This document shows, piece after piece, positions 1 through 31,987 of a stretch of DNA of 31,987 nucleotides. Each line of letters opens with the position of its first letter. Position 1 is the stretch's first letter. The notes below the pieces were generated by a model, which saw only the letters and a program-made list of their open reading frames with translations, was not told the DNA's origin and ran no database searches. Both the position numbers and the translations under genes were made by a program. This DNA comes from a virus: the IMG/VR virus record IMGVR_UViG_3300046314_000045, positions 1 to 31,987 of that record. One strand, given 5' to 3'.

Positions 1-305
1 GTTCTAATCTCATCAACCCCGCCTGTGTAGGAAATACTGTTTTGCTGCAATTGGTCCATAATGATGAACTGCAACAAGTCACCAAGATATTGTTCTAGTT
101 CTTCTTTGATGTAAGTGACACCCGCATCTTCATGCACCTCATACTCGAAGTGCATTTTACAAGTGTCAACCTGTTCATCAAAGCGAACCGCACCGTAAGA
201 GAAGATTATACCTGAGTAATCACCTTCTGTCAATTTCAATCGTTCTTGTCCAGTCTTGCTGTTCTCAAGAACAATGAATGGTGGTTTAGCTAAATGATTA
301 CTCAT
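1..305 (-). CDS. conserved phage protein of unknown function, 3'-truncated by window edge
   Basis: An open frame starts at ATG 305 and runs off the left edge without a stop, giving about 101 visible residues beginning MSNHLAKPPFIVLENSKTG. The start overlaps the end of uvsX (ATGAGTAA, 8 nt), so translation is probably coupled. The visible part has no catalytic motif or membrane segment I recognise. It is acidic and contains EYEVHEDAGVTYIKEEL, followed by a stretch (LGDLLQFIIMDQLQ) that could form a helix. The position after uvsX and the overlap suggest a T4-like core neighbourhood protein, but I do not assign a function. It is not visibly gp41 helicase or gp40. Confidence 0.75.
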   Translation of the reverse strand, partial: MSNHLAKPPFIVLENSKTGQERLKLTEGDYSGIIFSYGAVRFDEQVDTCKMHFEYEVHEDAGVTYIKEELEQYLGDLLQFIIMDQLQQNSISYTGGVDEIR

Positions 306-1368
306 CGAATTCTAATTCCTCTAGAGTCTTGTCCAATGCATCAGACTGAATCATATCAGACTGACCCATAGAGTATTTGTTCTTGATGTAATCATAGAAC
401 GACTTCTGAGTCAACAGTGGCATCCAGAACTCTTTGGTATCAGTATCCTTGAGACGATACTTCTTGTCTTCAACAACACCAGTCTCTTGGTTTACTTGCG
501 AATACCAACCATTGCTAGGCTTGATAACGTGTCCTGATTCGAGTGCAACATCAAGTAGACCAGACCACTTGCTAATACCACCATCGAAAGATACACTGAC
601 AGGGATCTTAGATTTTTCTTTAACATAACGAGATTTTTCCACGTTGATAATGAAGTTGTAACCGATTACTTCAGTACCTTCTTTTTCTTGCTGACGACCG
701 AGAATAAAGATGTTGTCGGCAGAGTAGTATGAACCAGTACCACCACCAACGATATCTTTCGGATACAAACCGATCTCTTTATATGTATGGTTCACTACAA
801 CCATAGGGATGTCTTTGATAGACAAGTGAGGTGTGACCATACGGAACAGAGACTTCATCTGCTTGGCACGAGACATATCGGCAACAGACTTACCATCCAA
901 GGCATCATCAACTTCTTTCTTAGAAGCCAAGTTACCAATTGAGTCAATAACAATCATCAGACGATCTCCACGATCTACGTTCTGAAGCTGTTGCATGATG
1001 TCGAACTTCAGTTGTTCTACGTCAGTGATAGGTGTATGCAGAACACGATTAGTATCAATACCAAAGGAATCAAAGTAAGACTGTGGAGTACCGAATTCAG
1101 AGTCATAGAACAACAAGGCAGCGTCTGGGTATTTGTCAAGGTAAGACTTAGCCATCAGCAAACTGAATGCAGTCTTAAAGTGTTTCGATGGACCAGCCCA
1201 CATTGTAAGACCTGGAGTGAGACCGCCATCAAGACGACCAGACAAGGCAACGTTGATGATTGGGATAGAAGTAGGAATCATATCCTTCTTGGTGAAGAAC
1301 TTAGATACATTAAGGACAGCAGAGTCCTTGATGGTAGTGTTCTTCTTGATTTTATCTAGAATGCTCAT
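298..1368 (-). CDS. uvsX: UvsX RecA-like recombinase
   Basis: This 356-aa protein is the phage RecA/Rad51-family strand-exchange ATPase, which coats single-stranded DNA and drives strand invasion for recombination-dependent replication and repair. The Walker A is GPSKHFKT at residues 59-66, the T4 UvsX style with F in place of the usual G. A catalytic-Glu segment FYDSEFG lies at 88-94, and the Walker B is LMIVIDSIG at 137-145. The acidic C-terminus (EELEFDE) is typical of recombinases that need a mediator, and uvsY is present at 28.1 kb. Length is close to the roughly 390 aa of T4 UvsX. The ATG is preceded by AAGGA at good spacing. Confidence 0.96.
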   Translation of the reverse strand: MSILDKIKKNTTIKDSAVLNVSKFFTKKDMIPTSIPIINVALSGRLDGGLTPGLTMWAGPSKHFKTAFSLLMAKSYLDKYPDAALLFYDSEFGTPQSYFDSFGIDTNRVLHTPITDVEQLKFDIMQQLQNVDRGDRLMIVIDSIGNLASKKEVDDALDGKSVADMSRAKQMKSLFRMVTPHLSIKDIPMVVVNHTYKEIGLYPKDIVGGGTGSYYSADNIFILGRQQEKEGTEVIGYNFIINVEKSRYVKEKSKIPVSVSFDGGISKWSGLLDVALESGHVIKPSNGWYSQVNQETGVVEDKKYRLKDTDTKEFWMPLLTQKSFYDYIKNKYSMGQSDMIQSDALDKTLEELEFDE

Positions 1369-1376
1369 TGTTATCC

Positions 1377-1733
1377 TTACAGAGATTTATACAGGCTAGA
1401 CTGCGCCACGAATTGTTGTTTCCAACCCCACTCATCGAGTACCAACTGATTAAAGATATGTTCTTCGACTTCGATGATTTCTTCCACAGACAATTCCAAC
1501 ATACGAATTGCTCGGTTGTAGTTGTCGGCATAATTTACTGGTGCTGGTGGCATCTTATGGAAAGTAAACTTCTCCAGATCTGATGTGTTAGCGATCTTCA
1601 AATTAGCTTTGGCAACCTTCAACACACCAACTTTATAATCTGCTACAGCTTCATCATAATCAGCCACATGCTTTGTTGCGTTTTGTTTAACGATCGTCAG
1701 CAACTCATAACGATTCATCTTTACACTATTCAT
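1377..1733 (-). CDS. conserved phage hypothetical protein, 118 aa
   Basis: I do not recognise a function. The protein looks helical and acidic, with the segment RAIRMLELSVEEIIEVEEHI near the C-terminus followed by FNQLVLDEWGWK. That style of sequence occurs in other large phages as an uncharacterised protein (memory, not a search). I chose ATG 1733 because it has a strong GAGGAA Shine-Dalgarno about 7 nt upstream. A second possible start at 1757 forms a TAATG overlap with the thioredoxin stop and would add 8 residues, but has only a weak ribosome site. The gene lies between thioredoxin and uvsX. Confidence 0.8.
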   Translation of the reverse strand: MNSVKMNRYELLTIVKQNATKHVADYDEAVADYKVGVLKVAKANLKIANTSDLEKFTFHKMPPAPVNYADNYNRAIRMLELSVEEIIEVEEHIFNQLVLDEWGWKQQFVAQSSLYKSL

Positions 1734-1756
1734 AACATTCCTCAATGGGTTTTGCA

Positions 1757-2005
1757 TTACTTCAACCACTCTAATAGAGCTTCTTCATTCATCAAACCCA
1801 CGTGACGTTTGACTTCATTCTCTTGAGCATCAACTAAAATCATAGTTGGAACAGAACGAACTTTGAACTGTTGAGTGAGCATAATGTTCTCATCAATATT
1901 CACATCTTCGATTGGAACTGTGACTTTATCACCAGCACCTTTAACTACCATGGACAATCCTTTACATGGACCACACCACTCAGCGTAAAATTTAAAAACT
2001 TTCAT
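1757..2005 (-). CDS. thioredoxin-fold protein
   Basis: A compact 82-aa thioredoxin-like protein beginning MKVFKFYAEWCGPCK. The redox motif WCGPC sits at residues 10-14 and the cis-proline segment VRSVPTMILVD follows where expected. It should act as a soluble dithiol donor, for example to ribonucleotide reductase or other phage enzymes. It is shorter than E. coli thioredoxin (about 108 aa), as is common in phages. ATG 2005 is preferred because AGGAG lies 6 nt upstream. An ATG at 2011 directly abuts the AGGAG and is too close. A TATAAT promoter lies immediately upstream. Confidence 0.93.
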   Translation of the reverse strand: MKVFKFYAEWCGPCKGLSMVVKGAGDKVTVPIEDVNIDENIMLTQQFKVRSVPTMILVDAQENEVKRHVGLMNEEALLEWLK

Positions 2006-2024
2006 ATTCATCTCCTAAAAATAT

Positions 2025-2053
2025 ATTATACACTATCCCCACATGCAAAGCAA
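2025..2053 (-). promoter_or_regulatory. sigma70-type promoter upstream of thioredoxin gene
   Basis: On the minus strand TTGCTT (2053-2048) is followed after exactly 17 nt by TATAAT (2030-2025). It lies between the stop of the hydroxylase gene and the thioredoxin Shine-Dalgarno. The TTGCTTTG sequence also resembles a T4 MotA box, but no motA gene is visible here, so a middle-promoter role is only a possibility. Confidence 0.65.
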
Positions 2054-2590
2054 TTATTTCTGGGGAACATCAAACACAAATGTAACTCTTACCTCATCAC
2101 CAATATTCTTAGTTCCATGGGGTAATTTATTATTGAACCATAGCAAGGTTCCAGGTTCTACCGTAACAGATTCATCGCCTACTGTGTATATGTATCTGCC
2201 TTGGATGGACAGATGATAGCGATCTCTGGTTTGGTAGTATTGTCCAATGTCAATATGCTGTCCCACTTCACCACCAACTGGGAGTGAAAGAAAACCGCAA
2301 CGACTGACTTTCTTAAAGTGTCGTTTGACAAAGCCGATAACTTCAGTGTGGTGTGTGATAGCTGTAGTTGGAATACAAATCTCTGTATCTCCAACGTAGT
2401 CTCCAACCTTTTCTATACCACCCATTACAAGTTGCAGCACACCAGCTTGGACAACTGGGAATCCGTAAGTGAGCATGGACTTAGCTCCATCCATTCTCGT
2501 TTGAACTCCCCAGTCCTCTGGATGCTTCTCTAACTGTGCCAAAATCTTTAACACGTTGAGTCCTGTTTTAATAATGCGAATGTTCTTCAT
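2054..2590 (-). CDS. aspartyl/asparaginyl beta-hydroxylase-like 2-oxoglutarate/Fe(II) oxygenase
   Basis: A 178-aa protein with the double-stranded beta-helix oxygenase signature. The iron ligands would be H112-x-D114 (QHID) and H158 (NKLPHGTKN), with R168 (VRVTF) as the 2-oxoglutarate anchor. RYHLSIQG at 124-131 and GTLLWFNN at 147-154 match the Asp/Asn hydroxylase family layout. Family members hydroxylate Asp, Asn or Pro side chains in proteins, or free substrates. The phage substrate cannot be inferred. The N-terminal 75 residues show no separate domain. The gene ends at the promoter for thioredoxin and is divergent from the GIY-YIG gene. The start has a modest GGAT ribosome site. Confidence 0.82.
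   Translation of the reverse strand: MKNIRIIKTGLNVLKILAQLEKHPEDWGVQTRMDGAKSMLTYGFPVVQAGVLQLVMGGIEKVGDYVGDTEICIPTTAITHHTEVIGFVKRHFKKVSRCGFLSLPVGGEVGQHIDIGQYYQTRDRYHLSIQGRYIYTVGDESVTVEPGTLLWFNNKLPHGTKNIGDEVRVTFVFDVPQK
2548..2575 (+). promoter_or_regulatory. possible plus-strand promoter for the homing endonuclease
   Basis: TTAACA (2548-2553), a 16-nt spacer and AATAAT (2570-2575) lie inside the antisense hydroxylase gene and would give a leader of about 45 nt. Each hexamer has one mismatch to the sigma70 consensus. A competing late-type box CCTATATA lies much closer to the ATG (see findings). Confidence 0.3.
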
Positions 2591-2625
2591 AGTAATCCAA
2601 AAAGGTTAAATTCCTATATACTTAT

Positions 2626-3210
2626 ATGAAACCATTTACCTACCTTATTAAGTGTATCCCAACTAACCAAGTTTACTATGGTGTTCGGTACTCATCAAAC
2701 TGCCACCCAGACCAACTCTGGAACTCATACTTCACATCATCTAAAAGAGTTCATACTCTAATCGAAAAATATGGAGTAGAAAACTTCCAAACTCAGGTAA
2801 GAAGGACATTCTTAACTGCAGAAGAAGCGGTTAGATGGGAGACTAAAGTCTTATCTAAACTTAATGCTGCTAAGTCAGAGGTCTGGCTAAACTGTCAAAA
2901 TGGAGACTACAAGTTCAAAAACAAAGGTGGATATAAACTACCAGAGTCTAAGAAAACTAATTTTAGAAAACCTAAAAGCGAGTCCCATAAACAGTCTATG
3001 AAAGATCGTTACAAAGTAAAACATAAACATTATAACGACGGCAAAAAGTCTTATTATCTTCCAGAAGATTCTCCTCTAATAACAGAGTTAAGCCTAAAAG
3101 AAGGGCAAGTTATAACAAAATGTCCACATTGCAGTAAAGAAGGTAAACTAAACGCAATGCTTAGATGGCACTTCAATAACTGCAAGACATCACCCGAAAA
3201 AGTCCTCTAG
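2626..3210 (+). CDS. GIY-YIG homing endonuclease with C-terminal zinc finger
   Basis: This 194-aa protein is the only convincing plus-strand gene in the window. The GIY-YIG motif appears as YLIK (6-9) and YYGVR (17-21), a conserved HPDQLWNSYFTSSKRV block lies at 27-42, the catalytic Glu is E72 (RWETK), and N89 follows. A NUMOD3-like SESHKQSMK lies at 118-126. A C-terminal zinc-binding pattern CPHC (166-169), H182 and C186 resembles DNA-recognition fingers of free-standing phage homing endonucleases. Such enzymes cut unoccupied alleles and spread by repair. It lies opposite to its neighbours and its last 21 nt overlap the antisense 3' end of the polymerase gene. There is no Shine-Dalgarno before the ATG. 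Confidence 0.9.
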   Translation: MKPFTYLIKCIPTNQVYYGVRYSSNCHPDQLWNSYFTSSKRVHTLIEKYGVENFQTQVRRTFLTAEEAVRWETKVLSKLNAAKSEVWLNCQNGDYKFKNKGGYKLPESKKTNFRKPKSESHKQSMKDRYKVKHKHYNDGKKSYYLPEDSPLITELSLKEGQVITKCPHCSKEGKLNAMLRWHFNNCKTSPEKVL

Positions 3211-5676
3211 TGAACTTTGTTCTTGCGTCTTCCAACCCAATGGCTGTATTACAATTTGTAGCGCATCCAAGAATACCTTTTCAAATTGTTTGTCATAGTC
3301 AATATATGTATGCAATCCAAACTCCTTTGGTAGTTCTTGGCTAAACGCAATCACGTCTTCCTGTAGTGGGTTGGGTGTACGAACATACACAAACTTAATC
3401 TTATCACCATCTCGAATCGCAGCGTACTTCTTATCGATACCATGCTTCTTGATGTAGTGATTGTAAAGCAGGGCACCACGAACATGAATTGGAGTACCCT
3501 TAGAATAGATCGGAGAACCAGCGTACTGTTTCATACCGTTAACACCACGAGGGAATGCTACATCAGCCAGAGGCATCTGATCGAATTCTTTCTTGAACTC
3601 AGTCACATACTTATGCAGTTCTTTCTCATCACCCAGTAGGATAACATCAATAGAGTCTTTCAGCTTATCACGAATGACGGCTGGGGTTGAAGACTTAACC
3701 ATCTCAAGACCCATGACCTTAACCTTCGGCTTAGCAAACTGCACACCTTCGGAGTTATGGACGTTCATAATGTATCGCTTCTTCGCAGTCCAGATAGCTT
3801 TGTCGGCAAGAACTTCTCGCTTCATAACCATCTTCTGAGAATATGCATTCATGTACTGAGCCAATTCCTGATAACCAGTATCAATGAACGGTTGGAAAAT
3901 CTCTTCACAGACTTTGTCCATGTACTTGATCTTTTGTTCGGTAGTCTTACCAGAGCAAGTATGTTCAACCAGATTCTCGAGAGTCAGGTAGATTGAGTCA
4001 GTGTCGATGGCAACGATGTAATCTTTACCTTCGGTCTTCATGACCTTGTTCATGTAAGCATTGATCTTGTTAGCCATCCAACGAATGGACAACTGACCAG
4101 ATGTGGTAATACCTTCAGCCATACGGATATCGAAGTATCGGAAATACTGATTACCCATCGCACCGTAAGCAGAGTTTAGGGCAATCTTCATTGCCATCTG
4201 CAAGTTGTTCAGTCGGCTAATCTCTTTCAGGAGATGAACCTTTGTCTTGTCGTTCTGATACTCTTGTTCAACTCCAAGCATCTGCTTCTTAAACTTGGAA
4301 CGATCTTTGTACATCTTCTCCATCAACTCGGGCATGAAGCCTTTGATGTCTTTACGATAGCACCAGCCGTTGGCAGTTACAGTTAGATCTCGCTTGTGTG
4401 CGTAGCTAGTATCGGCTTCTTTGGTGAGCAGCTTATCAACAGACACTTGGAGTTTCTCTGAAGTCAAAGTCTCTGGTGAGATGTTGTATTGCATAATCAA
4501 GTGAGGGTACAGTGAGTTCAAGTCAAATGAAGCAACCCACTTGTGAAGACCAATCAGCGGATCCTTGACGAACGCACCTTCGAACTGCGCATCTTTACCA
4601 GAGAACGCCTTCGCTGGAATCACGATACCCTTGGCACGAAGATGGTTATAGATGATAGAGTCCCACATACGAACCTGCGAGTAAACGTCTTCCATATTGA
4701 TCTTGGCTTGATACGCCATCGTTAGATGCAGTTCAAGCAGACGCATCTTGTCGTCCATTCGGTCAACCAACTCTACGTCATGAATGTTATATTCAACGAA
4801 TTGTTGCCAATGGTTTGTGTAGAAGTCTTTGAATGAATCGCCTGGATTTTCTTTCTTTCGGTCGCCGAGTTCTTGTTCAGCAATGTAATCAAGACGATAA
4901 GACTCTTGCTTTTGGTAAGTATACTTCTTGTACAGTTCTAGGTAGTCTAGCTGAGCAATACCTACGATGTCGTAGTGAATCTCTTCATTACCTTTGATGA
5001 AAGTCTTACGCTCGTTAACATAACCCCATGGGCTGATCTTGTTAGCGAAAGAGTCACCAAGTTCTCGAGTGATACGACGAACCAAATAAGGCACGTCGAA
5101 AAAGTCAGTGTTCCATCCTGTAACAGCATCTGGATAATTATTCTGCCAGAAAATCATAAACTCTTTAAGGAGTTGTTGTTCTGTTGCACAGTTGATGTAA
5201 ACCAGATCGTCACGATTGTGAACGAACGCACCAACACCGAATGTGATGATACGCTTAGTGAATAGATCTTTAATCGTGATCAACGTCACTTCTTCATTGG
5301 CAGTTTTGATATCTGGGAATCCAGACTCAGTCTTGGTCTCAATGTCGATGGTAAAGATCTTGAATAGATCCATGTCCCAGTTAACAAGGGTATCGTAAGT
5401 GTCGCTGAGATATTGATAGGCGTAGTTGGTCTGTCCATAGACTGGAAACCCTTCGATGCCTTCGTAACGTTTGATGAAGTCACGAGTCTCTCTGATGGAT
5501 CCAGGCTGGACTTCATCAACGAACGTACCCTCCAGTGTTTGCCACTTGGAGGGTTTCTTTGCTGGGACATAGAGAGTTGGGGAGAAGTCGATCTTACGTT
5601 TGTATGGTCGTCCATTCTCGTAACCACGCACAAGGATCTTGTCTCCAAATGCGTGGGCTGATGTATAAAATTCCAT
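3190..5676 (-). CDS. 43: family B DNA polymerase with proofreading exonuclease (gp43)
   Basis: The 828-aa replicative polymerase. Exonuclease motifs are Exo I DIET (111-114), Exo II GWNTDFFD (near 187-194) and Exo III YNIHD (296-300). Polymerase motifs are motif A DLNSLYP (385-391), motif B KIALNSAYG (497-505) and motif C DTDS (558-561), followed by KKRYIMNV. The extreme C-terminus SSLEDFFG is a sliding-clamp-binding peptide. It should act with clamp gp45 and loader gp44/62. It is somewhat shorter than T4 gp43 (898 aa). I chose ATG 5676, which forms TAATG with the upstream exonuclease gene and gives an N-terminus (MEFYTSAHAFG) like its relatives. An in-frame ATG at 5718 lies inside the upstream gene. 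Confidence 0.97.
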   Translation of the reverse strand: MEFYTSAHAFGDKILVRGYENGRPYKRKIDFSPTLYVPAKKPSKWQTLEGTFVDEVQPGSIRETRDFIKRYEGIEGFPVYGQTNYAYQYLSDTYDTLVNWDMDLFKIFTIDIETKTESGFPDIKTANEEVTLITIKDLFTKRIITFGVGAFVHNRDDLVYINCATEQQLLKEFMIFWQNNYPDAVTGWNTDFFDVPYLVRRITRELGDSFANKISPWGYVNERKTFIKGNEEIHYDIVGIAQLDYLELYKKYTYQKQESYRLDYIAEQELGDRKKENPGDSFKDFYTNHWQQFVEYNIHDVELVDRMDDKMRLLELHLTMAYQAKINMEDVYSQVRMWDSIIYNHLRAKGIVIPAKAFSGKDAQFEGAFVKDPLIGLHKWVASFDLNSLYPHLIMQYNISPETLTSEKLQVSVDKLLTKEADTSYAHKRDLTVTANGWCYRKDIKGFMPELMEKMYKDRSKFKKQMLGVEQEYQNDKTKVHLLKEISRLNNLQMAMKIALNSAYGAMGNQYFRYFDIRMAEGITTSGQLSIRWMANKINAYMNKVMKTEGKDYIVAIDTDSIYLTLENLVEHTCSGKTTEQKIKYMDKVCEEIFQPFIDTGYQELAQYMNAYSQKMVMKREVLADKAIWTAKKRYIMNVHNSEGVQFAKPKVKVMGLEMVKSSTPAVIRDKLKDSIDVILLGDEKELHKYVTEFKKEFDQMPLADVAFPRGVNGMKQYAGSPIYSKGTPIHVRGALLYNHYIKKHGIDKKYAAIRDGDKIKFVYVRTPNPLQEDVIAFSQELPKEFGLHTYIDYDKQFEKVFLDALQIVIQPLGWKTQEQSSLEDFFG

Positions 5677-6242
5677 TAGTTCTTTCCGTACATTAACATC
5701 ATTGCGTCGTATGCGCAATCATGAACTGGATGGTGTTTAATAACTTGTGCTCGTTCAAAGTCTGGATGATCAACACCACAGTAACCATTTGATGTGCCGT
5801 ACAAGATATCTACTGCAGTGCGAACGTCACGCCACTGTGCGTATCCTGTCAACGGCTCCATGCCTAATTTTGTAGCCAATGAATCAATCACCAACTGATC
5901 AAGAGAACCACGTGCCCACATAGTTTGCTTTTGTGCGGTGGGGTGCTTGCTCATATATTCGTAAAGGACGTTCATACCTTCTACGGCAGTCAAGTCGTAA
6001 CCAGATGGCTCGAGTGAAACCTTACGAACATACTCGTGTTGAGTCTTCCACCACTCAAGAGTGGACAAGGTTACAGTACGACCCATCTCTCCTTGTTCCT
6101 TTGCTTTGAACTTAACAAAGCAAGCCCCATCAAGCATCTTCTGGTAAGAAGGTTTTTCTTCTGGGTCGAAATACACTAATGCTGCAGACAGAACTACAGC
6201 ATTAGATTCTACACCAAGTGTTTCAACGTCGAACATAAACAT
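5676..6242 (-). CDS. DEDD-family 3'-5' exonuclease, DexA-like
   Basis: A 188-aa RNase-H-fold exonuclease. It starts MFMFDVETLG, giving the first DxE motif at D5/E7. A second acidic region is WARGSLDQLVIDSL, and the C-terminal HDCAYDAMML supplies the His and last Asp of a DEDDh active site. T4 DexA (227 aa) degrades single-stranded DNA 3' to 5'. This could be its counterpart or a related exoribonuclease. It overlaps both neighbours by one nucleotide as TAATG: start 6242 with the upstream 94-aa gene and stop 5676 with gp43. That indicates translational coupling with the polymerase. A ribosome site AGGTGAG precedes it. Confidence 0.88.
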   Translation of the reverse strand: MFMFDVETLGVESNAVVLSAALVYFDPEEKPSYQKMLDGACFVKFKAKEQGEMGRTVTLSTLEWWKTQHEYVRKVSLEPSGYDLTAVEGMNVLYEYMSKHPTAQKQTMWARGSLDQLVIDSLATKLGMEPLTGYAQWRDVRTAVDILYGTSNGYCGVDHPDFERAQVIKHHPVHDCAYDAMMLMYGKN

Positions 6243-6526
6243 TATCGGGACTCACCTTCTTTAGTAAACAGAACCCTAATCTTATCTTCTTTTGACCACG
6301 ATTTCAAATATGAATTGTCTACATCGCAAACTGCAAGGGCTTCTTCTTCAGAGACAACTCGATGTGATACAATCTGTTCACCTAGCCACTCTTGAGAAAA
6401 CTCTTTTGCAGTTTCCAGTGTCACATCATCAAGCGCATACTCTGGATGATCAGCTGGCGCTTCAATCACATAGCGCATACGAAAGGTGGAGATCGCATCC
6501 ACCATCACCCATACTTTATCAGACAT
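6242..6526 (-). CDS. hypothetical protein, 94 aa
   Basis: I do not recognise this family. The protein begins MSDKVWVMVDAISTFRMRYV and is acidic overall, with no membrane segment. The frame extends further upstream to 6724, but that extension is the shadow of the 131-aa gene. ATG 6526 overlaps that gene's stop by 8 nt, with GAAAG upstream as ribosome site. The phrase RYVIEAPADHPEYALDDV reads like a small conserved phage protein in which a beta strand precedes acidic loops. It is translationally coupled to the exonuclease gene through TAATG. Confidence 0.72.
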   Translation of the reverse strand: MSDKVWVMVDAISTFRMRYVIEAPADHPEYALDDVTLETAKEFSQEWLGEQIVSHRVVSEEEALAVCDVDNSYLKSWSKEDKIRVLFTKEGESR

Positions 6527-6914
6527 TTTGTTTTCTTTCAGCTTCGTGTTTGTCACACAGGGTACGAATCCAACCACCACTACGACGTTCGCCTTTATCA
6601 CCGCAGGTCTCACAAGACTGATCAGCCCATGCTTCTGCCATACGAACCATACCACTAACTTGCTCGTCACCACCGTCGTAATAGAAACGGAGACCACCGA
6701 ACTTTTCTTTGATCTGAGCCACAACTACTTGTTCAACAACTTGTTCTTTCCTGTTAGCCCAATCAATGTGGTGTTGGATGTTGGAGCAAAGAGTTTCAAT
6801 GATGTGCCACCAACCTTTACCTATAGCAAAGCCACCATATGCTCCAACAAACATGGCAGGATACTTCTCTTCCATTCGCTTAGCGAAGTCGTCATACTCT
6901 TTCATTTCATCCAT
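6519..6914 (-). CDS. conserved phage protein with zinc-ribbon-like cysteines, 131 aa
   Basis: The start is ATG 6914 (MDEMKEYDDFAK) with GGAG six nt upstream. A TTG at 6926 would place that Shine-Dalgarno inside the gene. The C-terminal half contains KEKFGGLRFYYDGGDE, then SCETCGDKG (CxxC), then TLCDKH, so four Cys/His ligands could bind zinc. I recall similar KFGGLRFYY...C..C proteins as uncharacterised phage proteins (unverified). No enzymatic motif is visible. The gene lies 2 nt after the upstream gene's stop and overlaps the downstream one, within the ligase-to-polymerase operon. Confidence 0.78.
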   Translation of the reverse strand: MDEMKEYDDFAKRMEEKYPAMFVGAYGGFAIGKGWWHIIETLCSNIQHHIDWANRKEQVVEQVVVAQIKEKFGGLRFYYDGGDEQVSGMVRMAEAWADQSCETCGDKGERRSGGWIRTLCDKHEAERKQNV

Positions 6915-6916
6915 TA

Positions 6917-7270
6917 TTATCTCCAAGTTCTATGATTTTCAGCGATGTGTTCAATACCATCGTATTCACCCAGATGCCATTCAATACCATCTGGAATTTC
7001 TACTACAGACAACTCAGCACAATCACCCCATGACGCCTCGCCCATCTGCTCAACAACCTTTACAAGAGCTGGATCAGTGCGATCGATCTGATACTCACTC
7101 CAGAAGTTTTCGTCTGCGATACTATCCTTGTAGTATTCATAACGAAGCCACTTACTTTCTGGATTCTTATCCACAACAACCATAGCAATGCCAGCTGCTG
7201 CAGCATACTTCAGAATGGCTTCGTGGCTCAAACCGAAACCACCGAAGCATTTATTGATTACAACTTTCAT
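6917..7270 (-). CDS. conserved phage hypothetical protein, 117 aa
   Basis: The protein starts MKVVINKCFGGFGLSHEAI. An N-terminal beta strand plus Gly-rich turn (CFGGFGLS) is followed by a helical segment, and the C-terminal half is acidic (SVVEIPDGIEWHLGEYDGIEH). I have seen this N-terminal phrase in uncharacterised proteins of large phages and know no function for it. The start overlaps the ligase stop by four bases (ATGA), indicating translational coupling to ligase. Confidence 0.78.
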   Translation of the reverse strand: MKVVINKCFGGFGLSHEAILKYAAAAGIAMVVVDKNPESKWLRYEYYKDSIADENFWSEYQIDRTDPALVKVVEQMGEASWGDCAELSVVEIPDGIEWHLGEYDGIEHIAENHRTWR

Positions 7271-8562
7271 TTAATGTCCTTAGAGGAGTCCGCAACTTCT
7301 TTGTCATCACGAATCTCGAGAATGATAGGCAGGAACAGAGATTCTTCTCCAGCTTTGTTCTTGATTCTAGTATTATACTTGATAGCGGCGATTTTGTCAA
7401 CTATATTCTCGCCGAGATTCTTGCGTTGTTCGTCAGAGAAGCCAGAGCCAACTCGAACTTTAATCACACCATCAGCAGACTCACAGAGAATTGCACCAAG
7501 CATTCCTGCATACTTGCCAGTACCTTCTTCGATGCCAACGATACGCAAGTCACATTCTAACTCGCCCTTGAATTTGATCTGGGTCTTGGAACGTTTGTCT
7601 TCCCAGACACCACTCAAGTCTTTCAGGATGATACCTTCTTGACCCATGGAAAGGTAACGCTCGAAGATAACATTGGCTTCTTCGATATTTTCTACTGTGG
7701 TCTTTTGTACCAAGTAAACTTTCTCAGGCTCATGAGTCGCCAGCAGATTAGCCAGTGTATCGATACGTTGAGAGTATGGAGTGGCACAGTAACCAGCCTC
7801 AAACAATACGTAAGGGATAATGTCCCAGACAGTGGCACGAACTTTTGCAGCATCGGCTTTGGAGATTGTACCCTTGTTGGCTTTGTTTAAGATACCGTTA
7901 CCAGTCTGACGATCTAAAATCTTGTCACCTTCCATGACCAAGAGTTCACCATCGAATACGCAGTCCACAACTCCAGCCATATCAATGAAGTCTTGTTCAA
8001 GATTACCCAGCAGTTGAATTTCTTTGCCGTTGCGTGAGCGGAATTCGCACTTACCATCACGAACGATGGCGTTGAATCGCATACCATCCATCTTCAGTTG
8101 GACTGTGGATGGCCATTTGATTTTGTCCACCAACTTTTGCTCGAACGGTGAGCAGAGCATAACAGGATACTCGTGCACCAAGCCCATCCAAACTTTGTTG
8201 GAGGTTGATGCTGAGAAACCAGCACGTAGATCTTTCTGGATGATTCGCTCCAAAACCTTAGCATCATCGGGTGATACAGCTTCCAGCATTGACTTTAGGT
8301 GATCAATGGCGGCATTACCAGTAACGATTCGTTCTTTTAGGTCGTATAGGGCTGGGAGAATTGATGCTAGCGATGCTGCATGGCTAGTAGCGTTAGGGGT
8401 GTAAGCAGGAATCTTACGAATGTAGAACTGAGTGAATGGACACAATGCTAGACGAATAACTTCACGCAAGAGTTCATTGTCTTTGTTGGCTTCCAACTGT
8501 TCGAGTTTGAAGTTACGAGATGCATTTGCGGCGATGCCGTCTAGGAATTGATTGATGTTCAT
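7267..8562 (-). CDS. 30: ATP-dependent DNA ligase (gp30-like)
   Basis: A 431-aa nucleotidyltransferase ligase. The adenylated lysine is K157 in the KMDG motif (157-160), followed by RFNAIVRDG. Motif III appears as FDGELLVME and motif IV as EGIILKDL, and the C-terminal OB-fold has the final IKFKGE-type lysines. It seals nicks, including Okazaki fragment junctions, using ATP. It is slightly shorter than T4 gp30 (487 aa). The N-terminal 130 residues match the helical domain of T4-type ligases. It overlaps the upstream 60-aa gene by ATGA, and its stop overlaps the next gene in the same way. Confidence 0.95.
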   Translation of the reverse strand: MNINQFLDGIAANASRNFKLEQLEANKDNELLREVIRLALCPFTQFYIRKIPAYTPNATSHAASLASILPALYDLKERIVTGNAAIDHLKSMLEAVSPDDAKVLERIIQKDLRAGFSASTSNKVWMGLVHEYPVMLCSPFEQKLVDKIKWPSTVQLKMDGMRFNAIVRDGKCEFRSRNGKEIQLLGNLEQDFIDMAGVVDCVFDGELLVMEGDKILDRQTGNGILNKANKGTISKADAAKVRATVWDIIPYVLFEAGYCATPYSQRIDTLANLLATHEPEKVYLVQKTTVENIEEANVIFERYLSMGQEGIILKDLSGVWEDKRSKTQIKFKGELECDLRIVGIEEGTGKYAGMLGAILCESADGVIKVRVGSGFSDEQRKNLGENIVDKIAAIKYNTRIKNKAGEESLFLPIILEIRDDKEVADSSKDIK

Positions 8563-8741
8563 TTTAACTCTTTGAAGGTTCTGTATTTTGTATAGAAGGG
8601 CAGAGGCTTGGAAAACTTCTTAGTGGTCTTGGTGTCCACGTTGTAGAATGCAACCAGCTTTGTCCTAGTATCATTGACGTAGTAGATGTGATTAGAAACC
8701 TTATGGCTCCAATCACTGGTGGTTTCCTGTAACGCTCTCAT
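8559..8741 (-). CDS. small hypothetical protein, 60 aa
   Basis: A basic 60-aa protein beginning MRALQETTSDWSHK. The rest (SNHIYYVNDTRTKLVAFYNV) suggests a small beta-sheet fold with several Tyr, Phe and Lys residues. ATG 8741 is chosen because it forms an ATGA overlap with the preceding 47-aa gene and has GGA upstream. An in-frame ATG at 8753 lies deeper inside that gene. Its 3' end overlaps the ligase start by four bases, so the three genes form a coupled series. No function assigned. Confidence 0.72.
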   Translation of the reverse strand: MRALQETTSDWSHKVSNHIYYVNDTRTKLVAFYNVDTKTTKKFSKPLPFYTKYRTFKELK

Positions 8742-8881
8742 TTTTTCATCCAAGTGCGAGCACCAGATGGAGCCTTCTTTTTAGTCTCAATGACTTGGAC
8801 GTGACCACCATGTTTGAGAAAAGCCTTCATCTGCTTTTCAGTTTCAGCACGCAACTCAGCTTTTGATTTTACTGTAAACAT
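8738..8881 (-). CDS. very small conserved-type phage protein, 47 aa
   Basis: A 47-aa basic protein beginning MFTVKSKAELRAETEKQMK, ending in a Lys-rich tail (KKKAPSGARTWMKK). The phrase EKQMKAFLKHGGHVQV is of a kind I recall in other small phage ORFs of unknown role. The frame extends upstream to 8947, but that region is a shadow of the 69-aa gene. ATG 8881 has an AAGGG ribosome site and lies 13 nt after the preceding stop. DNA or RNA binding is possible from its charge but is not shown. Confidence 0.65.
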   Translation of the reverse strand: MFTVKSKAELRAETEKQMKAFLKHGGHVQVIETKKKAPSGARTWMKK

Positions 8882-8894
8882 GATATACCCTTTA

Positions 8895-9104
8895 TTAAAC
8901 GAAGTCGTAAGCAAATTCACGGGCAGGAGCACCGATGGGAGTAACAATTATACCACCAAAATTCATATCGGTCAAGACAGTTTCGATCTCAGAGGCAGTC
9001 TTTGGTGAACAAGTCACAAACAAAGAACCACCAACAAACTGGGCACACTCGCCAGATTCCAAGTAGCCATCGATCTCATTCAGCACAATCTTTTCGAAAC
9101 CCAT
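8895..9104 (-). CDS. hypothetical protein, 69 aa
   Basis: The protein begins MGFEKIVLNEIDGYLESGEC. It alternates strand-like and helix-like stretches and shows no known motif. Two Cys residues (SGEC, VTCS) are not arranged as a metal site. It is the first gene of a transcription unit: a clear TTGTCT-N17-TATAAT promoter lies about 25 nt upstream, and an AGGAGA Shine-Dalgarno precedes the ATG. It therefore probably leads the ligase, exonuclease and polymerase transcript. Confidence 0.75.
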   Translation of the reverse strand: MGFEKIVLNEIDGYLESGECAQFVGGSLFVTCSPKTASEIETVLTDMNFGGIIVTPIGAPAREFAYDFV

Positions 9105-9129
9105 TCTGTTCTCCTAATCAACTGTAGTT

Positions 9130-9158
9130 ATTATACACCAGATAGGAACCTAAGACAA
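9130..9158 (-). promoter_or_regulatory. sigma70-type promoter of the ligase-polymerase unit
   Basis: Minus-strand TTGTCT (9158-9153), a 17-nt spacer and a perfect TATAAT (9135-9130). The 17 bases CATTTAGTTGTTGTCTT ending just past the -35 box match the promoter at 21.18 kb in 16 of 17 positions, suggesting a phage-specific promoter class with an upstream element. Confidence 0.8.
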
Positions 9159-9265
9159 CAACTAAATGCAATGACCCTACAACCCGCAGGGGATTGTAAG
9201 GTGTTGATTCTACAGGGGGTTTGGGGAGCTAGAAGCCTCTAGAATAGAGGGCTAGCAGGTAGGCT
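9159..9265 (-). other. structured non-coding gap with several hairpins
   Basis: No start-bearing frame of useful length is seen here. There are two inverted repeats. One is a composite hairpin at 9228-9256 (GCTAG/CTAGC enclosing CCTCTA/TAGAGG with a GAA loop). The second is an imperfect hairpin near 9174-9202 (CCCTACAACCC against GGGGATTGTAAGG, with single-base bulges). Neither is followed by a clear T-run on the minus strand, so terminator function is uncertain. A small RNA or processing site is possible. The region separates the Sm-like gene from the next promoter. Confidence 0.5.
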
Positions 9266-9565
9266 TTAGCCTGTGTAGAGGGCGCTGGCAGGAGCGATCT
9301 CGATACCAGAACCGAACATACGGCTGTATTCGTTTCTCATGGCCACGGCTGGCTCACCTTCGGAGGCGATAGCGTGTTTATAGATGTAAACTTTATCACC
9401 TTCAACGTATGGCATGTAAGGTGCAAGACCAACTCCAATACCATTTTCGGTTTGTTGGAGCATAATAGTAGCAGCACCTTCAACAAAGTAACCAGCATCT
9501 GATCCAGCAGTTATACTGCCGATAAGTTCTTCACCACTAATCAATTTAAATACTTTAATTCCCAT
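9266..9565 (-). CDS. Sm-like (LSm-fold) phage protein, 99 aa
   Basis: The protein starts MGIKVFKLISGEELIGSI, the SGEELIG phrase being typical of an Sm1-like strand pair. It continues with a Met-containing strand and a second hydrophobic block (DKVYIYKHAI). It shares the pattern V-x-K-x-ISGE near the N-terminus, a central AP segment and a late YxR with the 145-aa protein at 26222-26659, so the two are probably paralogues. Sm/Hfq-type proteins form rings that bind RNA, but ring formation and RNA binding are inference here. The Shine-Dalgarno is GAGGAA with good spacing. Confidence 0.72.
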   Translation of the reverse strand: MGIKVFKLISGEELIGSITAGSDAGYFVEGAATIMLQQTENGIGVGLAPYMPYVEGDKVYIYKHAIASEGEPAVAMRNEYSRMFGSGIEIAPASALYTG

Positions 9566-9566
9566 A

Positions 9567-9770
9567 TCATTCCTCTATAACAAGTTGTTCAATAAAATCT
9601 GCTGCAAGATTTTGGTCCATGAAGAAATTCACATTCGTCCTGTCCATATCAAAACAGTGTCGACTCACTACCATAATCTGTTTGTTTTTAAAAACAGATA
9701 CCTTGAGTATCCAATTGCCACGAAGAACCGTGACAAATGAAATTAGGTTGGGAGAGAGTCTTGCTTTCAT
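9567..9770 (-). CDS. hypothetical protein, 67 aa
   Basis: A 67-aa protein beginning MKARLSPNLISFVTVLRGNW. It contains strand-like hydrophobic blocks (WILKVSVFKNKQIMVVSRH) and an acidic C-terminal helix (AADFIEQLVIEE). I recognise no family. The ATG is unusual: AGGT abuts it directly, it is covered by a perfect 8-bp inverted repeat, and a CCTAAATA late-promoter-like box lies 7 nt upstream. Its stop lies just before the Sm-like gene, so the two may be co-translated. Confidence 0.65.
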   Translation of the reverse strand: MKARLSPNLISFVTVLRGNWILKVSVFKNKQIMVVSRHCFDMDRTNVNFFMDQNLAADFIEQLVIEE

Positions 9771-9788
9771 ACCTAATTATTTAGGTAT
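9769..9788 (-). repeat. perfect inverted repeat over the 67-aa gene start
   Basis: ATACCTAA (9769-9776) and TTAGGTAT (9781-9788) are separated by TTAT. The stem covers two bases of the start codon and the AGGT, and contains the CCTAAATA box. In an RNA entering from upstream it could block initiation, in the way T4 hairpins silence early read-through of late genes. That role is inferred. Confidence 0.6.
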
Positions 9789-10341
9789 TGTTGCGTCTCC
9801 AGTAGAAGTCGAACGCATTATAATTTGTTTTTATTAACATATCATAAAACGCAATTCTATCTAAATAAGCATCTTTCATCACAGTCGCTGTAGTTGCTGG
9901 TTGAATACCAACAATAGCATCTGACTCACCATACTCACTAACGATTGTCATATCATTCTTTCGAGCGATATGTCTCATGACTTGGTTCTCAGTAAGACAG
10001 TGCATGAATACTTCTTTAATACCTTGTGTGCGTAACCAAGTCACGGCACGATCAAACATATCTTGCGCTAATCCATGACCACGATATTCTTTATTGACAG
10101 AACAACCAAGTTCAGCGTCATCTTTCACAACTGCCGCATGACAAGCTGCAATAATATTACCTTCAGCGTCTTCGCACCCAAACCATTTTGACTGGTCGTT
10201 GAAAGAAGAATGTACGTAGTGCTCGATGAAGTTATCAGAAACCATGGCACCGAAACGTAAGCGACGGTCTTCTCCTTCAAGAGAAGTTAAATGTGCTACT
10301 ATAGCATCTCGATCTAATTGGGTTAATTTTCTTGGGATCAT
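9781..10341 (-). CDS. GNAT-family N-acetyltransferase
   Basis: A 186-aa GNAT-fold protein. The acetyl-CoA binding motif is YRGHGLAQDMFDRAV (R/QxxGxA type), preceded by the strand AELGCSVN. A C-terminal strand and helix (IKEVFMHCLTENQVMRHIARK) completes the fold. The N-terminus (IPRKLTQLDRDAI, EGEDRRLRFG) resembles bacterial GNATs often annotated as stress-related acetyltransferases. It would transfer an acetyl group to an unidentified amine. No Shine-Dalgarno is visible before ATG 10341, and a strong hairpin ends about 8 nt upstream. Confidence 0.85.
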   Translation of the reverse strand: MIPRKLTQLDRDAIVAHLTSLEGEDRRLRFGAMVSDNFIEHYVHSSFNDQSKWFGCEDAEGNIIAACHAAVVKDDAELGCSVNKEYRGHGLAQDMFDRAVTWLRTQGIKEVFMHCLTENQVMRHIARKNDMTIVSEYGESDAIVGIQPATTATVMKDAYLDRIAFYDMLIKTNYNAFDFYWRRNNT

Positions 10342-10349
10342 AATTGAAT

Positions 10350-10367
10350 ATGGGGCTTACGCCCCAT
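10350..10367 (-). terminator. hairpin between 52-aa gene and GNAT gene
   Basis: A perfect 7-bp stem ATGGGGC/GCCCCAT encloses a 4-nt loop (GTAA on the minus strand). It is followed by ATTCAATT rather than a T-run, so it may be a weak terminator or a translational barrier before the GNAT start. Confidence 0.5.
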
Positions 10368-10370
10368 TGA

Positions 10371-10529
10371 TTAGATCATTCGATTTCTTGCCACTCTAGC
10401 ATAATACTGTCGCTCAAGTTGTTCGACATGCATTTGGTTTTGTGGATTTTGAGAAAGAATGTATTGTTCCAGAGTTTGGGAACGGTCACGAAATACATAA
10501 ACGAAAAATTGTTTTAGTACTTCTAACAT
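10371..10529 (-). CDS. small protein, 52 aa, DUF3563-like
   Basis: A short frame with ATG 10529 and TAA 10371, beginning MLEVLKQFFVYVFRDRSQT. It reads EQYILSQNPQNQMHVEQLER and ends RVARNRMI. The pattern of an aromatic N-terminal helix followed by a polar helix with LEQYI and VEQLER resembles the bacterial DUF3563 family (a memory-based match). The start overlaps the Hsp20 stop as TAATG, with GGTGA upstream, so it is probably coupled to Hsp20. Function unknown. Confidence 0.7.
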   Translation of the reverse strand: MLEVLKQFFVYVFRDRSQTLEQYILSQNPQNQMHVEQLERQYYARVARNRMI

Positions 10530-11011
10530 TATTCACCTTCCTGTAGGAACTGTTTTCCAGAACCAGTTTTAACTGGAACCTTCTTAGCCTTTGGAACTTC
10601 TGGTACTAATTTATCGAGAGCGATTTTCAACATACCGTTGAAAATTTCAGCATCTTTAACTTCATACTGATCACCAATAGCCCAAGCACGTGTAAATGCA
10701 CGGTTGGAAATACCTTTGAACAAGAAGTTATCTTCAGCTTCTTTAGACTCTACATTACCCTTAACGATTAGCTTACCGCCATCGATGGTGACGTCGATTT
10801 CGTTTTGTGCGAAACCTGCCACAGCAATTTCGATTGTGTAGGTATTGCCATTCTTGCGAACGTTAAATGGTGGGTAGTTTGGGATGTTCTTTGTCAAGTC
10901 GTCATGCAATGCTTGCATTTTCTCGAACTGTTCATCGAAACCTACGAAGAACTTATCGAAGTCCTTGAAAGTGTCTTGACTAAAAAATGATGGTGTGAAT
11001 GGTTTTGGCAT
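10529..11011 (-). CDS. small heat-shock protein, Hsp20/alpha-crystallin family
   Basis: A 160-aa Hsp20 with a Phe-rich N-terminal arm (PFTPSFFSQDTFKDFDKFF) and an alpha-crystallin domain from about residue 48. It runs NVRKNGNTYTIEIAVAGF through KLIVKG, then NRAFTRAWAI and MLKIAL. The C-terminal tail is Lys-rich. IbpA-type Hsp20s bind unfolding proteins and form oligomers. T4-like environmental phages often carry one, possibly to aid capsid assembly or protect the host during infection. AGGAG precedes the ATG. A 151-nt structured leader lies upstream. Confidence 0.95.
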   Translation of the reverse strand: MPKPFTPSFFSQDTFKDFDKFFVGFDEQFEKMQALHDDLTKNIPNYPPFNVRKNGNTYTIEIAVAGFAQNEIDVTIDGGKLIVKGNVESKEAEDNFLFKGISNRAFTRAWAIGDQYEVKDAEIFNGMLKIALDKLVPEVPKAKKVPVKTGSGKQFLQEGE

Positions 11012-11162
11012 TCGAGTTTCTCCTATTAAGCGAGTTAGTGATAAAAGTGTCTCCCCGAAGGCAAGACAGTGCCAGTTACTTTATCTGGCGACAATTACGT
11101 ATGTCAGTTCAATTGCACGGACGCCTATACCGTAGACGACAACAGCCCTAAGGTGGGTTTGG
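11012..11162 (-). promoter_or_regulatory. structured non-coding leader upstream of Hsp20
   Basis: No gene is seen here. The minus strand can form GCCTAA/TTAGGC (with a bulge) at the end of the preceding gene, GCCAG/CTGGC around a 9-nt loop, and a TTCG-loop hairpin TGTCT...AGACA. A weak promoter may overlap the last of these (CTGTCT, 17 nt, TTTTAT). The preceding T-run is poor. It could be a terminator plus promoter, or a thermosensor-like leader, and neither is demonstrated. Confidence 0.4.
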
Positions 11163-11330
11163 TTAGGCTGCTGGTGTTTCAGCAGTAGCTTCTGCGGATG
11201 CAGCAACAGCTTGTGGATCACCTTGTTGTTTGATCTTAACGATCAATTGGGCGATCTCATCAAACGGGTGCTTACCCAAAGAACGAAGAATAACGTTTAC
11301 TTCATCTACAGTCAATTCAAGTTTAATCAT
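11163..11330 (-). CDS. small conserved T4-like phage protein, 55 aa
   Basis: The protein begins MIKLELTVDEVNVILRSLG and continues KHPFDEIAQLIVKIKQQGDP, then has an Ala/Glu-rich tail. It should form a helix-turn-helix-like hairpin with a short N-terminal strand. I recall similar small proteins next to regA in environmental T4-like phages, with unknown function. ATG 11330 forms an ATGA overlap with the regA stop. Upstream in-frame codons lie inside regA and lack a ribosome site. Confidence 0.75.
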   Translation of the reverse strand: MIKLELTVDEVNVILRSLGKHPFDEIAQLIVKIKQQGDPQAVAASAEATAETPAA

Positions 11331-11746
11331 TTTGCTTTTTTTCCTATGTTGTATTTTGGAACTAATTCCCACTGGTCTTTTTCTTTGTAAGAGACCACCT
11401 TAATTTGAGACAGCGAAGCCTTTTGTTCAGCTTGCGTAGTATTTAGGATCTTTAACAGATCCCAGTCCTGTAGCAAACTAGCAATAGCATTGCGTCTCTC
11501 GATATCACCTGCGGTAATATTCGATTCTTTACCATCGAGTGCAAACAATTCCTTGAAGTGCACGATGAAGTATCGACCTTGTTTATGTAAAATATGGCAA
11601 GATTGATATAGCTTTTGTTCTTTTCTTGAGGCAATCCCGATACGGGTTAGAGTTTCACGAACCTTTAGAAATGCATCTGGTTCTGGCAACGTCACCTCGA
11701 GCATGGACTCAGGAGTCCAGTCGTAATAAATCACTTCAACAGTCAT
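11327..11746 (-). CDS. regA: RegA translational repressor
   Basis: A 139-aa orthologue of T4 RegA, which binds initiation regions of early mRNAs and represses their translation. The RegA core is plain: FLKVRETLTRIGIA, LYQSCHILHKQGRYFIVHFK, and WELVPKYNIG at the end. ATG 11746 forms ATGA with the gp62 stop and has AGGTGGA at ideal spacing. This gives a 14-residue N-terminal extension relative to T4 RegA. An internal ATG at 11704 aligns with the T4 start but has no ribosome site. Position after gp62 is as in T4. Confidence 0.95.
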   Translation of the reverse strand: MTVEVIYYDWTPESMLEVTLPEPDAFLKVRETLTRIGIASRKEQKLYQSCHILHKQGRYFIVHFKELFALDGKESNITAGDIERRNAIASLLQDWDLLKILNTTQAEQKASLSQIKVVSYKEKDQWELVPKYNIGKKAK

Positions 11747-12132
11747 GATTTTCCACCTTTGAATAATTTTTCTTTTATCATAATCAAGTGTTCATCGGAA
11801 AGGACACTGAGTGCCTCTTTCGCCCTTTCGCTTGAATACCCATAGTACTCTTTTACGAGTTCTAAAGAAGCGGATTCAGCGTCGGCTTTTGCCCATTTAC
11901 TGAAACGTCGTTTCTTCGAAATAGTATTTAGGAAAAAAGAAAATTGCCAGTCTGCAGGAATATCAGAATGTTGATTCATCTGATTAGCTTGCATAACTGT
12001 ATCGGGGAAATATCCCAAGGCTCGGTTCACAATGAACTTTACCTTGTTATAATCTTTAACTGCTTCTGGATCTCCTGATAGTAAATCAACTTTGGTTTCA
12101 TTGATAGCTTTCACATAATCAAATGGGCTCAT
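11743..12132 (-). CDS. 62: clamp-loader small subunit (gp62)
   Basis: A 129-aa protein starting MSPFDYVKAINETKVDLL. Segments NRALGYFPDTVMQANQMN, KKRRFSKWAKAD and VKEYYGYSSERAKEAL match the gp62 family of T4-like phages. gp62 has no ATPase motif. It joins four gp44 subunits to load the gp45 clamp onto primer-template DNA. It is shorter than T4 gp62 (187 aa), as in cyanophage-type relatives. ATG 12132 is preferred from family N-termini although it has no clear Shine-Dalgarno, so initiation is probably coupled to the preceding stop three bases away. An in-frame ATG at 12153 is the alternative. Confidence 0.9.
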   Translation of the reverse strand: MSPFDYVKAINETKVDLLSGDPEAVKDYNKVKFIVNRALGYFPDTVMQANQMNQHSDIPADWQFSFFLNTISKKRRFSKWAKADAESASLELVKEYYGYSSERAKEALSVLSDEHLIMIKEKLFKGGKS

Positions 12133-12133
12133 A

Positions 12134-12316
12134 TTACAGTGGGGTGTAAGCATGAATCAACCAACGCTTGGCAGAGTCTTGTGCTTGTTCAAGTGTATGG
12201 AATGTTTCAAATTGAGACTGGCAAGTTTCTTTATCGGCGAACTCTACCATATAATCTTTGGTAGCTTGCTGTTCGATATTAGCACTACGTTCTTCTGTTT
12301 CGTATATGGTGTTCAT
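12134..12316 (-). CDS. small hypothetical protein, 60 aa
   Basis: The protein begins MNTIYETEERSANIEQQATK. The remainder (MVEFADKETCQSQFETFHTLEQAQDSAKRW in two blocks) suggests a beta strand followed by amphipathic helices, a layout like small ferredoxin-fold phage proteins. It starts in a TAATG overlap with the membrane protein gene and its stop sits two bases before the gp62 start, so all three are coupled. No function recognised. Confidence 0.7.
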   Translation of the reverse strand: MNTIYETEERSANIEQQATKDYMVEFADKETCQSQFETFHTLEQAQDSAKRWLIHAYTPL

Positions 12317-12642
12317 TAAAATCCTACCTCTTTTAAATTATCTGGTGTAGCGATGAATCGCTTTTCTGGGTGGCGTTTAGCAAGTTCGATTTCTAATTCT
12401 GGACGAGTTTTACCTTGCGCCATGAATTCATCAGTGTCCGTATTAAATACATAATATGCACCATTATGTATCTCAATTTTAATAGGAATAGTATTCTTAC
12501 GAATAGCATCAGATTTCTCTTCAATATCACCCTCGAGTTCTGCCAATAGTTTATCAACTCGACGTTTAGCAAGTTCCTCTCGAAGGATCCAACCTAAAAT
12601 AAACCCTAAAGCAAATACGCCAAAAGACAAAAAATCTTCCAT
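12316..12642 (-). CDS. small membrane-anchored protein, 108 aa
   Basis: One N-terminal transmembrane helix is visible (residues about 4-20, LSFGVFALGFILGWILR), followed by basic residues. That predicts the soluble part on the cytoplasmic side, though topology is inferred. A short charged helix (KRRVDKLLAELEGDIEEK) leads into a small domain containing IEIHNGAYYVFNTDTDEFM. I do not recognise the family. It sits between gp44 and gp62, whose genes are adjacent in T4. Its ATG follows the gp44 region without overlap and its 3' end is coupled to the next gene by TAATG. Confidence 0.72.
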   Translation of the reverse strand: MEDFLSFGVFALGFILGWILREELAKRRVDKLLAELEGDIEEKSDAIRKNTIPIKIEIHNGAYYVFNTDTDEFMAQGKTRPELEIELAKRHPEKRFIATPDNLKEVGF

Positions 12643-12649
12643 ATCATCC

Positions 12650-13603
12650 TCACTTAAATTTACATTGCATCATAATCTCAGTCAACGCTGCCATGATATT
12701 TAGTTCATGATCAGCGACGAATGCTGCCTTATACTGATAATCAGCTAGAACCAAAACTAGAGATGGGATAGACCCAGCTTCCATTGTTGTGGCAGAATTG
12801 TCATACAACTCACGAAACAATGCAACAGTATCAGCATCTGAGTTCTTTCCAACCCACTTACGAACCTCAGCGTAATTTTTATCTTTCAGGTGCTTGACTA
12901 ATTCTTTATAGGTTTCTTCTCCAAGATTAACTAAGATACCAGAGTCAATCTTACCAGAAACAGAATAGCGTTGAAGTTCATTCAATACTCGACGCCAGTC
13001 TGGAAAGTGTTTAGTCACCAGTTCAGCTACAACTTTAGGATCAAACTCAATACCTTCTTGTTTCAAGATCTGAGTAGCACGTTTGAAGAATGTGCCAGCA
13101 AGTTGCTGCTTGTCTTTATTCTCAATCTTGAATTCTATAACAGCACAACGAGAGTGCAGCGGTTCGATAATCTTGTTCTTATAGTTACACGTGAAGATAA
13201 AACGACAGTTAGCACTATACTCTTCCATGAACGCACGAAGTGCTGGTTGAGTAGAGTTGGCTTGAAGATAATCAGCCTCATCGAGGATAACAATCTTCTT
13301 AGCATCCGTTAAGGAAACTGTAGAAGCGAATCCCTTAATCTGGGTGCGAAGTGTGTCGATGTGACCACCTGTATCAGAACCGTTAAGGATAATATACTCA
13401 GCACCAATCTCGTTACACAGTGCTTTAGCTACAGTAGTCTTACCGATACCTGCCGTACCTGCGAATAAAAAATGTGGGAGTTCACCCTGATCAATGTACT
13501 CTTTAAAAGTCTTCTTGAGTGCTTCTGGTAGGACGCACTCATCGATCGTTTGTGGACGATATTTCTCTACCCACAAAAACTGGTTATCACGTGAATCAAT
13601 CAT
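12650..13603 (-). CDS. 44: sliding-clamp loader ATPase subunit (gp44)
   Basis: A 317-aa AAA+ ATPase. It has the clamp-loader N-terminus WVEKYRPQTIDE (11-22), Walker A GTAGIGKTT (49-57), Walker B ILDEAD (106-111), sensor 1 FTCN, and the arginine-finger motif SRC (151-153). Four copies with one gp62 open and load gp45 at primer ends. Length matches T4 gp44 (319 aa). AGGATATATT precedes the ATG. In this genome it is separated from gp45 by the halogenase gene. Confidence 0.97.
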   Translation of the reverse strand: MIDSRDNQFLWVEKYRPQTIDECVLPEALKKTFKEYIDQGELPHFLFAGTAGIGKTTVAKALCNEIGAEYIILNGSDTGGHIDTLRTQIKGFASTVSLTDAKKIVILDEADYLQANSTQPALRAFMEEYSANCRFIFTCNYKNKIIEPLHSRCAVIEFKIENKDKQQLAGTFFKRATQILKQEGIEFDPKVVAELVTKHFPDWRRVLNELQRYSVSGKIDSGILVNLGEETYKELVKHLKDKNYAEVRKWVGKNSDADTVALFRELYDNSATTMEAGSIPSLVLVLADYQYKAAFVADHELNIMAALTEIMMQCKFK

Positions 13604-13618
13604 AATATATCCTAAAAA

Positions 13619-15097
13619 TTATTGTTGGTCGAATTTAACCACAATATTGTTTTGTTGCAATAACACTTTATGCTCAATGTAAACACCTCGTTGAACATTA
13701 GCCAAGTATTCATTATACTTGTTTAATTGTTCTTGAACAACTTTATCTCCATATGTAGTATGCAGAGTCTTAGTGATATATTGTTTATCATAAAGACCAA
13801 GACCATCCATAACCTGCGCCCAGTTTGGTGCATTAAACATATTATATTCATCCATAAAATATGTCTGGTTTGGTAATGTTTTCTTAAATGTTTCCAAGTG
13901 TTCTTGTACGAAGTCTGTCTTGGTCATCATTGATGGTAGTGCTCTCCAAAATTCAGTATCATCACGTTTTGTTATGTAATGCAACTGAACGAAGTCTACG
14001 ATATTATTAAAACAAGAAACAAATTTACTGTTATACTTTTCTGAAATCTTACGATCTAGCTCCCAAGAACCAAACATCCTAGCCAAACCGATAGACTGAA
14101 GAATAGAATTACCAATACTAGAAGCCTCTAGTGGTTCTACAAAAGAAGCCGACAATCCGATAGAAACGCAATTGTTAACCCAAAATTTATCTACACGTCC
14201 TGCATCAAACTTAATGTCTTTGGCTACTTTAACTTCTTCTGAATATACTGTCTGAACTTCAGCATGGGCTTTAGTAGAATCAATAAAATCATCACAGAAC
14301 ACGTACCCATTACCATATCTCCCTTGTGTAGAAATTCTCCAATTCCAACCAGAAGAAAGAGCACGAGACAGAGTGTGCGGTTTCAAGTCAGAAACATCTT
14401 GAGTTGGGAATGCCAATGCATGATTCATCGGCAAATACTTTTTATAAGAAACCCACTTCACTCCAAGTTTGGAGGAGATGATTCTTTTCATACCACTACT
14501 ATCAATAAAGAAATCAGCTTCGTGTGTAACGCCAGCAGTATCTGTTAGAGATTCGATGTCACCATTCTCTTTAACTGAAACGTCAGAGATAGTTGTATGA
14601 ATAAAATTCACACCTCGCTCAGAACAAATCTCATGGAGAACTTCGTTTAGTTTAAATGTGTTGAAGTGGTATTGGTTTGTGCTATTAATACCACCTTGCA
14701 TGGTCACAAGATTGGTATCCACCAAAACATCTTCAGTTTTAATACCATTGGCAATCAATGATTTGATAAACAAAAGTCTGTGTCCAGTGTCTTGACCATA
14801 TTCAGAATAGAATGGATCGCCCAAAGAGTGGAAATAGCTTTTACCATCTCCATTCCAATTCTCGAACTTAATGCCCTTCTTAAGAGCAGCATCAGTTTTT
14901 CTAACGAGCATGTGGGCATTAATATCACAGTAGTCCATGAACATTTTCCAATGTTCAGTAGACCCCTCACCAACACCAATGATACCGATAGAGTCAGACT
15001 CTATAACTGTAATGTTATACTCTGGGAAAGTTCTTTTCATTACTAAGGCAGAAATCAGACCAGCTGTTCCTCCACCCAATACCAAAATCTTCTTCAT
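13619..15097 (-). CDS. flavin-dependent tryptophan-halogenase-like protein
   Basis: A 492-aa protein of the PrnA/RebH superfamily. The N-terminal FAD-binding motif is LGGGTAGLISALVMK (GxGxxG-type). A GVGEGSTEHW segment follows, and a Lys-rich stretch RKTDAALKKGIKFENW lies where the catalytic lysine is expected. The halogenase signature WxWxIP is present as WNWRIS, with Ser in place of Pro. Members use FADH2, oxygen and halide to chlorinate or brominate indole rings. A phage substrate is unknown and a non-halogenating role remains possible. It lies between the clamp gene and clamp-loader gene, preceded by a late-type AATAAATA box and an AAGGA ribosome site. Confidence 0.9.
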   Translation of the reverse strand: MKKILVLGGGTAGLISALVMKRTFPEYNITVIESDSIGIIGVGEGSTEHWKMFMDYCDINAHMLVRKTDAALKKGIKFENWNGDGKSYFHSLGDPFYSEYGQDTGHRLLFIKSLIANGIKTEDVLVDTNLVTMQGGINSTNQYHFNTFKLNEVLHEICSERGVNFIHTTISDVSVKENGDIESLTDTAGVTHEADFFIDSSGMKRIISSKLGVKWVSYKKYLPMNHALAFPTQDVSDLKPHTLSRALSSGWNWRISTQGRYGNGYVFCDDFIDSTKAHAEVQTVYSEEVKVAKDIKFDAGRVDKFWVNNCVSIGLSASFVEPLEASSIGNSILQSIGLARMFGSWELDRKISEKYNSKFVSCFNNIVDFVQLHYITKRDDTEFWRALPSMMTKTDFVQEHLETFKKTLPNQTYFMDEYNMFNAPNWAQVMDGLGLYDKQYITKTLHTTYGDKVVQEQLNKYNEYLANVQRGVYIEHKVLLQQNNIVVKFDQQ

Positions 15098-15121
15098 ACA
15101 ATCCTTATAGTTAAGTAATTA

Positions 15122-15129
15122 TATTTATT
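15122..15129 (-). promoter_or_regulatory. T4-type late promoter box upstream of halogenase gene
   Basis: The minus strand reads AATAAATA here, a 7/8 match to the T4 late -10 box TATAAATA. It overlaps the gp45 stop codon and lies about 25 nt before the halogenase ATG, leaving room for a normal leader and Shine-Dalgarno. gp55, the sigma factor that reads such boxes, is encoded in the window. Confidence 0.55.
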
Positions 15130-15784
15130 AGAATTCAAATGAAGAATCTGCTTCAACAGCTACGTAATAAACCAAGTCACCTGCAGCTTTGAATCGAGAG
15201 ATTTTCTTGCTTGAGATGCTAACAGTATAGTCGTTAGGAATCATCTTCAAGTTTTCTACTTTCAAGTTCACACGGAAAGACTTGTCAGTAGTGCCAACAT
15301 TTGCGCTATAAGAGTTACCAGTGGTATTCTTCTTATCACCAACAACAACGCTCATTGTGGAACCGTCACCGATGATAGAAACATCAGAAGCACGCAACAC
15401 AGAAGCAGTACGATGAATCATATTCAACATAGCAGCAGTTGCAGTAAACTCAATCTCATGGGATGGGAATGTGATAGCTTTTTGTGGAGCAGTCAACACG
15501 CTAGCATCTGCAGCGAAATACTTGATGCTTGAACCACCTTGTTCGATTTTAACGAACTTGTCGCTAAAGGTCAACTCTGGATCTTCAAACAAAGACATAG
15601 CACCCAAGAACTCATTCAAGTCGTAGATACCAAAGTCAGGGAATGTCTCAGTCACAGTAGCGTCTGCCATGACGTTCTTTTGTGCAGAGATTGTGGACAA
15701 CTGATTACCAGCTTTCAAAAGAAGGTTGCTATTGATACCAGCAAAGTTCTTAATTAGGGCAACTGTCTCTTTAGATAATTTCAT
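15128..15784 (-). CDS. 45: sliding clamp processivity factor (gp45)
   Basis: A 218-aa protein beginning MKLSKETVALIKNFAGINSN, as T4-type clamps do (T4 gp45 is 228 aa). Two repeated clamp domains can be followed by their strand pattern, for example DFGIYDLNEFLGAMSLF in the first half and NLKMIPNDYTVSISSKKISRF near the C-terminus. The trimeric ring tethers gp43 and also activates late transcription through gp55. An own promoter with perfect TATAAT lies just upstream and a TTGGAGA ribosome site precedes the ATG. Confidence 0.95.
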   Translation of the reverse strand: MKLSKETVALIKNFAGINSNLLLKAGNQLSTISAQKNVMADATVTETFPDFGIYDLNEFLGAMSLFEDPELTFSDKFVKIEQGGSSIKYFAADASVLTAPQKAITFPSHEIEFTATAAMLNMIHRTASVLRASDVSIIGDGSTMSVVVGDKKNTTGNSYSANVGTTDKSFRVNLKVENLKMIPNDYTVSISSKKISRFKAAGDLVYYVAVEADSSFEF

Positions 15785-15818
15785 ATTTTCTCCAAGTAAT
15801 AATAACTATGTATAAATG

Positions 15819-15847
15819 ATTATACGTCAAACGGCTCTTCCAGCCAA
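15819..15847 (-). promoter_or_regulatory. promoter of the sliding-clamp gene
   Basis: TTGGCT (15847-15842), a 17-nt spacer and a perfect TATAAT (15824-15819). The -35 box is part of a small GGCT/AGCC hairpin right after the upstream gene's stop. It would give a leader of about 30 nt before gp45. Confidence 0.65.
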
Positions 15848-15849
15848 AT

Positions 15850-16224
15850 TTATTTTGATGCTCTGTATTCGTTGAACTCAACTACAAGACGTTCGTGTTC
15901 TTGATGTGAGCAGTACAGAGTCCACTCACGAACAACATCTGTAGATGTAATAGAGCCATCGCTAGTAGTGTAAGGTTCAGATAACATATAACCTAGGATA
16001 GTCTTGTAACCATCGTGACCATTATTGTTGCGCTCGATCGAGAATACATTCATCGCATTCCAGTCGACAGAAAAACTAGCCTTAGCAAAGTCACCCTCAA
16101 GACGTTCTTGATATTGTTTAATCTTATGATCTAACTCATTAACTCTTTGCTGGAGTTTAACATTTTCAGTAGCCAGTTTATAGGACTGGTCGTCCTCTTT
16201 CTTTTCCCAAGACCACAGACTCAT
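15850..16224 (-). CDS. hypothetical coiled-coil-containing protein, 124 aa
   Basis: The N-terminal third is a probable coiled coil (ATENVKLQQRVNELDHKIKQ, with heptad-like Leu, Val and Ile). The C-terminal part contains YKTILGYMLS and EWTLYCSHQEHERLVVEF, which suggests a small alpha/beta domain. I do not recognise a family and see no catalytic motif. It follows the DUF5664-like gene with one base between stop and start and ends just before the gp45 promoter, so it closes its transcription unit. Confidence 0.72.
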   Translation of the reverse strand: MSLWSWEKKEDDQSYKLATENVKLQQRVNELDHKIKQYQERLEGDFAKASFSVDWNAMNVFSIERNNNGHDGYKTILGYMLSEPYTTSDGSITSTDVVREWTLYCSHQEHERLVVEFNEYRASK

Positions 16225-16225
16225 A

Positions 16226-16558
16226 TTATTCCTTTGAGTATTTTACATCGTGTTCATACAAGAACATTAAGCAACACATTGCGTGCGCCAAGTGGTGAAT
16301 ACCTGATTCGGGATCTAGTTCTTCATTATCTTTGTATGCCCAGAGATGACGTTGCGCTGCGTCGAAATAACGACGCTTAGAATCTGGAACTTGCTTCCAG
16401 TTATCTGGTTCATACTTCTCTGCACCAAATGTGAGAACCTTTACAGTTTCAGCTAGGGCGAGTGGAGGCAGCAAACCATATTGCAGTTTACCACCATCAA
16501 ATTTGCGACCACCAGTGGTGGCTTTTTGTGATTTCTTAACTTCGTCAGGTGTAGCCAT
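16226..16558 (-). CDS. dATP/dGTP diphosphohydrolase-like protein (DUF5664, MazG-related)
   Basis: A 110-aa protein with the DUF5664 pattern: GGRKFDGGKLQYGLLPPLAL, then VLTFGAEKYEPDNWK, RYFDAAQRHLWAY and ESGIHHLAHAMCCLMFL. The KxDxGK...E and HLxH residues are the expected metal and nucleotide contacts of this all-alpha NTP pyrophosphohydrolase-like family. It is thought to hydrolyse dATP or dGTP to the monophosphate, which could shape the dNTP pool. No purZ or other aminoadenine genes are seen here. The ATG has GGAG six nt upstream. Confidence 0.82.
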   Translation of the reverse strand: MATPDEVKKSQKATTGGRKFDGGKLQYGLLPPLALAETVKVLTFGAEKYEPDNWKQVPDSKRRYFDAAQRHLWAYKDNEELDPESGIHHLAHAMCCLMFLYEHDVKYSKE

Positions 16559-16573
16559 TATGTCTCCAAGAAT

Positions 16574-16595
16574 GGGGCTGGAGAAATCCAGCCCC
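16574..16595 (-). terminator. hairpin terminator after the winged-helix gene
   Basis: A perfect 9-bp stem GGGGCTGGA/TCCAGCCCC encloses a 4-nt loop. On the minus strand it is followed by ATTCTT, a weak T-rich end. Confidence 0.6.
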
Positions 16596-16602
16596 GATTC
16601 AA

Positions 16603-16863
16603 TTAGCCTCGAGAGAATGCAGAAGCACCAAGGATAGCATTTGCAGCAGCGACCATGCGCTTGCTTGGCTTACCAATACGGTACTTAGTAGTCTCTGTGC
16701 CGTCTGCCAATTTAGCAGCGTTGCTATAAACACAATGACCTTGTGAGCGCAACAGGTGAATCGCACGATGTGGATTCTTCAAACCAAATGAGCCTGCAAT
16801 TTGCTTGGCAGTAAGTTCAGCACCAGTGGACAGGTGATTCAACAGCTTAGCTTGTTTAGACAT
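16603..16863 (-). CDS. winged-helix-like DNA-binding protein, 86 aa
   Basis: An 86-aa protein beginning MSKQAKLLNHLSTGAELTAK. A helix-turn-helix is readable: LTAKQIAGSFGLKNPHRAIH, followed by LLRSQGHCVYSN and a wing KLADGTETTKYRIG. The basic C-terminus (KPSKRMVAAANAI) may add contacts. It could be a transcriptional regulator or DNA-targeting partner of the adjacent CobS-like system. ATG 16863 has GGAG at 7 nt. The longer frame from a TTG at 16902 begins inside the terminator region and is rejected. Confidence 0.75.
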   Translation of the reverse strand: MSKQAKLLNHLSTGAELTAKQIAGSFGLKNPHRAIHLLRSQGHCVYSNAAKLADGTETTKYRIGKPSKRMVAAANAILGASAFSRG

Positions 16864-16890
16864 ATAATAACTCCATAATAAACCATCAAC

Positions 16891-16923
16891 GAAAAATGCC
16901 AACAGAGGGATGGCGTCCTCTGT
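16891..16923 (-). terminator. intrinsic terminator after the RGLY-motif protein gene
   Basis: A 7-bp stem ACAGAGG/CCTCTGT with an 8-nt loop is followed on the minus strand by TGGC and a TTTTT run. An alternative short stem GCCA/TGGC directly precedes the T-run. It lies 26 nt after the stop of the 163-aa gene. Confidence 0.65.
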
Positions 16924-16948
16924 CAGCAGAAAAGTAACCTATTTGTAA

Positions 16949-17440
16949 TTAGACTTCGATACCATTCTCACGCAGAATAGCGTTAAAATCTTCAGTTTCG
17001 TCATCGTAAGTCATAGACTCATCGATGATATTCTGCAGACGATTCAGGTCAGACTTAGTCTCTTTCTCTACAGCCTTTGCAGCTGGAGTGGACTTGACCT
17101 TAACAGTCTTAGCCTTAGCAAGTTTCGCAACTTTAGCCTTAGCCTTAGTCACAGCAGGTGTGGCTTTGTCAGCAACTTCCTTGTTGAAGGCAGATACCTC
17201 AGCAACAGTTGGGACAGGCAGTTGGTACAAACCACGCTCAACTTTGTTTGCAGCGAACAACCAGTTTGGATAACCGATCTTCTCACCTTTAGAGCCAGTG
17301 CGTTGTTCACGCAGGACATAATAGATGGAGGCGCATTCTTTCAAAGTGATTTCGGGAGACTTCTTGTACTGGGGATTAGCTTCCAGAACAGCCATAACGA
17401 AACGTTTCTGAGCAAGGGACAAAGCAGCGAATTTCAACAT
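16949..17440 (-). CDS. protein with N-terminal RGLY module and Lys/Ala-rich linker, 163 aa
   Basis: The N-terminal 75 residues form a helical, possibly winged-helix module ending GYPNWLFAANKVERGLYQLP (56-75). A similar module (FPLWLMKTKAGRGLY) starts the CobS-like ATPase encoded immediately upstream. A Lys/Ala/Val-rich linker (KAKAKVAKLAKAKTVKVK, about 98-117) follows, which is histone-H1-like in composition. The acidic C-terminal tail contains DLNRLQNIIDESMTYDDETE. I infer DNA binding from the composition but assign no specific role. ATG 17440 has AAGGAAA upstream. The gene has its own promoter within the preceding hairpin. Confidence 0.75.
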   Translation of the reverse strand: MLKFAALSLAQKRFVMAVLEANPQYKKSPEITLKECASIYYVLREQRTGSKGEKIGYPNWLFAANKVERGLYQLPVPTVAEVSAFNKEVADKATPAVTKAKAKVAKLAKAKTVKVKSTPAAKAVEKETKSDLNRLQNIIDESMTYDDETEDFNAILRENGIEV

Positions 17441-17481
17441 AATATATTTCCTTTTACAAAGATTTTTCAAGATAAGACATT

Positions 17482-17510
17482 AGTATACTACAAAGGGGAT
17501 TACAAGTCAA
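17482..17510 (-). promoter_or_regulatory. promoter whose -35 lies in a terminator loop
   Basis: TTGACT (17510-17505), a 17-nt spacer and TATACT (17487-17482). The -35 box occupies the loop and first stem base of the 12-bp hairpin after the CobS-like gene, and the spacer contains the hairpin's downstream arm. The upstream bases AGTTGTTG repeat those of the 9.15-kb promoter. Confidence 0.7.
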
Positions 17511-17529
17511 CAACTATTTGTAATCCCCT
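17494..17529 (-). terminator. 12-bp hairpin terminator after the CobS-like gene
   Basis: Arms 17494-17505 and 17518-17529 (AGGGGATTACAA and TTGTAATCCCCT) pair perfectly with a 12-nt loop, starting 6 nt after the gene's stop. On the minus strand it is followed by TTGTAG, a short T-run. It is superimposed on a promoter. Confidence 0.7.
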
Positions 17530-17534
17530 ACAGA

Positions 17535-18680
17535 TTAGAAGGGAATCTCGTCCGTTGGGTTTGTAGCAGTAGGGAGGACAGGCTCGACAACCTCTGGGGC
17601 AGGGCTTGCAACCTTGTCGTAGAGGTCGATAAAGGCTGTTTTAGTTGCAGAGTCGAAACGATTGCAACACAGTTCTACAGCCTTCTCACGCTTCTTAAAG
17701 ATAGCGTAAGCACGTACAATGTGGATCATACGACGAGTCGTAATGGTTTCATCCACACCACCATCGGCAAAGGTACGACGGATAGCGTCAGCCCACTTTA
17801 CCAATGTCTCTGCGAATTCCTGGTCTTCACAACCATAGGAAACCATCAGATTCTCGATAATCTTCTGCTCGATTTTGGCAGAAGGATAATCCTGTTCGAA
17901 AGTTACAGCGAAACGCTCCAAGAATGCTTCGTTCAGAACGTTGGTACCGATGTATCGACCATCGTCTGAGCCTTTACCCTTAGTGTTGGCAGTGGCAAAG
18001 ATGTTGAAACCTTCTGCTGGAACGATCATCTCATTCTTCAACTTGAAGTAATATGGCTTACCCTCAAGAATTGGCTGTAAGCACAACAGAGTGTTGGCAG
18101 AGCCAGCATCAATTTCGTCAAGTAACAGAGTCGTACCATTGCGCATGGCAATGAGCACTGGACCTTCTACGATGGACACGTTGCCATCTTCCAGAGTCTT
18201 GGTACCGATGAGTTGTTCTTCATCGGTCATCATGTTCAAGTTAACACGAATTAGTGGACGCTTGTGCTTGGCACAAATTTGTTCAATCATCGTAGACTTA
18301 CCATTACCAGTTGGACCACTGATGTAAGCTGGATAGAAGATTTTGGACTTGATGATGTTTTCCAAGTCAGTGTAGTTGCCGAATGGCACAAAGTTTGCAT
18401 CCTTCTTTGGGATGAGCGAGTCTGTATTTGTCAAGTCCACTTGGAATGATTCTTTCACGTCTTCAGTTTGCACTGCGACTGCAGCATTACCATCGATGGC
18501 ATACAAGCCACGACCAGCCTTAGTCTTCATAAGCCAGAGAGGAAACTTCTCTGTTTTGAGTTTAGCCATAACTTCCATTAGCTGGGGACGACTCACAACA
18601 CCCTTCGTTTGCACGTCAGGATACATTGCATGCATCTTAGCCTCAAAAGTCTCACGAAACGCCACATCGGTCTTTGCCAT
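17535..18680 (-). CDS. CobS/MoxR-like AAA+ ATPase
   Basis: A 381-aa protein. Residues 1-65 carry the RGLY-type module (FPLWLMKTKAGRGLY, 46-60). The AAA_5/MoxR ATPase core follows with Walker A GPTGNGKS (122-129), Walker B LLLDEID (185-191), a sensor-1 ATANT, and arginine-finger FLERFAV. CobS-type ATPases work with a VWA-domain CobT partner in the aerobic cobalt chelatase, and more widely MoxR-VWA pairs remodel proteins or insert metals. The partner gene lies just upstream. T4-like cyanophages are known to carry cobS. Start ATG 18680 has GGAG six nt upstream. An ATG at 18692 is the alternative. Confidence 0.9.
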   Translation of the reverse strand: MAKTDVAFRETFEAKMHAMYPDVQTKGVVSRPQLMEVMAKLKTEKFPLWLMKTKAGRGLYAIDGNAAVAVQTEDVKESFQVDLTNTDSLIPKKDANFVPFGNYTDLENIIKSKIFYPAYISGPTGNGKSTMIEQICAKHKRPLIRVNLNMMTDEEQLIGTKTLEDGNVSIVEGPVLIAMRNGTTLLLDEIDAGSANTLLCLQPILEGKPYYFKLKNEMIVPAEGFNIFATANTKGKGSDDGRYIGTNVLNEAFLERFAVTFEQDYPSAKIEQKIIENLMVSYGCEDQEFAETLVKWADAIRRTFADGGVDETITTRRMIHIVRAYAIFKKREKAVELCCNRFDSATKTAFIDLYDKVASPAPEVVEPVLPTATNPTDEIPF

Positions 18681-18719
18681 CACATTCTCCATAATAAACC
18701 TAACCACTCAATATAATGT

Positions 18720-18748
18720 ATTATTCCATAAACGGGAATAAATGTCAA
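18720..18748 (-). promoter_or_regulatory. promoter of the CobS-like gene
   Basis: A perfect TTGACA (18748-18743), a 17-nt spacer and AATAAT (18725-18720). It lies directly after the VWA-gene terminator and would start RNA about 30 nt before the ATG. Confidence 0.75.
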
Positions 18749-18760
18749 CACTTTTCTTGG

Positions 18761-18785
18761 AAAACCCTACACTTTGTAGGGGTTT
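18761..18785 (-). terminator. intrinsic terminator after the VWA gene
   Basis: CCCTACA/TGTAGGG (18765-18771 and 18775-18781) with a 3-nt loop, flanked by A and T runs. TTTT follows on the minus strand. It lies about 25 nt after the stop. Confidence 0.75.
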
Positions 18786-18809
18786 ATTTTTCCCTGTAAA
18801 ATCAACAAC

Positions 18810-20303
18810 TTACGCAACGTAGCCGATGAATCGGTTCAGGAGAACCCGACTAGTCTTCTTAACGTTCAAGAATTTGCTGAAGTTTCTTGCAATGGCTTTA
18901 GCGTTTGCATCACCATTGACTGTTAACTCACCCTCTTCAATCTTGGTAGATTCTTGGGGGATGATAAAAAGTTCATCACGACCAGTGTTCTTTACCGAAG
19001 CAAAGCCATCAGTCTTGAATTCCTTGCGCCATGTATCAACCAATAAGTCTTTACTGCCAGTAAATTCTGGCAGGTTGGAATTGATAACCCATTCCAAATC
19101 ACGACGAGCATTACGTGTAACGTAGAAACCAAGCACAACGATGTCATGGCGATCTTTGATCATACGCAACAGAACCTCTGTCTGTTTGTTAGATGTTCGA
19201 TTGATCTCATAAGTCTTTTGAGTACGATCGTCACGGATGTAATGTTTCTGCTTGACACGTTTGTATGTTGAACCAACATACTCATTACGAACTTCGTGCA
19301 GATTGCCCATCTTATGAGATTGCATTGCACCACCCTCGCCATCGGTAAGAGTAATCAATGTCATCTTTTCGATGTTGTTGTTCTTGATGTAATCACCAAG
19401 ATTGTGATAGATCCAACCAAGTGCTTCATTCAATGGAGTGCCACCCATGGAGTAGCCTTTGTTCCAGAAGAACTTATGATCTAACACACGTTTACACATC
19501 GTATTAAACTCAGAGTTAGTCATACGGTTAGAGAAAATCTCCAACAAGTGCATAGTGGTAGTAGCATTCGACAGATATGAATCATCAGAATTTGCACGAG
19601 CACTATGAATTTCACGTTGTTTGTCGTAGTAGCGATGATCATAGTCACGCTCATTGTATTGAGAGGTGAACGCTAATACACGATATGGAATCTGTGTGCG
19701 GTTACAGAACATTGCCAAGTTGATAACTTGCTTCAATGTGTCTTCCATAACACCACTCATAGAACCTGACCAGTCCAACAAGAAAACCATACCATGGTTC
19801 TTACCTTGTGGCAGAACAGTCACACGCTTGAACAGATCGTCTTGCAGTTTGTATGCGTAGATTTTCTTCATATCCAAAGAACCAGACTTGGAGATCTGAG
19901 CACGTTTGTACATCTGAGCAGACTTACGCATCTCAAATTCTTTGACCAAGTAATTCACAGCACGTTGAGAATCAGCTTTGAACTTCTCGAAACCAGCGTC
20001 GATTTTCTTTTGTTGTTCGATATAGTCTGGACGTTTTTCCAAAGTCTCTTTATCGTACCATGCAAGACCAGTCTTTTCGCTAGTCTCTTTGAGAATACGT
20101 TTGAACGGTATGACGGGATCGTTGACGTAAGCATCATCAATCTTGTGATAGAAGTATTGGGTATCTGTATCAGCCAAGTCTTGCAACTTATCTTGGAAAG
20201 AACGTTCTGTCTTAGACTCCAAGTCTTCGTCAGTCACATCTTTCTGTTTAGGTGCAGTACCCTTCTTCTGCTCTTTGCCAGCACCACGATCTTCATCTTC
20301 CAT
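18810..20303 (-). CDS. VWA-domain protein, CobT-like C-terminal part
   Basis: A 497-aa protein whose VWA domain has a complete MIDAS metal site: DWSGSMS (177-183), a Thr in GGTPL (287-291), and LTDGEGG (319-325). The N-terminal third is acidic then helical. CobT of the cobalt chelatase ends in the same kind of VWA domain and is preceded by an acidic linker and a helical domain. This frame is open back to 20330 with the acidic phrase DWDPDSDEDMEDED. No Shine-Dalgarno precedes ATG 20303, so it probably represents the 3' part of a gene split from the preceding frame by a -1 shift. Confidence 0.88.
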   Translation of the reverse strand: MEDEDRGAGKEQKKGTAPKQKDVTDEDLESKTERSFQDKLQDLADTDTQYFYHKIDDAYVNDPVIPFKRILKETSEKTGLAWYDKETLEKRPDYIEQQKKIDAGFEKFKADSQRAVNYLVKEFEMRKSAQMYKRAQISKSGSLDMKKIYAYKLQDDLFKRVTVLPQGKNHGMVFLLDWSGSMSGVMEDTLKQVINLAMFCNRTQIPYRVLAFTSQYNERDYDHRYYDKQREIHSARANSDDSYLSNATTTMHLLEIFSNRMTNSEFNTMCKRVLDHKFFWNKGYSMGGTPLNEALGWIYHNLGDYIKNNNIEKMTLITLTDGEGGAMQSHKMGNLHEVRNEYVGSTYKRVKQKHYIRDDRTQKTYEINRTSNKQTEVLLRMIKDRHDIVVLGFYVTRNARRDLEWVINSNLPEFTGSKDLLVDTWRKEFKTDGFASVKNTGRDELFIIPQESTKIEEGELTVNGDANAKAIARNFSKFLNVKKTSRVLLNRFIGYVA

Positions 20304-20959
20304 ATCTTCATCAGAATCTGGATCCCAGTCTCATCAGTGTCCGTGGTTTCGTCGTCGGCATCACCTTCGTCGGCACGTTCTTTGGCAGCTTGCTGGGCTT
20401 CTTCTTCAGCTTTAGCCTTTGAGTATGCATAGATGTCTTTGGCCAACTCGATGAGTTCATCGATGGTCTCAGTCTTCTCAGCACGATTCACGAATGGCTT
20501 CTCATCTGGATCGAATGTGACACCGCACTGGAAACCAGCTTTAAAGTACAAGTTGATTTTGTCGATGAGCAACAATTGGTCAAAGTCTTGGACTTGTTTC
20601 ACGCCAAAGAAGTCACGTTCATTAAGTTGTTTGTAGCCTTCGTTCATGCGCTTACGCAGACCTGGATACTTACGCTTGATCATCTTCTCAATACGCACAT
20701 CTTCCAGTACGTTGAGATAAGACATCATGCTTTTATTTTCTTGGATAGGTTTTAGGTACTCTTCGCCTGTGTACAAGGCGTGACCCACTTCGTGACCAAT
20801 GAGCATATCCTCAATCTCTGGAGTCATATCTTTCCAGACTGGGATCGTCAGCACACGATTCTTAATATCGAACGATGCAGTACGGGCACGGGCACGAACC
20901 ACGTTCAGGTTTTCTGTAGCCAGCAGTCGTGCTGACAAGTCACTTGCTTGAATTTCCAT
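20234..20959 (-). CDS. HExxH zinc-metalloprotease-like protein, CobT-like N-terminal part
   Basis: A 241-aa frame with the zinc motif HEVGH (56-60), preceded by IEDMLIG, and the downstream helix YLNVLEDVRIEKMIKRKYPG (81-100) that supplies a third ligand in CobT/VWA-associated proteins. From about residue 180 it becomes an acidic linker (AKERADEGDADDETTDTDE). The final 30 residues after DETG change abruptly to IQILMKIWKMKIVV, a basic, hydrophobic run unlike the linker, while the VWA frame continues the acidic linker. The natural product is therefore probably the fused protein. The gene follows the 55-aa gene by two bases. Confidence 0.82.
   Translation of the reverse strand: MEIQASDLSARLLATENLNVVRARARTASFDIKNRVLTIPVWKDMTPEIEDMLIGHEVGHALYTGEEYLKPIQENKSMMSYLNVLEDVRIEKMIKRKYPGLRKRMNEGYKQLNERDFFGVKQVQDFDQLLLIDKINLYFKAGFQCGVTFDPDEKPFVNRAEKTETIDELIELAKDIYAYSKAKAEEEAQQAAKERADEGDADDETTDTDETGIQILMKIWKMKIVVLAKSRRRVLHLNRKM
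20304..20333 (-). other. probable frameshift junction joining protease-like and VWA frames
   Basis: The VWA frame has no stop until TGA at 20333-20331. The protease-like frame carries the acidic linker up to this point. One extra G in the minus-strand GGG run (20326-20324) would join them as ...TDETGDPDSDED. This may be a genuine mutation, an assembly error or a programmed -1 shift. No classical slippery heptamer is seen. Confidence 0.65.
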
Positions 20960-20961
20960 TA

Positions 20962-21129
20962 TTAAACCTCAAAGGCTTGCGCCATCTCATAATCAGTTAG
21001 GATCTGTTCAAGGGATCCACGATCCACTAGCCTGAATCCTTCATTCAGTAGATCGAATTCTACATCATCTTTGAACCCATAGTCAAATGCTAGGCTTGCA
21101 AGTTCAAAGTCGTTAAAGTCTTTCCACAT
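20962..21129 (-). CDS. small acidic hypothetical protein, 55 aa
   Basis: The protein begins MWKDFNDFELASLAFDYGFK and is strongly acidic (DDVEFDLLNEGF, EQILTDYEMA). The size and charge recall small phage inhibitors or DNA mimics, but no specific family is recognised. ATG 21129 has GGGAGAA six to seven nt upstream. The longer frame begins inside the promoter and terminator region. It is the first gene after a consensus promoter and the next gene starts two bases after its stop, so it leads the CobT-like unit. Confidence 0.72.
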   Translation of the reverse strand: MWKDFNDFELASLAFDYGFKDDVEFDLLNEGFRLVDRGSLEQILTDYEMAQAFEV

Positions 21130-21153
21130 AGTGTTCTCCCATTCAATAGATGA

Positions 21154-21182
21154 ATTATACATCAGACATGATAAAAAGACAA
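21154..21182 (-). promoter_or_regulatory. sigma70-type promoter of the CobT-like unit
   Basis: TTGTCT (21182-21177), a 17-nt spacer and a perfect TATAAT (21159-21154). CATTTAGTTCTTGTCTT around the -35 matches the 9.15-kb promoter at 16 of 17 positions. It lies just after the gp46 terminator. Confidence 0.8.
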
Positions 21183-21195
21183 GAACTAAATGAAC

Positions 21196-21216
21196 AAAAC
21201 CCCACACTTGGTGAGG
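21196..21216 (-). terminator. intrinsic terminator after gp46
   Basis: CCCCAC (21200-21205) pairs with GTGAGG (21211-21216), six pairs including one G-U, with a 5-nt loop. TTTT follows on the minus strand. It lies about 20 nt after the gp46 stop. Confidence 0.65.
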
Positions 21217-21236
21217 TCTTTCCTAAAAGTAAACCT

Positions 21237-22955
21237 TTAGTTTGTAGCGATTACACTAAAGTCGTTTCGCTTCTCGAACTTGATCACGCTTCTGAACTTG
21301 TCAAACAGTTGATCACCTTTGTGAGAGATGACAAAGATGTTAGTGTTTTCACCAAAGCCATTCATCAGGTTCAAGAAATAATCAGTACCAGCTGTGTCGA
21401 GGGAAGAGTCGAAAATCTCATCAAGCAATAACAGGTTGGTGTTTACTGAGTTTTTCATCTTAGCGATCTGACGCCATGTGAACAGAATCGATAAGTCAAT
21501 ACGCATCTTCTCACCTTCAGAGAATGACGCATAAGTGAAATCATCACGGTGTCGTGACTTAACAATTTCATTAAATGATTCATCTAGCTCGAAGTGGATA
21601 TACGCATCCATCGCAGTCAGGTACTTATTAATCAACTTATTCATCGCAGGTAGATACTCACGAATGATTGCAGTCTTGATACCAGTATCCTTTAGTAGAA
21701 TAGCAGCAACTTCTTCGATGTTGCGTTGTTCTTGAAGTTGGGTCTTGGAATTGATTTTATTCATTGCTTCTTGAGCCAACTCTTTCAACTTACGCTTTTC
21801 TTCATCAACGTTTGTTGTGTCAGCCTTTGCTGCTTCAATCTCTACTTGCATAGAAGCATTGAGTTTATTCAGCATACTGATTTGAGTATTGTACGTAGAG
21901 ATAGTGATGTTCTTATCAGTGATTTCTTTTAGGATCTCATTGATGTCAGACAACTGAGTGTTCAGCTTAGTGAGAACTTTATCTAAGTCATCCATTCGAG
22001 CATTCTCAGCATCAATCTTATCGTTCAACTCTTTTAGTAACGCTTCTTTATGGGAATCTGGAATGTCCTGTGAGCAGGACGGGCAAACCTCGTTCTCATT
22101 GAAGAATTCGGCATGATGAGTACAGTGTTCAACCTTGGCAACAACCTTGGACTTGAACCCCTTCGCTCTTTCAATGTCGTTATCAAGCTCACTCTTTTTC
22201 GCAGATCGTGATTGGAGTGCGGTAATCTCATCAAGTGCTTGAGCCACCGCACTTTCGCTTCGCTGTATTTCTGAGTTATTATCTTTGATTTTAGATAGTA
22301 GAGTTTCAATAGCTTCTGACTTGGCATCTGTAAGAGTTTTAATGAGAAGCGATTGTCCATCCACTTTAGTCTTCGCCATTGTAATCTCCCCCTCAATCCT
22401 CTTGATAGTGTCCTTAGTCTCATTAGCTTTTTCTTTCAAAATCGTATTCATTGTGGAGAAGATACGAATGTCAAGGATGTCTTCGATAACTTCACGGCGT
22501 TGAGCAGAAGATAACTGCATGAATGGAACAAAAGAAGCTGACCCCAAGATAACAACTTGAGTGAACGTCTTGTAGTTCAATCGTAGAATCTGTTGCTCAA
22601 GAACCTTCTGGTAATCACGACTTGCAGCGTCTTGATTCATCATCTCGTTATCGCACCAAATTTCAAAGACGTTTGGTTTGATGCCACGGATGATTTTGTA
22701 TTCTTTCTTACCGATAGAGAATTCAATCTCAACAACACATGCCTTACCGTTGATAGAGTTTACCAACTGACCTTTGTTGATGTTACGGAAAGGCTTGCCA
22801 AACAAACCAAAGCACAATGCGTCTAGGATAGTAGACTTACCTTCGCCATTCTTACCAATGATAAGAGTGGTTGGTGACTTGTTCAATAAAACTTTGTTTG
22901 GTGCGCTTCCAGTGGATAGAAAGTTCTTCCATTGGACAGACTTGAATACGATCAT
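21237..22955 (-). CDS. 46: recombination exonuclease ATPase subunit, Rad50/SbcC-like (gp46)
   Basis: A 572-aa SMC-type ATPase. It has Walker A GKNGEGKST (34-42), a long coiled coil with a zinc hook CPSC (291-294), ABC signature FSEGEK (478-483), Walker B LLLLDE (508-513) and a switch His in ISHKG (545). With gp47 it resects DNA ends to feed UvsX. Length is close to T4 gp46 (560 aa). The ATG overlaps the gp47 stop as TAATG, with GAGGTT upstream, so the two subunits are translated together. Confidence 0.96.
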   Translation of the reverse strand: MIVFKSVQWKNFLSTGSAPNKVLLNKSPTTLIIGKNGEGKSTILDALCFGLFGKPFRNINKGQLVNSINGKACVVEIEFSIGKKEYKIIRGIKPNVFEIWCDNEMMNQDAASRDYQKVLEQQILRLNYKTFTQVVILGSASFVPFMQLSSAQRREVIEDILDIRIFSTMNTILKEKANETKDTIKRIEGEITMAKTKVDGQSLLIKTLTDAKSEAIETLLSKIKDNNSEIQRSESAVAQALDEITALQSRSAKKSELDNDIERAKGFKSKVVAKVEHCTHHAEFFNENEVCPSCSQDIPDSHKEALLKELNDKIDAENARMDDLDKVLTKLNTQLSDINEILKEITDKNITISTYNTQISMLNKLNASMQVEIEAAKADTTNVDEEKRKLKELAQEAMNKINSKTQLQEQRNIEEVAAILLKDTGIKTAIIREYLPAMNKLINKYLTAMDAYIHFELDESFNEIVKSRHRDDFTYASFSEGEKMRIDLSILFTWRQIAKMKNSVNTNLLLLDEIFDSSLDTAGTDYFLNLMNGFGENTNIFVISHKGDQLFDKFRSVIKFEKRNDFSVIATN

Positions 22956-24010
22956 TAAACAACCTCGATATTAACTGCTTCGGTATATAAACCTTGCATG
23001 AATGATTTGATCTGGTCTTTATCAACATCAGTCGTCACTGAGTCGATATAATGTGTTAAAACAGACACAGTATCTTCTAAAGAAATTTCTTCGCCGATCT
23101 CACCGTCTTGGAATTCAGACATATCCTCAACGATCTTAATGTCAGCGCATCCTTTATTATACAGCTTGGCAATGAACTTGTCAAATTTGTAGTAGTCGGT
23201 TTTGTTTAGAACAATTAGTTTTACATACATGTTCTTTAGATCGAGTGTATCTAAGTCGATAGGCTCGACTTCTTTGTCATTGTACTCGAGTCTTTCGAAC
23301 ATTCGATTAGGATTGTATACGAATTCAAGGTTTCTTGTGTTTGTGTCAAACAGGTGGAACCCTCTGGGATCGTTATAGTCCTGCCACGTGAGTTCGTACG
23401 GATTTCCGAGATAATGAATGTGCTTGTCAGAAGAGCGATGGTGATAGTGACCACTAAAAACCAGATCGAATTTATCAAAAGTTTCTTTAGAAAGTCCATC
23501 ATGGGATTCCATTCCTCTGTACATTGCAAAGCCAGCGATTTCAAAGTGACCCATACAAATGTCAGCTTTGGTGTTTTGAATCATATCAAGTGACTCTTGA
23601 TAATTCTCAGGACAGATCCACGGCATCATACAGACGGGAGTGCCATCGATAACGATAGTCTCAGGTGAATCGATAACAATAATGTTTCCATATTCTCGCA
23701 GAAGTAAGTCTGGAGAGTTTACATCGTTTGTATTCTTAAAATACGTATCGTGGTTACCAGCCAACATATGAACAGTAATACCACGAGATTCAAGTTTGTC
23801 AAAAAACATTTTCTTCGCTCTGTCGAGAGCATAGAAGTTGACGTACTTGCGTCGATCAAAAGTATCACCGAGAATAAGAACGGTGTTAATACCATTAGCA
23901 TCAATAGTAGGAAAGAATGTGTCGTCATAAAATTTCTGAAAGAAGTCTAAGAAAGCAACACTATCATTACGAGCACCAAAGTGCTGGTCTGTGATAATCG
24001 CCACCTTCAT
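22955..24010 (-). CDS. 47: recombination nuclease subunit, Mre11/SbcD-like (gp47)
   Basis: A 351-aa calcineurin-type phosphoesterase. The metal-binding motifs are all present: TDQHFG (7-12), GDTFDRR, AGNHD, the MGHFE segment and SGHYHHR. It forms the Mre11-like nuclease that pairs with gp46. T4 gp47 is 339 aa. It starts in a four-base ATGA overlap with the 54-aa gene and ends as TAATG with gp46. The first motif has TDQH where most Mre11 proteins have SDxH, as in T4-like phages. Confidence 0.96.
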   Translation of the reverse strand: MKVAIITDQHFGARNDSVAFLDFFQKFYDDTFFPTIDANGINTVLILGDTFDRRKYVNFYALDRAKKMFFDKLESRGITVHMLAGNHDTYFKNTNDVNSPDLLLREYGNIIVIDSPETIVIDGTPVCMMPWICPENYQESLDMIQNTKADICMGHFEIAGFAMYRGMESHDGLSKETFDKFDLVFSGHYHHRSSDKHIHYLGNPYELTWQDYNDPRGFHLFDTNTRNLEFVYNPNRMFERLEYNDKEVEPIDLDTLDLKNMYVKLIVLNKTDYYKFDKFIAKLYNKGCADIKIVEDMSEFQDGEIGEEISLEDTVSVLTHYIDSVTTDVDKDQIKSFMQGLYTEAVNIEVV

Positions 24011-24171
24011 GTGCGATCTTCTTTCTTAACAACTACATCTGGGTAGAGTTTCACTTCAAGAACCATATTCAATGGTAATGAATTGCAAAATTCAGTAGCT
24101 TCATGAAGATCCTTAAAATCCTTATTCACAACCTTGTTGCTAAAATTAGCGTAGTAAGTTACTTTATACAC
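24007..24171 (-). CDS. small hypothetical protein, 54 aa, GTG start
   Basis: The protein would begin (GTG) MYKVTYYANFSNKVVNK and continues with DLHEATEFCNSLPLNMVLEV, a beta strand, helix and strand layout. GTG 24171 is chosen because GAGAGGA lies 5 nt upstream and the GTG overlaps the stop of the previous small gene (GTGTATAA). A TTG at 24198 lies inside that gene and is less likely. The stop overlaps the gp47 ATG as ATGA. It occupies the place of small unknown genes near 46 and 47 in T4 relatives. Function unknown. Confidence 0.7.
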   Translation of the reverse strand: MYKVTYYANFSNKVVNKDFKDLHEATEFCNSLPLNMVLEVKLYPDVVVKKEDRT

Positions 24172-24331
24172 GTTTGTCCTCTCGAATATTTGGAGCAACT
24201 ACACCATATTGCTGGTGCATCCAATCAACAAATTTATTTACTTCGTCTGCTTGGAAATCACGATGTGCACGGGTTTCGTTATACACCTTTGCTCCAAGAG
24301 CAATTTTATCTAACCATTCTTTATCAATCAA
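24164..24331 (-). CDS. small hypothetical protein, 55 aa, TTG start
   Basis: A 55-codon frame from TTG 24331 to TAA 24164, with no in-frame ATG early enough. It reads (TTG) LIDKEWLDKIALGAKVYNE and continues KFVDWMHQQYGVVAPNIRED. The TTG overlaps the AAA+ gene's TGA stop in a four-base TTGA junction, and AAGGTAGG lies 6 nt upstream, a strong ribosome site. It ends in an 8-base overlap with the next small gene. The charged amphipathic pattern suggests a real, probably helical protein. No function recognised. Confidence 0.65.
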   Translation of the reverse strand: MIDKEWLDKIALGAKVYNETRAHRDFQADEVNKFVDWMHQQYGVVAPNIREDKRV

Positions 24332-25536
24332 ATGAAACCTACCTTTCGAGCAGAAGCCGACTTCTTAGTGTTGTCAGATTGTTGGTTGAAGACTTCAGCG
24401 ATGCTGTATGTTTGCTTGTCACCAGACAACTCAACATTCAACTTATCAGCCAGTGCTTGTGCTTCTGATTGGTTCAACTGATCGAATGTAACGATGTCAA
24501 AGCAACGACCTGGACGAACCAAAGCAGAGTCAATGTCACGGATAGATGGCAAGTTGGTAGAGAAGATCATCTTCTTACCTTTAGTGGTAACAAGACCGTC
24601 ACCAACGTTCAAGAAGCGATGCATCATTGTGTTGCCATCTGAACGGCTCTTCAAGAATGCGTCAGAGTCTTCCAACACCATAACACTTGTGTCGTCTTCG
24701 ATGAAGCGTGCAAAGAGATAATCTTTCTCAAGGATAGCTGCATCGTATGTAACCATGGCAGATGATTCGGTGTGTGACAACAGGCCACGGATGAATGTAG
24801 TCTTGCCAGTTCCAGGCGGACCAATCAGGAGTAAGATGTTGGCAGAAGATGCCATGAAACGATCGTAGTAGTCGCCAAGAGATTCACCCTTGAGGAATGG
24901 GTACATCTCGTCAACTGGAAGACGATCACGATTGAGTGGGACGTTGACGGAGTTGCCGTCACCAGAGTAGATCCATTCGATGTAAGAAGTTACAATGTCG
25001 AACTTACCCGTTACCAAATCCATGATGTATTCAACAAATACTTCGTCACCAAAAGCACGAACAGTTGTTGAGTTGCTATTCACAGAGTATGTGACATAGT
25101 TCATGTCTTCTTCTTCAATGATGAAACCAGAAGAAGCAGAACCTTGCACAAAGAGACAACCTTCGAATTCTTCTTCAGACCAATCAGCCCAAGCCTTGCG
25201 GTTAGCCAATACGGTAGTCTCACGATGTAGTGTCTGTTTGTTTGCAGATACACGTTTCTGTAGGATCTCAGTAGTGATTAGATCACTGAAATCAGAAACA
25301 CCCATGAAAACTTTATTATCACTGTTACTCATAAACTCTTTCAAATTTGTCATGTCATCATAATGATCGAACGTGTAACCCTTCAACGTTCGCTTAGAAC
25401 CAGCAGCAGCTTTGACACGGTTGCGTCTTACAGTACGTGGTCGCCCACCAGCATATCCAGATCGAATCCGATTAAGGAATGAACTTACTTCACTCGGACT
25501 CGCTATCGCTGGGGCTTGTATCGCCTTGGTAATCAT
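24328..25536 (-). CDS. AAA+ ATPase, BCS1/FtsH-like core
   Basis: A 402-aa protein. A basic N-terminus (GGRPRTVRRNRVKAAAG, 30-46) precedes a poorly recognised domain (about 60-210). The AAA+ core follows with Walker A GPPGTGKTT (239-247), Walker B VMVLEDSDAF (286-295, with ED in place of DE), sensor-1 FSTN and arginine-finger region RPGRC (341-345). BCS1-like ATPases unfold or move folded proteins. A DNA-related role in phages is possible but unproven. The start lies 47 nt inside the gp55 gene and has AGGTGA upstream. The next in-frame ATG is 61 codons later. Confidence 0.82.
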   Translation of the reverse strand: MITKAIQAPAIASPSEVSSFLNRIRSGYAGGRPRTVRRNRVKAAAGSKRTLKGYTFDHYDDMTNLKEFMSNSDNKVFMGVSDFSDLITTEILQKRVSANKQTLHRETTVLANRKAWADWSEEEFEGCLFVQGSASSGFIIEEEDMNYVTYSVNSNSTTVRAFGDEVFVEYIMDLVTGKFDIVTSYIEWIYSGDGNSVNVPLNRDRLPVDEMYPFLKGESLGDYYDRFMASSANILLLIGPPGTGKTTFIRGLLSHTESSAMVTYDAAILEKDYLFARFIEDDTSVMVLEDSDAFLKSRSDGNTMMHRFLNVGDGLVTTKGKKMIFSTNLPSIRDIDSALVRPGRCFDIVTFDQLNQSEAQALADKLNVELSGDKQTYSIAEVFNQQSDNTKKSASARKVGFI

Positions 25537-26065
25537 CTACTTCACCTATAAAATCATCTAGATTGGTTTGCTTCTTTTTAGCTTTTGCAGCCTTCTTTGT
25601 AATGAAGGAATCATCAAACGTATGGTTGTTCTGCATAAAGTCTAGGTATGCATTATGAAACTCACCACCATCATCTTGATCTTGTAACTCAAATGCTTCG
25701 AACGGCATGTCCTGAATCAACTTACCCTTAATGTATGACTGCTTCTTTTCTTTAGCGATTCTACGCAAGAATGCATAGTAAATGATTTGAGTGAAGTAAG
25801 CAAAGGGGTTGTTTGACTTGGACGGATCGAAGTTGTTGATATATTGAAGACAGTTCTCAATACCATCCGAAATCATCTCCTCACGATAAGAGTAGTTGAT
25901 GAAGTTCGGTTTGTAAGAGAGATGGTTGGCAATCTTTAAAATGCATTCGCCGATGTAGTTACTAACCTGTGGGAGAGGTGTTCCATTTTCTTTAGCAGCA
26001 AGAACTTTTGTTCTATACTCAGAGATCGCCACTAAGAAGTCAGCGTTATTTACGTAATGTGCCAT
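25490..26065 (-). CDS. 55: late-transcription sigma factor (gp55)
   Basis: A 191-aa orthologue of T4 gp55, the sigma-like subunit that directs host RNA polymerase to late promoters when bound to the gp45 clamp. Family segments are MAHYVNNADFLVAISEY at the N-terminus, YREEMISDGIENCLQYINNFD, and NPFAYFTQIIYYAFLRRI. Near the C-terminus TNLDDFIGE resembles the clamp-binding peptide (compare SLEDFFG of gp43), though it is followed by a 16-residue acidic tail. ATG 26065 matches family N-termini. A TTGTCT-N17-TATACT promoter lies about 40 nt upstream. Confidence 0.94.
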   Translation of the reverse strand: MAHYVNNADFLVAISEYRTKVLAAKENGTPLPQVSNYIGECILKIANHLSYKPNFINYSYREEMISDGIENCLQYINNFDPSKSNNPFAYFTQIIYYAFLRRIAKEKKQSYIKGKLIQDMPFEAFELQDQDDGGEFHNAYLDFMQNNHTFDDSFITKKAAKAKKKQTNLDDFIGEVDDYQGDTSPSDSESE

Positions 26066-26101
26066 ACATGATATTTTCCTTTGATTAACAAAGCAAGAGT
26101 A

Positions 26102-26130
26102 AGTATACCTCTGCAACCAATGCAAGACAA
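26102..26130 (-). promoter_or_regulatory. promoter of gp55
   Basis: TTGTCT (26130-26125), a 17-nt spacer and TATACT (26107-26102), giving a transcript start about 35 nt before the gp55 ATG. The -35 is identical to two other promoters in the window. Confidence 0.75.
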
Positions 26131-26221
26131 GTTTATCTGTATTGCAATTTAGATTTGCTTATTTAGTTGACTTAGGGCATAATTCACTGTGTTAGGGTTG
26201 ATGCTGAATAGAGTAACTTAC

Positions 26222-26659
26222 TTAGTGTCTAGTATCGTTTCCTTCTACGTAGATACCTTCTCCATCTCCCTCTGCTGGTGACGTATCGTCATCCAATGCA
26301 TCTCCAAAGATCTCGACGAGTTGCTCAATCTTTCTCTTTGTGTCTTCATCTGGCTCTTCTGCAAGAGAAATGTCATTGTGCTCTTCCACAATTCTCATAT
26401 AATGAGGAACGAACGTTGAATGCATCGACTTGATGAACATCACGTTCTTCTTATCTATTAGGTAAGAATCATCTCTCGAAAACTGGCAGAATGGAGCAGC
26501 TGTCACATGTTCTTTTCCTGTCGCAATGTTCGGTATCGTTTTCACGACCATCGGATGCAACAGTTCAATATACGTATCGTCTTCTTCTTGCAAGGCAGAC
26601 AGTACCTGTTCTCCGCTAATAAACTTGACTACAACGAAAACTTCTTTTCCAGTTAGCAT
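26222..26659 (-). CDS. Sm-like (LSm-fold) phage protein, 145 aa
   Basis: The N-terminal 95 residues follow the pattern of the 99-aa protein at 9266-9565: VVVKFISGEQVLSALQ, a Tyr/Glu turn, a Met-Val strand, TAAPFCQF, a second strand pair with DKKNVMFIKS, and PHYMRI. An extra acidic tail (EEPDEDTKRKIEQLVEIFGD, then DDDTSPAEGDG) is present only here. It is probably an LSm-fold ring protein that binds RNA or protein. It is the usual unnamed gene between uvsW and 55 in environmental T4-like phages. Its ATG overlaps the uvsW stop by 7 nt, with GAGG upstream. Confidence 0.72.
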   Translation of the reverse strand: MLTGKEVFVVVKFISGEQVLSALQEEDDTYIELLHPMVVKTIPNIATGKEHVTAAPFCQFSRDDSYLIDKKNVMFIKSMHSTFVPHYMRIVEEHNDISLAEEPDEDTKRKIEQLVEIFGDALDDDTSPAEGDGEGIYVEGNDTRH

Positions 26660-28134
26660 AGTTCTACCTCAACGACTTTCAATTTAAATTCTTCTTCAGC
26701 ATACGTTTTGTAACGTTCTGCTGCATGTCCCAGAGTATGATTCTTCCAAGACTTCCAATGCAAGTCGTCAGCGAGGTCATAGAGATTACAATGCGTTTTA
26801 CCACTCTTCAATCGTAACCCACGTCCGATAGATTGTAAGTTACGAATCTTAGACTTGGATGGTGATGCAAAGATTACATTCTCAATCGAAGGAATGTTAA
26901 TACCAGTAGAGAAAGTTCCATACGAAGCAATGATAATAGCATCTTCTTCACCTTCGCAAATGTGACGGATCGCTTCTCGATCTGCAGTATCAGTACCACC
27001 GTAAACAAAGAAAATCTTTCTTGTATCGTGGGCTTTGTTTTTGATAAGATCTAAAAGAATCTTACCGTGTTTCTCAACATACTGGAACAATACAAGAGTG
27101 TTTCCACCAGACTTGATAGCAAGATTACGAATGAATTTATTGCGTTGCTCTTGTCCAACAATAAAGTCCATCTCTTCTTGGTAAGTGTTATTCTTTCTTG
27201 CTTTGCGAACCTCATCATTGTACTTCAATAAGATACATGTGATGTTTAGTGTAGCAAGTTTGTTAGAATCCATCAATGCTTTGGTAGTGGTAACTCTATG
27301 CACTGGACCAAACATACCTTCAAGAACTAAGCGATGAACCTTTTTGTTATCTAGCGTACCAGTAGTACCAACACGATAACGAATCTTATCCATCTTTTCC
27401 ATAACTGTTGTTAAAGACTTTGCTTTGAATTGGTGTGCTTCATCACCAAAGATTACATCGAACTGAGCGAACCAAGACTTCGGTTGTAGGTATACAGACT
27501 GCCAAGTAGTGATAAGAACATTAGAGTGTAATTCTTTAGTGAAACCACTATACAATTTCTGACAGTGACGATCCACGTCCCATCCATTTGCAGATGAGTA
27601 GTCTTGGAAATCAGCATACAACTGCTCAACAAGAGATGTCGTTGGAACGATAATGATACACTTACGTTTATTTGCAACGTGGTATCTTAATGTCGTGTAA
27701 ATGATAAATGACTTTCCAGAGGCAGTCGGAGATAATAGCAGCGTGCGCTCTTGATCGAGAGCAGTCTTTACTGCTTCTACTTGATAGTCTCGAATCTCGA
27801 TAGGTTGTCCACGACCCATGGGCTTTAACGATTTAGCGTAAGCCTCTACTTGTTCTGCTGTGATACCGTTGCGCACCATTACTGGAGTAACGTACTCTAC
27901 TTGATATCCGTTACGAACAGCAAATTCCTCAACGTATGAAACTAGACCGACGTACAATGTCTTTCTAATCTGGTCATACATCCGCACCTTACCGTCCCAC
28001 AAACGTGCTCTGTATTGTGGAGTGAACTTGGCACCTGGATATTCGTAGGTAAAGAAGTCTGCTAGTTCTTGTTCGATGCTGGCATCAGAAAAGACTCTTA
28101 CATAAACCTCATCGAGTTTTTCAATTTTAATCAT
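26653..28134 (-). CDS. uvsW: UvsW DNA/RNA helicase
   Basis: A 493-aa superfamily-2 helicase. An N-terminal substrate-binding domain (about 1-100, with LWDGKVRMYD) precedes the motor. Walker A is SPTASGKS (135-142), then VPTTSL, DEAH (231-234), TGTLDN, and motif VI QSIGRGLRL. UvsW unwinds R-loops and branch-migrates recombination intermediates, shifting replication from origin to recombination dependence. ATG 28134 is chosen because it forms TAATG with uvsY and has AGGA 5 nt upstream. The longer frame from 28161 lacks a ribosome site. T4 UvsW is 587 aa. Confidence 0.95.
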   Translation of the reverse strand: MIKIEKLDEVYVRVFSDASIEQELADFFTYEYPGAKFTPQYRARLWDGKVRMYDQIRKTLYVGLVSYVEEFAVRNGYQVEYVTPVMVRNGITAEQVEAYAKSLKPMGRGQPIEIRDYQVEAVKTALDQERTLLLSPTASGKSFIIYTTLRYHVANKRKCIIIVPTTSLVEQLYADFQDYSSANGWDVDRHCQKLYSGFTKELHSNVLITTWQSVYLQPKSWFAQFDVIFGDEAHQFKAKSLTTVMEKMDKIRYRVGTTGTLDNKKVHRLVLEGMFGPVHRVTTTKALMDSNKLATLNITCILLKYNDEVRKARKNNTYQEEMDFIVGQEQRNKFIRNLAIKSGGNTLVLFQYVEKHGKILLDLIKNKAHDTRKIFFVYGGTDTADREAIRHICEGEEDAIIIASYGTFSTGINIPSIENVIFASPSKSKIRNLQSIGRGLRLKSGKTHCNLYDLADDLHWKSWKNHTLGHAAERYKTYAEEEFKLKVVEVELC

Positions 28135-28571
28135 TACATTCCTGCTAGGAATTTCTTCCATTCAACGGCAGTCTTAATCTGCCAGTCTCTAGCTTTAATT
28201 TGCCCAAGGATAGACTCCAGCATATAAACCATTGTTTCGAGATATTGGATCTTAACTGTCATTGTGTTTAGATCGTTATCACCTTTCAAGAATTCATCCA
28301 TCTCGTTCTTGATTGGTTTTACGCCTTGCCACTGATTCCAATTAAGGTCAGTGAGTTCTTCTCGTGACATTTCGCCCCGATAGTATTTGAATTTGTTTTT
28401 GCGTAAGATGTTGTAGTCAGAACTGAGCTTTGTATGCTTCAGTTTCACATTGACTAGAAGTTTGACGTACTTAGCGTGTAGCTTTGGTGTAGCGGTGGTA
28501 GTCTCACCGAGGTAGTTGTTGTCGATCTCACAATCGACATCCCACATATCTTGAATCTGCTCAATATTCAT
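28134..28571 (-). CDS. uvsY: UvsY recombination mediator
   Basis: A 145-aa protein matching UvsY in length and pattern (T4 UvsY is 137 aa). It begins MNIEQIQDMWDVDCEID. A basic middle (VNVKLKHTKLSSDYN, KFKYYRGEM) is followed by the family's C-terminal helical part IQYLETMVYMLESILGQIKA and RDWQIKTAVEWKKFLAG. UvsY loads UvsX onto DNA covered by single-stranded-binding protein. It sits directly before uvsW, with which it overlaps by one base. GGAG precedes the ATG. Confidence 0.92.
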   Translation of the reverse strand: MNIEQIQDMWDVDCEIDNNYLGETTTATPKLHAKYVKLLVNVKLKHTKLSSDYNILRKNKFKYYRGEMSREELTDLNWNQWQGVKPIKNEMDEFLKGDNDLNTMTVKIQYLETMVYMLESILGQIKARDWQIKTAVEWKKFLAGM

Positions 28572-28589
28572 AATAACTCCATGTTGTAA

Positions 28590-28609
28590 ATTGGCTTTGT
28601 GTAGCCAAT
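28590..28609 (-). terminator. hairpin between tail-tube-like gene and uvsY
   Basis: ATTGGCT and AGCCAAT (7 bp) enclose a 6-nt loop. Only TTACA follows on the minus strand, so termination would be weak. An AATAAATC late-type sequence precedes it. Confidence 0.45.
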
Positions 28610-28620
28610 GATTTATTCAA

Positions 28621-29139
28621 TTATAATAACTTATACCATCCAAATTTAAAGGTTACATTGCCTGTAACGTATTGGACATCATCATTAGTAGAAGCAAACA
28701 TTACAGAGTCGATGGTAGTTGGAAACACATCGTAGAACTGAATCGTCTGAACCACTTGGTTGTTACTATCTAGGATTTGTAGCGTAGCGTCTGAATAGTT
28801 CTTAGCTAATTCGCTATACCCTGTTGTGTCTTGTGCATTATGTCCGATATACTGTTCGTAACTCTCTGGGAACCCAAGAGCAATAATCCAGTTATACAAC
28901 ACTTTGTAGTTAGTCATGTTCTCATCAACAAGAAACTGCAGAGTCAATGGATCATATTGTAATGTATCACCTGGAACTGGTTGTGTAGAAAATGGTGTCG
29001 AGAACGTAGGCTCTCCAAGATTTATCCCTGGAAGATTAACTTGCTGACAGAAAAATGTAATGTCAGGTAGTTTCTGAACAGAAAACTGAAACCCGTTAGG
29101 TGATAACGGATTAAGCTGAGATGGAATAGATGTAGTCAT
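28621..29139 (-). CDS. tail-tube-fold structural protein (gp3/gp19-like)
   Basis: A 172-aa protein with features of T4-type tube-fold proteins: PNGFQFSVQKLPDITFFCQ at the N-terminus, then VNLPGI, DPLTLQFLVDENMTNYKVLYNW, and a C-terminal block GNVTFKFGWYKL. In cyanophage-type genomes I recall the gene at this position, between 23 and uvsY, being annotated as gp3, the tail-completion protein. The fold is also close to tail tube gp19, so I leave the symbol blank. It is not the head vertex protein gp24. No Shine-Dalgarno precedes the ATG. A CCTAAATA box ends five nt before it. Confidence 0.78.
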   Translation of the reverse strand: MTTSIPSQLNPLSPNGFQFSVQKLPDITFFCQQVNLPGINLGEPTFSTPFSTQPVPGDTLQYDPLTLQFLVDENMTNYKVLYNWIIALGFPESYEQYIGHNAQDTTGYSELAKNYSDATLQILDSNNQVVQTIQFYDVFPTTIDSVMFASTNDDVQYVTGNVTFKFGWYKLL

Positions 29140-29144
29140 ATAAT

Positions 29145-29152
29145 TATTTAGG
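29145..29152 (-). promoter_or_regulatory. possible late promoter box immediately before the tail-tube-like gene
   Basis: CCTAAATA ends five nt before the ATG. The match to TATAAATA is 6/8. If read with T4 late geometry, transcription would start at or next to the ATG. Confidence 0.4.
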
Positions 29153-29156
29153 AATG

Positions 29157-29181
29157 AAAAAAGGGAGCCGAAGCTCCCTTT
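29157..29181 (-). terminator. strong intrinsic terminator after major capsid gene
   Basis: A 9-bp stem AAAGGGAGC/GCTCCCTTT with a TTCG tetraloop is followed by a T-run on the minus strand. It lies about 33 nt after the gp23 stop. Confidence 0.9.
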
Positions 29182-29214
29182 GAAATACCTATCTTACGTA
29201 GGTTTCTTAACCTA

Positions 29215-30534
29215 TTACAGAAGGTTAGTAACTTTAACTTTGCGGTAGTAGTAGTTTGCGTTCGCAGTCAAGTTGTCTTGACCAGAAGTGCCGTCATCCA
29301 AGTTAACGAATGGGTTAGCAACTAGACCGTAACGAGTCTTGAAACCAATCTTTGGTTGGAAGCTGTTTGGATCAACAGCACGAACCATTTGCAATGGAAC
29401 GTATGGGCAGTAGAACAAACCAGCGTCAAAAGCAGAAGCGCCTTTGTAACCAACAACGAAGAATTGGCTGTTAGAAACGTTAGAAGTATATGGGTCAACA
29501 TAAACTTTGTACTTACCGTTTAGAACACCAGCGAAAGTAGTAGAAGTGTCATCTACAGTCAATGCGTTCTTACCAGTGATACCAGATTGGTAATCAAGAA
29601 CACCAGCCATCGCTAGAGCAGACGCAACGTCAGCAGAAGTGATGATGATGTTACCACGTCCACGACGTGTTTGTTGACCGATAGCGTTGGCTTCACGTTC
29701 GATTTGGAACATTAGACCTTTGAACTTTTCAACAGACCAGCGACCGTTAGAGTCAACGTCCAAGTCGAAAGTACCAGCAGTAGCAGTACCAACAGCAGCA
29801 CCAACTTTAGAAGTGTTGTAGATTGTACGGATAACTTCACGGTTGATTTCAGCCAAGATTTCTGTAGACAAGATGTTAGACAACTCACCTTCAGCATCTA
29901 AACCATGCACAGACTTCAAGTCTTGAGCCAACTCGATAGAGTATTCAGCTTTCAAGGCACGAGTCTTAGCAACCACAGAAGCCTTCTCGATAGAGAATGC
30001 CATTTGTGCGAAAGAACCGTCACCAGAACCGCCTTGACCCAAACGCTCAGCTGCCACAGTAGAAATACCACGACCAACTGCATCAGAACCGCCTAGTACA
30101 GAACCTGCACCAGCAGAAGTGCCGTCACCAGTGAAACCAGAGTCAGCTTCGTTGAACAACGCTTCTGTACCGTTTTGGTTAGTGTAGCGAGACTTCATAG
30201 CGAAGATCAAGCCAGTTGGTTGAGTCATTGGTTGTACACCAGCAACGTCATAAGCGATCAATTGTGGCATTGCACGGCGAACCAAAGAGATCAATACTGG
30301 GTCAAAACCAGCAACACCACCAGTAGCACCGCCACCAACAGTACCGATTTGGCCACCAGTGCCGTTAGTTGGAGAACCTTCGAACAAGGCTTCCGCTTGC
30401 TTTTGCATTTCACGTTCTTGGTTTTCCAAAAGAACAGCAGTAACTTCCTTACGGTAGTTGTCTTTGAATGGCACAGAACCTTCATGGTTCAATACTGGTG
30501 CCCATTTTTCCATTAATTGTTGACGTGTTGTCAT
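29215..30534 (-). CDS. 23: major capsid protein precursor (gp23)
   Basis: A 439-aa HK97-fold capsid precursor. ATG 30534 (MTTRQQLMEKWAPVLNHEG) has AAGGAAA upstream, whereas the longer frame begins inside gp22. The N-terminal delta peptide is like that of T4 gp23. LFE at 50-52 fits the gp21 cleavage pattern (I/L)xE, so maturation probably cuts after E52. The core shows RRAMPQLIAYDVAGVQPMTQ and GRGNIIITSADVASALAMAG as in relatives. It is shorter than T4 gp23 (521 aa). Insertions in the outer domain appear reduced. Confidence 0.96.
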   Translation of the reverse strand: MTTRQQLMEKWAPVLNHEGSVPFKDNYRKEVTAVLLENQEREMQKQAEALFEGSPTNGTGGQIGTVGGGATGGVAGFDPVLISLVRRAMPQLIAYDVAGVQPMTQPTGLIFAMKSRYTNQNGTEALFNEADSGFTGDGTSAGAGSVLGGSDAVGRGISTVAAERLGQGGSGDGSFAQMAFSIEKASVVAKTRALKAEYSIELAQDLKSVHGLDAEGELSNILSTEILAEINREVIRTIYNTSKVGAAVGTATAGTFDLDVDSNGRWSVEKFKGLMFQIEREANAIGQQTRRGRGNIIITSADVASALAMAGVLDYQSGITGKNALTVDDTSTTFAGVLNGKYKVYVDPYTSNVSNSQFFVVGYKGASAFDAGLFYCPYVPLQMVRAVDPNSFQPKIGFKTRYGLVANPFVNLDDGTSGQDNLTANANYYYRKVKVTNLL

Positions 30535-30550
30535 TTTATTTTCCTTAGAT

Positions 30551-31534
30551 TTATTTGTTGAGAACTGACAAGTAAGCAGACATTGCTGGATCAATTGCTT
30601 TAGCAACAACTGTTTCAGACAACATTTCTACTGGTGCATCAGTAACTACAGATTGCTCTGCGATTGTTTTAGTAGTGAAGTAGTTTTCACGAATAGTCTT
30701 TAGCTTTTGTTCAAAAGACGCTGCATCTTCAAAAGATAGTTCTTCAACTAGACCCAAGAATTTCTCAGATTCAGTATCAGTCAAACCTTCAGAGATGGAC
30801 TTAACCAACTCAGCTTGTTTAGCTTCAGATAGATCTTTTGTAAGACCGATATTAGCTTCAACTTGCTCATTCAATTTTGCTTCGAGTTCAGCAACTTTGA
30901 TTTCCATCTCACCAAGAACATCGAAACGCTCTTCTGGGATTTCAACATAGTGCTCTTCGAATAGGTCTTTCATACCAAGGATAAAACTCTCCATGATTTC
31001 AGACTTCATACCACGCTCAAGGGCGATTTCATTCTGTGCAATCCACTGCTCGGCAATATAACCGAGGTATCCATCAACTTGTTCAACAATTCCCTGTGTA
31101 TTCTGCTCAACTTGCTCAGCAAGTTTAGCTTCGAATTCTTCTTCGATACGTGCAACTTCTTCGTTAACACGTGTCATTACTGCAGCTTCAAAAATGGTTT
31201 CTGCTTTAGCACGGAAGTCTTCAGAAAGATCTTCACCATTCATAAGTGCATCTATATCTTCTTTAACGCCTTTGACAGAAGTAGTCGTAGTTTTCTTGCC
31301 ACCAGAAACAGTTTCTGCTTGCTTTTCATTGTCTACGTTATTACGTGCGCTGTCTGGGTTTGGTGTCTCACCACCGTTTGGTACATTTAGTACCGCATCA
31401 CGGATAGGTGTTTGATCACCAGCATGTGCGCCAGCAGTAACATCTTTAGCGCCTGTTTCTGCTCCACCTAGTTTGGCTTCATTCAATTTCTTAGACTCTG
31501 CTAAGATTGTAGCGATTTTTTGTTCGATTGACAT
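30551..31534 (-). CDS. 22: prohead core scaffolding protein (gp22)
   Basis: A 327-aa, highly acidic, mostly helical protein beginning MSIEQKIATILAESKKLNEA. Long coiled-coil-like stretches (RVNEEVARIEEEFEAKLAEQ, then EMEIKVAELEAKLNEQVEAN) are typical of the T4 scaffold gp22 (269 aa), which fills the prohead and is degraded by gp21. The N-terminal 90 residues are Gly/Thr-rich and low-complexity, making the protein longer than T4's. Its position between 21 and 23 is diagnostic. AGGAG precedes the ATG. Confidence 0.93.
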   Translation of the reverse strand: MSIEQKIATILAESKKLNEAKLGGAETGAKDVTAGAHAGDQTPIRDAVLNVPNGGETPNPDSARNNVDNEKQAETVSGGKKTTTTSVKGVKEDIDALMNGEDLSEDFRAKAETIFEAAVMTRVNEEVARIEEEFEAKLAEQVEQNTQGIVEQVDGYLGYIAEQWIAQNEIALERGMKSEIMESFILGMKDLFEEHYVEIPEERFDVLGEMEIKVAELEAKLNEQVEANIGLTKDLSEAKQAELVKSISEGLTDTESEKFLGLVEELSFEDAASFEQKLKTIRENYFTTKTIAEQSVVTDAPVEMLSETVVAKAIDPAMSAYLSVLNK

Positions 31535-31567
31535 CGTTTTCTCCTGTAACTGGATAGTTCTGTTAGT

Positions 31568-31581
31568 TATTTATTATTTAT
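31568..31581 (-). promoter_or_regulatory. tandem late-type promoter boxes upstream of gp22
   Basis: The minus strand carries ATAAATA twice in direct succession (31581-31575 and 31574-31568), each one base short of the T4 late box. They overlap the gp21 stop and leave about 34 nt before the gp22 ATG. A late promoter here fits a structural gene. Confidence 0.5.
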
Positions 31582-31987
31582 CTGATTTTACTCAGAAAGT
31601 GTTGGAAAGCCTGAATCTTTGCTTCCTCTAGATTTCTAGAAGAAGTTTTCTTAACGAAAGATCTTACCTCTTCGATTTGTTGTTCCACAAACTTTCCATC
31701 AACAAAAATCCATTCTTTGTTCTCCATGATACCACGGACAAACGCATCTGGCGCAGATGGGTCAGCTACGATATCAGCAGCAGTAGACAACATAAAGTCA
31801 TCTTGAACAATATTGATTCCCTCATTACTCATCTTGAGAGAACCCATGGCTCTTGAAGAAACACCAAGGTTTGCGCCACCATCTAGAAGACCTCTAGCAA
31901 TTTGACCCATTGGAGTTTCTAAAATCTTTGCTTTACCGATCCAGTTAGTACCTTCTTTACGTAGGTCAACGATCAGGTGAGATACAC
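31578..31987 (-). CDS. 21: prohead core protease (gp21), 5'-truncated by window edge
   Basis: The visible 135 codons are the C-terminal part of the T4-type prohead protease. The frame is open to the right edge: HLIVDLRKEGTNWIGKAKIL, then TPMGQIARGLLDGG, with the nucleophile motif GVSSRAMGSL carrying the catalytic Ser region. The C-terminus ends in a helical FQHFLSKIR. gp21 cleaves gp22, gp23 and other prohead proteins at (I/L)xE sites. The catalytic His and the N-terminus lie outside the window. Confidence 0.94.
   Translation of the reverse strand, partial: VSHLIVDLRKEGTNWIGKAKILETPMGQIARGLLDGGANLGVSSRAMGSLKMSNEGINIVQDDFMLSTAADIVADPSAPDAFVRGIMENKEWIFVDGKFVEQQIEEVRSFVKKTSSRNLEEAKIQAFQHFLSKIR

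Follow-up and report, generated by a model that had tools for sequence, protein, structure and literature searches.

Can one short stretch of phage DNA end one transcript and begin the next? This question is raised by a site immediately 3' of a CobS-like gene, where a hairpin and a sigma70-type promoter sequence occupy the same bases. The site lies in a virus record of environmental origin, 31,987 bases long, analyzed over its whole length and called the window here. The phage is T4-like; its genes include a T4-type replication module consisting of a clamp loader, SbcC/D-like nuclease subunits, a helicase, and DNA polymerase B.

All genes flanking the site are on the minus strand. The upstream one, an ORF at 17535 to 18707 (minus strand), encodes a CobS-like AAA ATPase that matched PHROG 249 (E 2.6e-106) and Pfam AAA_5; among the matches listed, its best named relatives were Pelagibacter phage HTVC008M and cyanophages, with 47.8–55% identity. 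The downstream gene, an ORF at 16949 to 17440 (minus strand), encodes a protein of 163 aa from an ATG at 17440, for which searches of Pfam, PHROGs, and the phage collection returned no match. A motif in this protein looked similar to one in CobS by eye, but the best BLASTP E value was 1.4, and the protein was rejected as a CobS relative. Upstream of cobS, an ordinary hairpin (18781–18765) is followed by a separate promoter (18748–18720), all on the minus strand, and a terminator-like hairpin with 12 pairs, six of them G-C, and a TTTTT tail is located 3' of the 163-aa gene (16897 to 16928, minus strand). Both genes therefore look like single-gene units, and the hairpin/promoter site looks like the boundary shared by the two.

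Several other features of this region were observed. The 3' arm of the hairpin located 3' of the 163-aa gene contains a -35-like TTGGCA, 16 nt from a TATTAT (window 16928–16875); the latter is close to the next start codon, and this promoter reading is probably spurious. A tryptophan halogenase-like gene (13619–15097, minus strand; Pfam E 5.1e-99, PHROG 2928) sits within the phage replication region. An ORF on the opposite strand (2626–3210, plus strand) perhaps encodes a homing endonuclease; its match to a SegE GIY-YIG endonuclease domain, with an E value of 2.4e-4, falls short of the Pfam cut-off. Two adjacent, overlapping ORFs (18810–20959, minus strand) match opposite ends of PHROG 459 (peptidase); in the relative L104, a single 729-aa ORF precedes CobS, so the PHROG 459 gene of the window may be split or frameshifted.

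Past the end of cobS (17535), the minus strand reads in order the 5' arm of the hairpin, AGGGGATTACAA (17529–17518), a 12-nt loop (17517–17506), the 3' arm, TTGTAATCCCCT (17505–17494), TTGTAG, and TATACT. The perfect 12-bp stem that the original prediction placed after the CobS-like gene is present on this strand and at these coordinates: the arms are complementary at 12 of 12 positions and form five G-C pairs, four of them consecutive beside the closing A-U pair. Superimposed on the stem is a candidate promoter, TTGACT-17-TATACT, which matches 10 of 12 positions of the sigma70-type consensus and whose 17-nt spacer falls within the 16–18 nt range of sigma70-type hexamers. The loop and stem edge were said to hold the -35 box and the downstream arm to form part of the spacer, and both descriptions are accurate. 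Five bases of TTGACT (17510–17505) are located in the loop and the sixth opens the downstream arm, which in turn supplies 11 of the 17 spacer bases. The short U-rich tail 3' of the stem (17493–17479) overlaps the region of the -10 box, TATACT (17487–17482), and transcription would start near 17475, approximately 7 nt past the -10.

The 12-bp hairpin at this promoter is not a product of chance. No other perfect 12-bp repeat with a loop of 3–20 nt exists in the whole window, and when the window was shuffled with its dinucleotides preserved, 4 of 100 shuffles had any repeat of this kind. Stems of at least 11 bp without G-U pairs that span a -35 were seen at one of 3170 promoter-like sites in 300 shuffles, and stems of 12 bp at none of the 3170; in the real window, one of 19 promoter-like sites has a stem of at least 11 bp across its -35. 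The fold of the minus-strand RNA at the hairpin gave -17.6 kcal/mol (z -2.4); the stem is stable and carries G-C pairs at its base, as in an intrinsic terminator. A simple terminator scan omitted the hairpin because its loop limit was 8 nt and the loop here has 12. An Rfam search of positions 16800–18900 returned no match at E 1 or better. The exact 16-mer TTGACTTGTAATCCCC occurs elsewhere in L082, L084, L087, and L088, and these copies were dismissed as chance since their flanks and folds include no such hairpin.

To judge the tail, we used a T-tail measure with weights of the d'Aubenton-Carafa type. The score of TTTGTAGTATAC, counted from the last C-G pair, was 3.05, with a U-run of only 3 (TTTGTAG); six other hairpins of the window scored 1.53–4.59, and the 90th percentile of the background was 1.80. 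Judged from stem and tail, termination at the 12-bp hairpin is probable. Relatives that lack the hairpin often have a TTG ahead of the -10 region as well, so the U-run may not have evolved as a tail.

Relatives share the two elements to different extents. Three IMG/VR scans with CobS proteins were run, with 80 loci kept of 263, 275, and 338 confirmed; together with pattern matches and fetched pieces, they yielded 237 sequences (window included) with gene and stop, many of them the same contigs fetched again. A recognizable start of the downstream gene was present in 233 of the 237, giving 69 distinct intergenic sequences, while L035, L170, L235, and L238 were left out because this start was not recognizable. 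A pattern search located the promoter in 68 of the 69 sequences, with a spacer of 17 nt in every one, and the remaining sequence (L184) has TTGCCT-17-TAGAAT by eye; L072 and L080 have TTGCTT as the -35. What stays constant at this boundary is thus the promoter. By the sequences compared, the hairpin is optional, as many lineages carry an ordinary terminator upstream of the promoter and others carry none. Since relatives without any hairpin keep the promoter, it does not need the hairpin; nor is termination at the boundary essential, since such lineages exist. The -10 was TATAAT in 59 of the 68 promoters, TATACT in 8, and TAAACT in one, and these counts bear on a palindrome noted at the -10 box, for which a role is not supported. 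The -10 of the window does lie inside TAGTATACTA (17490–17481), but the family's usual TATAAT is not palindromic there, and TAGTATACTA is a one-letter variant of GTAGTATAATA, which is found across the family. We consider the palindrome incidental and rejected it as a feature of its own.

The overlapping hairpin was found in the window and in nine related viral contigs, representing six distinct intergenic sequences, and on the CobS tree its carriers group as a single clade (99% SH-aLRT, one change). The CobS of L002 is identical to that of the window, while the other eight contigs differ at 15–39% of CobS fourfold sites. Within the 59-nt hairpin/promoter block, 4 of 59 columns are variable among eight aligned sequences, L002 and L005 having been excluded because they duplicate the block. 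Each of the four distinct rows keeps all 12 pairs, the pair changes being an A-U to G-C double change in L003 and one G-U in L010, and sliding the arms lowers the pairing to 40–58%. In a column-shuffle control of the covariation, which is weak because the changes are few, 131 of 500 shuffles reached the observed value.

How the overlap arose is suggested by the arrangements in other lineages. Many have a hairpin, AATCCC(...)GGGTTATT, upstream of the promoter, and in further lineages the promoter stands almost directly after the stop codon, with no hairpin of the AATCCC type. When the sequences were aligned, the upstream arm of the window hairpin, GTAGGG-GATTACAA, fell on the downstream arm, GTAGGGTTATTACA, of the separate terminators of relatives. 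Lineages without the hairpin have a shorter motif in the spacer, for example, TGTAATC in L020 and TGCAATC in L075. The simplest history would be that the original 5' arm was lost and the 3' arm paired anew with the promoter spacer at the place of this short motif.

The reading we favor, and consider reasonably probable, is that a terminator of partial efficiency and a sigma70-type promoter overlap at the compressed boundary of two single-gene units. The promoter TTGACT-17-TATACT would start the 163-aa gene near 17475, while the cobS RNA would fold into the 12-bp hairpin and, helped by the short U-rich tail, transcription of cobS would stop in part within about 10 bases 3' of the stem, ahead of the next start site. 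In relatives, the terminator lies upstream and the promoter is separate from it; in the window, the original 5' arm of the terminator would be gone and its 3' arm would pair with the promoter spacer, so that one stretch of DNA could do both jobs. The sequences themselves show the hairpin, the promoter sequence, the conservation of both, and the alignment of the arm with the terminators of relatives, whereas we infer that the promoter is active, that transcripts end here, and in what order the evolutionary steps occurred. The proposal that the same DNA ends one transcript and begins the next thus stands as far as the DNA is shared, both elements are conserved, and the tail is as U-rich as at other terminator-like hairpins of this phage, which makes termination and initiation here plausible.

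A further suggestion was that interference between promoter and terminator could create a switch. In such a switch, a polymerase bound at the promoter would block an elongating one before the hairpin is complete, a terminating one would occlude the promoter, and the ratio of the two genes would be set in this way. The geometry fits, as the stop point lies between the -35 and the start site, and pairing across the -35 is seen in seven other distinct sequences. In L019, L021, L023, L040, L064, L069, and L070, the GGGG 3' arm of the terminator can pair either upstream or with a TAATCCC or similar run in the spacer, and the spacer pairing would put the -35 in the loop (p 0.002–0.02 relative to shuffled spacers; weaker than in the window). 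Over all 68 sequences, arm–spacer pairing reached p 0.05 in 17, with approximately 3 expected, and the window group and the seven sequences together correspond to four changes on the CobS tree. This recurrence is a lead only, since we assigned the groups with the sequences already in view and relatedness makes the sequences non-independent. The alternative pairing in the seven sequences would form only past their upstream terminator, and against a switch the T-tail scores in these lineages were poor where scored (1.48 in L019 and 0.86 in L069). Repeated re-pairing of a terminator arm with the spacer within this phage family is improbable as a reading; it is an arrangement that, if selected, would couple transcript end and start by mutual exclusion at one site. 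A different arrangement was observed in L011, L071, L104, L105, and L107, where a long compound hairpin, AAAGTAATAC...GTGTTGACTTT, encloses an inner terminator-like stem and contains the -35 in its outer 3' arm. One pair of this compound hairpin shows a U-A to C-G double change in two of the five sequences, and a second position also varies and is unpaired in three of the five.

Both the favored reading and the switch can be judged from the other boundaries in these genomes. Hairpins just upstream of a promoter, whose frequency agrees with the favored reading, were counted by rule and are not all good terminators; they numbered 6 in the window and 12 in G001 versus 0.4 and 2.6 in shuffles, and less clearly 7 in G002 versus 3.4 and 5 in G004 versus 1.6; one of the six in the window is the 12-bp hairpin, matched in this count with another promoter-like site at 17470. 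The occurrence of a -35 in a loop was at chance level in three related genomes (1 versus 1.0, 2.0, and 0.9), and the single case in G001 is the cobS boundary locus itself. Other cases (window 21086, G002 53200, and G004 76942) resemble those of shuffles in their long loops and G-U pairs and were rejected, as was the overlap as a general device in the three genomes. With the promoter kept in relatives that have separate terminators or none, and the overlap not enriched elsewhere in three genomes, the suggested switch has no support beyond its geometry, and we regard it as unlikely.

The near-invariant arms could alternatively form an operator, with one half-site per arm for a DNA-binding protein dimer; the dimer would cover the -35 and control the promoter, the RNA fold being a by-product. 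The perfect dyad is centered beside the -35, in agreement with this possibility, but the arm has no other copy with 0 mismatches in the window or G001, copies with 1–2 mismatches do not make a second such dyad at a promoter, and in relatives the sequences around the retained promoter are quite different. Given that no second exact copy of the arm occurs in the window or G001, where the same dyad was not found at other promoters, an operator shared with other promoters is unlikely; one confined to this single site may exist, but we consider operator function here improbable overall. The hairpin could also guard the 3' end of the cobS transcript from decay, or be cut after read-through, with little termination. 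A stem of -17.6 kcal/mol with a short U-run is compatible with such a role, but the tail score above the 90th percentile of the background speaks against it, and the role appears quite unlikely. Likewise distinctly improbable is a functionless remnant of a terminator, paired with the spacer only by coincidence: the restriction of the hairpin to one clade and the existence of lineages without it agree with neutrality, but the pairing exceeds chance, the arms are nearly invariant, and one pair has changed on both sides.

Horwitz and Loeb in 1988 reportedly described a promoter regulated by cruciform extrusion, with an inverted repeat within an E. coli promoter; like the phage site it contains an inverted repeat, but it is reportedly engineered, acts at the DNA level, and has no terminator. 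That supercoiling extrudes the repeat here, takes the -35 out of the duplex, and tunes the promoter has this precedent in print but is extremely improbable, as the loop has 12 nt and an E. coli survey of cruciform-forming repeats considered spacers of at most 8 (PMC6060812). An attenuator acting through leader pairing was rejected because the pairing lies past the stop point and the leader side changes in L010; no conserved competing RNA pairing before a decision point was found at the cobS boundary.

The terminator overlapping a promoter that we favor has partial counterparts. At tandem boundaries of the same phages (window 18781–18720; G001 promoters at 47831, 56085, 60272, and 81045), a hairpin is likewise followed on the same strand by a sigma70-like promoter; the -35 starts 12–16 nt after the stem there, whereas at the cobS boundary it lies in the loop. 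In Kayvirus vB_SauM-515A1, also a large phage, RNA-seq mapping placed the early promoter p98 immediately after the terminator t97, at which late transcription hardly stops; the two elements are described as adjacent and not as overlapping (PMC7698491). In the meningococcal cbbA-fHbp region, expression of the downstream gene depends jointly on a promoter and on how strong the terminator is, both within a single short intergenic region; unlike the phage site, this system is bacterial and FNR-controlled, and its terminator and promoter are listed as separate elements (PMC8026042). Promoters directly after terminators in phages and joint control by terminator and promoter in bacteria are thus already known. 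For a terminator-like hairpin whose loop holds a -35 box, we found no description in the open-access literature, within a search of limited scope that leaves absence unproven.

The site suggests how, in a compact phage genome, the signal that stops one unit can merge with the signal that starts the following unit. If the overlap is compression only, then it is ordinary. One orthologous boundary nevertheless offers a natural series, comprising a separate terminator, an overlapping hairpin, and no hairpin, that is suited to measuring the interference between the end of one transcript and the start of the next.
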